A stretch of DNA of 64,000 nucleotides from Novosphingobium barchaimii LL02 (GTDB lineage Bacteria > Pseudomonadota > Alphaproteobacteria > Sphingomonadales > Sphingomonadaceae). Both the position numbers and the translations under genes were made by a program. Numbering within the stretch: position 1 is the stretch's first letter; each line of letters opens with the position of its first letter. The stretch is from contig NZ_KQ130452.1 in the NCBI RefSeq assembly GCF_001046635.1, positions 918,668 to 982,667 of the forward strand. The letters are read 5' to 3'. The notes beneath the pieces were generated by a model. It worked only from the letters and a program-made list of their open reading frames with translations, did no database searches and had not been told where the DNA came from. Of the stretch, positions 1 through 64,000 are shown in pieces.

Positions 1-27
1 GACAATCGCGGCGACAGCAAATTCCAT
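1..27 (-). CDS. 5' end of a gene running off the left edge (possibly rmuC)
   Basis: An ATG at 25-27 on the minus strand opens a frame reading MEFAVAAIV before the window ends, so only nine codons are visible. The hydrophobic start would suit an N-terminal membrane anchor. In related genomes the DNA recombination protein gene rmuC often lies next to def, and RmuC begins with such an anchor, so this is a reasonable guess but no more. A LexA-type box lies 17 bp upstream of the ATG, which would fit a DNA-repair gene. No clear Shine-Dalgarno sequence is seen. Confidence 0.4.
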
Positions 28-43
28 CGCCCGAGACTAAGCG

Positions 44-58
44 GAACGTTTGGAGAAC
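44..58 (-). promoter_or_regulatory. LexA (SOS) box candidate, GTTC-N7-GTTC
   Basis: On the minus strand the sequence reads GTTC, seven bases, GTTC. This is the direct-repeat operator known for LexA in alphaproteobacteria. It lies in the 81-bp gap between def and the left-edge gene, 17 bp upstream of that gene's ATG, a normal place for a repressor site. The match is exact in all eight fixed bases; binding is inferred. Confidence 0.5.
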
Positions 59-108
59 GCCAGCCCTATGCATCAGATTTTCGCGCCCCGGATCACCGAG
101 GCGTGCAA

Positions 109-678
109 TCACGCCGCGCGGCGGAGCTTTTCCAGCTTCTTGAGCGCCATCTGGCGCTTGAGGCGCGAGAGGTGGTCGATGAACAGCACGCCTTCGAGGT
201 GGTCCATCTCGTGCTGGAGGCAGATGGCCATCAGGCCTTCCATCTCCTCCTCGTGCGCGGTGCCGTCAAGGTCCTGCCAGCGCGCGCGGATGCGCGAGGG
301 GCGCTCAACGTCCGCGAAGATTTCGGGGACCGAAAGGCAGCCTTCCTGATAGGCGATGAAATCGTCCGACGGGTCCAGAATCTCGGGGTTGATGAAGACC
401 CTGGGTTCCTTCTTCGTGGGCTGATGGGTGTGGTGGTGATCGCCGTGCGCGGTGCAGGCCTCAGGCTCGGCATCCTCGTCGTCGGGCTGGAGGTCGATCA
501 CCAGCACGCGCTGCGGAACGCCAACCTGGATCGCTGCCAGGCCGATGCCGGGTGCGTCGTACATCGTCTCGAACATGTCGGCGACGAGAGTGCGCAAATC
601 ATCGTCGAACTTGTCGACGGGGACCGATATCTGCTTGAGGCGCGCATCGGGAACTTCGAGGATTTCAAGAATAGCCAT
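109..678 (-). CDS. def: peptide deformylase
   Basis: Removes the formyl group from the N-terminal methionine of new proteins in the cytoplasm, using a bound metal ion. All three family motifs are present in the 189-aa product: GIGLAAIQ at residues 44-51, EGCLSVP at 112-118 with metal ligand Cys114, and HEMDH at 156-160 with the two His ligands and the catalytic Glu. The ATG at 678 is chosen because the protein then begins MAILEI, as deformylases do; an upstream in-frame start would add 18 unlikely residues. Unusual is an acidic then His-rich insertion at about residues 66-90 (containing HGDHHHTH) between motifs 1 and 2, where most deformylases have a short turn. fmt, the enzyme adding the formyl group, lies nearby on the other strand. 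Confidence 0.96.
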
Positions 679-755
679 TACGGCCAGATAATCCCGATGA
701 AGCAATTTCGCAAGAATGCGCGCGTCGATCACTCTGATCGAGTGACCAAGCCGTT

Positions 756-1352
756 TCAGCCGACCGGACGACGCGCCCGGATCGCCTGAGCCAGAGTGCC
801 CTCGTCGAGATAATCAAGCTCACCGCCGACCGGCAGGCCGTGGGCCAGCTGGGTGACGCGCACCGGGAAAGCCTCAAGCCGTTCGGCGATGTAGTGGGCC
901 GTCGTCTGCCCCTCCAGCGTGGCGTTCATGGCAAGCACGACTTCGTCAATACCGCCCTCACCGACGCGGCGCAGCAGGCCCTCGATGGCCAGATCCTCGG
1001 GCCGCACCCCGTCCAGCGCCGAGAGCCGGCCGCCCAGCACATGGTAATGCCCGGTGAACAGCCGCGCGCGGTCCAGCGCCCAGAGGTCCGCCACTTCCTC
1101 CACCACGCAGATCGAGCGGGCATCGCGCCTGGTGTCCACGCAGATACCACAGGGGTTGGTCGTATCGATGTTACCGCAGGTCTCACACTCGACAAGAGCT
1201 TCGCGCACTTCTCCCAGCGCATCGAGCAATTGCACAAGCGCGGTCTCTCGCCGCTTTATCAGCCACAACACGGCGCGCCGCGCCGAGCGCGGGCCAAGGC
1301 CGGGTAGACGTGAAAGGGCTGCGGTCAGCGTCTCGATCTCTTGCGATGCCAT
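756..1352 (-). CDS. recR: recombination mediator protein RecR
   Basis: RecR acts with RecF and RecO to load RecA onto gapped DNA. The 198-aa product has the family layout: an N-terminal helix-hairpin-helix (about residues 10-30), a four-Cys zinc finger (Cys56, Cys59, Cys68, Cys71) and a Toprim domain in the middle third. The ATG at 1352 gives the conserved start MASQEIETL and the usual family length; the open frame extends further upstream without homology. It is transcribed divergently from fmt across a 60-bp gap and lies 77 bp upstream of def on the same strand, so recR and def may be cotranscribed. Confidence 0.96.
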
Positions 1353-1412
1353 GGATGGGGAGATAGGGCCTGCGCCTGCCCTTAGGAAGCCCGTCGGAGA
1401 GTTCCCCACATC

Positions 1413-2321
1413 ATGCGCATCATCTTCATGGGAACGCCCGATTTCGCCGTCCCTGCGCTTGTCGCGCTGATCGAGGCGGGGCACGAGGTTGTGGCCGCCT
1501 ATTCGCAGCCTCCCCGGCCCGGCGGCCGGCGCGGCAAGGAGCTGACGCCCTCGCCCGTTCACATCGAAGCGCAGGCACGCGGGATCGAGGTGCGTCACCC
1601 GGTTTCGCTGAAAGGCGCCGAGGAACAGGCCGCCTTCGCCGCGCTGAACGCCGATATCGCGGTGGTTGCCGCTTATGGGCTGATTTTACCGCAAGCGGTG
1701 CTGGACGCACCGCGTCTGGGGTGCCTGAACATCCATGCCTCGATCCTGCCGCGCTGGCGCGGGGCGGCGCCGATCCAGCGCGCGATCCTGGCCGGTGACC
1801 CGACGACGGGGATCACCATCATGCAGATGGAGGCCGGGCTAGACACCGGGCCGATGCTGGCGACGCTGCGCACGGTGATCGAGCGCAAGACCGCCGGCGA
1901 ACTGACCGCCGAGCTGGCCGATCGCGGCGCACAGCTCCTGATCGGCACCTTGCGCGATCTTGCCGTGCACCGGGCAGTGCGCCAGCCCGAGGACGGCGTC
2001 ACTTATGCGAAGAAGATCGACAAGGCCGAGGCCCGGCTCGACTTCGCGCAAAGTGCCGAGGCCGCCGAACGACAAGTGCGCGCTTTCATGCCCGCACCGG
2101 GGGCTTTCTTCGAGCTTGAGGACGAGCGCTACAAGGTGCTGGCGGCAGACGTGGCCGAGGGCAGCGGCGAGGCCGGGACGACACTTGACGATTCGCTGAC
2201 CGTGGCCTGCGGTTCCGGTGCCTTGCGGATCACCCGCATTCAGCGCGCGGGCAAGCCGGCGATGGCGAGCGGCGACCTGCTGCGCGGACGACCGGTTCCG
2301 GCGGGTACGCGGCTGGGCTGA
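1413..2321 (+). CDS. fmt: methionyl-tRNA formyltransferase
   Basis: Transfers a formyl group from 10-formyl-tetrahydrofolate to initiator Met-tRNA. The 302-aa length is normal. The N-terminal Rossmann half starts [11 protein letters not shown], and the catalytic region [15 protein letters not shown] lies at residues 108-122 with the conserved Asp144 in GLDTGPM. The C-terminal third is the tRNA-binding barrel. Its functional partner def is 0.7 kb away across recR. It ends 3 bp from the convergent cupin gene, and truA follows on the same strand after that gene. Confidence 0.97.
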
Positions 2322-2324
2322 ACC

Positions 2325-2849
2325 TCAGGCCTTTTCAGGCATCCGGCGCACCGGGGGCTGCTCGTCGGCCCAGCGGGCGTGACCTTCGCGCAGGATGCCT
2401 GCCAGCTTCTCCCACGCTGGGACGGGCTTGTCCCTGACCTTGATGTTGAAGCTGTCGGTGGTGCGAAATTCCAGCACTTCGGCGCCTTCTGGTCCGGCAG
2501 TATAGGCATAGGGCACTTCGCTGCCGACGAACAAGCCGTCTCCGGCCGCCAGTGTTTCCGTGCCCATGCGGATTGAGCCCGCGACAACGTAGTACAGGCA
2601 ATCGCAGTCGTGGCTGTGCAGCGGGAGCGGAAAGCCGCTTTTCACCCACAGGCGCGCCAGGCTCATGCCCTCGCGTCGATAGGGGACGTCTGCATATTCG
2701 CCGCGCACCTGCATCGCGTCCGCCAGCTTCGACTGGGCGGCGATAAGGTTGGGTGTCTCGCCTTCGTAAGTCATGCAGGCGCAGTCGTCGAGCGTGGGGG
2801 CGTCGGCGCCTCGAAAGATCTCGAAGCGGGGCAGCTGCATTTCGGCCAT
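2325..2849 (-). CDS. small cupin-fold protein of unknown function
   Basis: A 174-aa single-domain protein with a cupin-type barrel. The His-x-His pair at residues 78 and 80 (PLHSHDCD) followed by [14 protein letters not shown] is the two-part metal-binding cupin pattern. No signal peptide is seen, so it is probably cytoplasmic. The ATG at 2849 is preceded by a good ribosome binding site (AAGGAG); a longer open frame upstream has no cupin sequence and overlaps the truA leader. The gene is convergent with fmt and divergent from truA. The substrate cannot be told from sequence; possibilities include a small dioxygenase or a ligand-binding protein. Confidence 0.8.
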
Positions 2850-2948
2850 TTTCGGCTCCTTCCCGGTCAGGGACAGATGATGCCACCGCGCTCCGTCGGC
2901 GCCAAGCCCATTGCATGGCCGCGCCAGTCCTGTATCGGCGGGGCGAAT

Positions 2949-3695
2949 ATGACACGCTTTGCGCTGACCCTGGAATTCGACGGTGGACCCTACATGGGGC
3001 TGCAACGCCAGTCTCACGGCCCCTCGGTACAGCAGGCGGTCGAGGATGCGGCCTTTGCTGTGACTGGCGAGAGGGTCATCATGTATGCGGCCGGCCGCAC
3101 TGACGCCGGAGTTCATGCGCTGGGGATGCGGGCGCACATCGAGGTGGAGAAGCCCTTGGCCCCGTTCCGGCTGATGGAAGCGCTCAACGCCCTGCTCCGC
3201 CCCGCCCCGATCGCAGTTCTGGACTGCAAGGTCGTGACCGAAGACTGGCACGCTCGCTTCTCATGTCTGGGGCGCGCCTATATCTACCGCATCGCCAACC
3301 GACGCGCGCCGCTGACGCTGGAGCGGGGCAAGGCGTGGCAAGTGACCAAGCCGCTCGATGCTGACGCCATGCACCGGGCCGCGCAGGCGCTGGTCGGCCT
3401 GCACGATTTCACGACGTTCCGTTCGACACACTGCCAGTCGGCATCGCCGCTCAAAACGCTGGACCGGCTTGCCGTGCGCCGCGAAGGCGAGATGGTGTTG
3501 ATCGAAACCGAAGCGCGCAGCTTCCTGCACCATCAGGTCCGCTCGATGGTGGGCTGCCTTGCGCTCGTCGGCATGGGACGCTGGAGCAAGGAAGACGTGG
3601 TCGCTGCGCTGGCAGCCAGGAAGCGTCAGGCCCTGGGCCTTAATGCGCCGCCAGATGGCCTTTATTTCGTGCGGGCGATCTACCCGGAAACCTGA
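2949..3695 (+). CDS. truA: tRNA pseudouridine synthase A
   Basis: Converts uridines 38-40 of the tRNA anticodon arm to pseudouridine. The 248-aa product begins [12 protein letters not shown] and has the catalytic aspartate Asp52 in the family motif [10 protein letters not shown]. The ATG at 2949 matches the usual TruA start; the longer upstream frame runs through the divergent cupin gene and is not coding. The def-fmt-truA neighbourhood is typical of alphaproteobacteria. It ends 6 bp before the convergent sensor kinase gene. Confidence 0.96.
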
Positions 3696-3701
3696 ACCAA
3701 C

Positions 3702-5555
3702 TCAGGCTTCTTCGATGACGCTGCGATCCGCCTGCAGGGTCCAGCGCACTCCGTCCGGCAAATAGGACAGCACGCCTTCTCCGCCGAGGTCCGATCGAAG
3801 GCCATTGGTCATCAGGCGGGTGCCGAAACCCTGCCGGGTCGGCTCGGACACCAACGGACCGCCCACTTCCTGCCAGACGACTTCGACAATGGGCCGCCCT
3901 TCAGCCTCGCGATATGTCCAGTGCATGTCGACATAACCCTGATCTTTAGACAGCGAACCGTACTTGATCGCGTTCGTGGACAGTTCGTGCAGCGCCATCG
4001 CCAAAGCAAGAGCAGCGCGCGGCTTGAGCGCGATATTCGGGCCCGAAAGATGCACCCGGCCCTTGTGCGCCCCGGCAATATCGACGGCGCCGTCGACGAT
4101 CGATTCCATCGGGGCGGCAGTCCAGCTGGTCTGGGTCAACAGATCGTGCGCGCGCGCCAGCGACGCCAGCCGGTCGCCGATGGCATCGCGCGCCTCCATC
4201 GGCGTGCCGACGCCGCGCAGCGACTGACCGACGATGCCCTGGACTACCGCCAGAGTATTCTTGACCCGGTGCTGAAGCTCGTTGGTGAGCATTGCGCGGT
4301 GCTCGTCCGCCTGCGCGCGCTCGGTTACGTCGCGCACAGTGCCGACAAGCCGGGCGGGCTGGCCGTCATTCTCGATCAGGCGGCCCCGTGCGTGGATGCT
4401 GCGGAACTTGCCGCCCGGTGCGAATACCCGGTATTCGACGTCGAGCCGGTTGTCGGCTCCTGGATCAAGCGCATGGGCGACGGCAGCAGCAACATCGTCG
4501 CGGTCGTCGGGATGAACGACGTCCGTGAAGGATCTGCCGAATTCGAGCGGGTGATCCAGGCCCACGCCGAGAAGTTCACGGGTGCGAGCATCCCATTCAA
4601 GAAGCCGGAGCGCAGGAACGGCGTCCCAGGTGCCCAGTTCCGCCGCCTCCACCGCCAGTTCGAAGCGGCGCTCCGTGGCCTCCAGTTTCTCGCGGCTGAG
4701 GCGCTGTTCAGTGCGATCACGCAGGATTTTCAGGAAGCCGACAGGAATGCCGTCATCGTCCACCAGCGGCATCATCTCGCCATTGGCCCAGAAACGTCCG
4801 CCATCCTTGCGCAAATGCCAGCGCTCGTCAGTGCCATAGCCAGAACGCAGGGCGGCGCCCATTTCTTTGGCGGGCAGGCCCGCCTCGCGGTCCTCGGGTG
4901 TAAAGAATTCATCGCAGAGGCGGCCGCACATCTCTTCCTCGGTCCACTGCAGGATGCGGCGGGCACCCTCGTTCCAGCTAGTGACGCGGCCTGAGAGGTC
5001 CATGGTGATGATGGCGTAATCGATGGCGCTGTGCAGTATCTGGCGGTGACGCGCCTCATCGGCCTTCTGCTGGGCCAGCAGACGGCGGTGTTCCATCTGC
5101 GTCATGACCTGGCGTGCCAGCGCCAGGAGCGCCGAACGCTGGTCGTCACTCAATTGGTGAGGCTTGCTGTCCAATACGCACAGCGTTCCCAAAGGATAAC
5201 CATCGGGCGTTTCCAGCGGCGCGCCGGCGTAAAACCGCAGGGAGGGATCGCTGGTGACCAGCGGATTTTCAGCAAACCGGGGATCGCGCGAGGCATCCTG
5301 GACTTCGAAGACACCGAGTTGTTGGATCGCGTGACCGCAAAAGGCCCACTCGCGCGGTGTTTCGCCGGCGGCAATGCCCAGCTTGGCCTTGAACCATTGC
5401 CGCTTGTCGTCGAGCAGGCTGACGAGGGCCATGGGAACGCCGCAAATTTGGGCTGCGATGCGCGCAATATCATCGAAATCCCCCTCGCTGGGGGTGTCCA
5501 TGATCTTATAGCGTTCCAGCGCCTCCAAGCGATCCGCTTCGGCCCAACGCTTCAT
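3702..5555 (-). CDS. orphan HWE-family sensor histidine kinase (GAF-PAS-PAS)
   Basis: A 617-aa cytoplasmic sensor with no membrane segment. Order of parts: GAF domain (about 23-160), two PAS/PAC domains (about 172-290 and 300-415), then a kinase core. The phospho-acceptor region reads NELQHRVKNTLA near residue 428 and the ATP-binding half has HELSTNAIKYGSLS and WQEVGGP. The HRVKN and W-x-E motifs define HWE kinases, which in alphaproteobacteria often serve light or general stress sensing. No response regulator is adjacent, so the partner is elsewhere. The GAF lacks an obvious phytochrome chromophore Cys. The ATG at 5555 has an AAGAGAAG ribosome binding site. Confidence 0.93.
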   Translation of the reverse strand: MKRWAEADRLEALERYKIMDTPSEGDFDDIARIAAQICGVPMALVSLLDDKRQWFKAKLGIAAGETPREWAFCGHAIQQLGVFEVQDASRDPRFAENPLVTSDPSLRFYAGAPLETPDGYPLGTLCVLDSKPHQLSDDQRSALLALARQVMTQMEHRRLLAQQKADEARHRQILHSAIDYAIITMDLSGRVTSWNEGARRILQWTEEEMCGRLCDEFFTPEDREAGLPAKEMGAALRSGYGTDERWHLRKDGGRFWANGEMMPLVDDDGIPVGFLKILRDRTEQRLSREKLEATERRFELAVEAAELGTWDAVPALRLLEWDARTRELLGVGLDHPLEFGRSFTDVVHPDDRDDVAAAVAHALDPGADNRLDVEYRVFAPGGKFRSIHARGRLIENDGQPARLVGTVRDVTERAQADEHRAMLTNELQHRVKNTLAVVQGIVGQSLRGVGTPMEARDAIGDRLASLARAHDLLTQTSWTAAPMESIVDGAVDIAGAHKGRVHLSGPNIALKPRAALALAMALHELSTNAIKYGSLSKDQGYVDMHWTYREAEGRPIVEVVWQEVGGPLVSEPTRQGFGTRLMTNGLRSDLGGEGVLSYLPDGVRWTLQADRSVIEEA

Positions 5556-5633
5556 ATCCGCTTCTCTTAAACCTCTGGATTGCCTTATACCCGAGGCATA
5601 GGGGACAGTCCGTGCGATGTCACCAACGACTTT

Positions 5634-5671
5634 GGCTTCCCCGCCGCCGCCACACGCGACAGCGGGAAGCC
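5634..5671 (-). terminator. hairpin after cobS
   Basis: An 8-bp perfect stem (GGCTTCCC with GGGAAGCC) plus partly paired GC bases lies 18 bp after the cobS stop and before the kinase gene. It lacks a T-run on either strand, so termination is only a possibility. Confidence 0.35.
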
Positions 5672-5688
5672 ATAAGCTCTAGGGCCGG

Positions 5689-6681
5689 TCAGGCCTTGGC
5701 GACGACGCTTTCCGGCAGGTCCTGCCCGAATACGCGCTGGTAGTATTCGGCCACCAGCATACGCTCGGTCTCGTCGCACTTGTTGAGGAACGAGAGACGG
5801 AAGGCGAAGCCCACGTCGTTGAAGATCGCGGTGTTCTGCGCCCAGGTGATGACGGTACGCGGGCTCATCACGGTGGAGATATCGCCGTTCATGAAGCCCT
5901 GGCGCGAGAAATCCGCCACCTTGACCATCTGCGCGATCACGCCGGAGCTGATCTGCGGCACCTTTTTGGAGACGATCGCCGTCTCGGTGTCGGCCGGCAG
6001 GTAATTGAGCGCGACGACCATGTTCCAGCGGTCCATCTGGCCCTGGTTGATCTGCTGGGTGCCATGATAGAGGCCCGAGGTATCGCCAAGGCCCACCGTG
6101 TTGGCGGTGGCGAAAAGACGGAAATGCTTGTCGGGGCGGATCACGCGGTTCTGGTCGAGCAAGGTCAGCTTGCCCTCGGTCTCCAGGATGCGCTGGATCA
6201 CGAACATCACGTCCGGGCGGCCGGCGTCGTATTCGTCGAATACGAGCGCCACCGGGTGCTGCAGCGCCCAGGGCAGCAGGCCCTCACGGAATTCGGTCAC
6301 CTGCATCCCGCCGCGCAGGACGATCGCATCGCGCCCGATCAGGTCGATACGGCTGATATGCGCATCGAGGTTGATGCGGATGCACGGCCATTTGAGGCGC
6401 GCGGCGACCTGTTCGATGTGAGTCGATTTGCCGGTGCCGTGGTAGCCCTGCACCATGACGCGGCGGTTGTAGGCAAAGCCCGCCAGGATCGCGAGGGTGG
6501 TGTCCGGGTCGAACACATAGGTCTCGTCCAGGTCGGGTACGCGCTCGTCCGCGACCGAGAAGGCCGGAACCTTCATGTCGATGTCGATCCCGAAGGTTTC
6601 GCGCACATCGACTTCGATATCGGGAGCGGCCAGCACGGTGGCGTCGCGGTTCTCGGCGATCAGGTTCTTGGATTCTGTCAT
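5689..6681 (-). CDS. cobS: CobS-type AAA+ ATPase (cobaltochelatase subunit)
   Basis: A MoxR-like AAA+ ATPase of 330 aa, the motor subunit of aerobic cobaltochelatase (CobNST), which inserts cobalt into hydrogenobyrinate diamide. Walker A is GYHGTGKST at residues 79-87 and Walker B is ALVFDE near 145-150; later LFATANT is a sensor-1 type segment. The ATG at 6681 gives MTESKNL. No cobT follows downstream, where it is commonly found; instead the sensor kinase gene comes next. CobS homologues also occur in sphingomonads without a full B12 pathway, so the exact role is uncertain. The usual neighbours, a J-domain gene and bolA, are 6.4 kb away beyond the accessory block. Confidence 0.9.
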
Positions 6682-6744
6682 TGCGGGGTATCGACTAATG
6701 GACGCAGGCCCGCATCGCAATAAGGTTTGGAAGGTTCAACCGGC

Positions 6745-7461
6745 TTAGCTGGCGCATTTGGGAGGTAGGCTGAACAGGTCGATGAACTTTTGCGCCAGCG
6801 CGGGGTCGCCCTCGATCCGCAGCCCGACCGTTTCCGATGCCCGTTTGCCGTAGAATGCGGCGAGAAACGGGAGCCCGGCCTCGGCAGAGAAACGCAGGTC
6901 CGGCGCGGGATCGCCCTCGGCGGCGGGATGAATTGCCAGTTCACCCGGCCCCAGCAGCGCCGTGAAATGTTTGTCACCCACAGCCAGCGCCGCTGTAAGC
7001 CGCAGATCGCCGATGCGCTGCGCCACGATCATGGTGCGCATCGAGAGCATCAGCGAGACCGGGGTGATCGGCAGCGTAGGGTCATGCAGCGTCGACCTAA
7101 CCGCCCAGCGCCCCAGTTCCTGCATCACCGGTTCAAGCGCCAGGCCCCACTCAGTCAGGCGGTAGACCTGCACCGAGGCGGGTGGCGGCAGGGTTTCGCG
7201 CCGCACGATGCCAGTCTCTTCCAGGCTCTCCAGTCGCTCGGTCAGCGTCTTGGCGCTCAGGCCCGGAAGTTCAGCGCGGATTTCTCCGAAACGGCGTGCG
7301 CCCAACATCATTTCGCGAATGATGGGGATCGCCCAGCGCTCTCCGATAAGCTCCATGGCGAAAGCCGCCCCGCATGCATCGCCATACCAGCGGCCATGCG
7401 CTCGGGCCTTTTCGCCATCTGTCGCGGATTTACCTCGTTTCGTTTCTTTTTGCAACTTCAT
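6745..7461 (-). CDS. HxlR-family transcriptional regulator
   Basis: A 238-aa DNA-binding protein with an HxlR-type winged helix at about residues 25-120. Cys30 in YGDACGAAFAMELIGERW sits where redox- or electrophile-sensing members carry their reactive Cys. The C-terminal half is a separate alpha/beta region resembling SCP2-like domains found on some HxlR proteins. It is transcribed away from the VOC/GST gene block, with 87 bp between starts, and so is the likely regulator. The ATG at 7461 has no good Shine-Dalgarno sequence; an imperfect palindrome touches it directly, suggesting a leaderless mRNA or autoregulation. The inducing signal is unknown. Confidence 0.88.
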   Translation of the reverse strand: MKLQKETKRGKSATDGEKARAHGRWYGDACGAAFAMELIGERWAIPIIREMMLGARRFGEIRAELPGLSAKTLTERLESLEETGIVRRETLPPPASVQVYRLTEWGLALEPVMQELGRWAVRSTLHDPTLPITPVSLMLSMRTMIVAQRIGDLRLTAALAVGDKHFTALLGPGELAIHPAAEGDPAPDLRFSAEAGLPFLAAFYGKRASETVGLRIEGDPALAQKFIDLFSLPPKCAS

Positions 7462-7478
7462 GGTTGCTTTTAGTTACC
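7462..7478. promoter_or_regulatory. imperfect 17-bp palindrome, candidate HxlR operator
   Basis: GGTTGCTTTTAGTTACC pairs at its ends (GGT/ACC) and inner CT/AG. It lies immediately before the HxlR gene start, in the divergent promoter region shared with the VOC gene. HxlR regulators often bind such short AT-centred palindromes near their own gene. Binding is inferred. Confidence 0.35.
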
Positions 7479-7548
7479 ACCAGAGTCACCGTCAGGCAAG
7501 AGGCGATTCGGGACATTCCGGCAAGCGCCCATCGCAAGGAGAGCACCG

Positions 7549-7977
7549 ATGACCCGCATGCTGTTCGTGAACCTGCCCGTCACCGACCTGACCCGCGCCA
7601 AATCGTTCTATTCCGCGCTCGGCTTCGTGAACGAGCCACGCTTTTCCGACGACAGCGGTGCCTGCATGGTCTGGTCCGACGCAATCTTCGTGATGATCCT
7701 CACCCATGACAAGTGGCGCACATTCACCAGCCGCCCCATCCCCGATACCGGCTCCAGCGAAGTCATGCTGTGCCTCTCATGCGAGAACCGAGACGAGGTG
7801 AACGCACTGGCCGACACCGCCGGCAGCAACGCCGGCACCGCCGATATCAATCCTTCGCAGGATTATGGCTTCATGATGAGCCGCAGCTTCGCCGACCCGG
7901 ACGGCCATGTCTGGGAAGTGATGTGGATGGACCCGGCGGCAGTTTCAGGCGAAGCTCCGGCCCAAGAGACGGCCTGA
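7549..7977 (+). CDS. VOC (glyoxalase-fold) family protein
   Basis: A 142-aa single-module vicinal-oxygen-chelate protein: MLFVNLPVTDLTRAKSFYSALGF at the start and the terminal strand SFADPDGHVWEVMWMD are family hallmarks, and the Glu before VMWMD is the usual metal ligand position. A strong ribosome binding site (AAGGAG) precedes the ATG. It is the first of ten co-directional genes and faces the HxlR regulator, so it probably opens the operon. VOC proteins act on glutathione adducts, aromatic diols or antibiotics; the substrate here is unknown. Confidence 0.88.
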   Translation: MTRMLFVNLPVTDLTRAKSFYSALGFVNEPRFSDDSGACMVWSDAIFVMILTHDKWRTFTSRPIPDTGSSEVMLCLSCENRDEVNALADTAGSNAGTADINPSQDYGFMMSRSFADPDGHVWEVMWMDPAAVSGEAPAQETA

Positions 7978-8006
7978 ACCGCACAACAAGACAAGCGAGA
8001 GAGACG

Positions 8007-8690
8007 ATGCCGATCGATCCGAACGCCGCCCTTGAAATCACCGCTTTCGAATGGGTGCCACCCTTCGCGCAGGGGCTGGTCCGGGATTTACGACCGCGCT
8101 GGGCCTGCGAGGAATATGGCCTGCCCTACAAGGTACGCCTCATCAGCGCGGTGGAGCGGCCCACCTGGTATTTCCAGGACCAGCCATGGGGACAGGTTCC
8201 TTTCGTGCGCGACAGCGAGGTGGGAATATTCGAAAGCGGCGCCACCCTGCTGCACATCGCCGAGAAGGCCGGCGCCCTCCCCCCGGTCGGCTCGCAGGAA
8301 CGCGCCAAAGTGCTGAGTTGGCTGCTGGCCGCGTTCAACTCGGTCGAACCGTTCGTGATGGAGTTCGTCAATTGCACCGTCTTCTCCCGCAAGGAGGAAT
8401 GGGCGCAGCTGCGCAAACCCTCGCTGGTCGAGACCCTGACCGGGCGGCTGTCCAGGCTGGAAACCGCGCTCGGGGATGATGAATGGCTGGCAGGCGAATT
8501 CTCGATCGCCGACATCGCCATGGTCACCGTCCTGCGCGCCCTGCCCGACCCAGCGCTGCTGGCCGAATGCTCTACCCTTACCGCCTATGTCGAGCGTGCC
8601 ACCGCCCGCCCCGCGTTCACACGCGCACTTGAGGCGCAGCTACAACCCTTTGCCGAACATGATCCCAAGCAGCAGAAGGAAGGAGTTTGA
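8007..8690 (+). CDS. glutathione S-transferase family protein (first of three)
   Basis: A 227-aa two-domain GST: thioredoxin-like N-terminal half (about 10-85, including WGQVPFVRDSEVGIFESGATLLHIAE, with the conserved cis-Pro and the glutathione-binding E-S pair) and an all-helical C-terminal half with the N-capping motif FSIADIAMVTVL. The start ATG at 8007 follows a GAGAGA-rich leader; an upstream open frame overlaps the VOC gene and is not coding. It lies 29 bp after the VOC gene and 2 bp before the DUF1428 gene, so is probably cotranscribed with both. The electrophile partner is unknown. Confidence 0.9.
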   Translation: MPIDPNAALEITAFEWVPPFAQGLVRDLRPRWACEEYGLPYKVRLISAVERPTWYFQDQPWGQVPFVRDSEVGIFESGATLLHIAEKAGALPPVGSQERAKVLSWLLAAFNSVEPFVMEFVNCTVFSRKEEWAQLRKPSLVETLTGRLSRLETALGDDEWLAGEFSIADIAMVTVLRALPDPALLAECSTLTAYVERATARPAFTRALEAQLQPFAEHDPKQQKEGV

Positions 8691-8692
8691 CC

Positions 8693-9064
8693 ATGACCTA
8701 CGTCGACGGATTCGTGCTCGCCGTTCCCAAGGCGAACAAGGAAAAGTTCATCAAGCACGCGCAGCAGGGCGACTCGGTCTTCATGGACCAGGGCGCGACC
8801 CGCATTGTCGAGTGCTGGCAGGATGACGTGTCGCCCGGCAAGCAGACCGATTTCTTCCGCAGCGTCGATGCGAAGGAGGACGAGGCGGTGGTCTTCAGCT
8901 GGATCGAATGGCCCGACAAGGCCACGCGCGACAAGGCCATGTCGAAGATCGAGGACCTCATGAAGAGCGACCCGCGCATGAACCCCGAAACGAACCCCAT
9001 GCCGTTCGACGGCATGCGCATGATCTACGGCGGCTTCACCCCCGTCGTGACTTTGGGAGATTAG
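8693..9064 (+). CDS. DUF1428 (YbaA-like) family protein
   Basis: A 123-aa protein of the DUF1428 family, recognised by MTYVDGFVLAVP at the start, ECWQDDV, VVFSWIEWPDKATRDKA and the C-terminal FDGMRMIYGGF. The fold is a dimeric alpha/beta barrel, but no reaction is established. The ATG at 8693 is preferred over an overlapping TTG because AAGGAAGGAG lies at proper distance. It is 2 bp after the GST stop and 2 bp before the next VOC gene, so translation is probably coupled. In other bacteria DUF1428 genes also sit beside VOC and HxlR genes. Confidence 0.87.
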   Translation: MTYVDGFVLAVPKANKEKFIKHAQQGDSVFMDQGATRIVECWQDDVSPGKQTDFFRSVDAKEDEAVVFSWIEWPDKATRDKAMSKIEDLMKSDPRMNPETNPMPFDGMRMIYGGFTPVVTLGD

Positions 9065-9066
9065 CT

Positions 9067-9882
9067 ATGGGCAACCCTGTGGGCAGCTTCATCTGGTATG
9101 AACTGATGACCGGCGATGCCGATGCCGCCGCCGCGTTCTATGGCACCGTCGTGGGCTGGAAGATCGGCGCCAACGTCATGCCGGACGCGGGCATGGACTA
9201 CCGCATGATCGAGCGTATCGACGGCGGCGGCGCGGGCTGCGGCTATTCCGGCGGCGTCCTCGCCCTCACCGACGAGATGATCGGCGGCGGCGCGAAGCCG
9301 GGCTGGCTCGGCTACATCCATGTCCCCGATGTCGACGCTGAAGTTGCCGCGATCGTGGCTGAGGGCGGCGCTGTCCATATGCCTGCCACCACCATGGACG
9401 GCGTGGGCCGCATGGCCATGGTTGCCGACCCGCTCGGCGGCGCCTTTTACCTGATGACCCCGCAGCCGCCCGAAGACGATCCCGATGCGACCAGCGACGT
9501 TTTCACCGTCGATAAGCCGCAGACGATCCGCTGGAACGAGCTCGTCACCCCGGACGACGATGCGGCGGTGGCGTTCTACACAAAGCACTTCGGCTGGACC
9601 CAGGAAGGCGCGATGCCAATGGGTGAGCTGGGCGATTACCGCTTCATCCAGAACGAGGGCATCGGCATCGGCGCCGTGATGAAGAAGGCCGATTTCATGC
9701 CGGTCTCGGGCTGGGCCTATTACATCGGTGTCGACGACATCGACCGCGCCCTGGCCGCCGTAAACAACGGTGGCGGCAAGGCGATGGGGGATCCCCGGCA
9801 GATCCCCGGGGGCGAATACACCGTCCACGCATTCGACCCGCAGGGCGCCTATTTCGGGCTGGTCGGGCCAAGGGCGGGATGA
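9067..9882 (+). CDS. tandem VOC-domain protein
   Basis: A 271-aa protein with two glyoxalase-fold modules: residues about 5-135 (FIWYELMTGDADAAAAFYG ... PLGGAFYLM) and about 145-271 (WNELVTPDDDAAVAFYTKHFGW ... DPQGAYFGLVG). This layout resembles the actinobacterial CFP30B/27-kDa antigen group, whose reaction is unknown. It begins 2 bp after the DUF1428 gene. It is followed by a 76-bp gap holding a hairpin and a LexA-like box, so it may end the first transcription unit of the block. Confidence 0.88.
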   Translation: MGNPVGSFIWYELMTGDADAAAAFYGTVVGWKIGANVMPDAGMDYRMIERIDGGGAGCGYSGGVLALTDEMIGGGAKPGWLGYIHVPDVDAEVAAIVAEGGAVHMPATTMDGVGRMAMVADPLGGAFYLMTPQPPEDDPDATSDVFTVDKPQTIRWNELVTPDDDAAVAFYTKHFGWTQEGAMPMGELGDYRFIQNEGIGIGAVMKKADFMPVSGWAYYIGVDDIDRALAAVNNGGGKAMGDPRQIPGGEYTVHAFDPQGAYFGLVGPRAG

Positions 9883-9887
9883 GCAAC

Positions 9888-9909
9888 CAGGGCGGTTGAC
9901 GCCGCCCTG
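9888..9909 (+). terminator. hairpin inside the VOC/GST block
   Basis: An 8-bp perfect stem (CAGGGCGG with CCGCCCTG) and 6-base loop begins 5 bp after the tandem VOC stop. No T-run follows, so it could be a weak terminator, an attenuator or an mRNA-processing hairpin separating the two halves of the gene block. Confidence 0.4.
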
Positions 9910-9924
9910 ATGTTCCATCAATGT
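9896..9924 (+). promoter_or_regulatory. possible internal promoter of the GST block
   Basis: TTGACG (9896-9901), a 17-base spacer and CAATGT (9919-9924) resemble a sigma-70 promoter with a good -35 and weak -10. The LexA-like box overlaps the -10, as expected for a repressed promoter. The -35 lies in the hairpin loop. This is inference from pattern alone. Confidence 0.25.
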
Positions 9925-9926
9925 TC
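9912..9926 (+). promoter_or_regulatory. LexA (SOS) box candidate, GTTC-N7-GTTC
   Basis: GTTCCATCAATGTTC is an exact GTTC-N7-GTTC direct repeat, the alphaproteobacterial LexA operator, with an AT-rich spacer. It lies 33 bp upstream of the second GST start in the only sizeable gap of the gene block. If real, the second half of the block (9959-13069) would be induced by DNA damage. Confidence 0.45.
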
Positions 9927-9958
9927 CACCGATTGAAGTACACTGCGGGAGACAGCCG

Positions 9959-10585
9959 ATGGCCGACTACACCTTCTTCACGAACCCCATGTCGCGCGGC
10001 CAGATCGCCCGCTGGGCTCTGCACGAAGCTGGCGCAAAGTACGAACAGGTGCTGGTCGACTGGAAGGACAAGCCAAGCGCCTTCCTTGCCGCCAACCCGA
10101 TGGGTAAGGTGCCCACCATCGTCCATCACGTAGAGGCCGGCGACCGCGTAGTGACCGAGGCCGCTGCGATCTGCCTCTACCTCGCGGAGATGCACCCCGA
10201 GGCGGGCCTGCTCCCCAACGATGGCGAGATGGCGGACTACTACCGCTGGACGCTGTTCGCCTCCGGCCCGATCGAGCAGGCGATCACCTCGCGCGCGCTC
10301 AAGTTCGAACCCAAGCCCGATCAGGAGATGATGGCCGGCTGGGGCAGTTTCGAGCGGACAATCCACACCATCGACGAAAAGCTGACCGCCGACACCTGGG
10401 TCTGCGGAGAACGCTTCACCATGGCCGATGTCTATGTCGGCAGCGCTATCGACTGGGGGCTGACCTTCGGCATCATGCCGCCGATGCCCTCGCTGGTCGG
10501 CTATGCCGAGCGTTGCCAGGCCCGCCCCGCCTACAAGGCCGCAAAGTCCATAGACGGCAAGCTGATAGAGGAGATGAAAAAATGA
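9959..10585 (+). CDS. glutathione S-transferase family protein (second of three)
   Basis: A 208-aa GST with an N-terminal thioredoxin-like domain (MADYTFFTNPMSRGQIARWALHE region; Ser12 sits where the catalytic Ser/Cys/Tyr is expected), NPMGKVPTIV with the cis-Pro, and TEAAAICLYLAE binding the glutathione gamma-glutamyl group. The helical C-terminal half has RFTMADVYVGSAI. The gene follows the 76-bp gap carrying a LexA-like box, has GGGAG before the ATG, and overlaps the next VOC gene by 4 bp (ATGA). It may head a second transcription unit. The substrate is unknown. Confidence 0.92.
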   Translation: MADYTFFTNPMSRGQIARWALHEAGAKYEQVLVDWKDKPSAFLAANPMGKVPTIVHHVEAGDRVVTEAAAICLYLAEMHPEAGLLPNDGEMADYYRWTLFASGPIEQAITSRALKFEPKPDQEMMAGWGSFERTIHTIDEKLTADTWVCGERFTMADVYVGSAIDWGLTFGIMPPMPSLVGYAERCQARPAYKAAKSIDGKLIEEMKK

Positions 10586-11076
10586 CAGGCGTAACTAAAG
10601 CCCGCATCTGCCTTTGGTACAACGGCGACGCCGAAGATGCCGCGAACTTCTACTCAACGGTGTTCCCCGATACCCGCGTGGTTTCCGTGCAGCGATCCCC
10701 CGCCGACTATCCTGATGGCCTGTTGGGCAACGTGCTGGTGGTCGAATTCTCTGTGATGGGGATCGACTGCATCGGCCTCAACGGCGGCGACCAGTTCCCG
10801 CAGTCCGAGAGCTTTTCGTTCCAGATCGCGACCGACACCCAAGAGGAAACCGACCGCTACTGGAACGCCATCGTCGACAACGACGGGCAGGAAAGCATGT
10901 GCGGCTGGTGCAAGGACAAGTGGGGCCTCAACTGGCAGATCACCCCGCGCGCTCTCACCAATGCGATGTCCAGCCCCGACCGCGCGGCGGCGGCCCGCGC
11001 CATGCAGGCCATGATGACAATGCGCAAGATCGACATCGCCGGCATCGAAGCGGCCTTTGCGGGCGAAACGGCCTGA
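10582..11076 (+). CDS. PhnB-like VOC family protein
   Basis: A 164-aa protein of the PhnB/3-demethylubiquinone-methyltransferase-like VOC group, seen from ARICLWYNGDAEDAANFYSTVFPDT at the start, LNGGDQFPQSESFSFQ in the middle, and GWCKDKWGLNWQITP near residue 120. The C-terminal MQAMMTMRKIDIAGIEAAFAG tail is typical of the group. The start ATG overlaps the GST stop, giving translational coupling. Proteins of this kind are annotated widely but have no agreed function; the glutathione setting here suggests an adduct-processing role. Confidence 0.88.
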   Translation: MTGVTKARICLWYNGDAEDAANFYSTVFPDTRVVSVQRSPADYPDGLLGNVLVVEFSVMGIDCIGLNGGDQFPQSESFSFQIATDTQEETDRYWNAIVDNDGQESMCGWCKDKWGLNWQITPRALTNAMSSPDRAAAARAMQAMMTMRKIDIAGIEAAFAGETA

Positions 11077-11083
11077 TCCCGCC

Positions 11084-11482
11084 ATGGGCGTCGAACTCAA
11101 CCACACCATCGTCTGGTGCCGCGATCGTCAGGTCTCGGCTGACTTTTTCGCCGCAATCTACGGCTTGGCCGAACCGTTCGACCTGTTCCGCTTCCGCGTG
11201 GTCAAACTGGCGAATGGCGTATCGCTCGATTTTGCGGAAAAACACGGGCTGGTCGCGCCCCAGCACTATGCAATGCTGGTCGACGAAAGCACCTTCGACG
11301 CCGTTCTCTCACGCATCGAAGCACGAGGACTGACGTACTGGGCCGATCCCATGCGCACCCGCGCAGGCGAGATCAATCGAAACGACGGCGGCCGCGGCCT
11401 CTACTTCGAAGACCCGGACGGTCACGTCCTCGAAGCCCTGACCGTGCCTTACGGCGGATTTGCACGAAAGGATGAGGGATGA
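11084..11482 (+). CDS. VOC family protein, small
   Basis: A 132-aa single VOC module: MGVELNHTIVWCRDRQVSADFFAAIYGL with an early His ligand candidate (His7), and the closing strand GLYFEDPDGHVLEAL with the Glu ligand. The ATG at 11084 is chosen over an upstream TTG that would overlap the preceding gene. It lies 7 bp after the PhnB-like gene and overlaps the third GST by 4 bp, so the three are translated from one message. The presence of His and Glu positions suggests a metal-binding enzyme rather than a binding protein. Confidence 0.87.
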   Translation: MGVELNHTIVWCRDRQVSADFFAAIYGLAEPFDLFRFRVVKLANGVSLDFAEKHGLVAPQHYAMLVDESTFDAVLSRIEARGLTYWADPMRTRAGEINRNDGGRGLYFEDPDGHVLEALTVPYGGFARKDEG

Positions 11483-12132
11483 CCCTCGCACTCTACGGCC
11501 ACCCCTTCTCGTCCTACACCTGGAAGGCTCGAATCGCGCTGCTTGCGGCCGAGCTGGACCACGAATTCCTGATTCTCGACGCCGACCATCCCGAACATGC
11601 GCAAGCCGTTCGATTTGCCGGACCTCAGGGCAAGTTCCCTGTGCTGCGCGACGGCGAGAACCTGCTGTTCGAGGCTACCTCGATCATCGAATATCTCTCC
11701 GTCCACCACGCCCCTGCCGACATGCTGGTCCCGTCGGACCCGGACGCAGCGATTGGAATCAGGATGATGGACCGGGTCTTCGACAACTACGTCATGGGCC
11801 CCATGCAGGACGTCGTGAACGAATACCTTCGGGACGGTGACAACCCCGACACGGTGCGGGTTGCCGAAGCCCGCGCCCGGCTGGAACGCAGTTACGCATG
11901 GCTGGAAGGCTGGCTGCATTTCTATCCCGAGATGGATTACGTCACCCTGATCGAATGCGCCGCCGCGCCGTCGCTGTTCTATGCCGACTGGGTTCACCCG
12001 ATCCCCGAAGCCCTGCCGCGCCTGCGCGAGTGGCGCGCCCGCCTGCTCAGCCTGCCCGCCGTGCGCACCTGCGTCGAGGAAGCGCGCCCCTACCGCGCCG
12101 GCTTCCCGCTCGGCGCTCCTGACAGAGACTGA
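11479..12132 (+). CDS. glutathione S-transferase family protein (third of three)
   Basis: A 217-aa GST: MTLALYGHPFSSYTWKARIAL opens the thioredoxin-like domain (Ser11/Ser12 at the active-site position), PQGKFPVLRDG holds the cis-Pro, and LLFEATSIIEYLS holds the glutathione-binding Glu-Ala-Thr. The helical C-terminal half reads DYVTLIECAAAPSLFYADWV. ATGA overlap with the VOC gene upstream; 11 bp before the SRPBCC gene. It differs from the other two GSTs at the active-site segment, so the three are not recent copies and may handle different substrates. Confidence 0.91.
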   Translation: MTLALYGHPFSSYTWKARIALLAAELDHEFLILDADHPEHAQAVRFAGPQGKFPVLRDGENLLFEATSIIEYLSVHHAPADMLVPSDPDAAIGIRMMDRVFDNYVMGPMQDVVNEYLRDGDNPDTVRVAEARARLERSYAWLEGWLHFYPEMDYVTLIECAAAPSLFYADWVHPIPEALPRLREWRARLLSLPAVRTCVEEARPYRAGFPLGAPDRD

Positions 12133-12143
12133 AGGAGAAACCG

Positions 12144-12593
12144 ATGTCCAACGAACTGTCGATCACACGCCTCATCGCCGCGCCTCCGGCAAAAGTCTGG
12201 GATGTGCTGGCGGAACGGCAGAACGAATGGTGGTGCCCGGTTCCGTGGCGCGCCGAAGTCGACCATCAGGACCGCCGCCCCGGCGGTGTCTGCAAGATGA
12301 CGATGTACGGCCCCGAGGGCGAAGTGATGCCCCAGAACGGCATGTACCTCGCCTATGACGAGGGCCGCCGCTTCATCACCACCGACGCCGTGGTCGACGA
12401 TTTCCAGCCAAACGGCCCTTTCATGATCGGCATCTGGGAAATCGCCCCGGAAGGCGAAGGCACCCGCTATACCGCCACCGCCCGCCACTGGACGGAGGAC
12501 ACCATGAACCAGCACGCAGAAATGGGCTTCACCGAAGGCTGGACCGCCTGCGCCGACCAACTCGCCGCCATCTGCGAGAACGAAGCGGGATGA
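12144..12593 (+). CDS. SRPBCC (AHSA1-like) family protein
   Basis: A 149-aa START/Bet v1-fold protein of the AHSA1-like group: ISRLIAAPPAKVWDVLAE-type opening, RPGGVCKMTMYGPEG, and the amphipathic C-terminal helix MNQHAEMGFTEGWTACADQLAA. The fold binds hydrophobic ligands; some members are cyclases or hydrolases. A good ribosome binding site (AAGGAG) precedes the ATG. It overlaps the GFA gene by 4 bp. Its place in a GST/VOC operon suggests binding or conversion of a hydrophobic electrophile or its conjugate. Confidence 0.88.
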   Translation: MSNELSITRLIAAPPAKVWDVLAERQNEWWCPVPWRAEVDHQDRRPGGVCKMTMYGPEGEVMPQNGMYLAYDEGRRFITTDAVVDDFQPNGPFMIGIWEIAPEGEGTRYTATARHWTEDTMNQHAEMGFTEGWTACADQLAAICENEAG

Positions 12594-13069
12594 CCACCCT
12601 CGAGGGCGGCTGTTCCTGCGGTGAAGTGCGCTATCGCCTGCTCGGCGCCCCGATCGTCGTCCACTGCTGCCATTGCAGGGCGTGTCAGCGCGAATCGGGA
12701 GCATCCTTCGCCCTCAACGCGGTGATCGAGGCTCACCGGGTAGAAACCCTCAGCGGCGCGCCGGAATGCGTGGACACTCCTTCCGAAAGCGGCAAAGGCC
12801 AGGCAATCTTGCGCTGCCGTTCGTGCCGGGTCGCCCTCTGGAGCCATTATGGCGGGCCCGGCCCGGCCGCCAGTTTCGTGCGCGTCGGCACGCTCGACGA
12901 TCCCGATGCCTGCCCCCCGGATGTCCATGTGTTTGCCCGTAGCCGTCAGAAGTGGGTGAAGATTCCCGAAGGCGCCGAAAGCTATGAGATTTTCTATTCC
13001 GGCAAGGACGTGCCGCGCATCTACGGCGAAGAAGGCGCGGCCCGCTGGCGCGCCGTCATGGGCCGCTAG
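12590..13069 (+). CDS. GFA family zinc protein (Gfa/CENP-V fold)
   Basis: A 159-aa protein of the glutathione-dependent formaldehyde-activating enzyme family. Zinc ligands are visible: GGCSCG near residues 7-10, HCCHCRACQ near 25-33 and the CRSC pair near 75-78. The founding member, Paracoccus Gfa, speeds formation of S-hydroxymethyl-glutathione, though most relatives lack a proven reaction. It is the last gene of the co-directional block and ends 1 bp before the convergent J-domain gene. Together with three GSTs it strengthens the view that the block handles glutathione conjugates. Confidence 0.9.
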   Translation: MTTLEGGCSCGEVRYRLLGAPIVVHCCHCRACQRESGASFALNAVIEAHRVETLSGAPECVDTPSESGKGQAILRCRSCRVALWSHYGGPGPAASFVRVGTLDDPDACPPDVHVFARSRQKWVKIPEGAESYEIFYSGKDVPRIYGEEGAARWRAVMGR

Positions 13070-13070
13070 A

Positions 13071-13661
13071 TCACGCGAACGCCGCCGCCTTCTTCAATGT
13101 CTGATACGCCTCGACCACGCCCTGCAATTTCACCGCATGACTATGATCGCCCCCGTTGTGGTCGGGGTGATATTGCCGTAGCAGCCGCGTGTAGCGCATC
13201 CGCAGCGTCTTGCGGTCTATGCTCGCATCCAGCCCCAATACGCCCAGCGCCTGCCGCTCGGCAGGTGAGAAGCCTGCCTTTTCGGCCTGCATTTCCGCGC
13301 GGCGCCGATTTACATGCGCTTTCGCCCGCGCCGAGATCGCTTCCAGCGGATCGGCGTAGTCCCGCCAGCGCGGCGCCTCGTCCACGCCTGCATCCGGGCG
13401 GAACGCGCGGGTCTGCGTCTCCCAGCCATGCAGCGGCGACTGCGCGCGCAGGATCTCCTCGGTGTCCATGCCGTCGAAATAATCGTAGCCGGAATTGAAC
13501 TGGCGAACATGGTCGAGACAGAACCAGAGGTAGTCGCCCGGACCGTCAAAACCGGAGGGGCGACCGCCCGGCGCACGGAACTCACCCGCTTCCTCGCACC
13601 CCGGCCATGTGCACTCGCGCCCGCCGGATTCGACCCTGCCATGAAATCTATGCTGTCTCAC
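13071..13661 (-). CDS. J-domain protein with N-terminal Cys motif
   Basis: A 196-aa DnaJ-class co-chaperone of the alphaproteobacterial type with the J-domain at the C-terminus; the essential His-Pro-Asp is at residues 165-167 (RQYHPDHNGG). The N-terminal part has ECTWPGCEEAGEFRAP and FCLDH, a putative metal-binding set conserved in this family. The only start in this frame before a stop is GTG at 13661. It is divergent from bolA with 40 bp between starts. In many alphaproteobacteria this gene, bolA and cobS are close neighbours; here cobS lies 6.4 kb away. Confidence 0.92.
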   Translation of the reverse strand: MRQHRFHGRVESGGRECTWPGCEEAGEFRAPGGRPSGFDGPGDYLWFCLDHVRQFNSGYDYFDGMDTEEILRAQSPLHGWETQTRAFRPDAGVDEAPRWRDYADPLEAISARAKAHVNRRRAEMQAEKAGFSPAERQALGVLGLDASIDRKTLRMRYTRLLRQYHPDHNGGDHSHAVKLQGVVEAYQTLKKAAAFA

Positions 13662-13701
13662 CGGCTTTCAGATGGGGCAAGGATCGCCTAAATGGAACCC
13701 C

Positions 13702-13974
13702 ATGACCGGACCACTTGCACTTGAAATGCAGCAATTGCTCATTGCTGCCTTCGCACCCACCGCGCTCGACGTGGTCAACGACTCCGCCAGCCACAGCGGC
13801 CACAGCGGCGACGATGGCAGCGGCGAATCGCATTTCACAATCTTGATCGAGAGCGAAAAATTCGCCGGCGTCTCTCGCCTTCAACGCCAACGTCTGGTGA
13901 ACGCCGCGCTGGGCGACATCCCCGGAAACCGCGTCCACGCCGTCGCCATCAAGGCCCGCGCCCCCGGAGAATGA
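13702..13974 (+). CDS. BolA family protein
   Basis: A 90-aa BolA-fold protein. Motifs: [11 protein letters not shown] (ligand-binding His residues), [11 protein letters not shown] and [17 protein letters not shown], the helix-turn region typical of BolA. Such proteins pair with monothiol glutaredoxins to handle iron-sulfur clusters or act in iron and morphology control. The ATG at 13702 gives the usual length; an upstream in-frame ATG would add 10 residues. It is divergent from the J-domain gene and followed by a GC-rich hairpin before hisG. Confidence 0.93.
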
Positions 13975-13983
13975 AGGGCAACC

Positions 13984-14012
13984 GCCCGGCCCGCCACACG
14001 AACGGGCCGGGC
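13984..14012 (+). terminator. GC-rich hairpin between bolA and hisG
   Basis: A perfect 10-bp stem (GCCCGGCCCG with CGGGCCGGGC) and 9-base loop starts 10 bp after the bolA stop. No T-run follows. Position and strength fit a terminator separating bolA from the his genes. Confidence 0.5.
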
Positions 14013-14066
14013 CACGATATTCATCACCATTGCCCTTTGCGGCCTTCCCGCCTAAACGCGCGCACC

Positions 14067-14720
14067 ATGCCGACACCTCTGACTTTCGCCGTGCCCAAGG
14101 GCCGTATCCTTGACGAAGCGTTGCCCCTGATGGCGCGCGCCGGTGTGGTGCCCGAGGCAGAGTTCCACGACAAGAAGTCGCGCGCGCTCTCCTTCGCCTG
14201 CGAAAACAGCGACATGCGCCTGATCCGCGTGCGCGCTTTCGACGTTGCAACCTTCGTTGCGCACGGCGCCGCGCAAGTCGGCATCGTCGGTTCCGACGTG
14301 GTCGAGGAGTTCGCCTACTCCGACCTTTACGCGCCTGTAGACCTCGACATCGGTCATTGCCGCCTCTCGGTGGCGGAACTCGTGGGCGAAACCGGCGGCC
14401 CCCTACCCTCGCACTTGCGCATCGCCAGCAAGTACCCCAGCCTCACCCGCCGCCACTTCGAAAAGCTGGGCGTGCAGGCAGAGGTGGTGAAGCTGAATGG
14501 CGCGATGGAACTGGCCCCCATGCTCGGCCTGTCGAGCCGGATCGTCGATCTGGTCTCCACCGGCCGCACGTTGAAGGAAAACGGCCTCGTCGAGACCAGC
14601 CGTATTCTCGACATTTCCGCGCGCCTGATCGTCAACCGCGCGGCGCTCAAGACCGATGACCGCGTCGCCGCTCTGGTCGAGGCGTTCCGCGCCCTCGTGG
14701 CCGAAAAAGTACCGGCCTGA
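14067..14720 (+). CDS. hisG: ATP phosphoribosyltransferase, short form
   Basis: Catalyses the first step of histidine synthesis, joining ATP and PRPP. The 217-aa product begins [19 protein letters not shown] and has the PRPP-binding region [14 protein letters not shown]. The length is that of the short HisG form, which lacks the regulatory C-terminal domain and in known cases needs HisZ for activity and histidine feedback. No hisZ is in this window. The ATG at 14067 is the natural start; the frame extends upstream without homology. The stop overlaps the hisD start (TGATG), so the two are translationally coupled. Confidence 0.96.
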
Positions 14721-16012
14721 TGCTGCGTCTTTCAAGCAGCGATCCCGATTTCGCCGAGGCGTTCGCCCGCGTCGTCAGTGACCGCCGCGAGAGCGCGGTC
14801 GATGTCGCCGATGATGTCGCCGCGATCATCAAGGCTGTGCGCGCTCGCGGTGACGAAGCGCTGGCCGAATACACCGCGAAGTTCGACGGCCATGACCTCG
14901 ACGTGACCGGCTGGCAGGTTGACGCAGAAGCCTGCAAGGCGGCGTTCGACGCGCTGACGCCTGAGCTTCGCAGCGCCCTCGAACTCGCCGCGAGCCGCAT
15001 CCGCGCCTATCATGAGGCACAGGTTCCCGAAGACCGCGATTACACCGACGATGCCGGGGTGCGCCTCGGCGCGACCTGGAGCCCGGTCGATGCCGCCGGG
15101 CTCTATGTTCCCGGTGGACGCGCGGCCTATCCCTCCTCATTGCTGATGAACGCCATTCCGGCCAAGGTGGCAGGAGTAGAGCGCCTCGTGGTCGTAACCC
15201 CGACGCCCAAGGGGGACGTAAATCCGCTGGTCCTGGCCGCCGCCCACCTTGCAGGCGTGGACGAAGTATGGCGCGTGGGCGGGGCCCATGCCGTAGCCGC
15301 GCTGGCCTATGGCACCGATCGGATCGCGCCCGTGGACGTAGTCACCGGCCCCGGCAATGCCTGGGTAGCCGAGGCCAAGCGCCAGCTTTACGGCGTCGTT
15401 GGTATCGACATGGTAGCCGGCCCCAGCGAAATCCTCGTCATCGCGGACGCCAGGAACGATGCTCACCGGATCGCCGCCGACCTGCTCAGCCAGGCGGAGC
15501 ACGACCCGACCTCGCAGTCGATCCTCATCACCGACGACACGTCGTTCGCACAGGCCGTTGCAGACGCCGTCGAAGTGGAACTTTCGGCCCTCGCCACGCA
15601 GGAAACCGCGCGGACCAGCTGGACCGACAACGGCGTCATCATCAATGTCGCCAGCTTCGATGAAGCCCCCGCGCTCGCCAATGCGCTGGCCGCCGAACAC
15701 GTCGAGATCGCCACCGACGATCCGGAGGGCCTGATGCGCAGCATCCGTCATGCAGGCTCGGTATTCCTTGGCCGCATGACCCCAGAAGCGGTCGGCGATT
15801 ACGTCGCCGGTCCCAATCACGTCCTGCCCACCGGGCGGCGTGCACGGTTTTCCTCGGGGCTTTCGGTTCTCGATTTCATGAAGCGCACCAGCTTCATCCA
15901 GCTCGACCAGGCGGCTCTGGAGGCTATCGGCCCCGCCGCCGTCGCCCTTGCCGATGCGGAAGGGCTTCCCGCGCACGCGCGCTCCATTTCCATAAGGCTC
16001 GGCCAGTCATGA
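14720..16012 (+). CDS. hisD: histidinol dehydrogenase
   Basis: A zinc enzyme that oxidises L-histidinol to histidine in two NAD-dependent steps, the end of the pathway. The 430-aa product has all landmarks: GRAAYPSSLLMNAIPAKVAG, GPGNAWVAEAKR, AGPSEILVIAD, the zinc-site segment SQAEHDP, and the C-terminal GPNHVLPTGRRARFSSGLSV. The start ATG overlaps the hisG stop and the stop overlaps the nusB start (ATGA), so hisG-hisD-nusB form one coupled operon, a common alphaproteobacterial arrangement. Confidence 0.98.
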   Translation: MLRLSSSDPDFAEAFARVVSDRRESAVDVADDVAAIIKAVRARGDEALAEYTAKFDGHDLDVTGWQVDAEACKAAFDALTPELRSALELAASRIRAYHEAQVPEDRDYTDDAGVRLGATWSPVDAAGLYVPGGRAAYPSSLLMNAIPAKVAGVERLVVVTPTPKGDVNPLVLAAAHLAGVDEVWRVGGAHAVAALAYGTDRIAPVDVVTGPGNAWVAEAKRQLYGVVGIDMVAGPSEILVIADARNDAHRIAADLLSQAEHDPTSQSILITDDTSFAQAVADAVEVELSALATQETARTSWTDNGVIINVASFDEAPALANALAAEHVEIATDDPEGLMRSIRHAGSVFLGRMTPEAVGDYVAGPNHVLPTGRRARFSSGLSVLDFMKRTSFIQLDQAALEAIGPAAVALADAEGLPAHARSISIRLGQS

Positions 16013-16464
16013 CCACCAGCAAGACCCAAGCAAAGCAGGCGCGCGCAGCAGCCCGCTTGTCCGCCGTCCAGGCGCTTTACCAGTTCGACATGGAAGGCAC
16101 TCAGCTGCCGATCCTGCTCGACGAGTTCCATCGCCACCGCCTCGGCATGGAAATCGACGACGCGCAATTCGCCAGGGCTGACGTCGCGTTCTTCGACGAT
16201 GTGGTGAAGGGTGTGGTCGCACGCCGCGACGAGATCGACGAACTGCTGTCGTCCAAGCTCTCTGAGGGCTGGTCGCTGGGCCGTCTCGACAAGACCATGC
16301 TTCAGATCCTGCGCGCCGGCGTATACGAGCTGATGGCCCGCCCCGACGTGCCCACCGGCGCCGCGATCAGCGAATACCTTGACGTGTGCCACGCCTTCTT
16401 CGACCCGCGCGAGGCGAAGTTCCTCAACGGTGTGCTGGATTCGGTGGCGAAGTCGGTTCGCTGA
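16009..16464 (+). CDS. nusB: transcription antitermination factor NusB
   Basis: An RNA-binding helical protein that joins NusE (S10) at boxA sequences for rRNA antitermination. The 151-aa product has the basic start KTQAKQARAAARLSAVQALYQFDMEGT, the central LGRLDKTMLQILRAGVYEL and the closing FLNGVLDSVAK, all NusB signatures. ATGA overlap with hisD; thiL follows after 42 bp. The nusB-thiL pairing is widespread. Confidence 0.96.
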   Translation: MTTSKTQAKQARAAARLSAVQALYQFDMEGTQLPILLDEFHRHRLGMEIDDAQFARADVAFFDDVVKGVVARRDEIDELLSSKLSEGWSLGRLDKTMLQILRAGVYELMARPDVPTGAAISEYLDVCHAFFDPREAKFLNGVLDSVAKSVR

Positions 16465-16506
16465 GCTGGACTCGACTTGCGAATCCGCTGAGCGCATCAC
16501 CGCCTG

Positions 16507-17466
16507 ATGGCTGGTGAATTCGCCCTCATCCACGCCCTGCGCGCGATAGCGACGGACCCAGCCGCGCGCGCGCTGGCTGACGATGCCGCCGTGCTCGCGA
16601 TTGGCGGCGAGACGCTGGTGCTGACGCTCGATACCGTTGTGGAGAGCGTCCATTACCTCGCCACCGATCCGGCCGCCGATGTGGCATGGAAGCTGGTGGC
16701 GGTGAACGTATCCGATCTTTCCGCCAAGGGCGCCATCCCGCTGGGGTGCCTCTATTCTCACGCCCTGGGCGAGGAGGAGTGGGACCGCGCCTTCCTTGAA
16801 GGGCTGGACGAGGCTTGCCGCCATTTCGCCATGCCGCTGCTCGGCGGCGACACGGTGCGAATGCCTGAAGGAGCCCCCCGCAGCTTCTCCCTGACCGCGC
16901 TGGGCACCGGCCCCAAGGACTGCGCCGTGCCCAGCCGTACGGCCGCCAAGCCCCGCGATCAGGTGTGGGTCAGCGGGACCATCGGTGACGCCGGGCTGGG
17001 TCTTGCCGCTGCGCTCGGAACGCTAACCGGACCGCCCGAACATCTGGCTGCCCTCGCCGCGCACTATCGCCGGCCTATGCCCAAACCACGCCTTGGCGCG
17101 GCCTTGGCACCATTGGTCCATGCGATGATGGACATATCGGATGGCCTGCTCGTCGATACCGCACGGATTGCCGAAAGCAGCGGCGTGGCGATCCGCATTG
17201 AGGCCGAGGCCGTGCCGCTGTCCCTTGCCCTGCAAGCCGTAACAGGCGGCGCTATCGAAGCGCGGATCGCCGCGATGACGGCAGGCGACGACTACGAACT
17301 GCTGTTCACGGCCCCTCCTGAAAATGCTGTCAGCATCCGGGAGACCGCGGAAAAGGCGAACTGCAGTGTAGCGGTAATCGGTACGGTTGATGCTGGCGGC
17401 GGTCTGACGCTTGTCCATCAAGGCAAGCCCCTGCCCCTGCCCGAGCGCCTCGGCTACCAGCACTGA
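16507..17466 (+). CDS. thiL: thiamine-monophosphate kinase
   Basis: Makes thiamine diphosphate from thiamine monophosphate and ATP. The 319-aa product belongs to the PurM/ThiL-like ATP-binding superfamily. Visible motifs: DDAAVL near residue 25, LDTVVESVHYL, KLVAVNVSDLSAKGA, GGDTVRMP, MDISDGLLVDTARIAE and AGDDYELLFTA, the last two being strongly diagnostic. The start ATG is 42 bp after nusB with only a weak ribosome binding site. No thiamine riboswitch is visible. Confidence 0.96.
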   Translation: MAGEFALIHALRAIATDPAARALADDAAVLAIGGETLVLTLDTVVESVHYLATDPAADVAWKLVAVNVSDLSAKGAIPLGCLYSHALGEEEWDRAFLEGLDEACRHFAMPLLGGDTVRMPEGAPRSFSLTALGTGPKDCAVPSRTAAKPRDQVWVSGTIGDAGLGLAAALGTLTGPPEHLAALAAHYRRPMPKPRLGAALAPLVHAMMDISDGLLVDTARIAESSGVAIRIEAEAVPLSLALQAVTGGAIEARIAAMTAGDDYELLFTAPPENAVSIRETAEKANCSVAVIGTVDAGGGLTLVHQGKPLPLPERLGYQH

Positions 17467-17707
17467 GCTTGCGACGTCCTGGACCGGACCCGGGACCGCT
17501 GGCCCCACCGCGCCCACTTTCCCGCAAGGTTGGGCCTTAAGTATTGCCAAGGGTCCTGGATCAAGTCTGGGGCGACGAAAACTTGGTCGCTTCTACTGCC
17601 ACGCGTCCAACCTGCTTGCCAGTCCCCCACCTTGTCTATAGCCCTTGTGCCTTCGAGCGGGAAAAACTCGCCGAAACAACATAAACCCATTGGGAAGGGG
17701 GCGTTCA
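17467..17707. other. intergenic region between thiL and hppA
   Basis: A 241-bp non-coding gap. CCTGGATCAAGTCTGGG near 17552-17568 resembles dispersed intergenic palindromes seen in sphingomonads, but only one copy is seen in this window and it is not perfect. GGAAGGGGG near the end serves as the hppA ribosome binding site. No other element is recognised. Confidence 0.4.
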
Positions 17708-19807
17708 GTGAACTTGATCACGATCGCAATTGTCTTGGGACTACTCGCCATAGTCTATGGCGTCGTCACCTCTCGTCAGGTCCTGAGGTCTCCGGCAGGT
17801 TCTGAAAAGATGCAGGAGATCGCAGCCGCCATTCAGGAAGGCGCTCAGGCCTACCTCAAGCGGCAATATTCCACCATCGCCGTCGTCGGTGTCATCGTCG
17901 CGATCATTCTGGCGCTGACGCTGGGGCCGATCTCGGCCACCGGTTTCGTCATCGGGGCGATCCTTTCAGGCCTTACCGGGTTCATCGGCATGAATATCTC
18001 GGTGCGCGCGAACGTGCGCACCGCCGCCGCCGCGCAAAAGGGCCTGCAAGCTGGCCTGACCCTGGCGTTCCGCGCCGGCGCGATCACCGGGATGCTGGTG
18101 GCGGGGCTGGCCCTGCTCGCGATTTCGGTGTTCTTCTGGTATCTGACCGGCGTGACCGGCCACACCGTGGGCGGCGAAGACCGCACCGTGGTCGAGGCGC
18201 TGACCGCTCTCGCCTTCGGCGCGTCGCTGATCTCGATCTTTGCGCGTCTGGGCGGCGGCATCTTCACCAAGGCAGCCGACGTGGGCGCGGATCTGGTCGG
18301 CAAAGTCGAGGCCGGCATCCCCGAGGACGACCCCCGCAACCCCGCCGTCATCGCCGATAACGTAGGCGACAACGTCGGCGACTGTGCCGGCATGGCGGCT
18401 GACCTGTTCGAGACTTACGTCGTGACCGTGGGCGCGACGATGGTGCTTTCCGCGCTGCTGGTGAAGGATCTGGGCGATGCCCTGATGACTTTCATGACGC
18501 TGCCGCTGCTGATCGGCGGCGCATGCATCGTCACCTCTATCATCGGCACCTATTTCGTGCGGCTGGGATCGAGCCAGAACATCATGGGCGCTATGTACAA
18601 GGGCTTCCTGGTGACCGCGATTCTGTCGATCCCGGCAATCTACGGATGCATCTGGGTTACCCAGCAGGGCGACATGGCTTCCCTGATCGGAAACCAGGCT
18701 TTCAACGGCATGGACCTGTTCTGGTGCTCACTGCTGGGCCTTGTCATTACCGGGCTCATCATCTGGATCACCGAGTATTACACCGGCACCCAGTACCGCC
18801 CGGTCCGCTCGATCGCCAAGGCGTCGGAGACGGGTCACGGCACCAACGTGATCCAGGGCCTCGCCATCAGCCTTGAGGCTACCGCCCTGCCGACCATCGT
18901 CATCGTTGCCGGGATCATCATCGCCTATCAACTCGCCGGACTGCTGGGCATTGCTTATGCGGCCACCGCCATGCTGGCTCTGGCGGGCATGGTCGTCGCC
19001 CTCGACGCCTATGGTCCGGTCACCGACAATGCCGGCGGCATTGCCGAAATGGCCGGACTGGACGACAACGTGCGCACCAAGACCGACGCCCTCGACGCCG
19101 TGGGCAACACCACCAAGGCCGTCACCAAAGGCTATGCGATCGGTTCGGCGGGTCTTGCCGCGCTGGTGTTGTTTGCCGCCTACACCACCGACCTGCGTGA
19201 GTTCTTCCCGCAACTCGACGTCGATTTCAGCCTGGAGAACCCTTACGTCATCGTCGGCCTCCTGCTGGGGGCGCTGCTGCCTTACCTGTTCGGGGCCATG
19301 GGCATGACCGCCGTGGGCCGCGCGGCGGGCGACGTCGTCCTCGACGTCCGCGCCCAGTTCCGGGAGAAGCCTGGCATCATGACTTACGAGGAAAAGCCCG
19401 ACTACGCCCGCACCGTCGACCTCGTCACCAAGGCGGCGATCAAGGAGATGATCATCCCCTCGCTGCTGCCGGTGCTGGCACCGATTGCAGTCTACTACGT
19501 GATCGGCTGGGTTGGCGGGCAGGCCAATGGCTTCGCGGCGCTGGGCGCGCTGCTGCTGGGAGTGATCGTCAGCGGTCTGTTCGTGGCGCTTTCGATGACA
19601 TCGGGCGGCGGCGCGTGGGACAATGCCAAGAAGTACATCGAAGACGGCCACCACGGCGGCAAGGGCTCGGACGCCCACAAGGCTGCGGTGACCGGGGATA
19701 CGGTGGGCGATCCCTACAAGGATACCGCCGGGCCTGCGGTGAACCCGATGATCAAGATCACCAATATCGTCGCCCTGCTGCTGCTGGCGGCGCTGGCGGC
19801 CGGTTAA
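17708..19807 (+). CDS. hppA: membrane proton-pumping pyrophosphatase, K+-independent type
   Basis: A large inner-membrane protein (699 aa, about 16 helices) that couples pyrophosphate hydrolysis to proton export. The substrate site carries the long [13 protein letters not shown] and [18 protein letters not shown] motifs and the C-terminal DNAKKYIE and [15 protein letters not shown]. The selectivity segment reads [10 protein letters not shown] (about residues 466-475): Lys470 and Thr473 mark the K+-independent class, where K+-dependent enzymes have Ala. The start is GTG at 17708, preceded by GGAAGGGGG; upstream in-frame codons give no family sequence. A strong terminator follows. Confidence 0.97.
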
Positions 19808-19824
19808 TGCACTGAACTGCTTTG

Positions 19825-19856
19825 AAACCCCGCCGGCATGACGGCCGGCGGGGTTT
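19825..19856 (+). terminator. terminator of hppA
   Basis: A perfect 13-bp stem (AAACCCCGCCGGC with GCCGGCGGGGTTT) around a 6-base loop, 17 bp after the hppA stop. The right arm ends in TTT; the A/T ends make it a bidirectional rho-independent type. Confidence 0.85.
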
Positions 19857-20006
19857 CCCTTGGATTGCCGCACGCATCTCGCCAATGCCATAAGAAGCCC
19901 ATCCCACGTCACATCCCCAGCATCGCACCGTTAGCATTTCCTTGATGGATGCCCGCTATCCTGCCGATGAACAGGTAATCCTTCAGCAATCGGGAAATCC
20001 GCCCAA

Positions 20007-21200
20007 GTGGCATTCGAGGCACACGACGCGATCGCGCTTGCGGCATCCGATGCCCTCGCCGCATCTCCGCGCCAAGTGTCCGGCCCCGCGTCGGGGCGCC
20101 TGACCTGCGTCCCCTGGCGCGCCCTCGAAGCCGAAGTCCCCGCTTGGGATCACCTTGCCAGGGTCGCCAGCGAACCCAATCCCTTCTTCGAGAGCTGGTA
20201 TCTTTTGCCGTCACTGCGCCATCTCGCGCAGACTGATGCGGTTCGAATATTGCGTTTCGAGCGAAACGGCGTGCTAACTGGGCTCCTGCCGATAGTCCGT
20301 GCGGGGCGCTACTACCGCTGGCCAGTGCCACACCTATCAAGCTGGCTCCACGCCAACTGCTTCTGCGGCGTTCCGCTGGTCGCGACGGGCGCCGAGACGG
20401 CGTTCTGGCACGCCGTACTGCGCTGGGCGGACAATGAGCCCGGTGCAGCCTTGTTCATGCACCTGCGCGGCATCGTGCTCGGCGGTCCGCTTCACGCCGC
20501 GCTGGAAGCCGTCGCGGCCAGCGACGGCCGGAAGATGGAAGTGGTCCACACCGAGGCCCGCGCGATGCTCGCCTCCGATCTTCCGCCCGAAGCTTATCTG
20601 GAAGCCTCGCTTTCGGGCAAGAAACGCAAGGAACTGCGCCGCCAGGCCAACCGCCTCGCCGACGAAGGCGCAGTTGCTTTCGAGCACCGCACTGACGCCG
20701 AGGATATCGCTCCATGGTGCGAGAACTTTCTCGCGCTTGAACGCGCAGGGTGGAAAGGAGAGGCCGGCTCTGCGCTTGGCTGTGACGAAGGCACCGCCCG
20801 CCTCTTTTGCGAGAGCCTGAGCGGTGCCGCCACACGCGGAAGGCTAGAGCGCCTTACCCTAACTCTCGACGGGCGGCCGCTGGCAATGCTGGTGACCTTT
20901 CTGACCGCACCGGGCGCCTATTCCTACAAGACCGCCTTCGACGAGGACTTTGCACGCTTTTCGCCGGGCGTCCTGCTCCAGCGCGAGAACCTGGCGATCC
21001 TTGACCGCCAGGACATCGCATGGAGCGATAGCTGCGCCAGCGCTGACCATCCGATGATCGACCACCTCTGGCGCGAACGGCGCGCCATTGGCCGGCTCTC
21101 GATCGCAATCGGAGGCACCTTGCGCCGCTCGGCATTCCGCCACTTCGTTCGCGCCGAAACCGCGCGTCGCCCCGCAGGCCAGCCCCCGAGAGAGCCATGA
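20007..21200 (+). CDS. GNAT/CelD-like acetyltransferase-fold protein
   Basis: A 397-aa protein resembling the acetyltransferase-like proteins called CelD or BcsL (double GNAT fold, also related to FemAB). Visible features are a leading segment WDHLARVASEPNPFFESWYLLP (typical of the group), SLSGKKRKELRRQANRL near residue 210, a typical linker, and VTFLTAPGAYSYKTAFDEDFARFSPGVLLQ, the cofactor-binding core of the second GNAT half. No signal peptide. The start is GTG at 20007. It overlaps the following cupin-like gene by 4 bp, so the two act together, perhaps in envelope or exopolysaccharide modification. The acceptor is unknown. Confidence 0.82.
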   Translation: MAFEAHDAIALAASDALAASPRQVSGPASGRLTCVPWRALEAEVPAWDHLARVASEPNPFFESWYLLPSLRHLAQTDAVRILRFERNGVLTGLLPIVRAGRYYRWPVPHLSSWLHANCFCGVPLVATGAETAFWHAVLRWADNEPGAALFMHLRGIVLGGPLHAALEAVAASDGRKMEVVHTEARAMLASDLPPEAYLEASLSGKKRKELRRQANRLADEGAVAFEHRTDAEDIAPWCENFLALERAGWKGEAGSALGCDEGTARLFCESLSGAATRGRLERLTLTLDGRPLAMLVTFLTAPGAYSYKTAFDEDFARFSPGVLLQRENLAILDRQDIAWSDSCASADHPMIDHLWRERRAIGRLSIAIGGTLRRSAFRHFVRAETARRPAGQPPREP

Positions 21201-22063
21201 TGAACGCGCCTGTCACCCTGTCGCCCGGTGCCGCCTTCCCCAATACCGCACGCGCGGCTTTCGCCGAGAACTACCCGGAAATCCCCCATAAGCTGACCCA
21301 CACCCTGGGCGCGCATCCGCTGATGGAACTGGAAGCACTGGCTGCGCTGGCCGAAGCCCTGCCCGCTGGCTCGATCGAATACAACGCCGCCGACCAGCCC
21401 ATCGGCATCGACGGCAAACCCGCGCCGACCGGCATCCCGATCGGCCGAACCATCCGCGAGATCGAGACGACCCGTTCCTGGGCCGTCCTCAAGAACATCG
21501 AGCAGGACCCGGCCTATGCCGCGCTGCTGGCCGGCCTTCTCGCCGAAATCCGCCCTGCGATCGAGGCCCGCACGGGCCGGATGCTCAAGACGCAGGGCTT
21601 CGTCTTCGTGACCTCGGCGGGCGGAGTTACTCCCTATCACTTCGATCCCGAGCACAATATCCTGATGCAGGTGCGCGGCTCAAAGGTCATGACCCAGTTC
21701 CCCGCCGGCGAGGCTACTTATGCCCCCGACGAGATCCACGAAACCTACCACACCGGCGGCGGGCGCGAACTCAAGTGGCGCGAGGAATTGCTGGCAGGCG
21801 GGCGCGAATTCCCGTTGAAGACAGGCGAGGCGCTTTACGTGCCCGTCATGGCCCCGCATTTCGTGCGCAACGGGCAGGAACCTTCGGTCTCGCTTTCGAT
21901 CACGTGGCGCTCGGAATGGAGCTTTGCCGAAGCGGACGCGCGAGCCTTCAACGGGTTGCTGCGCAAGTTGGGCCTCAACCCGTCACCGCCGGGCCGCTGG
22001 CCGGCCACGAACCGCACCAAGGCGCTTGGCTGGCGGATCGCACGAAAGCTGGGCGCACGCTGA
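21197..22063 (+). CDS. cupin/JmjC-like protein
   Basis: A 288-aa protein with a JmjC-like cupin core. VTPYHFDPEHNILMQVRGSK carries His-x-Asp, the iron-binding pair of 2-oxoglutarate oxygenases, and GEALYVPVMAPHFVRNG supplies the second His. The N-terminal 90 residues (FPEIPHKLTHTL-type region) have no clear motif. Such genes are sometimes annotated as transcriptional regulators without evidence. The start overlaps the stop of the acetyltransferase-like gene (ATGATG), and it ends 4 bp from the convergent methyltransferase gene. A hydroxylase role is plausible; the substrate is unknown. Confidence 0.8.
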   Translation: MMNAPVTLSPGAAFPNTARAAFAENYPEIPHKLTHTLGAHPLMELEALAALAEALPAGSIEYNAADQPIGIDGKPAPTGIPIGRTIREIETTRSWAVLKNIEQDPAYAALLAGLLAEIRPAIEARTGRMLKTQGFVFVTSAGGVTPYHFDPEHNILMQVRGSKVMTQFPAGEATYAPDEIHETYHTGGGRELKWREELLAGGREFPLKTGEALYVPVMAPHFVRNGQEPSVSLSITWRSEWSFAEADARAFNGLLRKLGLNPSPPGRWPATNRTKALGWRIARKLGAR

Positions 22064-22067
22064 TCTT

Positions 22068-23357
22068 TCAGCCTTTCACGAGCGTCACTTGCGAGACCTC
22101 GATACCGCCGCCCAGAAAGCCGCCTTCGCAGTACATCAGATAGTACCGCCATAACTGCACGAAACGCTCGTCAAAGCCGCTCGGCAAGCGCCCTTCCTCC
22201 ACCGCGATGTCGAAGTTGCAGCGCCATTGGCGCAAAGTCCGGGCATAGTCGGCCCCGAAATTATGCTGGTCTTCCCATGACAGCCCCCGCTCGGCGGCAA
22301 GTGCGCGGAACTCACTCTCCTTGATAAGCATCCCGCCGGGAAACACGTATGTCTGGATAAAATCCGCGCTGGCGGCATAGCGCTCGAAGATTTCATCGCG
22401 GATCGAGATGTACTGGATACCGGCACGGCCACCGGACCGCAGATTGCGCGCCACGCAGTCGAAGAAATCGGGCCAGTAGTCACGTCCCACCGCCTCCACC
22501 ATCTCGACGGAGGCGATCGCGTCGTACCCGCCATGGACGTCGCGGTAATCCTGTTTGCGAAAGTCCACGCTACCGGCGTCGAGCTTCCAGCGAGAGCGGG
22601 CATAGGCCAGTTGTTCGTCCGACAGGCTGATGGCATCGACGTGGACACCCTGATTACTGGCGAGAAACGCCGCCAGAGTACCCCAGCCGCAGCCGATCTC
22701 GAGCACCTTGTCGCCCTCTGCCAGTTCCAGCCGCTCGATGATCGCGGCTACCTTGTCCGACTGTGCGCAGTCCAGTTCGGTAACGAACTGACTGTAGGCG
22801 TTGGGCCCAACCTCAATGTCGGAATAAAGCGCGCTGGAATAGATCATCGTCTCTCCCAGCCACGCCCGGTAGAAGTCGTTGCCGAGATCGTAGTGGGCAT
22901 GGATATTCTTCAGCGAACCGGCGCGGGAATTGCCGTTAAGGCCGTGCAGCATCCTGCCCAGCAGCCGCCATGGACCATGGGCCCGGGCGACGCCGCCCAG
23001 CGCCGCGGCATTGGCCATGAACAGCGCAAACAGCGGCACCGGGTCGGGGCTGTCCCACTCTCCCGCAGCCCAGGCCTGATACCAGCCCACTGAGCCCCCC
23101 GTCGCCAGCCGCAGCAGCGCACGCCAGCTCCTTAGTTCAACGACAGCGTCAAAACCCGCATTGCGGCCGCCTAGCAGCCGCGTCTCTCCGCCAGGCAATG
23201 TCGCCATGATGGAACCGGTTTGCAGGCCTCGATCGATGCGGTCGAGGATCTTGTGAACCCCGCCCGACCACAGCCGCGCAAGCCATTGCGGCCCGGCGCC
23301 GATCCGCCGTCCGCGTCCAACCAGATCGCCGCCTCGGCCCGATACGTGAGCATTCAT
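22068..23357 (-). CDS. cyclopropane-fatty-acid synthase family methyltransferase
   Basis: A 429-aa SAM-dependent enzyme of the CFA synthase family, which adds a methylene bridge to (or methylates) double bonds of membrane phospholipid acyl chains. The SAM-binding motif is VLEIGCGWGTLAAFLA, preceded by IHAHYDLGNDFYRAWLGETMIYSSALY, the family substrate-site signature, and followed by SVEMVEAVGRDYWPDFF. The N-terminal 130 residues form the lipid-binding part. ATG at 23357 is chosen; no Shine-Dalgarno sequence is visible, so it may be leaderless. It lies 57 bp after the photolyase gene, with a LexA-like box in that gap. Confidence 0.92.
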   Translation of the reverse strand: MNAHVSGRGGDLVGRGRRIGAGPQWLARLWSGGVHKILDRIDRGLQTGSIMATLPGGETRLLGGRNAGFDAVVELRSWRALLRLATGGSVGWYQAWAAGEWDSPDPVPLFALFMANAAALGGVARAHGPWRLLGRMLHGLNGNSRAGSLKNIHAHYDLGNDFYRAWLGETMIYSSALYSDIEVGPNAYSQFVTELDCAQSDKVAAIIERLELAEGDKVLEIGCGWGTLAAFLASNQGVHVDAISLSDEQLAYARSRWKLDAGSVDFRKQDYRDVHGGYDAIASVEMVEAVGRDYWPDFFDCVARNLRSGGRAGIQYISIRDEIFERYAASADFIQTYVFPGGMLIKESEFRALAAERGLSWEDQHNFGADYARTLRQWRCNFDIAVEEGRLPSGFDERFVQLWRYYLMYCEGGFLGGGIEVSQVTLVKG

Positions 23358-23364
23358 GGCGCAT

Positions 23365-23393
23365 GATATGAACGCGAATCGAACCCTCGGCAA
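23365..23393 (-). promoter_or_regulatory. possible promoter of the CFA-like gene
   Basis: On the minus strand TTGCCG (23393-23388), a 17-base spacer and CATATC (23370-23365) resemble a sigma-70 promoter. A LexA-like box fills the spacer. Transcription would start next to the ATG, in line with the missing ribosome binding site. Pattern inference only. Confidence 0.25.
23370..23384 (-). promoter_or_regulatory. LexA (SOS) box candidate, GTTC-N7-GTTC
   Basis: On the minus strand the site reads GTTCGATTCGCGTTC, an exact GTTC-N7-GTTC repeat, 13 bp upstream of the CFA-like gene. It is in the intergenic gap behind the photolyase gene. The spacer is less AT-rich than in typical sites, so it is weaker support than the other two boxes. 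Confidence 0.38.
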
Positions 23394-23414
23394 TTGGCCA
23401 GGGATGAAAGTTCG

Positions 23415-24791
23415 CTAATCTGCTTTCGCTTTCTGCCAGGCTGCGAGCGCCCGCTCCCTTGCTGTCCGGTGGTCAACCAGCCGGTCGGGGTATTCCTTTG
23501 GCCGGGATATCGGCGAAGGATCGTGGATTTCGCCATCGGGCAAGCCGCCCAGTTCGGGCACCCATTCCCGAATATAGCCAGCGCAATCAAACTTCTCGGA
23601 CTGGGAGAGCGGCGCCATTATCCGCACGAACATGTTGGCATCGACGCCGGAACCCGCAGTCCACTGCCAGTTCACCGCATTGGAGCCATAGTCGGCATCG
23701 ACGAGCGTGTCCCAGAACCACTTCTCGCCCTCACGCCAGTCGACCAGCAGGTGCTTTACAAGAAAACTCGCGGCGATCATGCGCACGCGGTTATGCATCC
23801 AGCCGGTGTGCCAAAGCTGGCGCATCCCGGCATCGACAATAGGATAGCCGGTGCGGCCCTGCTGCCACGCGGCGATCTGCGCGCTCACCTCGCCGCCGCT
23901 GCGCCACGGAAAATCGTCAAAGGGTTCCCGCGCCGGTTTGGCGCCATAGTCGGGATATTGGAGGATCACATTCTGGGCATAGTCGCGCCAGCCCAGTTCA
24001 CCCAGGAAAGTGCCTACCGTGCCACCGGCATCGGCCACCGAATGCCATATCTGCGCCGGCGAGATCTCGCCAAAATGGAGATGCGGGGATAGCATCGACG
24101 TGCCCTCCACCGCCGGGAGGTTACGCTGCCTCTCGTAGGCGGAGGCTTCTTCAATGAAAGCATGAAGCCGCTTTTTCGCACCGGCCTCGCCCGGTTCCCA
24201 CGTATCGCGCATACCGCCCGCCCAGTCAGGTTTCGTGGGAAGCAGCGCCCATTCCTTCAGGTTGTCCGACCGGGGCCATGAAGGCGGGGCTGCTATCACT
24301 TGGGGGCGGCGCGCCGGCGGCGGGGGCGGCAGGCGTTCGCGCAAGGTTCGCCAGAACGGGGTGTAAATCTTGTAGAGCCCACCCGCACCCGTGGTCACCG
24401 AACCAGCGGGCGCAAGGTAGTTACCGTGGTGCAGGCATAGCTGTGTATGCTTGGCCACGGCCTTCTCGGCATTACGCCACCACGGTTCGTAGTGATGCAA
24501 AGCGTGGATCTCCCTGGCGCCGGTTTCCTCGGCCAACTGTGCCAGCACATCTTCGCTCCTGCCTCGGCGCAGGATCAGCTGCGAGCCTTTCTCCCGCAGC
24601 GCCGCATCAAGGCTGGCCAGTGAGTGATGCAGCCACCAGCGAGAAGCGCCGCCCATGGCACGGTGCCGGGGCGTTTCGTCATCCAGGACGTAGACCGGAA
24701 GCACGGGGCCTTTTCGAGCGGCCTCGGCAATGGCAGGCTGGTCGGACAGACGAAGGTCGCGCCGCAGCCAGACGATGACAGGGGAATTCAT
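23415..24791 (-). CDS. phrB: deoxyribodipyrimidine photolyase (class I)
   Basis: A light-driven DNA repair flavoprotein splitting UV-induced pyrimidine dimers. The 458-aa product begins MNSPVIVWLRRDLRLSDQPA (antenna domain) and ends with the FAD-binding half: GRTGYPIVDAGMRQLWHTGWMHNRVRMI, VDWREGEKWF, and DADYGSNAVNWQWTAGSG, whose Trp/Asn set matches CPD photolyases. A cryptochrome role cannot be excluded by eye. The ATG at 24791 gives the canonical start. It is divergent from the PAP2 gene across 41 bp and lies upstream of the CFA-like gene, a pairing common in proteobacteria. Confidence 0.95.
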   Translation of the reverse strand: MNSPVIVWLRRDLRLSDQPAIAEAARKGPVLPVYVLDDETPRHRAMGGASRWWLHHSLASLDAALREKGSQLILRRGRSEDVLAQLAEETGAREIHALHHYEPWWRNAEKAVAKHTQLCLHHGNYLAPAGSVTTGAGGLYKIYTPFWRTLRERLPPPPPARRPQVIAAPPSWPRSDNLKEWALLPTKPDWAGGMRDTWEPGEAGAKKRLHAFIEEASAYERQRNLPAVEGTSMLSPHLHFGEISPAQIWHSVADAGGTVGTFLGELGWRDYAQNVILQYPDYGAKPAREPFDDFPWRSGGEVSAQIAAWQQGRTGYPIVDAGMRQLWHTGWMHNRVRMIAASFLVKHLLVDWREGEKWFWDTLVDADYGSNAVNWQWTAGSGVDANMFVRIMAPLSQSEKFDCAGYIREWVPELGGLPDGEIHDPSPISRPKEYPDRLVDHRTARERALAAWQKAKAD

Positions 24792-24832
24792 GGACACGCA
24801 ACGCCTTTTCAACAAGCGCGTTCCCTAGACCA

Positions 24833-25576
24833 ATGGTCGTGGCTTCCGAAACCCTCACGCTGCCGAAACGCGGCTATCGTATCGACCCACGCAAAGCGCT
24901 GGTCTGCGCGGCCTTGTGCTGGTCAGGCGCGGCCATTGCCGCATGGGCGGTGCAAACCGGGCATGTTCAGGCGCTCGACCGCACCGGACTGCTGTTCTGG
25001 CGCGATGATACGCTCCAACCCGAAGGACCCGCCGGGTTACTCGAAGCCGTTCGCGACGTTACCGCGCTGGGCGGCGTCGTGCTGCGTAACCTATTCGCGA
25101 TCGCCGCCCTGGTAGCGCTATTGTTCCTGCGACTGCGCCGCGAAGCCACGCTGCTGGCGCTGACAGTGGCCGGCGGATGGCTGGTCAACAGCGCGGTAAA
25201 AGGGCTGGTCGGAAGACCCCGGCCTCAGATCGTACCGCACTTGATGGAAGCGGGCGGCAACAGTTTTCCCAGCGGACACAGCTTCAATGCCGCCGTCGTC
25301 TATATCGCCGTCGCCTTGGCGTTCGCTGCCCTTAGCAATCGCGCGTCGGTGCGGGCGACCGTTATCGCCGCTGCCATGGCGCTCAGCCTGGTCATTGCCT
25401 GGACCCGGGTCTGGCTGGGCGTCCATTGGCCCAGCGACGTCGTTGCCGGATGGCTGGGCGGTGCCGGCTGGGCCTTCCTTGCGAGCGCCCTGCTCTATCG
25501 CCCGGCAAAAGCCACGGTAGACGCCGCCGAGGACTTCAGCGAGCCGGACACCCCGGAGCAATCGTCGGCACCGTAG
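24833..25576 (+). CDS. PAP2 family membrane phosphatase
   Basis: A 247-aa inner-membrane acid phosphatase of the PAP2 superfamily with about six membrane segments. The three-part active site is present: KGLVGRPRP near residue 124, PSGHS near 146 and HWPSDVVAGW near 200, with the catalytic His residues in the last two. Members remove phosphate from undecaprenyl pyrophosphate or phosphatidyl lipids; which one applies is not clear from sequence. Its last 41 bp overlap the 3' end of the convergent hydrolase gene. Confidence 0.91.
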   Translation: MVVASETLTLPKRGYRIDPRKALVCAALCWSGAAIAAWAVQTGHVQALDRTGLLFWRDDTLQPEGPAGLLEAVRDVTALGGVVLRNLFAIAALVALLFLRLRREATLLALTVAGGWLVNSAVKGLVGRPRPQIVPHLMEAGGNSFPSGHSFNAAVVYIAVALAFAALSNRASVRATVIAAAMALSLVIAWTRVWLGVHWPSDVVAGWLGGAGWAFLASALLYRPAKATVDAAEDFSEPDTPEQSSAP

Positions 25577-26513
25577 CGGAGACATTGAAATTGCGGCTGA
25601 GCGCCGGGCCGGAATAACGCGCGTCGCCGAACGTCACCGTCGTCCGGCAGCCATGGGGCTCTATGCGGGCCACCGGCATCTGCGACCAGGCGAGGAATTT
25701 CACCACCTCGGGGTCCGCTGCGGAGGCGCGCCGGACCAGCGGGTCGGTCATGTTGTCGGCCACCGGCTGACCGGCTTCAACGAGAGCGGTCAGACCATGC
25801 AAGGGATCGTAGCGCCCCTGCGTGATCGCTCCGCGCTCACGCCAGATCACATCGCGGCGCCAGAACAGCAACGGTTCTGGCGACGCGAATATGCGGTCGG
25901 GCTTTGCGTGCGACGGGGAATTGCCAGGTGCCTGCCAAGCGAGTGCCGAGATTCCGATGTTCGCCACAATGAAGCCGCTCACGCCCGCGAGCGCGGCAAC
26001 GGCGGGCTTTCCCGCTCTCCTGGCCCTGCGTTTCCAGCGCCCGCGCGCCAGCCACAGGCCGGTACCCAGAATCGCCAGCAGCCAGGGCGAGATAATGAAA
26101 AGGCCATCGGTGTGGAACCACCGTTCGCTCGACGGCGACAGCAACTGGATCGCATAAACATTCTGCAGGTCGAGCAGCGGATGGGTCAGCGCTCCCAGAT
26201 AGCAAAGCGCCAGCAGCCAACCGGCGTTCATCGGCAAGCCGCTTTTGAACACCGCGCCCCGGCTTATCTGCCAGCGGTCGAGCAGCAGCAACAGCCCTGC
26301 CAGCAAGGGCGGCATCAGCAACACTCCGCCGACAAGGCCATGGGTGAAGCCCCGGTGCATAGCGAGCGGCGCCCACGGCGCCCAGCCGAAGAACACGTCG
26401 ATATCCGGCATGTTCGCGGCAAGTATGCAGGCGGCCAGCCCCTTGCGGGTGCGGCGCTTCAGCCCCGTCTCGGCCAGAGCCCAGCCAACGAGGCTGTGGG
26501 TGAGATTATCCAT
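25536..26513 (-). CDS. membrane-bound metal-dependent hydrolase (YdjM-like)
   Basis: A 325-aa protein with several membrane segments of the YdjM/DUF457 type. The N-terminal MDNLTHSLVGWALAE, ANMPDIDVFFG and HRGFTHGLVGG carry the conserved His and Asp residues thought to bind metal. The C-terminal about 130 residues (after FIVANIGISALA) are soluble and less conserved. The ATG at 26513 matches the family start. The reaction is not established for this family, though some members are linked to DNA damage response. It overlaps the PAP2 gene tail to tail. Confidence 0.86.
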   Translation of the reverse strand: MDNLTHSLVGWALAETGLKRRTRKGLAACILAANMPDIDVFFGWAPWAPLAMHRGFTHGLVGGVLLMPPLLAGLLLLLDRWQISRGAVFKSGLPMNAGWLLALCYLGALTHPLLDLQNVYAIQLLSPSSERWFHTDGLFIISPWLLAILGTGLWLARGRWKRRARRAGKPAVAALAGVSGFIVANIGISALAWQAPGNSPSHAKPDRIFASPEPLLFWRRDVIWRERGAITQGRYDPLHGLTALVEAGQPVADNMTDPLVRRASAADPEVVKFLAWSQMPVARIEPHGCRTTVTFGDARYSGPALSRNFNVSATVPTIAPGCPAR

Positions 26514-26582
26514 GATCTTCCGGGAGTTGCATCGCGCATCACTATCAACTGCCCAATGCGACATGGCAACCCACGGCGGCCG

Positions 26583-27626
26583 TCAATCCATCAACCCGTG
26601 CGCATCACTCGATTCCGGCACCGTCCACGTTTGTCCTTTGGACAGCAGTTTGCCCAAGTCAGCCGTCTTGCCTGCGATCAGGCTGGCGCGTTCGGCGATG
26701 ACGGCGCTCTCGAATGTCGGCGCGGGATCGTCGTAAATCACACCCAGCGCCATCGGGAACGCGCCAAAGGGCATCTCGATGAGCATATGCGCCAGCCCCC
26801 GATTACGCGGGTTGTGAACGGCCACTCCCGCCGCTTGCCAATCCCCGTCCAATACGGGGACGACTTTCAGCGACAGAGTCTTAAGATCGAGTGACAGGCC
26901 TTTGGTGTTCTTGGCGAAAAGTAACGGCTCGCCATCCCTGCACATTATCTGGTTATCGGCCGCGACCGCCTTTGCTATGAAGTCGTCGAAGCGGTCCTTG
27001 TTGTAGACGATGCAGTTCTGGAAAATCTCGATGAAGGCCGCGCCCTTGTGGCGGTATGCCGCGATCAGGACTTCGGGAAGGTCCTTCGAAACGTCGTAGC
27101 CGCGCGCCACGAACCGCGCGCCCGCGCCCAGGGCGAATGCACAAGGCAGTGCCGGACGGTCGACCGATCCAATCGGCGACGTCGGCGAGGGCGTGCCCAC
27201 CCGGCTTGTCGGCGAATATTGCCCCTTGGTGAGGCCGTAGATCTCGTTGTTGAACAGCATTATCTGGCAGTCGAGATTGCGGCGCAGGATGTGCATCGTA
27301 TGGTTGCCGCCGATCGACATGCCATCACCGTCGCCCGTCACCAACCATACGTCGAGGTCCGGGTTGGCCAGCTTGATCCCTGTCGCAAAGGCCGGTGCGC
27401 GGCCATGGATTGTGTGGAAACCGTAGCTCTCGATATAATAGGGAAACCGGCTGGAGCAGCCGATGCCCGATACGAACACGGTGTTCTTCGGGTCCGCGCC
27501 GACCATCGGCAACGTACGCTGTACCGCCTTCAGAATAGCATAGTCGCCGCAGCCCGGGCACCAACGTACTTCCTGGTCAGTTTCCCAGTCCTTGAGGGTG
27601 GTCTGGATCGGGGTCATGTCGTTCAT
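26583..27626 (-). CDS. korB: 2-oxoacid:acceptor oxidoreductase, beta subunit
   Basis: Thiamine-diphosphate-binding subunit of a two-subunit 2-oxoglutarate (or other 2-oxoacid):ferredoxin oxidoreductase. The 347-aa product has CPGCGDYA near residue 23 (cluster ligands), GDGDGMSIGGNH and NNEIYGLTKGQ for TPP-Mg binding. No separate ferredoxin-like domain is seen, as in KorB of aerobic bacteria. The gene is 21 bp downstream of korA on the same strand. Such enzymes provide a CoA- and ferredoxin-linked bypass or supplement to 2-oxoglutarate dehydrogenase. The exact 2-oxoacid cannot be fixed by eye. Confidence 0.94.
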   Translation of the reverse strand: MNDMTPIQTTLKDWETDQEVRWCPGCGDYAILKAVQRTLPMVGADPKNTVFVSGIGCSSRFPYYIESYGFHTIHGRAPAFATGIKLANPDLDVWLVTGDGDGMSIGGNHTMHILRRNLDCQIMLFNNEIYGLTKGQYSPTSRVGTPSPTSPIGSVDRPALPCAFALGAGARFVARGYDVSKDLPEVLIAAYRHKGAAFIEIFQNCIVYNKDRFDDFIAKAVAADNQIMCRDGEPLLFAKNTKGLSLDLKTLSLKVVPVLDGDWQAAGVAVHNPRNRGLAHMLIEMPFGAFPMALGVIYDDPAPTFESAVIAERASLIAGKTADLGKLLSKGQTWTVPESSDAHGLMD

Positions 27627-27647
27627 GATGCGCTTCCGTCCTGTGGC

Positions 27648-29627
27648 TCAAGGATGTTCGATTTCGGGGGCGGGAAGCTGGGTATCGTTGACCGCCACCT
27701 CGCCGCCCTCGTTATCCGATATGCCGTCGAAGAAGGCGGCGATGGCCGCCTCGATTTCGGCGATGGCGAAGGGCTGGCCGCTGGTCTTGGCCAACGGTAC
27801 CGCGTCAACAAGGAACTGGTCGCGCAGCACTGTCTTGAACTGACCGGTGTTCATCTCCGGCACCAGCACATGGTCAAACCCACCGAGTAATTCGCCCAGG
27901 TTCGCCGGCAACGGCCATACATGCCGCACGTGGATATGGCTCACGTCGAATCCTGTGCGGCGCGCCCGGCGCACGGCCTGGTGGATCGGCCCGAAAGTCG
28001 AGCCCCAGCCCACCACCGCCAGCGTGCCGCGAGCCTCGCCCAGCGCCGCCTCCTGCGGTGGAACATCGCGGGCGATCCCGTCGATCCTGGCCTTGCGCGC
28101 GTCCGTCTGCGCCTGGTGGACATCGGGGGCGTAGTCGATGTTGCCCGTGTCGATGGCCTTTTCGATCCCGCCTATGCGGTGCATCAGGCCTGGCGTGCCC
28201 GCCTTGATCCACGGCCGCACCCCGCGCGCGTCGCGTTTGAAAGGCAGCACCTTGCCCGCGGGGTTGTTGCTCTCCTCCAGAAAGCTCACCGGGAACGGCG
28301 TGAACGAGGTCGGGTCAGGCACTTTCCAGGGTTCGGAGGCATTGCCGATGTAGCCGTCCGTCAGCAGGATCACCGGGGTCATGTACGATACGGCGATCCG
28401 GCAGGCCTCGACAGCGCATTCGAAGGCGTCCGCGGGAGAGCGGGCGGCGATCACCGGCAGCGGCGCATCGCCATTGCGCCCGTAGACCGCCTGATAGAGG
28501 TCCGACTGCTCGGTTTTGGTCGGAAGGCCGGTCGAGGGTCCTCCCCGCTGCGAATTGACGATGACCAGCGGCAGTTCGGTCATGATCGCCAGCCCCATCG
28601 CCTCGCCCTTGAGGGCTATGCCGGGACCAGACGAGGACGTGACGCCGAGCTGCCCGGCATAGGACGCCCCGATCGCCGCGCAGATCGCGGCAATCTCGTC
28701 CTCGGCCTGGAAGGTCGTGATGCCGAACTCCTTCATCTTCACCAGGTTGTGAAGGATCGCCGAAGCCGGAGTGATCGGATAGCCACCGAAGAACATCGGC
28801 AGCCCCGCCAGCTGCGCGCCCGCGACAAGGCCCAGACTGACCGCTTCGGCCCCGGTGATCGTGCGATAGAGGCCTGGTTCGCTGGCAACCGGATCGACGT
28901 GCAGCTTCCGAAGCGGTCCGGCCAGTTCGGCCGTCTCGCCGTAAGCATGGCCTGCGTTGAGCGCGGCGATGTTCGCCTGCGCCAGGACCGGATTCTTGGC
29001 GAACTTGGCGTTCAGCCAGTCGATCAGCGGCTGGCGGTCACGGTCGAACATCCATAGCGCCAGCCCCAGCGTCCACATGTTCTTGCAGCGCAAGGCCTCC
29101 TTGTTGCCGAGGCCGAGGGGCTTCACAGCCTCCATCGTCAGGGCGGAAATATCGAAGGCTAGAACATCCCATCTGGCCAGACTGCCATCATCCAGCGGGC
29201 TGACCTCGTACCGGGCTTTTTCGAGGTTGCGCTTGTTGAACTCCCCGGTGTCGGCGATCACGAGGCCGCCGGGTTTCAGGGCCTGCACGTTGGTCTTGAG
29301 CGCCGCCGGGTTCATCGCCACGAGAACGTCCGGCGCATCGCCGGCAGTGGTTATCTCGCTCGATCCGAAGTTGATCTGGAAGGCTGAAACGCCGAACAGC
29401 GTACCTTGAGGAGCGCGGATTTCGGCAGGAAAATCAGGGAAGGTGGCAAGATCGTTACCGGCAAGCGCGGTGGACAGGGTGAACTGGCCCCCGGTCAACT
29501 GCATCCCGTCCCCGGAGTCGCCCGCGAAGCGGACCACGACCGCTTCGGGAGAGGCTTCATGCACGGATGCCTGCGCATCTTGCCCGGCTCCGTCGGCTGA
29601 ACCGTACTGGGCAGATCGTGTCGCCAT
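27648..29627 (-). CDS. korA: 2-oxoacid:acceptor oxidoreductase, fused gamma-alpha subunit
   Basis: A 659-aa fusion: the gamma domain comes first (about residues 28-220, starting VVVRFAGDSGDGMQLTGGQF), then the alpha domain (GGYPITPASAILH near residue 280, EDEIAAICAAIGASYAG, TSSSGPGIALKGE) and a C-terminal transketolase-like part. This order is typical of KorA from aerobic bacteria and archaea. The ATG at 29627 follows a leader with a strong inverted repeat 94 bp upstream, a likely operator. korA and korB form an operon. Confidence 0.94.
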   Translation of the reverse strand: MATRSAQYGSADGAGQDAQASVHEASPEAVVVRFAGDSGDGMQLTGGQFTLSTALAGNDLATFPDFPAEIRAPQGTLFGVSAFQINFGSSEITTAGDAPDVLVAMNPAALKTNVQALKPGGLVIADTGEFNKRNLEKARYEVSPLDDGSLARWDVLAFDISALTMEAVKPLGLGNKEALRCKNMWTLGLALWMFDRDRQPLIDWLNAKFAKNPVLAQANIAALNAGHAYGETAELAGPLRKLHVDPVASEPGLYRTITGAEAVSLGLVAGAQLAGLPMFFGGYPITPASAILHNLVKMKEFGITTFQAEDEIAAICAAIGASYAGQLGVTSSSGPGIALKGEAMGLAIMTELPLVIVNSQRGGPSTGLPTKTEQSDLYQAVYGRNGDAPLPVIAARSPADAFECAVEACRIAVSYMTPVILLTDGYIGNASEPWKVPDPTSFTPFPVSFLEESNNPAGKVLPFKRDARGVRPWIKAGTPGLMHRIGGIEKAIDTGNIDYAPDVHQAQTDARKARIDGIARDVPPQEAALGEARGTLAVVGWGSTFGPIHQAVRRARRTGFDVSHIHVRHVWPLPANLGELLGGFDHVLVPEMNTGQFKTVLRDQFLVDAVPLAKTSGQPFAIAEIEAAIAAFFDGISDNEGGEVAVNDTQLPAPEIEHP

Positions 29628-29720
29628 TTTCTGATCCTCTCCGGCAGTTTTCTGCCTGAAATTCCTCTCTCCTGAGGCTGCTCGCTCCTGCCGCGGCTTG
29701 CAATCCAGAAAACTCTCGCG

Positions 29721-29743
29721 CGGACAAATCTGTCATTTGTCCG
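29721..29743. promoter_or_regulatory. perfect inverted repeat upstream of korAB, candidate operator
   Basis: CGGACAAAT and ATTTGTCCG form perfect 9-bp arms around a 5-base spacer (CTGTC). It lies 94 bp upstream of korA and 182 bp upstream of the divergent rppH, in a 297-bp intergenic region. The length, symmetry and spacing suit a dimeric repressor such as a TetR or GntR protein; the stem could also form in RNA but has no T-run. No regulator gene is adjacent. Nothing else is recognised in this gap. Confidence 0.55.
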
Positions 29744-29924
29744 TCGGCAGTAGCGGTCCGTTAGTGATGTGGACCACAATACCTGCTAGTCAAGGGGACT
29801 GGCGTAGGCCATCCTGTCCTGCGATGGTCCACGCCCCGGTGACGAACCTGTGAAATCCCTCTCAGGCACCTTCCCGTAAGCCGGTCCTGACCTTGTCCCT
29901 TCAATTTCGGAAATACGCATCTCG

Positions 29925-30407
29925 ATGAATGACTTTTCGTCCCTTCCCTATCGCCCCTGTGTGGGTGTCATGCTCGTTAATGCCGACGGCAAGGTTTTCG
30001 TCGGTAAGCGAATCGACACGCGCGAAGGTGACTGGTGGCAGATGCCCCAAGGCGGGGTCGACGATGGCGAAGACCTTAAGGCCGCTGCATTCCGCGAACT
30101 GTGGGAAGAAACCGGCGTTACCCAGGAGCACGTCAAGCTTCTCTCCCAGACCAGGGAAGAACTGCTCTACGATCTGCCTGAGGAGCTTCTCGGCAAGCTG
30201 TGGAAGGGCAAGTATCGCGGCCAGCGCCAGCACTGGTTTCTCGCCCGCTTCGACGGCAGCGACGACGGCATCGACCTTGAAGCACACAAGCCGGCAGAAT
30301 TCTGCGACTGGAAATGGGTGGACGCCGAACTGCTGCCCGACCTTATCGTGCCGTTCAAGAAGCGGGTCTACCGCGCTGTTCTGGAAGAATTCCGCGCACT
30401 GATCTGA
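29925..30407 (+). CDS. rppH: RNA pyrophosphohydrolase
   Basis: A 160-aa Nudix hydrolase that converts the 5' triphosphate of mRNAs to monophosphate, starting decay. The protein begins SSLPYRPCVGVMLVN and carries the Nudix box as GVDDGEDLKAAAFRELWEETG, with the paired catalytic Glu residues; WQMPQGG precedes it and KYRGQRQHWFLARF follows, both RppH-specific rather than generic Nudix. The gene is divergent from korA. Confidence 0.96.
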   Translation: MNDFSSLPYRPCVGVMLVNADGKVFVGKRIDTREGDWWQMPQGGVDDGEDLKAAAFRELWEETGVTQEHVKLLSQTREELLYDLPEELLGKLWKGKYRGQRQHWFLARFDGSDDGIDLEAHKPAEFCDWKWVDAELLPDLIVPFKKRVYRAVLEEFRALI

Positions 30408-30528
30408 ATGGTCTCGCCTGCACCCGTCTACAAGTTCATGGTGAGCGGAAGTCGGTCGAACTCGGATCGGGAGGGGTCAGGTTGAACTGCCCCTTACCCC
30501 GTTCACGCAGGCGCAGACCCCATCGAAA

Positions 30529-31035
30529 TCAGTTCTCCGAAACCACCGGCTTGCTCGTCACCGCATCGGCGCTGACCATGCGCGGCGACGGGCCCTTGGC
30601 GATAGCTGCCGCCAGGTTCTGCGTTTCCGAGCAGGACTTGCCGCAAAGCGTCTGCAGCCGGGCAAGGTTGCGGTTGGCCTTCTCGGTCGCGCCTTTTTCA
30701 GCCAGAGCCATGCCCTCCCCCGCGATGGCCACGAGGTTGCGCGGATCATTGTTCAGCGCGACGCGGTAATAATGGAGCGCCTTACCCTGCATGCCCTGGC
30801 GGCGCGTGGCTTCGGCAAGGCCCAGGAGGACCGTGACGCTGCCCGGTTCGACCGTCAGCGCCGATTCATAAGCATCCACCGCGCCATCAACCCGCCCTGC
30901 GGCCAACGCGCTACGCCCTTCCGCGATCAGCGCGGCAGCGCGCGGATCCAGCGCCTGTGGCGACTGAGAGTGCGAGACGCTGGATGAAATGACGGCAAGA
31001 AGGGAAAGAGCAACAGCAACGGGCGTATAGCGCAT
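30529..31035 (-). CDS. secreted tetratricopeptide repeat protein
   Basis: A 168-aa exported protein: signal peptide MRYTPVAVALSLLAVISSSVSHSQS, then about three TPR helices pairs (ALIAEGRSALAAGRVDGAVDAYESAL; SVTVLLGLAEATRRQGMQGKALHYYRVAL) and a C-terminal part with two Cys (LCGKSCS) that could form a disulfide. The ATG at 31035 gives a proper signal peptide. It lies downstream of the RsmB-type gene on the same strand, 50 bp away. TPR proteins are scaffolds; the partner is unknown. Confidence 0.82.
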   Translation of the reverse strand: MRYTPVAVALSLLAVISSSVSHSQSPQALDPRAAALIAEGRSALAAGRVDGAVDAYESALTVEPGSVTVLLGLAEATRRQGMQGKALHYYRVALNNDPRNLVAIAGEGMALAEKGATEKANRNLARLQTLCGKSCSETQNLAAAIAKGPSPRMVSADAVTSKPVVSEN

Positions 31036-31085
31036 CAGCAAGTCCTTGGCCGAGGTCTTCGTCCTCATCATAGCGGCCGACGCTA

Positions 31086-32258
31086 TCACAGCCGAACGAA
31101 GCGTGCGACGAAAAAGCCGTCGGTTCCGTCACGATACGGAGACAATCTGAGGCCCGCACCGCGCGGGGTGCCAGCAGGCAACCCCGGTGTTTCGGCGCGG
31201 AAGCCGGGATTTCGGGCAAGGAAGCCAGCCGCCTGCCCCGCGCCTTCCGCATCAAGCAGTGAGCAGGTGACGAACACCAGACGCCCGCCCGGCCGGACCA
31301 GCCGTGCCGCGATATCCAGAAGGCGAGACTGGATCGCGGCGTAGCGGTCCAGTTGCTTATCGGTCAGCCGCCAGCGCGCCTCGGGGTTGCGCCGCCAGGT
31401 GCCGGTGCCCGAACAAGGCGCATCGACCAGTACCGCATCGGCCTTGTCCACGAAGGGAGCAAGTGCCTCCATTTCGCGATTGGCGTCGAGCAGCAGTGTC
31501 TCGATCCCCGTCGCTCCGGCACGCTGCGCGCGGGGCGCAAGACGCGACAAGCGCATGCGGTCAGCGTCGGCGGCGATGAGCCTGCCTGTATTCTCCATCG
31601 CGGCGGCAAGGGCGAGGGTCTTGCCCCCTGCACCGGCGCACAGGTCGATCACCGTCTCTCCCGGCCGTACGGCAACTGCTTCGCAGGTGAGCTGCGAGCC
31701 GGCGTCCTGCACCTCGACCATGCCTTCGAGATAGGCGCTGGTTTGTTCGATCCGGGTTTCAGGCGGATAGCGCCAGCCATTGGCAGCAACGGAGCGCTGA
31801 CCGCCCTCGGGCAGTTCCAGCACACCCGCTCGCAGCGTGTTGACGCGAATGTCGAGCGGAGCGCGGTCCAGAAGCGATTCTGCCTGCGCCGCATCGATGC
31901 CGCTTTCGGCAAGGCGCTGCATCAGCCAGGCCGGGGCGATACCGCCCGCAGCCGCCTGCTCCCCCGCCACGATAGCAGCCGGAGCATGGCGAGAACCGTC
32001 GAACAGCGCGGCAACCTGCGGGTCCTCCCCGGCAACGCGCAGCATTGCCGCACGGCCGGTTTCAGGCACTTCGCCGCAGAGGCGGATCGCGCGGTAGGCC
32101 AGCTCGCGCACGGCGCGGCGGTCACCGCTGCCGGCGAAGCGGCGGGTGCGGAACCAGTCGCCGATCAGGCGATCAGCCGGCGCGCCGTTCGAACGGGCCG
32201 CCTCGATCACGAGGTCCAGCACTTCGATCGCGGCCTGGACGCGGGCGGCGGGGGTCAT
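31086..32258 (-). CDS. RsmB/NOP2-family RNA m5C methyltransferase
   Basis: A 390-aa SAM-dependent RNA cytosine-5 methyltransferase, probably acting on 16S rRNA like RsmB. An N-terminal NusB-like RNA-binding part (about 1-130) is followed by the Rossmann domain with VIDLCAGAGGKTLALAAAM (SAM site), DAPCSGTGTWRRNPE and VTCSLLDAEG, the two Cys being the catalytic pair of the family. The ATG at 32258 is used because the upstream frame lacks homology. It lies between guaB and the TPR gene, all on the minus strand. Confidence 0.92.
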   Translation of the reverse strand: MTPAARVQAAIEVLDLVIEAARSNGAPADRLIGDWFRTRRFAGSGDRRAVRELAYRAIRLCGEVPETGRAAMLRVAGEDPQVAALFDGSRHAPAAIVAGEQAAAGGIAPAWLMQRLAESGIDAAQAESLLDRAPLDIRVNTLRAGVLELPEGGQRSVAANGWRYPPETRIEQTSAYLEGMVEVQDAGSQLTCEAVAVRPGETVIDLCAGAGGKTLALAAAMENTGRLIAADADRMRLSRLAPRAQRAGATGIETLLLDANREMEALAPFVDKADAVLVDAPCSGTGTWRRNPEARWRLTDKQLDRYAAIQSRLLDIAARLVRPGGRLVFVTCSLLDAEGAGQAAGFLARNPGFRAETPGLPAGTPRGAGLRLSPYRDGTDGFFVARFVRL

Positions 32259-32384
32259 GAAACTCTTTCCCGGTAAGGAGAGACTGCGGGCAAAGCGACA
32301 AAAGGGCACGCCATCGTTCGCGTGCCCCTCCACCATCGCCGCGCGATGGCTCCCTCCCCCGGTTCGGGGAGGAAAGTCGGTTTA

Positions 32385-33908
<1,524 letters not shown>

Positions 33909-33916
33909 CTAGGGGG

Positions 33917-35467
33917 TCATTTCGCGGCGGCGGGTGACTTTACCGCGGCTTTCGCGGATGGGCCTGCAACCGGAACCCTGCGGGCATCCCCGAACCATCG
34001 GCCAAGCGCGGTAAGCATCTTGACATCATCGACCGCGCCCTCAAGCAGAAGCGGGTGCGAAAGGTCGTCGCTGGGGCGGTGATAGTCGGTGTCGAAAAAG
34101 GCGCGCATCCGGTCGATGTCACCGTAAGCCGTCGTGACCATTACCGCTGGAATATCGTGCTGTAGCAAGGCCCAGCCGTCCTGCCGCTTGACGAATTCGT
34201 TGGCCTCGTCGTTTTCGCGCAGCTTGAAGCCCTCGGCCTTGGCGACGCGTGCAATATCCTTGTCCAGCCCGGTCATGCCGCGCCCGACGATGGCGAAAGG
34301 CGTCTTGCGCGGGGCGATCGCGATCGAATCGATGTTGAAGGCAGCGACAATCTTTTCCAGCGGGAGCGGCGGCTCTTCGGCAAAGGCATGAGCGCCCAAC
34401 AGGCCCAGTTCCTCACCGGTGGTGGCGAGGAAATAAACGTCGCGGTCCATCTGCTGAGTGCGTGCCAGCCGGCGAGCGATCTCGGTCATCGCCGCGACGC
34501 CGCTGGCATTGTCTATCGCGCCATTGCAGATCACATCTTCGGCAGGCGCTTCTCCGCATTCTCCGAAATGGTCCCAATGGGCCACGAACATCACTGCGCC
34601 CGCCTGCCTGTTGCGGCCCGGCAGCTTGCCGATGAGGTTGTGGGTGCGGATCGTCGTCTCGTTCGTACTGGCTTCCAGTGAGGCGGTAACGTCCAGCATG
34701 ATCGGCACGAAATCGGGGGCGGCCGCCGCCGCTTCCAGCGAGGCAAGGCTATGCGCCGTACCCTTGAGCAGCGTCTCCATCGTCGCGCGGCCGACAAAAG
34801 CCTCGAGATCGCCGCCCAGCGAATCCTCTGACAGGGCATAGCCGGTGCGCTGCCGCCGCGCGGCGACTTCCTCAAGGCTGCGCTCCCCATCCAACACAGT
34901 CAGCACCGCGGAGGCGCCTTGCGTCAGCAGATCGTTCTGCCGGGCGCTGTCGGGCGTATCGCCATCGAGCACGACCGCGATGCGGCCCGCCAGTTCGGTG
35001 CGCGAAAAGTCCTGGCTGCGGGCCTTGCCCACGAACAGCAGCGGCGCATTGCGCACAAGACTGCGCTTGCCCGATGTCAGGACCAGCACATCCTTGGGTG
35101 CGATCGTCGTGCGGTAACCCCGGCGCAGAAACTGCGCGGTGCCCGTCTCGGGTTCGCGGGCGACAAGAGTGACGGGTGCGAACCACTCGTTACCAGGATC
35201 GTTGGTGCCCGAAACCAGGCCGATGTCGAACCACTGCCGGGCAAGGTAGCGAAGGGTCTTCGCCTCGCCCTCGGTGCCGGGTTCGCGGCCGTCAAAATCG
35301 TCGCTGGCGAGAATGTCGATATGCGCGCGCAGCCGGGCCTCGATCTCGCGGTCGGCGCGGCTGACGCTGGCGGCTATCATCGACACAGGTATCAGAGCAG
35401 CTGCAAGCGCCAAGCCCGCAGCCGTTCTCCAAACCCATGCCCCTGCTGTAAAAGCACCCGCCTTCAT
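33917..35467 (-). CDS. M28-family zinc aminopeptidase, exported
   Basis: A 516-aa peptidase with an N-terminal membrane anchor or signal (MKAGAFTAGAWVWRTAAGLALAAALIP). It carries a PA (protease-associated) insert and the M28 zinc site: FVAHWDHFGE, GAIDNASGVAAM (bridging Asp), TTGEELGLLGA (catalytic Glu pair) and TDYHRPSDD (His ligand). The ATG at 35467 is chosen as the start of a hydrophobic export signal; the frame upstream is basic and not coding. It probably acts in the periplasm on peptides. It lies 74 bp downstream of guaB's start region on the same strand and is divergent from the YpfJ-like gene. Confidence 0.9.
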   Translation of the reverse strand: MKAGAFTAGAWVWRTAAGLALAAALIPVSMIAASVSRADREIEARLRAHIDILASDDFDGREPGTEGEAKTLRYLARQWFDIGLVSGTNDPGNEWFAPVTLVAREPETGTAQFLRRGYRTTIAPKDVLVLTSGKRSLVRNAPLLFVGKARSQDFSRTELAGRIAVVLDGDTPDSARQNDLLTQGASAVLTVLDGERSLEEVAARRQRTGYALSEDSLGGDLEAFVGRATMETLLKGTAHSLASLEAAAAAPDFVPIMLDVTASLEASTNETTIRTHNLIGKLPGRNRQAGAVMFVAHWDHFGECGEAPAEDVICNGAIDNASGVAAMTEIARRLARTQQMDRDVYFLATTGEELGLLGAHAFAEEPPLPLEKIVAAFNIDSIAIAPRKTPFAIVGRGMTGLDKDIARVAKAEGFKLRENDEANEFVKRQDGWALLQHDIPAVMVTTAYGDIDRMRAFFDTDYHRPSDDLSHPLLLEGAVDDVKMLTALGRWFGDARRVPVAGPSAKAAVKSPAAAK

Positions 35468-35687
35468 CGTCCCGCACCTATACGACACAAAATCGGCAAC
35501 GGTTGAAAAATCTCCGCCGCTGCGGGCACTTCGCATCATTTTTAACCGCGCCATCCTCACATGACGCGATGGAGCAACAGTCACCGTGCTGCGCACGTGG
35601 GGCGGAACAGTGGCGGCGATTGCGAATTGATCAGCCCGCTGCAAGAAGGTTTAGTGCGGCAGGAACAGAGGGAAGGACTATTCACCG

Positions 35688-36545
35688 ATGAGGCTAACCA
35701 GGTTCGATCCCAGCAACATCCGCGTCTCCGGTGGGGGCGGCGGTGGTTTTCCCGGCGGCGGCGGCGGAAAGATGGGCTGCGGCACCATCGTGATCGTGCT
35801 GATCGGTGCGCTGGTCTTCGGGGTCGATCCCGGTCAGATGCTTGGCTCGCTGCAAAACGTACAGCAACAGACATCCACGTCTGCACCGGCTGCCCCGCCC
35901 AAGACGGTGGAGGAATATTGCACCGAGAATGCCTATGCGACCGAATCTTGCAATGCGCTCGATTCGCTCAACCGCACCTGGCAGCCACTGTTCCAGAAGG
36001 CGAATATCTCCTTTGAACAGCCGACCCTGAATTTTTACAAAGGCGGCACGCGCAGCGGCTGCGGAGCAGCGCAGAGTTCCATGGGCCCGTTCTACTGCCC
36101 GGCAGACCAGGGCATATACATCGACACCAGTTTCTACGACCAGCTCGACAAGGAACTGGGCGCCAAGGGCGATTTCGCCCGATATTACGTGATGGCCCAT
36201 GAATACGGCCACCACCTGCAGCAATTACAGGGCATAAATGCGCAGGTCCGGCAGGCGCAGCAGCGCAGTCCCTCGCAGTCCAACGCGCTTCAAGTGAAGA
36301 TGGAACTTCAGGCAGACTGTTATGCCGGTGTATGGGCGGGCAAGAACCGCGAACTGATCGAGCCGGGCGATATGGAAGAAGGCCTTACCGCCGCCAGCGC
36401 CATCGGCGACGATACGCTAATGAAAAATTCCGGCCAGGCCGTCAGCCCCGAGAGCTTCACCCACGGTTCCAGCGCCGAACGCATGCGCTGGCTGAAACGT
36501 GGCCTGGATACCGGGAACGAGGACGCGTGTGACACGTTCACGTGA
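35688..36545 (+). CDS. YpfJ-family neutral zinc metallopeptidase
   Basis: A 285-aa protein of the YpfJ/neutral zinc metallopeptidase family. It starts MRLTRFDPSNIRVSGGGG with a Gly-rich stretch, then one membrane segment (about 30-46, MGCGTIVIVLIGALVFGVD), and a periplasmic domain with the HEYGHH zinc motif near residue 172 and KMELQADCYAGVWAG supplying the third ligand. Cys residues at about 77, 88, 124 and 137 may form disulfides. The gene is divergent from the M28 peptidase gene. The protein substrate is unknown. Confidence 0.9.
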   Translation: MRLTRFDPSNIRVSGGGGGGFPGGGGGKMGCGTIVIVLIGALVFGVDPGQMLGSLQNVQQQTSTSAPAAPPKTVEEYCTENAYATESCNALDSLNRTWQPLFQKANISFEQPTLNFYKGGTRSGCGAAQSSMGPFYCPADQGIYIDTSFYDQLDKELGAKGDFARYYVMAHEYGHHLQQLQGINAQVRQAQQRSPSQSNALQVKMELQADCYAGVWAGKNRELIEPGDMEEGLTAASAIGDDTLMKNSGQAVSPESFTHGSSAERMRWLKRGLDTGNEDACDTFT

Positions 36546-36654
36546 ATGAAATGAACTTGCGCAGGTCCGGTCGACCTGCAGATACGCGGCGCGGTTCGAT
36601 CGGGCGGCTCCAATTCGGAGGTCGCCGCGCCGGAACGGACAGAAGGATACAGGG

Positions 36655-37296
36655 ATGCGCAAATACTGGCTCAACGCGGTCATCGTCGCGGGAATTCTCG
36701 CGACGCCCGCAATCGCACGGCAGGACGACAAGGCGATCACCAACCGCGATCCCGACGCCGTGGATGTCGCCAAGACCCCGATGAACGATCTTAACGTGGG
36801 CCGCGATGGCGAGATTCCGCCTTTGCTGGTGAAGGCGACCGCGCAGCCCTATGCCATGGCGGGGCTGGGCAAGTGCCGCCAGATCGCTGGCGCGATTCAG
36901 GAACTGGACGAAGTACTGGGGCCCGACATCGATCTGCCTCAAGCTGAACGTGACCGGATAAGCGCTGGCCGCGTGGGGAAGTGGGTGGTCGCGTCCTTTA
37001 TCCCCTTCCGCGGCCTTATCCGCGAAGTCTCGGGCGCCAACGCGCAGGACCGCAAGGTCAACGCGGCGATCCAGGCGGGCCTCACCCGGCGCGGATATCT
37101 CAAGGGCCTGGGCCAGGCGAAGGGGTGCCGCTATCCGGCATCGCCCGCGCCCGCCAGCGTCGTTCAGGCGCGTCTCGACGAGATAAAGAGTGCGGAAAAG
37201 AAGGAGGCCAAGAGCGGCAAGAGAAAAGGCAAGGACGACGGCGAACTGGCCTTCAAGTCCGAGCCCGACGTAAGGCAGCCCGTCCCCAAGAACTGA
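36655..37296 (+). CDS. exported protein of unknown function
   Basis: A 213-aa protein with a signal peptide (MRKYWLNAVIVAGILATPAIA) and no known domain. The mature part has LLVKATAQPYAMAGLGKCRQIAGAIQELDEVLGPDID and a WVVASFIPFRGLIREVSGAN segment with two Cys (about residues 74 and 157) that could pair. The C-terminal 40 residues are highly charged (KKEAKSGKRKGKDD). It lies 109 bp after the YpfJ-like gene and 129 bp before a lipoprotein gene. I do not recognise it beyond being a conserved-looking sphingomonad exported protein. Confidence 0.75.
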   Translation: MRKYWLNAVIVAGILATPAIARQDDKAITNRDPDAVDVAKTPMNDLNVGRDGEIPPLLVKATAQPYAMAGLGKCRQIAGAIQELDEVLGPDIDLPQAERDRISAGRVGKWVVASFIPFRGLIREVSGANAQDRKVNAAIQAGLTRRGYLKGLGQAKGCRYPASPAPASVVQARLDEIKSAEKKEAKSGKRKGKDDGELAFKSEPDVRQPVPKN

Positions 37297-37425
37297 GTCC
37301 TCACCAAGGGCTGCATCCGCCGCGTCGACTCCGCTGCTCGACGCGGCTGCAGGAACATGGCCTGGGCTTTTCCGTTGTGATCGCAGGCCGACAGCACAGG
37401 CCGGGATGACGATGAGGATTGCCGG

Positions 37426-38202
37426 ATGAGATTTTCCAACCATCTGACCGTGCCGCTGCTGGGCATATTCGCGCTGGTCGCCTCCGGGTGCGGCGATAGC
37501 GGCGAGCAGCCCGCACCGGCGCCCTCCAGCAAGTCCGCCGAGCTAAGCGGCGATGCCGCGACCAGCGAGCTGGCGTCGCCATCATCTTCGTCGAGCCTCG
37601 CGGTCCAGGAGAAGCCGGCGACCGCTATCCAGGCACCTTCATCCTCCGCCCCCCTATCCTGCGCGGCGGACATCGGCGAGAGCGCCGCGCGCAAGCTGGT
37701 CGCGCAGTGCCGGGCCGTATCGCCCGCTACGCGCCCGCCGTGCAACGCGGAAAACTCCTGCGCCATGATCCGCAACGAAGTCGCGCGCGGCTGCGCTATC
37801 CTTGGCGAAGACTTCGTAAAGACACCTGCTTGCGCTTCGGATCCCATTGGCCGCGAGGCCGCTGCCGACCTTGTCCGGCGCTTCTACGATGCCGTCAACG
37901 CGCGTGACTATGCCGCAGCATGGTCGCTATGGGGGCCAGACGGCAATCCCGCGCAGACGCTTGACCAGTTCGCCAGCGGCTACGCCCAGACCCGCCGAAC
38001 CCATGTGGAGATCGGCAAGGTCTCAAGCATCGAGGGCGGCGCCGGGTCGATTTATGTGACGGTGCCTGTAACGATCGACGCCGAACTGGACGATGGCAGA
38101 CACCAGCGTTTCACCGGCAGCTACGACCTGCGCCAGATCAATCGCGGCATGGGCATCTCGCAAGGCTGGCATATCACGACCGCGAAGCTGCGCCCCGCAT
38201 GA
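37426..38202 (+). CDS. putative lipoprotein with NTF2-like domain
   Basis: A 258-aa lipoprotein: signal MRFSNHLTVPLLGIFALVASGC with lipobox and Cys22, then a low-complexity Ser/Ala/Pro linker to about residue 75, and a domain with several Cys (SCAADIG, QCRAVSP, PCNAENSCAM, GCAILG). The C-terminal third (AAADLVRRFYDAVNARDYAAAWSLWG ... GWHITTAKLRPA) resembles NTF2-like proteins used in ligand binding. It ends 13 bp from the convergent uvrC gene. Function unknown. Confidence 0.78.
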   Translation: MRFSNHLTVPLLGIFALVASGCGDSGEQPAPAPSSKSAELSGDAATSELASPSSSSSLAVQEKPATAIQAPSSSAPLSCAADIGESAARKLVAQCRAVSPATRPPCNAENSCAMIRNEVARGCAILGEDFVKTPACASDPIGREAAADLVRRFYDAVNARDYAAAWSLWGPDGNPAQTLDQFASGYAQTRRTHVEIGKVSSIEGGAGSIYVTVPVTIDAELDDGRHQRFTGSYDLRQINRGMGISQGWHITTAKLRPA

Positions 38203-38215
38203 CCGGAAAGCCGTT

Positions 38216-40177
38216 TTATCCGCGCGGGTGGTAAAAGTCGTAGATCGTTTGAGCGACGGCTACGCTTACCCCCGGTGCACGCTGAAGATCTTCCAGGCTG
38301 GCCGCGCGCACTTTGCCCGCCGTGCCGAAATGCAGCAATAGCGCTCTCTTCCTCGCCGGGCCAATGCCGGGGATTTCATCCAGCGGACTGGCGCTGATCG
38401 CTCGGCTGCGCTTGGCGCGGTGGGCGCCGATGACGAAGCGATGGACTTCGTCGCGGAGACGCTGAAGATAGAACAGCACCGGCGAATTGACCGGCAGCAT
38501 CTTTTCGCGGCCATCAGGGAAGTGGAACACCTCGCGCCCTTCGCGGCCGTGATGCGGGCCCTTGGCGATGGCGATCAGCGCCACGTCCTCGATGCCGAGT
38601 TCCTCCAGCGCATCCTTCACCGCGTTCATCTGCCCCTTACCGCCATCGATAAGGACGAGATCGGGCCAGGTTCCGCCCTGCCGTTCCGGGTCTTCCTCCT
38701 GCACCCGGCCGAAACGGCGGGTCATGACCTCGCGCATCATTGCGAAGTCGTCGTCGCTCTGCGCGGTCTTGATGTTGAACTTGCGGTACTGGTTGTTGAT
38801 GAAACCCTCAGCCCCGGCGACGATCATGGCGCCGACGGCTTGCGTACCCTGGATATGGCTGTTGTCGTAGACCTCGATCCGCTGCGGTATGTCCGGCAGT
38901 TCGAGGAACTCTGCCATTTCGCGGTGGGTCCTGGCCTGCGTACCCCGCTCGGCAAGGCGGCGTTCGAGGGCCTCCACCGCGTTACGCGTGGCCTGCGCAA
39001 CCAGCTGCCGGCGACTGCCCCGCTGGGGGACCGAGATTTCCACCTTGCCGCCCGCCCCTTCGCGCAGGGCTTCGGCCAGAAGATCCGCCTCGGGCAGTTC
39101 GCGGTCGATCAGGATACAGCGCGCCGGGGGCACCTCCTCATAGAACTGGGCAAGGAAGCTCTGCATCACTTCCTCCTCGCTCAACCCCTCGGTGTGGGAA
39201 GGGAAGAACGCGCGGTGGCCCCAGTTCTGGCCGCCGCGGATGAAGAACGCCTGCACGCCCACCTGCCCGCCATGCGTTGCCATCGCAAAGATATCAGCGT
39301 TGTCGACGCCTTCGGCATTGATCGCCTGACTGCCTTGAATGAACGTGGCGGCGCGCAGGCGGTCGCGCAGCATAGCCGCGCGCTCGAAATCGAGATCCTG
39401 CGCGGCCTGCGCCATCTGCACCTCGATCTTGCGCTGCACCGCGTTGGACTTGCCGCCGAGGAAGTCCTTCGCCTCGCGCACCAGTTCCTCGTAGCCGGCC
39501 TCGTCTATGCGGCCCACGCACGGAGCCGAACAGCGCTTGATCTGGTAAAGCAGGCAGGGCCGGTCGCGCCGGGCAAAAAAGCTGTCGGTGCAGCTTCGCA
39601 GCAGGAACAGCTTCTGCAGGGCGTTGATCGTGGTGTTCACCGAACCGGCGCTGGCGAAGGGGCCATAGTAATTGCCCTTCAGCCGCCGCGCGCCGCGATG
39701 CTTCATGATGCGGGGATATTCATGATCGGTACGCAGCAGGATGAAAGGGAACGATTTGTCGTCGCGCAGCAGTACGTTGTATGGCGGGCGGAAGCGCTTG
39801 ATAAGCTGCGCTTCGAGCAACAGCGCCTCGGCCTCGGAATTGGTGGTGACGATGGTCATCGAGCGTGTCTGGCTGACCATGCGCTGCAGGCGGCCGGGCA
39901 GGCGTTCCCATTGCGTATAGTTGGCTACGCGGTTCTTCAGCGCCCGCGCCTTGCCGACATAGAGCACATCGCCGCGCGCATCCTGCATGCGGTAGACGCC
40001 GGGCTTGACCGGCAGGGTGCGTACGGTGTCGCGGATCACCTCGACCCCTGCCTGGAGATCGGGCTGTTCAGAGCCGCGTATGCTCGAAACCGCGCGCTCC
40101 TCGTTGAAGCGTTCGGTGCCATTGGGGGTGCCTTGAGTACCGGCAGGTGTTCGCGCCATGCCCGTCAGATAGGGCAT
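38216..40177 (-). CDS. uvrC: excinuclease ABC subunit C
   Basis: Nuclease that makes both incisions in nucleotide-excision repair. The 653-aa product has the GIY-YIG nuclease domain (KPGVYRMQDARGDVLYVGKA, about residues 48-68), a Cys-rich patch (SAPCVGRID), the UVR segment (QDLDFERAAMLRDRLRA), the RNase H-like half (EVYDNSHIQGTQAVGAMIVA, LVLIDGGKGQMNAV) and C-terminal helix-hairpin-helix motifs (IPGIGPARKRALL). Start candidates are ATG at 40177 or 40159; both lie inside a 13-bp hairpin, and neither has a good ribosome binding site. A longer upstream frame lies in the TonB receptor 3' end and is not coding. Confidence 0.96.
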   Translation of the reverse strand: MPYLTGMARTPAGTQGTPNGTERFNEERAVSSIRGSEQPDLQAGVEVIRDTVRTLPVKPGVYRMQDARGDVLYVGKARALKNRVANYTQWERLPGRLQRMVSQTRSMTIVTTNSEAEALLLEAQLIKRFRPPYNVLLRDDKSFPFILLRTDHEYPRIMKHRGARRLKGNYYGPFASAGSVNTTINALQKLFLLRSCTDSFFARRDRPCLLYQIKRCSAPCVGRIDEAGYEELVREAKDFLGGKSNAVQRKIEVQMAQAAQDLDFERAAMLRDRLRAATFIQGSQAINAEGVDNADIFAMATHGGQVGVQAFFIRGGQNWGHRAFFPSHTEGLSEEEVMQSFLAQFYEEVPPARCILIDRELPEADLLAEALREGAGGKVEISVPQRGSRRQLVAQATRNAVEALERRLAERGTQARTHREMAEFLELPDIPQRIEVYDNSHIQGTQAVGAMIVAGAEGFINNQYRKFNIKTAQSDDDFAMMREVMTRRFGRVQEEDPERQGGTWPDLVLIDGGKGQMNAVKDALEELGIEDVALIAIAKGPHHGREGREVFHFPDGREKMLPVNSPVLFYLQRLRDEVHRFVIGAHRAKRSRAISASPLDEIPGIGPARKRALLLHFGTAGKVRAASLEDLQRAPGVSVAVAQTIYDFYHPRG

Positions 40178-40184
40178 GGCGCGA
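40151..40184 (-). repeat. 13-bp hairpin over the uvrC start codons
   Basis: TCGCGCCATGCCC (40151-40163) and GGGCATGGCGCGA (40172-40184) form a perfect 13-bp inverted repeat with an 8-base loop. It lies between the TonB receptor stop (40215) and uvrC. Both candidate uvrC ATGs sit within the arms. It could be a terminator for the receptor gene (no T-run) or a translational control element. Confidence 0.6.
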
Positions 40185-40214
40185 AGGATCGGTAGACCCG
40201 CCGGTCCTATATCC

Positions 40215-43200
40215 TCAGAACATCTTGCGGAAATCGATGCCGACCACGCGGCCCTGCGGATTGCGATAAGCGCGCTGGTAGGCAAGCGGCACCGCACCGT
40301 TCTCATCCGTGACGCGCTGACGCGAATCGAGGAGGTTGTCGGCCACGAAGGAAAGGCGCGTGCCCTTGAGGAACGGCATTTTCGCGACGAGTGCCTCGTT
40401 GCGGCCCAGATCGGCGAAGATGCGCAGCGAAAGATCGAACGTGCTGCCGAAGCGCAGATCCGAACTGCCCGGCTGGCCAGAGCCATTGACCTTCGCAGGT
40501 GCTTCCCACTCGGCCTTCAGGCGCAGGCCGTAGCCGTTCTTGAACAGCCCGCCCTCTGCCTCGATAGCATGGCGCGGCGTGCCGCCTGCGCCGATGGCAT
40601 CGCCGTTGAGCTGATCGAGGATCGGCACGCCCGGCGCGATGCGGACCGTGTCGGTAAAGCGCCAGGTATGGTAGACCGCGATGTTCCAGCGGCTGCCGGG
40701 GCCGCGCCCGCCGGGGCCCATACCCATGCCGCCGCCGGGACCGCCTGGGCCTCCGGCACCGCGCGGGCCGCTTCTGTCGCCGGAACCTTCCGCGCGGGTT
40801 CCACCCGGACCGCCGGCTTCCGCCGCAGGAGGACCGCCCGCAAAGCGCATCTCGCGCATGGTATCGCCCGCCTGCGCGGGCGCAGCGCCCTGCCCGGTCC
40901 CATCGGCGGAGCAAAACCGTTGGCGCAGCTGTGCCAGACGCTCGGGATCGACCTTGCCGTCCGCGCCCATCAGCCGCTCCCGCATACGGTCAGGCAGGCT
41001 GGCAACATCCGGCGGACCGCTGCCACCCGCACACAGCGCGGTACGAAGTCGCTCGAAGCGCTGCGGATCGGGGACACCGCCCGCACCCGGCCCGGCAGCT
41101 CCCTCGGCCGCGCAGGCGCGCGTCTTGAATTCGGCCAGCTTGGCCGGGTCGATCTTGCCGTCCGCGCCGATGAGACGCTCGCGCATACGTTCGGGAATCT
41201 TCGAAAGATCGGGCTCACCGGCCCCGGGCGCGCAAAGCTGCTGGCGCATCGCCGCAAAGCGCGAGGGGTCAAAGGACGGACGCGCGCCCGGCGTCGCCGA
41301 AGACTGCCCCTCCCGCGTCTGCCCGCCCAGCGTCTGGACGCCCGGCATCGGCCCGGTCGCCCCGACGACCGGCCCGCCGGTGCCTGCGCTGCGCCGCGCC
41401 GAAGCGCCCTCGGAACCGCCCCGGGCCTCGCCGCTGCCCGAACCCGACGACCCAGCGCCGCCAAGACTGCCGGACAGATTGATACCCCAGCGCAGCGACG
41501 AGCTTTTGACCTCGTCGAATGTCACCGCGCGGCGGTCGATGGCGATCAGGTTGCCGTCACCGTCGCGGGTCACGCGGCCGGGGAATGCCGACTCGATCGC
41601 CGGGGTGAGCAGCGGGAACGCCTGCGTCACATCACTCGAACGGTTGCGGAAATATTCGACGAGAAGATTGGAGCGCTGCATGAACGGCAGCTTCCACTGC
41701 GCCGAAATCTTCCAGTCGCGCTGCGTTTCCTTCTTCAGATCGGGATTGCCGCCGCTGGTCACGTTGACCAATGCGCTGGTCGCCTTGGTGAAATCGTAGA
41801 CGGCAACATTGTAGGTCAGGATCGTCGGCGCGGCCAGCTGCGTCAGCTTGGGCGCCGCTTCGTCGACGATATAGCTGGCCTGAAGAGTCAGAGTGTCGGT
41901 GGGCGACCACGTGAGGCCCGCGCTCCAGTCCTTGAGCGTGCCGAAATCGGAAAGGTGGTCCAGCCCGCCGCTCAGATTCAGGGTGATATCGCCTACCGCG
42001 CCGAGGAAATCCTCACCCTTGCTGGTCAGCGGCAGAGCCAGGTTGACGCCGCCCAGCACGTCGCCGCGCTTGAGAGTGACGGCGCCGAAGGTTGTACGGG
42101 TATCCTCGCTTACCGAGCGGTCGAAATCGTATCCGGCCTTGACGGTCAGGTTCGCCTCGCCCGCGGGCATGCGGAACGGCTTGCCCGAGATAGTCGCGAG
42201 GTTGGACAGCGTCAGCTGGCGCGTGGTGGCGACATCAACCCCGGCGCCGGGCACGAAGGGCAGCGCCCCGTCTATCGCCAGCGTTCCGGCCAGCGCCGCA
42301 TCAGCCAGCGCAGAGGTGTCCCGCCTGCGATCGACGCGGGTATTGGTATCGACATAAGTGGCGTTGGACGTGGCGCTAAGCTGCCATTCCCCGATCAGCG
42401 TCGAATAACCGAGGCCGCCCTCGAACGTGTCGGATACCGAGCGGGTGGTAAGCGGATCAGGTAGCGTACGCAGCGCGTTTTCGCCTGCGCCGTTGGTCAG
42501 CGTGACGGCATCCAGACCCGATAGCGACGTCGTCTGCGAGCGCGTGTAACCGCCCGTCGCCGTGAGCGAGCCACCAAAGCCGCCATCACCAAGGCCTTGA
42601 GTCATCGTGCCTTCCAGCACAAATTCGGAATCGCTCGCCGCCAGGCTGCGATAGCGTGCAGGATCGGGATCGCCGGTGACGTTCGAAACGCGCGAGGCTT
42701 CCTGTTCGATGTTGCGCTCCGCCTCGGTCAGCATGGATGTCTGGTCAAGCTTGGCGGTGACGTTGTAGCGGCGCGGCCCGGCGACTTTGAACAGGCCGGT
42801 TTCCAGCTCGTAATTGTCATAGCCGCCGCGCGTCGGGCGGTTGTACTCGTCCGAGGTGGTGACGGCGGCAAACTCGTTCTTGAGGATGATGTTCACCACC
42901 CGCTGGCTCGCCGCATAGCCAAAGCGCAGCGCCACTTCCTCGGGCAGCACCTCAAGGCGGCGGATCGCCTCTGGCGGGATATTGCGCATCTCGCGGAAGC
43001 TGGTGATGCGCTGGCCGTTGAGCAGCATCACCGGCCGACCGTCGCCGCGCCCGCGTCCGCTACCGGTCTGCGGGCTGATCGCGTCGAGCAGTTCCTCGAT
43101 CGAGCTTACGCCGTAGGAGGCAATGTCCTCTTCGTCGAATACTTCGATCGGTTGCTGCGGCACGTCGATCTGGCCGATGATGCGCGGCGACATGACGAGG

Positions 43201-43337
43201 ATCTCGTCGCCGTGAACTTCGAGCGAATCGTCGTTTTTATCGTCTTTCTCGACCATTGGCGCCGGCGCTTCCGCGGCCATCGCAACAGCAGGCATGCCCA
43301 GACATGCAACCAGGCTGATCAGAGGTAAGGAACGCAA
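40215..43337 (-). CDS. TonB-dependent receptor with Cys-repeat insertion
   Basis: A 1040-aa outer-membrane receptor. Signal peptide [21 protein letters not shown]; plug domain with [29 protein letters not shown] and [15 protein letters not shown]; beta-barrel to the C-terminal Phe ([10 protein letters not shown]). I chose TTG at 43337 because GCGGAGA lies at proper distance and gives a normal signal peptide; ATG at 43397 is the alternative (20 more residues). Odd: about 260 residues (around 623-884) are inserted in the barrel region. They contain a Gly/Ser stretch, two 67-residue Cys-containing repeats, and a Gly/Pro-rich stretch. The insertion probably forms an exposed loop. The substrate is unknown. 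The uvrC gene follows 38 bp downstream. Confidence 0.88.
40896..41270 (-). repeat. two tandem repeats inside the TonB receptor gene
   Basis: Unit 1 (41070-41270) and unit 2 (40896-41069) encode aligned segments beginning DPSRF and DPQRF, each with Cys at positions 13 and 53 and the core RMRERL-G-ADGK-DP. About 32 of 58 positions are identical by eye. The ADGK(I/V)DP part resembles a degenerate EF-hand-like loop. Flanks are Gly/Ser- and Gly/Pro-rich (to 41470 and 40687). Confidence 0.85.
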
Positions 43338-43681
43338 GTGCAGTCTCCGCCAAGAGCATTTGTTCAAAATTCGATGTTCCTCGCCCTGACGTCCCATTGC
43401 CTCGGGCTCATTCGAACCACAAGCCACTGCGCCGTATCATTTTGTCGCAATTGTCTTGCGCTGCGATGAACCGGGAAACGCGCATTAAGACCGCGCAGCG
43501 CCCCGCACTTCATCGCGCACCCTTGCGTAAGTATAGTTCCCGGGCACGTCGGCCGGCATCAAGGCCCGAACCCCAAAAACTGCCCCCTGTGGATTTCCCA
43601 ACCCTTTGCCGAGGCTTCCATTTTGGCAAGGCGCTGGTTATGCCACTTGCGACACACCGGAAGGTACGGACCCGATCGCCA
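43338..43681. other. divergent intergenic region, TonB receptor and infA
   Basis: This 344-bp stretch (shorter if the receptor starts at 43397) separates the receptor gene and infA. I see no coding sequence, RNA or strong inverted repeat. It should hold promoters for both genes. GTTC occurs twice (TTGTTCAAAATTCGATGTTCC) but with a 10-base spacer, so it does not fit the LexA spacing. Confidence 0.5.
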
Positions 43682-43933
43682 ATGGCGAAAGAAGAACTCC
43701 TGGAGATGCGCGGCCGCGTGGTCGAACTTCTACCCAACGCGATGTTTCGCGTGGAGTTGGAAAACGGTCATGAAATCCTGGGACATACTGCTGGCAAGAT
43801 GCGCAAGAACCGAATCCGCGTGCTGGTCGGCGACGAGGTTCTTGTGGAACTGACGCCTTATGATCTTTCCAAGGGCCGCGTTACCTATCGTTTCATGCCC
43901 GGTCGCGGCGGTCCCGGTCAGTTTGGCGGTTGA
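43682..43933 (+). CDS. infA: translation initiation factor IF-1
   Basis: An 83-aa OB-fold protein that binds the ribosomal A site during initiation. It begins [66 protein letters not shown]-type sequence, nearly canonical. The usual family length is about 72 residues ending at TYRF; here a Gly-rich tail ([12 protein letters not shown]) follows. The ATG at 43682 is the natural start. maf follows 59 bp downstream. Confidence 0.96.
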
Positions 43934-43992
43934 TCTGCCACCCGGCAACGCTACAGGCGAAGCCCCTTCCCTCGACACTGGTGCCAAAGCTG

Positions 43993-44562
43993 ATGCCCCA
44001 ACTAGTCCTGGCATCGGCCAGCCCCCGCAGGCGCGAACTGATCGCCCGCCTTGGCATAACGCCGGACGCCATCGAAGCCGCCGACATCGACGAAACCCCG
44101 CAGCCCCGCGAAGTGCCGCGCGACTATGCCCGCCGCATGGCCCGCGAAAAAGCGCTGGCCATCTGCGCGCCGGATGCCTGCGTCCTGGCGGGTGACACGG
44201 TGGTCGCCTGCGGCCGCCGCATCCTGTCCAAGGCCGAGGACGAGGCCACTGCGCGCGCCTGCCTGGCGCTGCTCTCCGGCCGCCGTCACCGTGTGCTCTC
44301 GGCCATCGCGCTGCGCAGCCCCGACGGCACCCTGCGCGAACGCCTGAGCGAGACGATCGTGCGCTTCAAGCAGCTCAGCCATGCCGAGATCGAAGCCTAC
44401 ATCGCCGGCGGCGAATGGGAGGGCAAGGCCGGCGGCTATGCCATTCAGGGCAGCGCCGAGGGGCTCATCGTATCTATTTCCGGCAGCCACTCGGGCGTCG
44501 TCGGGCTCCCCCTGTTCGAAACGCGCGCGCTGCTGCTCGCGGCGGGCTTCGCCCTTGGCTGA
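43993..44562 (+). CDS. Maf-family nucleotide pyrophosphatase
   Basis: A 189-aa house-cleaning pyrophosphatase acting on non-canonical or modified nucleoside triphosphates; members have been linked to septum control. Motifs: [14 protein letters not shown] at the start, ILAGDTVVA-type strand ([13 protein letters not shown]), [19 protein letters not shown] and [13 protein letters not shown], all Maf signatures. The ATG at 43993 gives the canonical start; a TTG upstream is in-frame but overlaps infA. The stop overlaps the next gene's TTG start, so the pair is coupled. Confidence 0.93.
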
Positions 44563-45529
44563 ATGGCTCATCGAGGACGGGATCGGCGAAACCCGCGCGA
44601 TCCTGGTAGAGGACGGCCAGGTCCTTGCCGCCCGGCTGGACTGGCCCGGCCGCCTTGCCGCCGGTGAAGTGGCCGATGCCGTTCTGACTTCCCGCCGCGC
44701 CGGATCGCCGCGCGGCACCGTTCGTTTCGATTCGGGTGAGGAAGCCCTGGTGGACGGCCTGCCGACTTCCGCCAGCCAAGGCGCCCGCCAGCGCGTGATC
44801 GTGACCCGCGCCGCCATGGCCGAAACCGGACGCCTCAAGCGCGCGCAGGCCCGGGCCAGCGACCTGCCTGTCCGCCCGGCCCCGACGCTCGCACAATCCC
44901 TGCAGGCAGGCGGCCTCCCGGTGCGCACCCTGCGCCGCTTCCCCGAAGACCCATGGCCGGAAATCATTGCCGAAGCGCTGGACGGCGTTATTGATTTCGA
45001 AGGCGGCTCCCTGGTGGTGACGCCGACGCCCGCCATGACGCTGATCGACATCGACGGCACCCTACCCCCCCGCGCACTGGCGCTGGCTGCCGTGCCCGCG
45101 ATCGCCGACGCCGTGGGGCGGCTCGACCTTGCAGGGTCGATCGGCATCGACTTCCCGTCGCTTGAACGCAAAGAGGACCGCCGCGCGGTGGACGAGGCGC
45201 TGGCCGCCGCGCTGGACCACTGGCCCCATCAACGCACGGCGATGAACGGCTTCGGCTTCGTCCAACTGGTCGCCCGCCTCCAACGCCCCTCGATCGCGCA
45301 GCGCGTGCGCGCGGACCCCGCCGGCGCCGCTGCCCGCCTCCTGCTGCGCCGCGCCGAATCGGTGAGCGAGCCGGGCGCGTTGCTGCTTACCGCCCACCCC
45401 GCCGTGCGCGCAGCCACAACGGACGAGTGGCTCGCCCAGCTTGCCCGCCGCACCGGGCGCGTGCTTCGCTGGAACGAGGATCGCACCCTTGCGCTTGGCG
45501 GCGGATTCGCGCAGGCGCTGTCGTCATGA
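44555..45529 (+). CDS. short RNase G/E-type ribonuclease
   Basis: A 324-aa protein related to ribonuclease G/E. The catalytic segment DIDGT ([12 protein letters not shown]) and [23 protein letters not shown] match the DNase I-like RNase E/G core, as do the RIVTRAA-like and [11 protein letters not shown] segments. It is short: RNase G is about 490 aa, so the S1-like part and the C-terminal zinc-link region appear reduced or absent. The start is probably TTG at 44555, overlapping the maf stop; an ATG at 44563 is out of frame. The maf-rng-yacG order is common in alphaproteobacteria. Confidence 0.85.
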
Positions 45530-45717
45530 CGACAACCGGACGCAAATGCCCCATCTGCGGCAAACCCCGCGTGGCAGAGCATACCCCCTTCTGCTCTAAG
45601 CGCTGCCGCGACCGCGATCTCCTGCAGTGGCTGGAAGATGGTTATGCCCTGCCCGGCCACCCTGCCGATCTGACCAGCGATGCGCCTGGCTTTGAGGACA
45701 ATCCACAGGACGATTGA
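45526..45717 (+). CDS. yacG: zinc protein YacG (DNA gyrase inhibitor)
   Basis: A 63-aa zinc-binding protein. The four Cys ligands are Cys8, Cys11, Cys23 and Cys27 (KCPICGKP ... PFCSKRCRD), followed by [13 protein letters not shown], typical of YacG, which inhibits DNA gyrase in E. coli. The ATG at 45526 overlaps the RNase gene stop (ATGA). Confidence 0.93.
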
Positions 45718-45740
45718 AATTTTCTCGTCATCAAGGGCTT

Positions 45741-45761
45741 GCCAAGCTCCGCTGGCTTGGC
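45741..45761 (+). terminator. hairpin after yacG
   Basis: A 7-bp stem (GCCAAGC with GCTTGGC) and 7-base loop, 24 bp after the yacG stop and before tRNA-Phe. No T-run follows, so termination is only possible. Confidence 0.35.
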
Positions 45762-45817
45762 CATAGGCCCGCCACCAACCGCTGGTTACTCCCTTTCGGA
45801 GCGACCATGCAGGCAGT

Positions 45818-45893
45818 GCCCGAGTAGCTCAGTTGGTAGAGCATGCGACTGAAAATCGCAGTGTCGGCGGTTCGAATCCGTCCTCGGGCACCA
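45818..45893 (+). tRNA. tRNA-Phe (GAA)
   Basis: A 76-base tRNA with acceptor stem GCCCGAG pairing with CTCGGGC, a D-arm (GCTCAGTTGGTAGAGC), anticodon stem TGCGA/TCGCA, loop CTGAAAA with anticodon GAA at 45851-45853, a T-arm with TTCGAAT and encoded 3' ACCA. The encoded CCA is complete. Confidence 0.98.
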
Positions 45894-46091
45894 CTTTCCC
45901 CGTTCCTGAAAAATCGCTATGCAGATCACCTCGTTATTGAGGCCTTTTCTGGATGACCATGTGCCGTCCACATCGTTAGATGTCGCGGCATGTTGATCTT
46001 TAGTCGCAAATTGTCGCACCTGCGAAATGCACGCTTGCGAGGCTGCGGCATTGCTTCAATAGAACGAGACCTGACCTAGAAGGCGTGCGAC
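45894..46091. other. intergenic region between tRNA-Phe and the RND operon
   Basis: A 198-bp gap with no credible gene. A frame crossing the tRNA antisense strand is a known false ORF. GTCGCA occurs twice at 46003-46008 and 46013-46018, ten bases apart, near where the operon promoter should be; this might be a regulator site but is weak. A short CCTC/GAGG hairpin follows the tRNA. Confidence 0.4.
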
Positions 46092-47321
46092 TTGAAAATC
46101 TATCCCCCCAAGGCCCTCCGCTGGCGGCATGGCAGGCCCTTGTCCGTTGTTCTGTTTGCAGCCGCTGCCCTTTCCGCCTGTTCGGGCGAATCGAACAAGG
46201 ATGCGGGCCAGAAGCCCGGCGCGGCGGTTGGATACATCGTCGCCGGCGCCACCAGCGTTCCGATGGCCGTCACGCTGAGCGGCCGCACCGTCGCGTTCGA
46301 GACTTCCGAGGTCCGCCCGCAGGTCAACGGCGTCATCCGCAAGCGTTTCTTCACGGAAGGCAGCCTGGTGAAAGCCGGCCAGCCTCTGTTCGAGGTCGAC
46401 CCCAGCCTTTACCGCGCCGCCGTGAACCAGGCGCAGGCGAACCTCGCCAGCGCCCGCGCTTCGGCGGAGGCCGCTGGCGTCAAAGCTGAACGCTATCGCC
46501 CGCTCGCCGAGATGGAGGCCGTCGCCAAGCAGGACTACACCGATGCCTTGTCCGCATCGCGCGTCGCCAAGGCCGCCATCGCCCAGAACGCCGCCACGCT
46601 GGATACTGCGCGCATCAACCTGCGCTTCACCACCGTACCCGCCCCGATCAGCGGCCGCATCGGACGGTCACTGGTTACCGTCGGCGCGCTTGCCAGCGCC
46701 AGCCAGACCGATCCGCTCGCCGTCATCCAGCGCATGGACCCGATCTACGTCGACATGCAGCAGTCCGCGGCCGACCTCGTGGCGCTGCGCCGCAAGCTGG
46801 CTGAAGGCGGCGTCCAGCCCGGCAGCACCGAAGTCCACCTGCAGCTCGATGGCGGAACCCGCTATCCGCAGACCGGCACGGTTCAATTCTCCGAAGTGAC
46901 GGTCGACCAGACCACCGGCACCGTAACCCTGCGCGCCCGCTTCCCCAATCCCGACGGCCTGCTCCTGCCCGGCATGTTCGTGACTGCGATGTTCGACCAG
47001 GCGTCAGACCCCAACGCGATCCTCGTTCCCCAGAATGCGGTCCAGCGCGATTTCGACGGAACCGCCTACGTCATGCTCGCCGGCGCCGACAACAAGGCCG
47101 TGCGCCGCAAGGTCATCGCAGACCGCACTTATGGCGAAAACGCTGTGATCACCTCCGGCCTCGCCAAAGGCGACAAGGTCATCGTTCAGGGACTGAACGG
47201 CCTGCGCCAGGGTGCGGCGATCAAGGCCGTGGCCAGCACCGCCCCGCAGACCGTGGCGCCTCCGAAGGATGGCGGGGCCAAAGGCGGCGCTCCCGGCGCG
47301 CCAGCGAACAAGGGCGGCTGA
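46092..47321 (+). CDS. RND efflux periplasmic adaptor
   Basis: A 409-aa membrane-fusion lipoprotein linking inner pump and outer-membrane channel. Lipobox LSAC with Cys30; then the biotinyl-lipoyl-like half (SEVRPQVNGVIRKRFFTEGSLVKAGQPLFEVDP), a hairpin of coiled coil (AAVNQAQANLASARASAEAAGVKAERY), and beta-barrel parts (PAPISGRIGRSLVTVGALA). The start is TTG at 46092 with AGAAGG upstream. It is first in a three-gene RND operon (adaptor, permease, outer-membrane factor) with no regulator gene adjacent. Substrates probably include toxic organics or antibiotics. Confidence 0.94.
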   Translation: MKIYPPKALRWRHGRPLSVVLFAAAALSACSGESNKDAGQKPGAAVGYIVAGATSVPMAVTLSGRTVAFETSEVRPQVNGVIRKRFFTEGSLVKAGQPLFEVDPSLYRAAVNQAQANLASARASAEAAGVKAERYRPLAEMEAVAKQDYTDALSASRVAKAAIAQNAATLDTARINLRFTTVPAPISGRIGRSLVTVGALASASQTDPLAVIQRMDPIYVDMQQSAADLVALRRKLAEGGVQPGSTEVHLQLDGGTRYPQTGTVQFSEVTVDQTTGTVTLRARFPNPDGLLLPGMFVTAMFDQASDPNAILVPQNAVQRDFDGTAYVMLAGADNKAVRRKVIADRTYGENAVITSGLAKGDKVIVQGLNGLRQGAAIKAVASTAPQTVAPPKDGGAKGGAPGAPANKGG

Positions 47322-47327
47322 CGCCAG

Positions 47328-50300
47328 ATGTCCCGCATATTCATCGATCGCCCGATCTTCGCCTGGGTGCTGGCGATCATCGTCATGCTCGCCGGCCTCG
47401 GCGCGCTCAACTACCTGCCGAACGAGCAGTACCCCGATATCGCGCCGACCCAGGTCAACATCCGCGCGACCTATCAGGGCGCCTCGGCGCAGACGATCGA
47501 AAATTCGGTCACCCAGATCATCGAGCAGCAGCTGACCGGCATCGATGGCCTGCTCTACTTCAGTTCCTCGTCGAGCAACCGTGGATCGGCCTCGATCAGC
47601 GCGGTCTTCGCCAAGGGCACCGACCCCGACATCGCGCAGGTCCAGGTCCAGAACAAGGTTCAATCGGCCCTCCCGCGCCTGCCCCAGACGGTGCAGGCAC
47701 AGGGCGTCACGGTCACCAAGTCGAACCCCGACCAGCTGCTGCTGGTGGCTGTCTACGACGAGACCGACACCCGCTCCAACCAGGACGTGTCGGACTATCT
47801 GACCTCGAACATCCAGGACCCACTTTCGCGCGTTCAGGGCGTGGGCGACGTCAACGTGTTCGGCGCCCCCCACGCAATGCGAATCTGGCTCGACCCGCGC
47901 AAACTCGCTGCGGTCGCGCTGATGCCCAGCGATGTCACCTCTGCGATCCAGGCACAGAATACCGAGGTCGCCGCCGGTGAAGTGGGCGGCCTGCCCGCGC
48001 CGCAGGGCCAGGCGATCAACGCCGTCCTCACCGCCGGATCGCGCCTGCAGACCCCCGAACAGTTCCGCGCGATCGTCCTCAAGACAAACGCAGACGGTTC
48101 CGCAGTCACCGTGGGCGACGTGGCCCGCGTCGAGATCGGCGCAGAAAACTACACTTCGGTCAGCCGCGTCAACGGCCACCCCGGCGCCGGCATCTCCATC
48201 TCGCTCTCTCCCGGCGCCGATGCGCTGGCCACCGCAGAGTCGGTCAAGGCCAAGATGCAGGCCCTCGCGGCGGATATGCCCGATGGGGTGAAATACATCT
48301 ACGGCAGCGATTCCACCGATTTCATCAAGCTGTCGGTCGAAGAAGTCGAGAAGGCGCTGTTCGAGGCGATCATCCTCGTCGTCATCGTCATGTTCGTGTT
48401 CCTGCAAAGCTGGCGCGCCACGCTGATCCCGGCGATCGCGGTGCCGGTGGTGCTGCTGGGCACGTTTGCGATATTCTATCTCGCCGGTTTCTCGATCAAC
48501 ACGCTGACCCTGTTCGGGCTTGTGCTTGCCATCGGCCTGCTGGTCGACGACGCCATCGTCGTGGTGGAGAACGTCGAGCGACTGCTGGAGGAAAATCCCG
48601 GCATGACCCCGCGTGATGCGACGATCAAGTCGATGGAGGAAATCCAGACGGCACTGGTCGCAATCGCCCTCGTGCTATCGGCGGTGTTCCTGCCCATGGC
48701 CTTCTTCGGCGGATCGACGGGGGTTATCTACCGCCAGTTCTCGCTGACGATCGTAGCAGCCATGGTACTGTCAGTGCTTGTGGCGCTGATCCTCAGCCCG
48801 GCCCTTACGGCCACCCTGCTCAAAGCCAAGGTGCCCGAGGAAGAACGCGAACCGACCTGGATCGAACGCCACCTGCCCTGGCTGGCGCGCGGTTGGGAAA
48901 AGTTCCACATCTGGTTCAACAGCAGTTTCGAGCGCATCACCGAGAGCTACGCCAGCAAGGTCGAGCGCGTGGTCGAGCACAAGTGGCGCTGGCTCGGGCT
49001 GTTCGCAGTAACCTGCGTGATCACGCTCATGATGTTCCAGCGCCTGCCGACCGGGTTCCTACCCAACGAGGATCAGGGCAACATCATGATCCAGTGGCGC
49101 CTGCCCGCCGGTACGCCCCGCGCTCGCACCGAAGAAGTGCAGCACGAGGTCGAAAAGTACTTCATGACCTACGAAAAGAACAATTACGCAGGCATGTTCA
49201 CCATTTCCGGCGGCGGTCAGGGCGCAGCCGGGCAGAACAGCGGCCAGGGCTTCGTCAACCTCACCGACTGGTCGCAGCGCACCGATCCCAAGGACAGTGC
49301 GGACGCCATCGTGAAGCGCGCCAGCGCCGCCTTCCGGGGCCTTCGCGATGCGCAGGTCTTTGCTCTCGTGCCGGGTTCCGTGCGCGGTCTTGGCTCATCT
49401 TCGGGCTTCACTCTCGAACTGCAGAATGCCAATGGCCTCAGCGCCGACAAGTTCGCCGAAGCGCGCGACAAGCTGCTTGCCGCCGCCAATGCAGATTCGC
49501 AGCTGTCCGGCGTGCGCCTGAGCAATCTGCCCGATGTCTCTACGCTCAAGCTCGATACCAACACACGCGCGCTCACGGCCTTCGGCCTGACGCCTGCCAA
49601 TGTGAATTCCACCCTGTCCACCGCATGGGGCGGCAACTACGTCAACGACTTCATCGACAAGGGCCGCGTCAAGCGCGTCTATGTGCAGGGAGACGCGCAG
49701 TTCCGCTCGCGTCCGGAAGACCTGGCGCAGTGGTTCGTGCGTGGATCGGACGGCCAGATGTCGCCATTCTCGGCATTCTCGACGATCAGCTGGTCGACGG
49801 CGCCCAGTTCCACTTCGCGTTTCAACGGCTTGCCAGCCTACGAATTCTCCGGCGATGCCGGGTCGGGCGTCAGTTCGGGCACGGCCATGAACCTCATGGA
49901 AAAACTGGCGTCCGACATCCCCGGCGTCAGCGTGGCCTGGGCCGGTTCATCCTATCAGGAGCGGTTGTCCTCGGGTCAGGGCCCGGTGCTTTATGCGCTG
50001 TCGCTGCTGGTGGTGTTCCTGTGCCTTGCCGCGCTTTACGAAAGCTGGTCGATCCCGGTCGCGGTCATCCTCGTGATCCCGCTCGGCCTGCTTGGCGCTA
50101 TCGCTTTCGTGACGCTGCGCGGTCTTGAAAACGACGTCTACCTGCAGATCGGTCTGCTCACCACGATGGGCCTCGCCGCCAAGAACGCGATCCTCATGAT
50201 CGAGTTCGCGGAGCAGGCGGAACGTCAGGGCAAGCGCGTCATCGACGCCGCGCTGGAGGCCGCACGCATCCGCCTGCGCCCGATCCTGATGACCAGCTTC

Positions 50301-50528
50301 GCGTTCATCTTCGGCGTGCTGCCGCTGGCGCTGGCGACCGGCGCCGGTGCCAACAGCCGCGTCGCCATTGGCACGGCGGTGGTCGGCGGCATGCTCACTG
50401 CTACCTTGCTGGCGATCTTCTACATCCCGCTGTTCTTCGTCATCGTGCGCCGCAGCGTGCGCGACGGTATCGCCAAGGCACGGGAAAAGCTGGCCGAGCG
50501 CAAGCAGCGCGCGGGAGACACCGCATGA
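47328..50528 (+). CDS. RND efflux permease (AcrB-like, HAE1 family)
   Basis: A 1066-aa inner-membrane proton/drug antiporter. It begins MSRIFIDRPIFAWVLAIIVMLAG, and the proton-relay residues match AcrB: Asp407 and Asp408 in GLLVDDAIVVVENVERL and Lys952 in AAKNAILMIEFAEQ. About 12 membrane segments and two large periplasmic loops are present. It lies 6 bp after the adaptor gene and overlaps the outer-membrane factor gene by 4 bp (ATGA). AcrB itself is 1049 aa. Confidence 0.96.
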   Translation: MSRIFIDRPIFAWVLAIIVMLAGLGALNYLPNEQYPDIAPTQVNIRATYQGASAQTIENSVTQIIEQQLTGIDGLLYFSSSSSNRGSASISAVFAKGTDPDIAQVQVQNKVQSALPRLPQTVQAQGVTVTKSNPDQLLLVAVYDETDTRSNQDVSDYLTSNIQDPLSRVQGVGDVNVFGAPHAMRIWLDPRKLAAVALMPSDVTSAIQAQNTEVAAGEVGGLPAPQGQAINAVLTAGSRLQTPEQFRAIVLKTNADGSAVTVGDVARVEIGAENYTSVSRVNGHPGAGISISLSPGADALATAESVKAKMQALAADMPDGVKYIYGSDSTDFIKLSVEEVEKALFEAIILVVIVMFVFLQSWRATLIPAIAVPVVLLGTFAIFYLAGFSINTLTLFGLVLAIGLLVDDAIVVVENVERLLEENPGMTPRDATIKSMEEIQTALVAIALVLSAVFLPMAFFGGSTGVIYRQFSLTIVAAMVLSVLVALILSPALTATLLKAKVPEEEREPTWIERHLPWLARGWEKFHIWFNSSFERITESYASKVERVVEHKWRWLGLFAVTCVITLMMFQRLPTGFLPNEDQGNIMIQWRLPAGTPRARTEEVQHEVEKYFMTYEKNNYAGMFTISGGGQGAAGQNSGQGFVNLTDWSQRTDPKDSADAIVKRASAAFRGLRDAQVFALVPGSVRGLGSSSGFTLELQNANGLSADKFAEARDKLLAAANADSQLSGVRLSNLPDVSTLKLDTNTRALTAFGLTPANVNSTLSTAWGGNYVNDFIDKGRVKRVYVQGDAQFRSRPEDLAQWFVRGSDGQMSPFSAFSTISWSTAPSSTSRFNGLPAYEFSGDAGSGVSSGTAMNLMEKLASDIPGVSVAWAGSSYQERLSSGQGPVLYALSLLVVFLCLAALYESWSIPVAVILVIPLGLLGAIAFVTLRGLENDVYLQIGLLTTMGLAAKNAILMIEFAEQAERQGKRVIDAALEAARIRLRPILMTSFAFIFGVLPLALATGAGANSRVAIGTAVVGGMLTATLLAIFYIPLFFVIVRRSVRDGIAKAREKLAERKQRAGDTA

Positions 50529-51946
50529 AGCGCCTGACCGCAGTGACCACCCGGCTGATGGCGGGGGTTCTCCCTGCCCTCGCTCTTGGCGCCTGTTCGC
50601 TGGCGCCCAAGTATGTGGCTCCCGCCCCGCCGGTCCCAGCATCGTGGCCGGTCGGCGATGCCTATCTCGCACAGAGCGAGGCCTCGCTGCCGCTGGTGTC
50701 TTACAAGGAAGTGTTCCGCGATCCGCGCCTGCAGGCGCTGGTGGAGCAGGCCCTGACCAACAACCGCGACCTGCGGGTTGCCGCGGCCAACATCGCCGCC
50801 GCGCGGGCGCAGGTGCGCGTCACGCGGGCCAATCAGTTCCCGGCAGTCACCGCCACAACCTCCGCGACCGATAGCGAAACCGGCGGCGGTTTCGGCCAGA
50901 ACGGGATGAACTATACCCTGCGAGGCGGCATCTCCAGCTTCGAGTTGGATCTGTTCGGCAAGCTGGCCAACGCCACCCAGTCCCAGCGCGATACCGCGCT
51001 GGCGACCGAGGCCTCGGCGCGCACCGTGCGTCTCGGCCTCGTCGCCGATCTCGCGCTCGGCTGGGCGACCTATGCCGCCGACCGCGACCTGCTGAATATC
51101 GCGCAGGCGACCGCCGCCAACGCCGCAGGCAGCGTGCGCCTGTCCGGCGCGCGCCTGAAGGGCGGCGTCGCGGCGCGTACCGAACTGCGCCAGGCAGAAC
51201 AGGTGCTCGAAACCGCCAACGGCGACGTCGCTTCGCAAAAGGCACAGTTGGCGCAGGACATCAACGCCATCCGCCTGCTCATCGGCGCCGATTTCGATCA
51301 GACCCTGCTTCCTGCCGGGATCGACGAGGTCAACGCCGGCCTGAGCGAACTGCCCGCCGGAACCAGCACGCAGGTCCTGCTGCGCCGCCCGGACGTTGTT
51401 CAGGCCGAGTATCAGCTTCGTGCCGCCAATGCCGACATAGGCGTTGCCAGGGCGCAGCTGTTCCCGTCGATTTCGCTCAGCGCGCTGATCGGTTTTGCCA
51501 GCACTTCGCTTTCCTCGCTGTTCGACGGCGCATCGCGCACGACGACGCTGGGCGGCGATGGCAGCTGGTCGATCTTCAACGCCGGCGGCCTGTCGGCCAA
51601 TGTCGCGGTATCGAAAGCCCAGCGTGATGCCGCGCTGGCGACTTACGAGAAGGCGATCCAGACCGCGTTCAGCGAAACCGCCGACGCGCTCGCCGATCAG
51701 GGCACGCTGGCCGAGCGGCTACGCGCAGCCTCCGCCTTCACGGCGGCCACACAGGACGCCGCGCGGCTGACCGAGGCGACCTACCGCCGGGGCATCGCCA
51801 GTTCTCTCGACAATCTCGACGCCCAGCGAACCCTTTATTCGGCGCGCCGGACGGAGATCGCGGTACGGCTTCAGCAGGCGACCAACCGCGTCACGCTCTA
51901 CCGCGTGCTGGGCGGCGACCAGTCGACGGCGCCCGCTCAGCCGTAA
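50525..51946 (+). CDS. RND efflux outer-membrane factor (OprM-like)
   Basis: A 473-aa outer-membrane channel lipoprotein. Signal and lipobox MKRLTAVTTRLMAGVLPALALGAC with Cys24. Two repeats of the outer-membrane efflux (OEP) domain are visible, one around LVEQALTNNRDLRVAAANIAAARAQVRVTRANQFP and one around LLRRPDVVQAEYQLRAANADIGVARAQLFPSISLS. ATGA overlap with the permease gene. The last 10 bp overlap the convergent DapB-like gene. Confidence 0.95.
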   Translation: MKRLTAVTTRLMAGVLPALALGACSLAPKYVAPAPPVPASWPVGDAYLAQSEASLPLVSYKEVFRDPRLQALVEQALTNNRDLRVAAANIAAARAQVRVTRANQFPAVTATTSATDSETGGGFGQNGMNYTLRGGISSFELDLFGKLANATQSQRDTALATEASARTVRLGLVADLALGWATYAADRDLLNIAQATAANAAGSVRLSGARLKGGVAARTELRQAEQVLETANGDVASQKAQLAQDINAIRLLIGADFDQTLLPAGIDEVNAGLSELPAGTSTQVLLRRPDVVQAEYQLRAANADIGVARAQLFPSISLSALIGFASTSLSSLFDGASRTTTLGGDGSWSIFNAGGLSANVAVSKAQRDAALATYEKAIQTAFSETADALADQGTLAERLRAASAFTAATQDAARLTEATYRRGIASSLDNLDAQRTLYSARRTEIAVRLQQATNRVTLYRVLGGDQSTAPAQP

Positions 51947-52989
51947 AGCGGGATGACCTGCGGCAGATCGACCGTGGTGCGGATGCCCGGCGCGGCTGCG
52001 CAGACGGCCGGGATCGCGTTGATCGGCCGATGCGCCGTCAGGCCCGGCGTATAATCCGGGTAATCATCCGCCGAGACCGGGAAGGTGATGTCGACCTTCA
52101 CCGGCGTGTCGCCTTCGGTGACGATTCGCCAGCCGGATTCGCGCAAGTCCCAGTCGTGCTCAATGTCGGTGGTAACGTACCAGTTCGCGCGAAACCGCAG
52201 GACCGGACGGCCCTGATGCTTACAGGTGATCGTCGTTCGCATCGCCCCTACCGTTCCCGCCGGAACCTTGCCTGCGGCGATGTCGAGGTCGTGTTTTGCC
52301 GCTGACAGTTCGCCCTCCGCCTCGACCTCGTCGCAGGTCAGGCCGATGGCCTCGGCGATCTGGGACAGCGAGCTGCCGAAATCGCCTTTGAGATGCTCGG
52401 CACGGCGCTGGTCGAACGGGGCCATCGGCGCGGCGAAACCCATGATCTGAAACAGCATGTCGGGCGAATTGCGGCTCGATACGTCAGCATATTCGTCGAT
52501 CGTCAGCAGGCCATGGCTGCGCTGGAGTGACAGCAGCGGGATCGCCAGCGCCTCGGTTACGAAGCCGGGGCTGGAACCCGTCGAATAGATCGAGGTACCA
52601 CCAGCGGCGCAGGCTTGCTCAATACGCGCGCGGTTGGCCGGGTCTATCATCGGCGGGTAGTGAAAGTCGCCGCGCGTGGTCACCACGTTTTTCCCCGAGG
52701 CGAGCAGCGTGCAAATCGCGTCCCAATCGGTGCCCTGCTGCATGAACAGCACGCAATCGGCATCGAGCGCGGCGATATCGTCCAGCGAGCCGGTCGCCTT
52801 CACGCCGGTGTCGGCCTCGGCTCCCTCAAGGCCCGCAAGCTCAGCCGCATCGCGGCCGACCTTGTCTGCTGAACTGACCCACACCCCCACCAGGTCCATG
52901 CGTGGATGCTCGATGACCATGCGCAGTGCGCGGCTGCCGACATTGCCCGTCGCCCACTGGACGACGCGCCAGATCCTGTCTTGCGGCAT
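51937..52989 (-). CDS. DapB-like NAD(P)-dependent oxidoreductase
   Basis: A 350-aa Rossmann protein of the dihydrodipicolinate-reductase-like group often annotated as NAD(P)H-dependent amine dehydrogenase family. Nucleotide-binding motif RVVQWATGNVGSRAL near the start; CVLFMQQGTD and VVTTRGDFHYPPM near residues 80-115; GTSIYSTGSSPGFVTEALAIPL in the middle. It is far longer than DapB (about 270 aa) and lacks the lysine-pathway catalytic motif, so a lysine role is unlikely. It sits by the catabolic locus; the substrate is unknown. Confidence 0.85.
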   Translation of the reverse strand: MPQDRIWRVVQWATGNVGSRALRMVIEHPRMDLVGVWVSSADKVGRDAAELAGLEGAEADTGVKATGSLDDIAALDADCVLFMQQGTDWDAICTLLASGKNVVTTRGDFHYPPMIDPANRARIEQACAAGGTSIYSTGSSPGFVTEALAIPLLSLQRSHGLLTIDEYADVSSRNSPDMLFQIMGFAAPMAPFDQRRAEHLKGDFGSSLSQIAEAIGLTCDEVEAEGELSAAKHDLDIAAGKVPAGTVGAMRTTITCKHQGRPVLRFRANWYVTTDIEHDWDLRESGWRIVTEGDTPVKVDITFPVSADDYPDYTPGLTAHRPINAIPAVCAAAPGIRTTVDLPQVIPLYG

Positions 52990-53077
52990 CGTGTTCTCTC
53001 CCGTGTTTTCGTCCTGGCCGTCATTCGTCCGGGCCTGCTGGCCAAGGGCATTCCGCCGGGGAGCGCCCCTGGCCCGT

Positions 53078-55303
53078 TCAGAACTTCACGCCCGCCTCGA
53101 CGCCGTAGACCGCCGGCTTGCTCCAGTTCGCGCCGATGCCGAAGCTGGAGTACTGCGCCTGCGTCAGGTAGCGGCTGTTGGTGACGTTATCGCCGTAGAG
53201 CGCGAGGTAGAACTTTTCGTCAGGCGCGGTCCACTGCGCGCGCAGGGCCAGTGTGGCGTAACCCCCCTGTTCGAACTGCACGCCCGAGGGGCCGAAGAAA
53301 AACTTCGAGGAATAGAACAGGTTGCCCGACAGCGCGAGTTGCCCCCCGGCCACGTCCGCTTCGTAGCGCGCGCCGATGAAGCCGGTGAATTCGGGCGTGC
53401 GCTGCATCGTCACGTCCTCCAGCGTGGTGGGTACCACCGCGAACGTCACCCCGCCCGCTGCGCATGCCGCCGCCGTGGCTGCATCAAGCTCGCTGCAGCG
53501 CACATAGACCGGCGCGTTGTTGAACTTCTTGTAGCGTGCATGGACCCACGAAGCGCCCGCCGAAATCTGGAAGGCCGGGGTGACCTGATAGTGGGCCGAA
53601 CCTTCGAGGCCGTAGATCTCCGAAGTCGCGGCATTGATGATCTCGGCGGTGCCGGTACGGTAAATAGAAACCTGCAAGTTTTTGTAATCGTAGTAGAATG
53701 CCGCGCCCTCGAACGAGAGGCCGCGCGCCTGATACTTGAAGCCCAGTTCGTAGGCGTTGATGTCCTCTGGCTTGACGCTGTTGCAGAGGAACTGCCCGGG
53801 GTTCGCGGGATCGGGGTTGGACTGGCAAGAACCGCCGACATCGGACACCGCCGCCTTGTACCCCTTGGTGAACGAGGCATAGACGCTGGTCTGGTCGGTG
53901 GGCTTGTAGCGCAGCACCACGCGCGGGGTCAGCTTGTTATTGGAGATGTTCGGGACCGGCACCCGGATATCGGTGAACGAGCGGTTCCAGTAGGCATCGA
54001 CGATCTTGTCCTGCGAATAGCGCGCACCCGCCGTCAGGAACAGCTGCGGAGTAAACTCGTAAGTCGCATCGAGAAACGCGGCGTAGCTTTTGACCGTGGT
54101 GCTCGACCCGCCAAGGCGGATACGCTCATTCGGGGCGTTGCCGGCATTGTTGATGTAGGTGACGTAAGTGTCGGTGTTCTGGAAGTAGAACAGCCCGGCG
54201 GTCCATTGCAGCTTGGGCCCGGCCTTGGAGGTCAGCAGCAGTTCCTGACTCCACGTCTCATTGATGTTGGGCAGGCCAAGCTGGAAGATATCGGCGCCCG
54301 AATAGTCCAGATCCTGCGACATGACCGAGTTTTCGCTGCGGTACTGGCTATAGGACGTGAGGTTGGCAAAGCCGAGGTCGGCGCGGATCGTGCCCTGCAC
54401 CACGTCGCTGTTCGACTTGAACACCTCGTCCACAGAGCCCGTCGCAATCTTGTTCCTGGCGGTCGTGAACGTGCCGGGAATACCGCCGAACGGCGCACCA
54501 AGGCCGAAGTCGGCGGTGTCGAGCGTCGAGGCCAGCATGGTCGAAGGATCGTCCACGTCGCCATGCTTGTAGCGCAGGAGGACGTCCACATTGTCGGTCA
54601 GATCCGCCTTCAGGCCGAGGCGCACCGACCAGTTCTCATACCCGCCCACACGCTTGCCGCTGGAGATGTCGTGCTGCCAGCCGTCGCCCCGGCGGTACTG
54701 ACCTTCGACGCTGAGCGCCACGCGGTCGGAGATGGCGTAGTTGGTGAAAGCCTCGGCCCGGGCCTCGTTGTAGCGCCCGTAACTGACGCGGCCTTCGAAG
54801 GCATTGGCCTTGGTCGAAGGTTCGCGCGTGGAGACGAGGATCGCGCCGCCAGTGGTGTTGCGGCCGAACAGCGTGCCTTGCGGGCCTTTCAGTACCTGAA
54901 TGCTATCCACGCTGATGAGGTCGAAATCGGCGGCCAGCGGGTTGGGTGAATAGAACCCGTCGATGTAGATCCCCACGTTGCCGCCGCCGCCCGAAGTCGT
55001 CACCGCCGTGCCGATGCCGCGAATGGTGGGCTGGAAAAAGCCGCCCGCAAAGTCGAAACGCAGCGCCGGGGTAACCTTGCCGATATCGGCGAGCTGCTGG
55101 ACGCTGGCGGTCCTTAGCGCATCGTTGGTGAGGTTGGTAATCGAGATCGGCACATCTACCTGCGCCTCGGCGCGGCGCTGCGCGGTGACGATGATCGCGC
55201 CGTCATCAATCTCTGCCGCACTTTGCGCCAAAGCCGGCAGCGGAGCCAGAACGGCCAGCCCGACAAGGCCGAAAACAGACGCGGTGGTCCTGATAGTGTT
55301 CAC
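53078..55303 (-). CDS. TonB-dependent receptor, probable catabolic substrate uptake
   Basis: A 741-aa outer-membrane receptor of normal length. Signal peptide MNTIRTTASVFGLVGLAVLAPLPALAQ; TonB box region IIVTAQRRAEAQVDVPISI; plug with RFDFAGGFFQPTIRGIGTAV and VLKGPQGTLFGRNTTGGAI, the strong plug signature; beta-barrel to the C-terminal GVEAGVKF. The start is GTG at 55303, with GAGGGAGGGG before it. It lies among CoA-activation genes, so it probably imports the compound they degrade. An imperfect palindrome 68 bp upstream may be its operator. Confidence 0.93.
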   Translation of the reverse strand: MNTIRTTASVFGLVGLAVLAPLPALAQSAAEIDDGAIIVTAQRRAEAQVDVPISITNLTNDALRTASVQQLADIGKVTPALRFDFAGGFFQPTIRGIGTAVTTSGGGGNVGIYIDGFYSPNPLAADFDLISVDSIQVLKGPQGTLFGRNTTGGAILVSTREPSTKANAFEGRVSYGRYNEARAEAFTNYAISDRVALSVEGQYRRGDGWQHDISSGKRVGGYENWSVRLGLKADLTDNVDVLLRYKHGDVDDPSTMLASTLDTADFGLGAPFGGIPGTFTTARNKIATGSVDEVFKSNSDVVQGTIRADLGFANLTSYSQYRSENSVMSQDLDYSGADIFQLGLPNINETWSQELLLTSKAGPKLQWTAGLFYFQNTDTYVTYINNAGNAPNERIRLGGSSTTVKSYAAFLDATYEFTPQLFLTAGARYSQDKIVDAYWNRSFTDIRVPVPNISNNKLTPRVVLRYKPTDQTSVYASFTKGYKAAVSDVGGSCQSNPDPANPGQFLCNSVKPEDINAYELGFKYQARGLSFEGAAFYYDYKNLQVSIYRTGTAEIINAATSEIYGLEGSAHYQVTPAFQISAGASWVHARYKKFNNAPVYVRCSELDAATAAACAAGGVTFAVVPTTLEDVTMQRTPEFTGFIGARYEADVAGGQLALSGNLFYSSKFFFGPSGVQFEQGGYATLALRAQWTAPDEKFYLALYGDNVTNSRYLTQAQYSSFGIGANWSKPAVYGVEAGVKF

Positions 55304-55370
55304 GATACCCCTCCCTCATTGATTTTCGCCCACCTTACAGGCGATCCACGAGAGAGTTCCAGTAAGCCTG

Positions 55371-55386
55371 CTGAACAAGTGTACAG
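55371..55386. promoter_or_regulatory. imperfect palindrome upstream of the TonB receptor
   Basis: CTGAACAAGTGTACAG is a 16-bp palindrome with 12 of 16 bases symmetric (CTGwACA-TGTwCAG). It lies 68-83 bp upstream of the receptor GTG and close to the stop of the MFS gene. It resembles operators of TetR-type repressors. Binding is inferred. Confidence 0.35.
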
Positions 55387-55411
55387 ATATCGCTAGGGCA
55401 GATTCGCCCCT

Positions 55412-57094
55412 CTACGGGCCCATATAACCGATCGTTTCCTGATGGGCGTCGAAAGAATCCGCTTTCCAACGCACTGAGCCGAACGGCCGCTCCAGTCGGC
55501 GGCGCACGCGACGAGCGTGGCGGGTGCGGTTGAATACATCCACTTTCGCCTGAATGTCGAAATCGGGCTGAGTGTAGCGCCCCCTCATGCGCAGATAGTC
55601 TCCCCAGGTGGGGCAATGATAGCGCTCGGTCCACAGGGCCGGGTTTTCGATGTCGCGCGCGATGGTCCAGTCGAAAGCGCCGATACGCTTGCGTACGCGC
55701 TGCAGCATCATCATCGCATCGTAGAATTCGCGGGCGTGGCCGGGATCGACGTCGTACTCCAGTTCGATCACCACCGGGCCGGAACGCAGGGTCAGCGGCA
55801 GGGTGACTTCGGGCTCGTGGCCGATCTCGATCGAGTCCATGTCGCCCTCGGCATCCTGCGCAACTGGCAAGACAACGCCCAGCAAGGCGCTGGCGGCCAC
55901 GGCGATGCCCGAGGCGACGAGCGCAAAGGACACGTCATGCGCGCCGGCGACCATGCCCCAGCCCCAGGCGCCGATGCCCACGCCCGCCGTGATCGCAGAG
56001 GAGAACAGCGAAAGCGCCCTCGCCGTCACCCAGCGCGGCGCGGAAAGCTGCACGGTGACGTTGAGCATCGCCACGGTCAGGATGTTACAGGCCCCCACAA
56101 CAAGGAATGCGAGGCAGCTCAGGACCAGCGCATGGCTGAAACCGATGGCAACCAGCGCAAGGCCGGTGCCCACAGCGAACAGGCGCAGCGCCCATTCGGT
56201 GGAGATCGCCTCGCGGATCTGGCTTACGAACAGTGCCCCCGCCACCGCGCCCACCCCTTGCGCACCCAGCAGGATGCCGAAGGTCGCGGCATTGCCGTGG
56301 AGCAGATCCTTCGCAATCAACGGTGCTAAAGCAGACGCGGTTGCCGTGGTCAGCCCGAACACCAGCACACGCAGCAGGGCTGTGCGCACTGCCGGCGCAT
56401 GAAGCGCATAGCGCGCGCCGGTCAGGATCGCGCGGTCGACACGCTCGGGCGGCAAGCGCGAGGGAACATGCCGGCGCTGCCAGAAATAGAACGCGGTGAG
56501 CAGCGGCAGGTACAGCAGCGCCGTCATACCGAACACTGCCTTTACACCGTATACGACGACGATGAGTCCGCCCAGCGCCGGCCCGAAACTACGCGCGACG
56601 TTGTAGCTGATGGTCCCCAGCGCAATAGCCGCCGGCAGATGCGCGCGCGAGACCTGCTCCGGGATCGATGCCTGCCAGGACGGGGAGAACAGCGCCACGC
56701 CCCCGCCGATCAGCACACAGAACGCCAGCAGTACCCAGGGCGTAGCGAGGCCCAGAAAGGTGACCCCGGCCAGCATCGCAGCGGCCACCGCGCTGAAGGC
56801 AAGGCCGGTCATTGCGATGCGGCGCCGGTCGAACATGTCGGCGATGGCGCCGGCGGGCAGCGTCACCAGCATCAGCGGGATCATCATCGCCGTCTGCACC
56901 AGCGCGACCATGCTGGCCGAACTGCTCAACCGGGTCATTTCCCACTGCGCCCCCACGCCCAGGAAAAGCTGCCCGAAGTTCGAGAACAGGCTGGCCGACC
57001 AGATGTTGCGGAACGTGCGCTCCCTCAGCGGGGCGAATGCACCTCCCTTGCCATGCTCGGCTTCTGCACTGTCTGCGCCCCCTGTACCGCTCAT
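55412..57094 (-). CDS. MFS transporter with C-terminal ferredoxin-fold-like domain
   Basis: A 560-aa membrane protein: about 12 transmembrane segments of the MFS_3/EntS type (FLGVGAQWEMTRLSSSASMVALVQTAMM, GAIADMFDRRRIAMTGL) over the first 410 residues, then a soluble C-terminal domain of about 130 residues (VVIELEYDVDPGHAREFYDAMMMLQRVRKRIGAFDW ... DYLRMRGRYTQPDF). That domain resembles ABM/dimeric ferredoxin-like monooxygenase domains. The combination occurs in Actinobacteria and sphingomonads. ATG at 57094 has GAAGAGG upstream; ATG at 57121 is possible. It is divergent from the thiolase gene. It may export a product or import a substrate. Confidence 0.85.
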   Translation of the reverse strand: MSGTGGADSAEAEHGKGGAFAPLRERTFRNIWSASLFSNFGQLFLGVGAQWEMTRLSSSASMVALVQTAMMIPLMLVTLPAGAIADMFDRRRIAMTGLAFSAVAAAMLAGVTFLGLATPWVLLAFCVLIGGGVALFSPSWQASIPEQVSRAHLPAAIALGTISYNVARSFGPALGGLIVVVYGVKAVFGMTALLYLPLLTAFYFWQRRHVPSRLPPERVDRAILTGARYALHAPAVRTALLRVLVFGLTTATASALAPLIAKDLLHGNAATFGILLGAQGVGAVAGALFVSQIREAISTEWALRLFAVGTGLALVAIGFSHALVLSCLAFLVVGACNILTVAMLNVTVQLSAPRWVTARALSLFSSAITAGVGIGAWGWGMVAGAHDVSFALVASGIAVAASALLGVVLPVAQDAEGDMDSIEIGHEPEVTLPLTLRSGPVVIELEYDVDPGHAREFYDAMMMLQRVRKRIGAFDWTIARDIENPALWTERYHCPTWGDYLRMRGRYTQPDFDIQAKVDVFNRTRHARRVRRRLERPFGSVRWKADSFDAHQETIGYMGP

Positions 57095-57209
57095 GGCCTC
57101 TTCATTCCCTGTTTTTCGCATCGTTGCCGATCTTGGCCAGCGCCCTGCGCCCGTCAAGGCGAGCATCGCGAAGACGATCTATAGCCGCATCTTGGCCCTA
57201 TACCGAATA

Positions 57210-57227
57210 TACTAACCATAGTCAGCA
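57210..57227. promoter_or_regulatory. TACTAACC-containing site between MFS and thiolase genes
   Basis: TACTAACCATAGTCAGCA shares its left half TACTAACC and the right-half bases T-AG-A with the perfect operator at 59584-59607 (12 of 18 positions). It also contains ACTA-N4-TAGT. It lies centrally in the divergent gap, about 115 bp from each start, so could serve both genes. Confidence 0.4.
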
Positions 57228-57335
57228 ATCGCTGCGGCGATAGGGCTTTGGGGGCCGATTGCAATTGCCCCGTCCCCCAAGCATGACCGACGAAATCGGC
57301 GCTTTTCTGCGCTAACGAAGACGGGGAGAGCTGCC

Positions 57336-58589
57336 GTGACAGAGGCCTATATCATCGACGCCGTTAGAACCCCGCGCGGCCTTGGCAAGATGGGCAAGGG
57401 CGCGCTGTCGCAGATGCATCCCGAGCATCTTTCCGCCTCAGTCCTCGCCGCGTTGAAGGATCGTAACGCGATCGACACCGCCGAAGTGGACGATGTGATC
57501 TGGGGTGTCTCCGCCGCGCTTGGCCAGCAGGCAGGCGACATCGGCCGCATGGCGGCGCTCGATGCGGGCTATGACGTGAAGGCCGGCGGCGTCACCCTCA
57601 ACCGCTTCTGCGGGTCAAGCATCACCTCCACCAGCCTCGCCGCCGCGATGATAAAGTCCGGCATGGCCGATCTCATGGTGGCAGGCGGGATGGACATGCT
57701 CTCCTACGCGGGCATGTACGGCATGAAGATGCGCGAAGCTGGCCTTGGCAGCGCCGGTATGGGCGCGGGCAATCCGCGCCTCCAGGCCAAGCACCCCCAG
57801 TCCAACCAGGGCGTTGCCGCCGATGCCATCGCAGCGATGGAGGGGTTCACCCGCGCGGAACTGGAAGCGCTCGGCGTCGAGAGCCAGCGCCGCGCCGCGC
57901 TTGCCATCGCCGAGGGGCGCTTCGACAGGTCGACGATCACGGTGAAGGACGACGAGGGCAATGTGATCCTCGATCATGAGGAATACCCACGCCCCGAAAC
58001 GACGGCCGAAAGCCTGGCCCAGCTCACGCCGGCCTTCGAGATGTTCTACGACATGCCTTCCGCGCCCGGCGGTAAGACTTATGTTCAGCTGATAAACCAG
58101 GTATATCCCGAGCTGGAGATAAAGCCGATCCACCACGTCGGCATATCCTCTGGCGTGGTTGACGGCGCCTCCGCAATCCTGCTGGCGTCCAGGGACTATG
58201 CCAAGTCCCACGGCCTGACACCGCGCGCGCGCATCGTCGCCATGGCCGAAACCGGCGATTGTCCTACCCTGATGCTCAACGGTCCGGTGCCCGCGGCCCG
58301 CAAGGTACTGGCCAAGGCAGGCCTCACCGTGGCAGATATCGACGTCTTCGAGGTGAACGAGGCTTTTGCCGTCGTCGTCGAGAAATTCATCCGCGACCTT
58401 GACCTCGACCGCGCCAGGGTTAACCCCAACGGAGGCTCGATGGCGCTGGGCCATCCCATCGGCGCAACCGGCGCCATGCTGATCGGCACGGCTCTGGATG
58501 AACTGGAACGGACCGGCGGACGTTATGGCCTGATAACGATGTGCGCGGCGGGCGGCATGGCTCCTGCGATCATCATAGAGCGCGTCTGA
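57336..58589 (+). CDS. acetyl-CoA C-acyltransferase (thiolase)
   Basis: A 417-aa thiolase that cleaves a 3-ketoacyl-CoA or joins two acyl-CoAs. The acylation Cys92 is in NRFCGSS, the active-site His in GHPIGATG near residue 375 and the second Cys in CAAGGMAPA near 405; IPVG-like segment GVDGASAILLAS is also seen. The start is GTG at 57336 with GGGGAGAG upstream. It is followed by a MarR regulator gene on the same strand. In this locus its role is probably beta-oxidation of the unknown acid. Confidence 0.94.
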   Translation: MTEAYIIDAVRTPRGLGKMGKGALSQMHPEHLSASVLAALKDRNAIDTAEVDDVIWGVSAALGQQAGDIGRMAALDAGYDVKAGGVTLNRFCGSSITSTSLAAAMIKSGMADLMVAGGMDMLSYAGMYGMKMREAGLGSAGMGAGNPRLQAKHPQSNQGVAADAIAAMEGFTRAELEALGVESQRRAALAIAEGRFDRSTITVKDDEGNVILDHEEYPRPETTAESLAQLTPAFEMFYDMPSAPGGKTYVQLINQVYPELEIKPIHHVGISSGVVDGASAILLASRDYAKSHGLTPRARIVAMAETGDCPTLMLNGPVPAARKVLAKAGLTVADIDVFEVNEAFAVVVEKFIRDLDLDRARVNPNGGSMALGHPIGATGAMLIGTALDELERTGGRYGLITMCAAGGMAPAIIIERV

Positions 58590-58646
58590 CGGCGCTGGAC
58601 ATCATTATGGAGCGCGCGCCCGAGGGCGCCCTGCAAGGAGCAATGC

Positions 58647-59135
58647 GTGGCCACTGAGGCGGAAGACAAACCGATGGGCAAGCTGAACGACCCCTTCTCC
58701 ATGCGGGACGAAAGCCCAACGCGCCAAGTGGGGCTGCGCATGACCATCGTCAGCCGCCTGCAGCGCAACAATTTCGATCGCAAAGTGGCCGCTCTCAACG
58801 TCACTCGATCACAATGGGCGATGATTGCAATCGTCGCGCGCTATCCCGGATCGACCCAGCGGACCGTCGCCGAATATCTCGAAATGTCCGAGGCTTCGGC
58901 CGGGCGCCTGATCGACCGCCTCTGCGCCGACGGACTGCTGGAACGCCGCGACCGCAAGGATGACCGGCGCGCCCGCGCGGTCTACCTGACCGAGCAGGCA
59001 AAGCCGCTTCTCGATCTCCTGGGCGCCATCGCCGCCGAAAGCGAAAAACGCATGTTCGCGGGCTTTTCGGACGAGGAAGTTGACCGCCTGCTGGATTACA
59101 TGACGCGCATCTACGAAAACGTAAGCCGGGGCTGA
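58647..59135 (+). CDS. MarR-family transcriptional regulator
   Basis: A 162-aa winged-helix repressor. HTH region VARYPGSTQRTVAEYLEMSEASAGRLIDRLCADGLLERR, wing RKDDRRARAVYLTE, then dimer helices. The start is GTG at 58647 because AAGGAG lies 6 bp upstream; an overlapping ATG at 58643 is out of frame and ends after four codons. It is 57 bp after the thiolase gene and before a shared terminator. It probably binds the two TACTAACC-type sites nearby, controlled by a small aromatic or CoA ligand. Confidence 0.93.
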   Translation: MATEAEDKPMGKLNDPFSMRDESPTRQVGLRMTIVSRLQRNNFDRKVAALNVTRSQWAMIAIVARYPGSTQRTVAEYLEMSEASAGRLIDRLCADGLLERRDRKDDRRARAVYLTEQAKPLLDLLGAIAAESEKRMFAGFSDEEVDRLLDYMTRIYENVSRG

Positions 59136-59178
59136 GTTTTTCCTGCCGCAACTGCGGTTGCACCATAAGGCACACATG

Positions 59179-59211
59179 AAAAGGGCGGCGCCATCGGCAC
59201 CGCCCTTTTTT
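59179..59211 (+). terminator. terminator after the MarR gene
   Basis: AAAAGGGCGGCGCC and GGCACCGCCCTTTT pair with one mismatch (14-bp stem), 3-base loop, followed by six T. It lies 43 bp after the MarR stop and 17 bp beyond the convergent small-protein stop, so it may serve both strands. Confidence 0.8.
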
Positions 59212-59227
59212 CAATGCCGTGAAGGGC

Positions 59228-59536
59228 TCACTTGGCTGAAGCAATTTCCTTCTTCGACAGCGAGGAGGTCACCTTGCCGCCAACGTCGCTAAGGCTGGAC
59301 GCCGGAACGGTCACCAGGCGGCCGTTCAGAATGACCTGCGGGTTGCCCTCTGCGGTGATGCGGTAAACCGGGGCAATCCGGACCCCATCGGCGGCATACA
59401 GCATCTTGCCAGCGGTCAGCGGGGCCGGGGATGCTGCCTGCTCGGTTGAGTCACGGACTTGGGCGGTCTCTGCGAAAGCAACAGCCGGAAAGGCAGCGAC
59501 GGTGGCAAGGGCGACGAGCGATGCGAACTTCTTCAT
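59228..59536 (-). CDS. small exported protein
   Basis: A 102-aa protein with a signal peptide (MKKFASLVALATVAAFPAVAFA). The mature part has no Cys and one beta-rich segment: GKMLYAADGVRIAPVYRITAEGNPQVILNGRLVTVPASSL. The ATG at 59536 is chosen for its signal peptide; the frame extends upstream. Such short Novosphingobium-type exported proteins are of unknown role. A perfect palindrome lies 48 bp upstream. It is convergent with the MarR gene. Confidence 0.75.
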   Translation of the reverse strand: MKKFASLVALATVAAFPAVAFAETAQVRDSTEQAASPAPLTAGKMLYAADGVRIAPVYRITAEGNPQVILNGRLVTVPASSLSDVGGKVTSSLSKKEIASAK

Positions 59537-59583
59537 TCTGTTTCTCCGAACTTTACGAAACCTGGCGCAATCGGTTCTTTCCA

Positions 59584-59607
59584 ATTTACTAACCTAGATT
59601 AGTAAAT
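59584..59607. promoter_or_regulatory. perfect palindrome ATTTACTAA-N6-TTAGTAAAT, candidate operator
   Basis: Perfect 9-bp arms with 6-base spacer, 48 bp upstream of the small exported protein gene and 268 bp upstream of the CoA-transferase gene. It shares TACTAACC with the site at 57210. Such symmetry suggests binding of a dimeric repressor, possibly the MarR protein of this locus or a TetR. The rest of the gap, 59608-59874, shows nothing else I can name. Confidence 0.55.
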
Positions 59608-59874
59608 CTGGCTTGCAGGAGTCAATTGTAATTTCTGCAACCGCGGCTGCGATTTTCGCTAACTTTATCGCTGTAGCGTCATTTGCCTCGCCGCCCTCCT
59701 GCGCGATGCCTCGAGGGCCATTAACGCGCCGCGTGAAGCCCTTGATCGTCCCTACGATGGGGCCCCCGGTTGATCCTTTCCGGCTTTGCGCGCACATCGA
59801 ACGGACGGCGGGACACAGCCCGAGAGCTGGCCGCAAACGCGAAATCATAAGATAACGACAGGGATTGGCGGCAG

Positions 59875-61104
59875 ATGTCGACAAAGGTCATGGAGGGCGT
59901 GCGCGTCCTTGAAGTTGCACAGTTCACCTTCACCCCCGCTGCCGGCGGCGTGTTGGCCGACTGGGGCGCCGACGTCATCAAGATCGAGCATCCCGTGCGC
60001 GGCGATACCCAGCGCGGGTTCCTCAACATGGGCGGCGTCACGCTCGATCCGCTGCGCCACACTCTGTTCGAGCACCCTAATCGCGGCAAGCGCAGCGTCG
60101 GCATCGACCTTTCCACGCCCGAGGGCCAGGAAGTCCTCTACGAACTGGCCAAGCAGTGCGACGTATTCCTCACCAACTACCTCCCGCAGGTTCGCCAGAA
60201 GAACAAGTTCGACATCGAGCACATCCGCGCCGCCAACCCGAACATCATCTATGCGCGCGGATCGGCGCTGGGGAACAAGGGCCCTGAGCGCGAGGTCGGC
60301 GGCTTCGACGGCACTTGCTTCTGGGCGCGCAGCGGCATTGCCTATTCGATGACGCCAGGGGAACTGGACGCACCGCTGTCTCAGGGCATCCCGGCATTCG
60401 GCGATTCCATCGGCGGCATGTTCATCGCCGGCGGCATTTCAGCCGCGCTCTATCACCGCGAAAAGACCGGCGAGGCCACCGAACTAGACGTCTCGCTGCT
60501 CAGCACGGCCGCCTGGGCGTCGGGCGCGCTGATCGCACAAGTCGCCGAAACCGGCATCCTCACGCGCAATCCGATGCCGGGATCGGGCGGCGCCGCGCGC
60601 AACCCGTTCATGGGTAACTACCAGACCAGCGACAACGGCACGATCAACCTGTGCACGATCTCGCCCACCGGCCATATCCGCAGCCTCTTCGAACATCTTG
60701 GCGTACCGGAAGCTGCCGAAGACGCCCGCTTTTCCGAACCGCGCGCGCTGTTTGAAAACGCAGGCGCGGCCAGCGATGTATTGGTCAAGGCCTTCGCGCA
60801 GCACCCGTTCGCCTACTGGCGCCGGCACCTCAAGACGTTCTCTGGCCAGTGGGCGCCGGTCCAGAGCTTTCAAGACCTGCTCACCGACGAACAGGCCATC
60901 GCCAACGACATGATCCTCGAAGTCGAGGGAGCAGACGGCGGCGCACCGCTCAAGCTGGTGCGCGGCCCGGTGCAGTGGAACGGCGAAGCGGTGGAGACCT
61001 CCCGTTCACCACAAGCCTCCGAGCACACCGAGCTCGTCCTTATGGAAATGGGCATCGGGTGGGACCAGATCGAGGCCTGGAAGGCCAAGGGCGCGATCGC
61101 CTGA
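59875..61104 (+). CDS. CaiB/BaiF-type CoA-transferase
   Basis: A 409-aa class III CoA-transferase moving CoA from one acid to another. Motifs: MEGVRVLEVAQFTFTPAAGGVLADWGADVIKIEHP at the start, NRGKRSVGIDLSTPEG, GRGS-like IYARGSALGNKGPE, and AFGDSIGGM near residue 175, where the catalytic Asp lies. The C-terminal part is complete (LVLMEMGIGWDQIEAWKAKGAIA). It starts a four-gene run (CoA-transferase, small protein, ligase, second CoA-transferase). It probably activates the substrate acid or a pathway intermediate. Confidence 0.93.
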   Translation: MSTKVMEGVRVLEVAQFTFTPAAGGVLADWGADVIKIEHPVRGDTQRGFLNMGGVTLDPLRHTLFEHPNRGKRSVGIDLSTPEGQEVLYELAKQCDVFLTNYLPQVRQKNKFDIEHIRAANPNIIYARGSALGNKGPEREVGGFDGTCFWARSGIAYSMTPGELDAPLSQGIPAFGDSIGGMFIAGGISAALYHREKTGEATELDVSLLSTAAWASGALIAQVAETGILTRNPMPGSGGAARNPFMGNYQTSDNGTINLCTISPTGHIRSLFEHLGVPEAAEDARFSEPRALFENAGAASDVLVKAFAQHPFAYWRRHLKTFSGQWAPVQSFQDLLTDEQAIANDMILEVEGADGGAPLKLVRGPVQWNGEAVETSRSPQASEHTELVLMEMGIGWDQIEAWKAKGAIA

Positions 61105-61149
61105 ACAAGTCGCAAGACCATCGAACATTGCAAGCACGAGGAACCTGAA

Positions 61150-61440
61150 ATGAAGCCCGGAACCCGCCTGAAAAGCGCCGCGTGTGATACCGAAGTCATG
61201 GTGATCCGCAGCGCCGACGGTCAGATCGAATGCGGCGGCTCACCGATGGGGGAGGCCAGGCCCACCGAGCCCGCTCCCCTCGCCGCAGACTTCTCCGCCG
61301 GCACGCTGATGGGCAAGCGCTACATAGACAGCGAGGGCAAGTACGAACTGCTTTGTGTGAAGCCTGGCAAGGGCTCGCTGAGCGTCGAAGGCGCCGCGCT
61401 GGTCGTCAAGGACGCCAAGCCCCTGCCGGCCTCCGACTGA
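61150..61440 (+). CDS. small conserved protein of the CoA-ligase locus
   Basis: A 96-aa protein, MKPGTRLKSAACDTEVMVIRSADGQIECGGSPM at the start, then YELLCVKPGKGSLSVEGAALVVKDAKPLPAS. Cys residues (12, 28, 68) hint at metal binding but do not form a clear motif. Found between a CoA-transferase and an acyl-CoA ligase gene, it could be an accessory subunit or carrier. Similar short proteins occur beside acyl-CoA ligases in some actinobacteria, from memory. I cannot assign a function. Confidence 0.78.
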   Translation: MKPGTRLKSAACDTEVMVIRSADGQIECGGSPMGEARPTEPAPLAADFSAGTLMGKRYIDSEGKYELLCVKPGKGSLSVEGAALVVKDAKPLPASD

Positions 61441-61459
61441 CTTTCGAAAAAGACACCCG

Positions 61460-62959
61460 ATGAACATCGCCCTCCTTCTTGAAATGGCCGCCGAGGCCGC
61501 GCCGGACCGGATCGCCCTCGTCTGCGAAGGCAAGCGCTGGACTTACGGCGACCTCCTTGCCGCCGCGCGCGGTGCGTTCGAGCTGATCCAGGACAGCGGA
61601 GCCGAATATGTCGCCCTGCTCGACGAAAGTAGCGAGGCGGCGGTGATCGCGGTGTTCGGCGCGGCGCTGGCCGGCGTGCCCTATTGCCCGCTCAACTACC
61701 GCCTGCCCGATGCCGATCTTGCCGCGCTGCTGGGCCGTATCGCGCCCGCGCTGGTCATCGGTGACGAGGAGCGCGTGCTGCGGATCGCCGGCGGACAGAA
61801 CCATACGGTCTTTCCGCGCGATGAGTTCACGCTGAAGGTGCAGGAAACCGTGCCCGGCAACGACACGCGCCAATACGATCCCGGCGAAGGCGTGGCGATC
61901 CAGCTGTTCACCAGCGGCACCACCGCCGCGCCAAAGGCCGCGATCCTGCGCCACGCGAACCTCATCGGCTACATCCTGGGCACAGTGGAATTCGCCAGCG
62001 CCGACGAAGCCGACGCAGCCCTGGTGGTCGTGCCGCCGTACCACATCGCCGGCATCTCGGCGCTGCTGTCGTCGATCTACGCCCAGCGCAAGATCGTGAT
62101 GCTGCCCAGTTTCTCGCCCGAAGGCTGGCTCTCACTGGTAGCGCACGAGGCGGTCACCAATGCCTTCGTAGTGCCTACCATGCTGGCGCGGATCGTCGAT
62201 GCCATGGAAAAGGGCGCTACTGCGCAGACCGCCAGCCTGCGCGCTATCGCCTATGGCGGCGGGAAGATGCCGCTTGAGGTGATCCACAAGGCGCTGGAAC
62301 GGTTCCCCAGCGCAGGCTTCACCAATGCTTACGGCCTCACAGAAACCAGTTCGACCGTTGCCCTGCTGGGGCCCGAGGATCACCGCGAAGCGGTTGCTTC
62401 CGAAGACCCGAAGGTGCGTGCCCGGCTCACCTCGCTGGGTAAGCCGATCCCCACCGTCGAGATGGAAATCCGCGGCGAGAACGGCGAAGTCCTCCCCGTT
62501 GGCGAACCCGGCGAGATCTACGTGCGCGGCGATCAGGTTTCGGGCGAATACAAGGAAAAGAGCGCGCTCGACGCCCAGGGCTGGTTCCCCACCCGCGACG
62601 CCGGGTTCATGGACCAGGATGGCTATCTGTTCCTTTCCGGCCGCGCCGACGATGTGATCGTGCGCGGGGGCGAGAACATGTCACCCGGCGAAATCGAGGA
62701 CGTGCTTCTCACCCACCCGGCCGTAGCCGATGCCTGCGCCTGCGCGATCCCCTCAGTCGAATGGGGCGAGACGGTGGGCGTCGCCATAGTCACCCGCCAA
62801 GGCCACATTGCCCCGAACGAAGGAGAATTGAAGGAGCTGGTCCGCTCGCGCCTGCGCTCCTCGCGCGTGCCGGAGAAGGTCGCCTTCGTCAGCGAACTGC
62901 CCTACAACGAAATGGGCAAATTGCTGCGCCGCAAAGTAAAGGATGTTCTTGCCGACTGA
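61460..62959 (+). CDS. acyl-CoA ligase (AMP-binding family)
   Basis: A 499-aa enzyme joining a carboxylic acid with CoA via an acyl-AMP. Motifs: LFTSGTTAAPKAAILRH (P-loop), YGLTETSSTVALLG, GEIYVRGDQVSGEY, GWFPTRDAGFMDQDGYLFLSGRADD (hinge) and the C-terminal Lys in NEMGKLLRRKVKDVL. It lies 19 bp after the small protein gene and overlaps the next CoA-transferase gene by 17 bp. The substrate may be a terpenoid, aromatic or steroid side-chain acid; motif comparison cannot decide. Confidence 0.94.
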   Translation: MNIALLLEMAAEAAPDRIALVCEGKRWTYGDLLAAARGAFELIQDSGAEYVALLDESSEAAVIAVFGAALAGVPYCPLNYRLPDADLAALLGRIAPALVIGDEERVLRIAGGQNHTVFPRDEFTLKVQETVPGNDTRQYDPGEGVAIQLFTSGTTAAPKAAILRHANLIGYILGTVEFASADEADAALVVVPPYHIAGISALLSSIYAQRKIVMLPSFSPEGWLSLVAHEAVTNAFVVPTMLARIVDAMEKGATAQTASLRAIAYGGGKMPLEVIHKALERFPSAGFTNAYGLTETSSTVALLGPEDHREAVASEDPKVRARLTSLGKPIPTVEMEIRGENGEVLPVGEPGEIYVRGDQVSGEYKEKSALDAQGWFPTRDAGFMDQDGYLFLSGRADDVIVRGGENMSPGEIEDVLLTHPAVADACACAIPSVEWGETVGVAIVTRQGHIAPNEGELKELVRSRLRSSRVPEKVAFVSELPYNEMGKLLRRKVKDVLAD

Positions 62960-64000
62960 CCCTGCCTCGCCCGGTCCCGCGATCCCGCTGGCGCGCTGGG
63001 CCGACAGGCAGATCAAGGCGATGGCCGACGCGCACGCCAGCCCTGCGCTTGCCGCGCTCGACGGCGCAACCTTGATGGGCGAGCGGGGCGCTAATTACCG
63101 CATCAGCGGCAGCATCTCCCCCGGATTGGGCGGCAGCCACCTGATGCCCACACGGGACGGCGGCTGGTTCGCCCTCACCCTGATCCGCGAGATCGACCGC
63201 GAACTGCTGCCTGCCCTCTTCGGGAGTGCCGACATCGACGTGCACGACTGGAACGCGATTGCCGCAGCCGTGCTGCGACATGACTGCAACGACCTTGTTG
63301 CCAGGGGCCGCGCCCTCGGCCTGCCGGTGGCCTCGGCAGACGAGGCGCCGGTTTCGTCTCCGATCGAAGTCATGCATCGCGGGGAGCAGCGGGAAAGGCC
63401 AGCCGGGCACCGCCCACTGGTGATTGACATGTCCGCCATCTGGGCCGGACCGCTTGCCGGGCACCTGCTCTGGCAAGCCGGCATGGAGGTGGTGAAAGTC
63501 GAGAGCCGCAGCCGCCCCGATCTCATCCGCCGCGACGATCCGGCGACGTTCGCCCGCATCAACCAGGGCAAGGCCAGCCTGCTCGTCGACTTCGCCAGCG
63601 AAAGCGAAAAAGCCGCCCTGGTTGCCCTGATCCGCCGGGCGGACGTGGTTATCGAATCCTCCCGCCCCCGCGCCCTGCGCCATCTAGGGATAGATGCCGA
63701 AGCGCTGGTTCGCGAAGTCCCTGGCCTGGTCTGGCTCTCGGTCACGGGCCACGGTGCCAGCGGAGAGGCCGCTAACTGGGTCGGCATCGGCAACGACTGC
63801 GGCGTCGCCGGAGGGCTTTCCCGCGCCATGGCCGATGTATCGGGCGAAATAGGCTACGTCGGCGACGCCATCGCCGACCCCCTGACCGGCATCACCGCTG
63901 CGCACGAAGGTCTTGCCGCTTACCGCAGAGGGTTTGCCCAGCGCATCGGCCTGTCGATGAGCGCCATCACCGCCCTGGCCCTGGCCCAGGAACGTGACCA
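62943..64000 (+). CDS. second CaiB/BaiF-type CoA-transferase, right-edge partial
   Basis: An open frame from ATG at 62943 runs to the window end without a stop (352 codons seen). It starts MFLPTDPASPGPAIPLARWADRQIKAMADAH, overlapping the ligase gene by 17 bp. A CaiB-type core begins near residue 158: LVIDMSAIWAGPLAGHLLWQAGMEVVKVESR, INQGKASLLVDF, PGLVWLSVTGHG, and GDAIADPLTGITAAHEGLAAY at the end, where the catalytic Asp sits. The first 150 residues match less well and form an extra N-terminal part. With the gene at 59875, two CoA-transferases flank one ligase. Confidence 0.85.
   Translation, partial: MFLPTDPASPGPAIPLARWADRQIKAMADAHASPALAALDGATLMGERGANYRISGSISPGLGGSHLMPTRDGGWFALTLIREIDRELLPALFGSADIDVHDWNAIAAAVLRHDCNDLVARGRALGLPVASADEAPVSSPIEVMHRGEQRERPAGHRPLVIDMSAIWAGPLAGHLLWQAGMEVVKVESRSRPDLIRRDDPATFARINQGKASLLVDFASESEKAALVALIRRADVVIESSRPRALRHLGIDAEALVREVPGLVWLSVTGHGASGEAANWVGIGNDCGVAGGLSRAMADVSGEIGYVGDAIADPLTGITAAHEGLAAYRRGFAQRIGLSMSAITALALAQERD

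Follow-up and report, generated by a model that had tools for sequence, protein, structure and literature searches.

Ten same-direction genes faced by a divergent HxlR-type regulator, found within a 64,000-nucleotide stretch of Novosphingobium DNA (the window), most likely form an operon for defence against electrophiles and genotoxins, judging by sequence and predicted structure. Signals in the DNA suggest that DNA damage turns on half of the operon. Such control would be unusual for genes of this kind, and regulation through a predicted LexA box would be a new aspect of the operon. The initial annotation had described a ten-gene row with gaps of -4 to 76 bp facing an HxlR gene, and had assigned the set to detoxification-type families (GST, VOC, GFA-fold); domain matches recovered every gene and bore out both the families and the regulator (Table 1). 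From gene 1 to gene 10 the intergenic gaps are 29, 2, 2, 76, -4, 7, -4, 11 and -4 bp, and the divergent gap between HxlR and VOC1 is 87 bp. The span annotated initially, 7462..13069, begins directly past the HxlR start codon; we count the regulator and its promoter as part of the feature. What the present analysis would add to that annotation is a predicted SOS box, a GANTC site, an SCP2-like domain in the regulator and an exchange between HxlR and TetR regulators.

Table 1. Genes and predicted control elements of the operon, in window coordinates.
Feature	Position	Strand	Evidence
HxlR-type regulator	6745..7461	-	PF01638 76.4 bits (cut-off 20.8), winged helix
Box A, near-palindrome GGTTGCTTTTAGTTACC, candidate HxlR operator	7462..7478	.	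directly upstream of HxlR start codon
Candidate HxlR promoter: -35 TTGCCT (7499-7494), 16 nt, -10 GTAACT (7477-7472)	7472..7499	-	inference, read from the sequence
CGATTCG with GANTC (CcrM) site at 7505-7509	7504..7510	.	fits the extended GcrA motif YGAKTCG, as given in the available part of PMC7987155
VOC1, single-domain VOC protein	7549..7977	+	PF00903, PF22677; nearest solved structure 4gym, 131 bits
GST1, Eta-class-like GST	8007..8690	+	about 171 bits to 3lq7 and 2ycd
DUF1428 protein	8693..9064	+	PF07237 145.4 bits
VOCt, tandem VOC protein, Rv0577-related	9067..9882	+	3oxh 89.9 bits
TTGACG, candidate -35 of internal promoter before GST2	9896..9901	+	TTGAC conserved upstream of LexA box
Predicted LexA/SOS box GTTCCATCAATGTTC, GTTC-N7-GTTC	9912..9926	+	motif match in VOCt-GST2 gap
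GST2	9959..10585	+	Ser12, Glu67 invariant in 19/19 aligned
PhnB-like VOC protein	10582..11076	+	PF06983 147.1 bits; nearest solved structure 1u69, 236 bits
VOC3, ChaP-like VOC protein	11084..11482	+	6a52 (ChaP-H1) 146.6 bits; H7, H61, E117 conserved
GST3	11479..12132	+	S11, S12, E65 conserved among 59 sequences
SRPBCC/AHSA1 protein	12144..12593	+	PF08327 71.9 bits
GFA/CENP-V-fold protein	12590..13069	+	PF04828 99.8 bits; cysteines conserved among 23 sequences

Conserved clustering in other genomes had been proposed as a test of the initial annotation, and it was found. Among 80 loci picked by similarity to the middle GST (GST2), the gene order of the window was the canonical order in 70, which is more than chance would give, and the cluster was present in 17 of 20 loci from other Sphingomonadaceae genera. 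Across the 80 loci the cluster enzymes all lie on one strand, the sole exception being a GFA hit far downstream in L113, and the typical site of the operon is a single slot between cobS and DnaJ. In six other families cobS adjoins DnaJ in 7 of 20 cases, and the cluster was present in none of 20 cobS slots. One locus in these comparisons, L157, is too short at 1.7 kb to judge. Gene content is mosaic: in the 59 loci with both flanks we counted VOC1 in 32, GST1 in 34, DUF1428 in 43, VOCt in 44, PhnB in 37, VOC3 in 10, GST3 in 45, SRPBCC in 48 and GFA in 19. Only GST2, the selection criterion, was found in every locus, and every other enzyme is missing somewhere. A DUF1428 match occurs in 27 of 240 genomes of the class, G001 among them. 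From the other 26 genomes we drew 20 DUF1428 loci; the full ten-gene set appeared in none of these, and at least two further cluster families (regulators and DUF899 counted) lay near DUF1428 in 9: small groupings of these families, with TetR or HxlR, do exist elsewhere in the class. Several loci with G handles duplicate genomes already represented by named loci (L151 and L109 among them); the sets are accordingly not independent, and related genomes do not count as independent events. A plasmid or mobile origin was rejected, because GST2, searched by tblastn against plasmid sequences (E up to 1e-40), matched 7 records, all below 60% identity, and because the G+C content of the cluster (0.638) resembles that of its flanks (0.634 and 0.661). 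Within the loci compared, the operon is a conserved mosaic gene set at the level of the family, situated in most cases between cobS and DnaJ.

SOS regulons are mostly described as comprising DNA repair, mutagenesis and division control. The putative Novosphingobium LexA target departs from the known SOS regulon in being a GST together with small-molecule enzymes. The sequence GTTC-N7-GTTC was found in the gap before GST2 in 39 of the 80 GST2-selected loci, compared with 15 of 2000 random background stretches. All 39 belong to the 55 loci in which 50 nt or more precede GST2; the remaining 25 have no room for a box at this position. Among the roomy loci the box was present in 25 of 31 with an HxlR-type and 11 of 13 with a TetR-type regulator, and the exact box was absent from 16 of the 55, the small slots L115, L134 and L143 among them. 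N. resinovorum (L074) and N. naphthalenivorans (L078) both have the operon, the former with the box and the latter lacking it. For hisG and each of the nine remaining cluster genes there were 0 to 3 matches. In other genera the box stood at 4 of 8 GST2 genes, and in all four GST2 was the last gene of the operon. As positive controls in relatives, the same form of box preceded recA in 9 of 10 and lexA in 10 of 10 cases, and a LexA model was matched in 11 of 11 relatives. In 38 of the 39 boxed loci a TTGAC element stood in the 30 nt preceding the box (24 of 2000 random 30-nt stretches); a consensus promoter scan found no promoter here or elsewhere in the cluster, the candidate HxlR promoter included. 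The operon carries in its GST2 gap the same GTTC-N7-GTTC box as the alphaproteobacterial LexA regulon, the form reported for Caulobacter SOS boxes in the accessible sections of PMC12700426 and PMC9578287, in whose main text the word glutathione is absent. In Sphingopyxis granuli under anoxic conditions, SOS genes and one otherwise unspecified GST-like protein were induced, according to the available sections of PMC6472365, an observation that we do not count as evidence for SOS control here.

The regulator itself consists of a YodB/HypR-like winged helix (about residues 37-129) and an SCP2-like C-terminal domain (about 130-238). Its AF2 model (pLDDT 81.1) matched YodB, HypR, alkylsulfatases and UbiJ-SCP2 (Foldseek, VIA-align), with quinone-bound YodB among the matches, and in the Foldseek alignment the winged-helix domain shared 44% identity with YodB. 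Cys30 is invariant in 16 of 16 aligned sequences; this residue presumably lies one position off YodB Cys6, and it may have a sensing role, as in YodB and HypR. The targets of YodB/CatR/HypR-type HxlR regulators in Bacillus are genes for quinone or electrophile detoxification. The Novosphingobium operon resembles those systems in its YodB-like winged helix, in the detoxification-type genes facing the regulator and, probably, in its conserved N-terminal cysteine, but differs from them in the SCP2-like domain, the ten GST/VOC-type genes, the promoter GANTC and the exchange with TetR. Of the 80 loci, 44 carried an HxlR regulator, 21 a TetR regulator and none carried both. We tested 20 of the 21 TetR-type operons for upstream motifs, the L117 row (contig edge) being left out; ACC-N-AC-NN-GT-N-GGT lay just upstream of TetR in all 20, and GANTC occurred in 2. 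The core of this motif, ACCGACCGGTCGGT, also forms the inverted repeat in promoters under PaaR control, according to the accessible part of PMC2770484. The one TetR protein scanned, that of L064, reached no NCBIfam cut-off, and an identity as AcuR was rejected at 50.4 of 247 bits, below the curated cut-off.

On the HxlR side, a loose regular expression for box A matched in 38 of 45 loci (the window and 44 others) and in 12 of 13 loci of other genera. A stricter pattern occurred once in each of 3 of 13 genomes, always at this operon, and was absent from the other 10; we regard box A as a candidate HxlR operator. If the candidate promoter is right, the HxlR message would be near-leaderless. Of the 50 loci with box A, 47 had GANTC at a distance of 30-62 nt (35 of 38, and 12 of 12 from other genera), compared with 63 of 1600 random stretches; this count excludes the 7 of 45 and 1 of 13 loci without box A, and the three lacking the site are L109, L116 and L125. 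The middle base among the 47 was T in 29, A in 10 and G in 8, and flanking C..G was kept in 43. GcrA (PF07750) was found in 28 of 31 relatives and a CcrM-type RAMA domain (PF18755), by which domain alone CcrM was recognised, in 20 of 21, the nearest genome included. With the extended motif at the operon and both protein types in relatives, the arrangement is like GcrA/CcrM promoters of Caulobacterales, but its target, a detoxification operon, is unlike theirs. According to the available part of PMC7987155, an extended GANTC motif by itself predicts GcrA control poorly, and no preference for an extended motif was seen in Brevundimonas.

Individual enzymes could be placed with varying precision. 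GST1 is like the Eta-class enzyme AtuGSTH1-1 (2ycd), which has very high peroxidase activity on organic hydroperoxides: catalytic Arg34 aligns with R26, kept in at least 95% of 40 sequences, and Phe22 with F14. Ser25 and Arg187 are instead V17 and A178, and because these two are not matched we term GST1 Eta-like only. No VOC protein reached an NCBIfam cut-off, and VOC1 and the PhnB-like protein had no match at all. Rejected identities were FosA fosfomycin glutathione transferase for VOC3 (28.4 and 28.8 of 250 bits), KbpA for VOCt (74 of 250 bits) and S-(hydroxymethyl)glutathione synthase (TIGR02820) for the GFA-fold protein (20.2 bits, cut-off 234.55). VOC3 is nearest to ChaP-type proteins (ChaP itself 114 to 120 bits) and not to a GSH lyase, and is the only VOC with an evident His/His/Glu set, conserved among 14 sequences, which probably binds metal; the conserved residues of VOC1 are H53, E71, H120 and E123. 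Sequence relation and His/His/Glu set thus link VOC3 to the ChaP-type VOC of chartreusin biosynthesis, but unlike the ChaP setting the operon has no polyketide or flavin genes among its ten.

This gene content could also have arisen by accretion of unrelated small stress genes in a permissive slot, sharing promoters but no substrate or purpose. The mosaic content, with one to eleven enzyme genes per locus, and the extra RibD_C, DUF899 and PhyH-like genes that drop in at some loci would fit such a history. The order kept in 70 of 80 loci, the single strand, the start-stop overlaps and the recurrence of small clusters of the same families elsewhere in the class argue against it, and we hold accretion to be unlikely, though deserving of attention. 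The initial annotation suggested instead that one electrophile and its glutathione adducts are handled in sequence, GST, GFA and many VOC enzymes being users or handlers of glutathione. Three GSTs do share the operon with VOC and GFA-fold proteins, but the formaldehyde-glutathione synthase and FosA models fell far under cut-off, VOC3 is nearest to ChaP-type proteins, and apart from the selection gene no enzyme is in every locus; the mosaic content, VOC3 and GFA above all, argues against an obligatory ordered pathway. We find such an ordered pathway unsupported and consider it very improbable. Least probable of all would be that the operon serves the catabolism of an aromatic or lignin-type compound, as the LigE/F/G GSTs of sphingomonads do. 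Sphingomonads are degraders of aromatics, and LigF (4xt0) appeared in two GST structure lists, but these matches are weak (32.5 bits for GST2, 22.7 bits for GST3), the ten genes include no transporter, ring hydroxylase or dehydrogenase, and an SOS box would not be expected there.

A further alternative concerns one step only, namely that GANTC is the palindromic contact of another DNA-binding protein and not a methylation switch. The retained C..G flanks, as for a protein site CGA-N-TCG, and the scarcity of GANTC in TetR-type operons speak for it. Against it, the site is largely constant except at its middle base, relatives have CcrM- and GcrA-type genes, and the sequence equals the extended GcrA motif reported in the available part of PMC7987155. 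We regard a protein contact as a serious possibility that falls somewhat short of being the probable one.

The reading that we favour, with confidence slightly above even, is a Sphingomonadaceae chemical-defence operon, under two layers of control, which disposes of reactive electrophiles along with related genotoxic small molecules. HxlR would repress its own gene and the operon until released by a hydrophobic or thiol-reactive ligand, and CcrM methylation of the GANTC site would modulate this upstream promoter. LexA would repress an internal promoter before GST2, and DNA damage would raise GST2, the PhnB-like protein, VOC3, GST3, SRPBCC and GFA but not the four genes ahead of them. The enzymes would act in parallel on different substrates, not in one chain. 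SOS control by itself names no substrate for the operon. More tentatively, and as a possibility that we would not yet call probable, sphingomonads may have drawn the detoxification of small molecules into the SOS response, with one operon responding to two kinds of danger. An HxlR-SCP2 sensor, at a promoter that CcrM methylation gates, would detect an electrophile or lipid-like ligand, and LexA would relay DNA damage by turning on the GST-led distal module. The cell would then attack the genotoxin while repairing the damage, and may time the response to replication. GST2 would have kept its SOS input through exchanges of the ligand sensor (HxlR, TetR or none).

We found no published account of an SOS-linked GST/VOC operon in the open-licence literature searched; one Caulobacter SOS study reportedly mentions a GST once. 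The available part of a spaceflight fitness paper on N. aromaticivorans contained nothing tied to the operon locus (PMC10725011). If true, SOS control of a GST-led operon through a conserved LexA box would widen the SOS response to include removal of the damaging chemical itself, in a group of bacteria used for cleaning up aromatics. DUF1428, PhnB-like VOC and AHSA1/SRPBCC proteins, families of unknown role, would gain a testable setting in a candidate genotoxic-stress operon with mitomycin C as its proposed inducer and two candidate operators.

All ten genes of the initial annotation (VOC1, GST1, DUF1428, VOCt, GST2, PhnB-like, VOC3, GST3, SRPBCC and GFA) and the facing HxlR regulator gene were present as described, spaced -4 to 76 bp apart. 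In G001, the nearest genome compared, nine of the ten occupy the corresponding position with 91 to 98% identity, GFA being missing from that cluster. The annotation had called for a search for the same ordered gene set elsewhere, and the window's order held in 70 of 80 loci that were the best of 278 and were selected on GST2, which is present in all of them by that selection. By label these loci are Novosphingobium (58), Sphingomonadaceae (11), Sphingomonadales (3), Sphingomonas (1) and Caenibius (1), the other six being metagenome bins whose labels are broader or odd (Pseudomonadota 4, Proteobacteria 1, Actinobacteria 1). The cluster occupies a slot with cobS on one side and a DnaJ-domain gene on the other, after which hisG-hisD comes next in many loci; both flanks were seen in 59 loci, cobS alone in 15 and DnaJ alone in 6. 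Within the 59 two-flank loci the gene content was a mosaic of SRPBCC (48), GST3 (45), VOCt (44), DUF1428 (43), PhnB-like (37), GST1 (34), VOC1 (32), GFA (19) and VOC3 (10), with HxlR in 38 and TetR in 14, and the smallest occupied slots read simply cobS-GST2-DnaJ (L115, L143). In relatives the operon also contains or adjoins further genes: RibD_C (DHFR-like), DUF899 and a possible oxygenase that we take, by the look of the protein, to be PhyH-type (L064:11642-12355, L063:10383-11111, L038:6742-7509).

A second sample was anchored on cobS and drew on the 26 genomes left under the same genus code; it took in 20 of them, mostly ones in whose slot DUF1428 gave no match. Of its 19 readable slots, 15 held one or more of the ten families, three held only another GST, and one (L167) held none of the ten. 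In other genera of the family GST3 matched in 69 genomes, of which we fetched 20, mostly higher-scoring ones; at least three further cluster enzyme genes were found in 17 loci (in L176 only by way of a doubled DUF1428), one in L180, and none in L184 and L190. Across six other families of the order the cluster was found in 0 of 20 cobS slots: cobS directly adjoined a DnaJ match in seven, and the remaining 13 had no DnaJ match near cobS.

Features in the window
Feature	Position	Strand	Context
Box A, near-palindrome	7462-7478		directly at HxlR start codon
CGANTCG	7504-7510		~40 nt on from box A, between HxlR and first enzyme gene
TTGACG	9896-9901		76-bp gap before GST2
GTTC-N7-GTTC box GTTCCATCAATGTTC	9912-9926		76-bp gap before GST2
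GAAC-N7-GAAC box GAACGCGAATCGAAC	23370-23384		start of called CMAS-type methyltransferase ORF
CMAS-type methyltransferase ORF	22068-23393	minus	adjoins DNA photolyase gene
DNA photolyase gene	23415-24815
LexA-type box GAACGTTTGGAGAAC	44-58		near window edge, downstream side of recR, assigned to no gene
recR	756-1598	minus

The gap before GST2 holds a candidate internal SOS promoter, its box having the form of the Caulobacter LexA box (PMC12700426, PMC9578287). Of the 80 loci, 39 had such a box within 150 nt before GST2; among random stretches it occurred in 15 of 2000. It was found before DUF1428 in 1/69 and before VOCt in 3/63, and none was found before VOC1 (0/41), GST1 (0/38), PhnB-like (0/53), GST3 (0/59), SRPBCC (0/64), GFA (0/22), VOC3 (0/13) or hisG (0/55). 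All 39 boxed loci fall among the 55 with at least 50 nt ahead of GST2, the 25 more tightly packed loci having no box; given that room, the box occurred in 25/31 loci with HxlR, 11/13 with TetR and 3/11 with neither. TTGAC stood within 30 nt upstream of the box in 38 of 39, most commonly at a spacing of 16 nt (24/39). The box also preceded four of seven GST2 genes in the cobS-anchored genus sample, some of whose genomes are identical to GST2-selected loci, and four of eight in other genera (L173, L174, L179, L186), where GST2 was the last gene of the operon in all four; single boxes lay ahead of GFA (L177) and GST3 (L190). As a positive control in relatives, the box was found upstream of recA in 9/10 loci (~140 to 190 nt before the match) and of lexA in 10/10 (36 to 107 nt), the L262 distance being adjusted by hand for a short flank. 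From the locus counts and this control, the box is therefore repeatedly kept, tied to GST2 and found with either regulator. We infer that LexA may repress an internal promoter before GST2. A consensus promoter scan found no promoter anywhere in the cluster. The box at the methyltransferase ORF could be a chance occurrence.

GANTC is the CcrM recognition site. It was present in 44 of 45 regions separating HxlR from the first enzyme gene, and lay 30-62 nt from box A in 35/38 loci and in 12/12 other-genera loci having box A, with T (29), A (10) or G (8) as the middle base in loci with box A. Random 32-nt stretches contained GANTC in 63/1600 and CGANTCG in 16/1600, and other upstream regions contained GANTC in 6/37 (hisG) and 2/39 (DnaJ). 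Among gapped patterns in the box-A-anchored region GANTC was the commonest (47/50; runner-up 31/50). GcrA model matches occurred in 28/31 relatives, a bare match not being proof because the control search also matched in Sulfolobus, and a CcrM-type RAMA domain in 20/21. Methylation may plausibly control the upstream promoter. PMC7987155 proposes YGAKTCG or YGAKTCK as the extended motif for GcrA activation and cautions that the motif by itself predicts GcrA control poorly; position effects are treated in PMC4287350. The CcrM-type RAMA gene of G001 (C1:2112791-2113087) lies ~33 kb from the operon. In other families of the class, L245 and L252 have small clusters in which HxlR is accompanied by DUF1428, PhnB-like and VOCt (VOC1 too in L245), with a box-A-like sequence at the HxlR start; CGAGTCG also occurs in that of L252, and L245 is without GANTC there.

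GST1 is closest to AtuGSTH1-1, which according to PMC3319563 does not have the classic Ser/Tyr/Cys and is a very active peroxidase toward organic hydroperoxides. In the alignment GST1 keeps its essential Arg34 (R26) and Phe22 (F14), but Ser25 and Arg187 are replaced (V17, A178). N-terminal serines and a glutamate are conserved in GST2 and GST3. VOC3 resembles ChaP, which acts with flavin-activated oxygen (PMC12281474); VOCt is like Rv0577, PhnB-like like 1u69 and VOC1 like 4gym. The cysteines of the GFA-fold protein are conserved, and as a formaldehyde-GSH enzyme it fails the corresponding model. The GSTs are therefore likely to use glutathione, and for the other proteins such use is unsupported.

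The mosaic gene content argues for parallel roles of the enzymes. A ligand- or electrophile-sensing regulator would control the whole operon, and LexA would control its GST2-led half. The arrangement can be likened to a YodB/CatR-type electrophile regulon plus SOS input, and the operon is a candidate member of either. On the simplest account, the cluster would be an operon that defends the cell against chemicals that are reactive and in part genotoxic.
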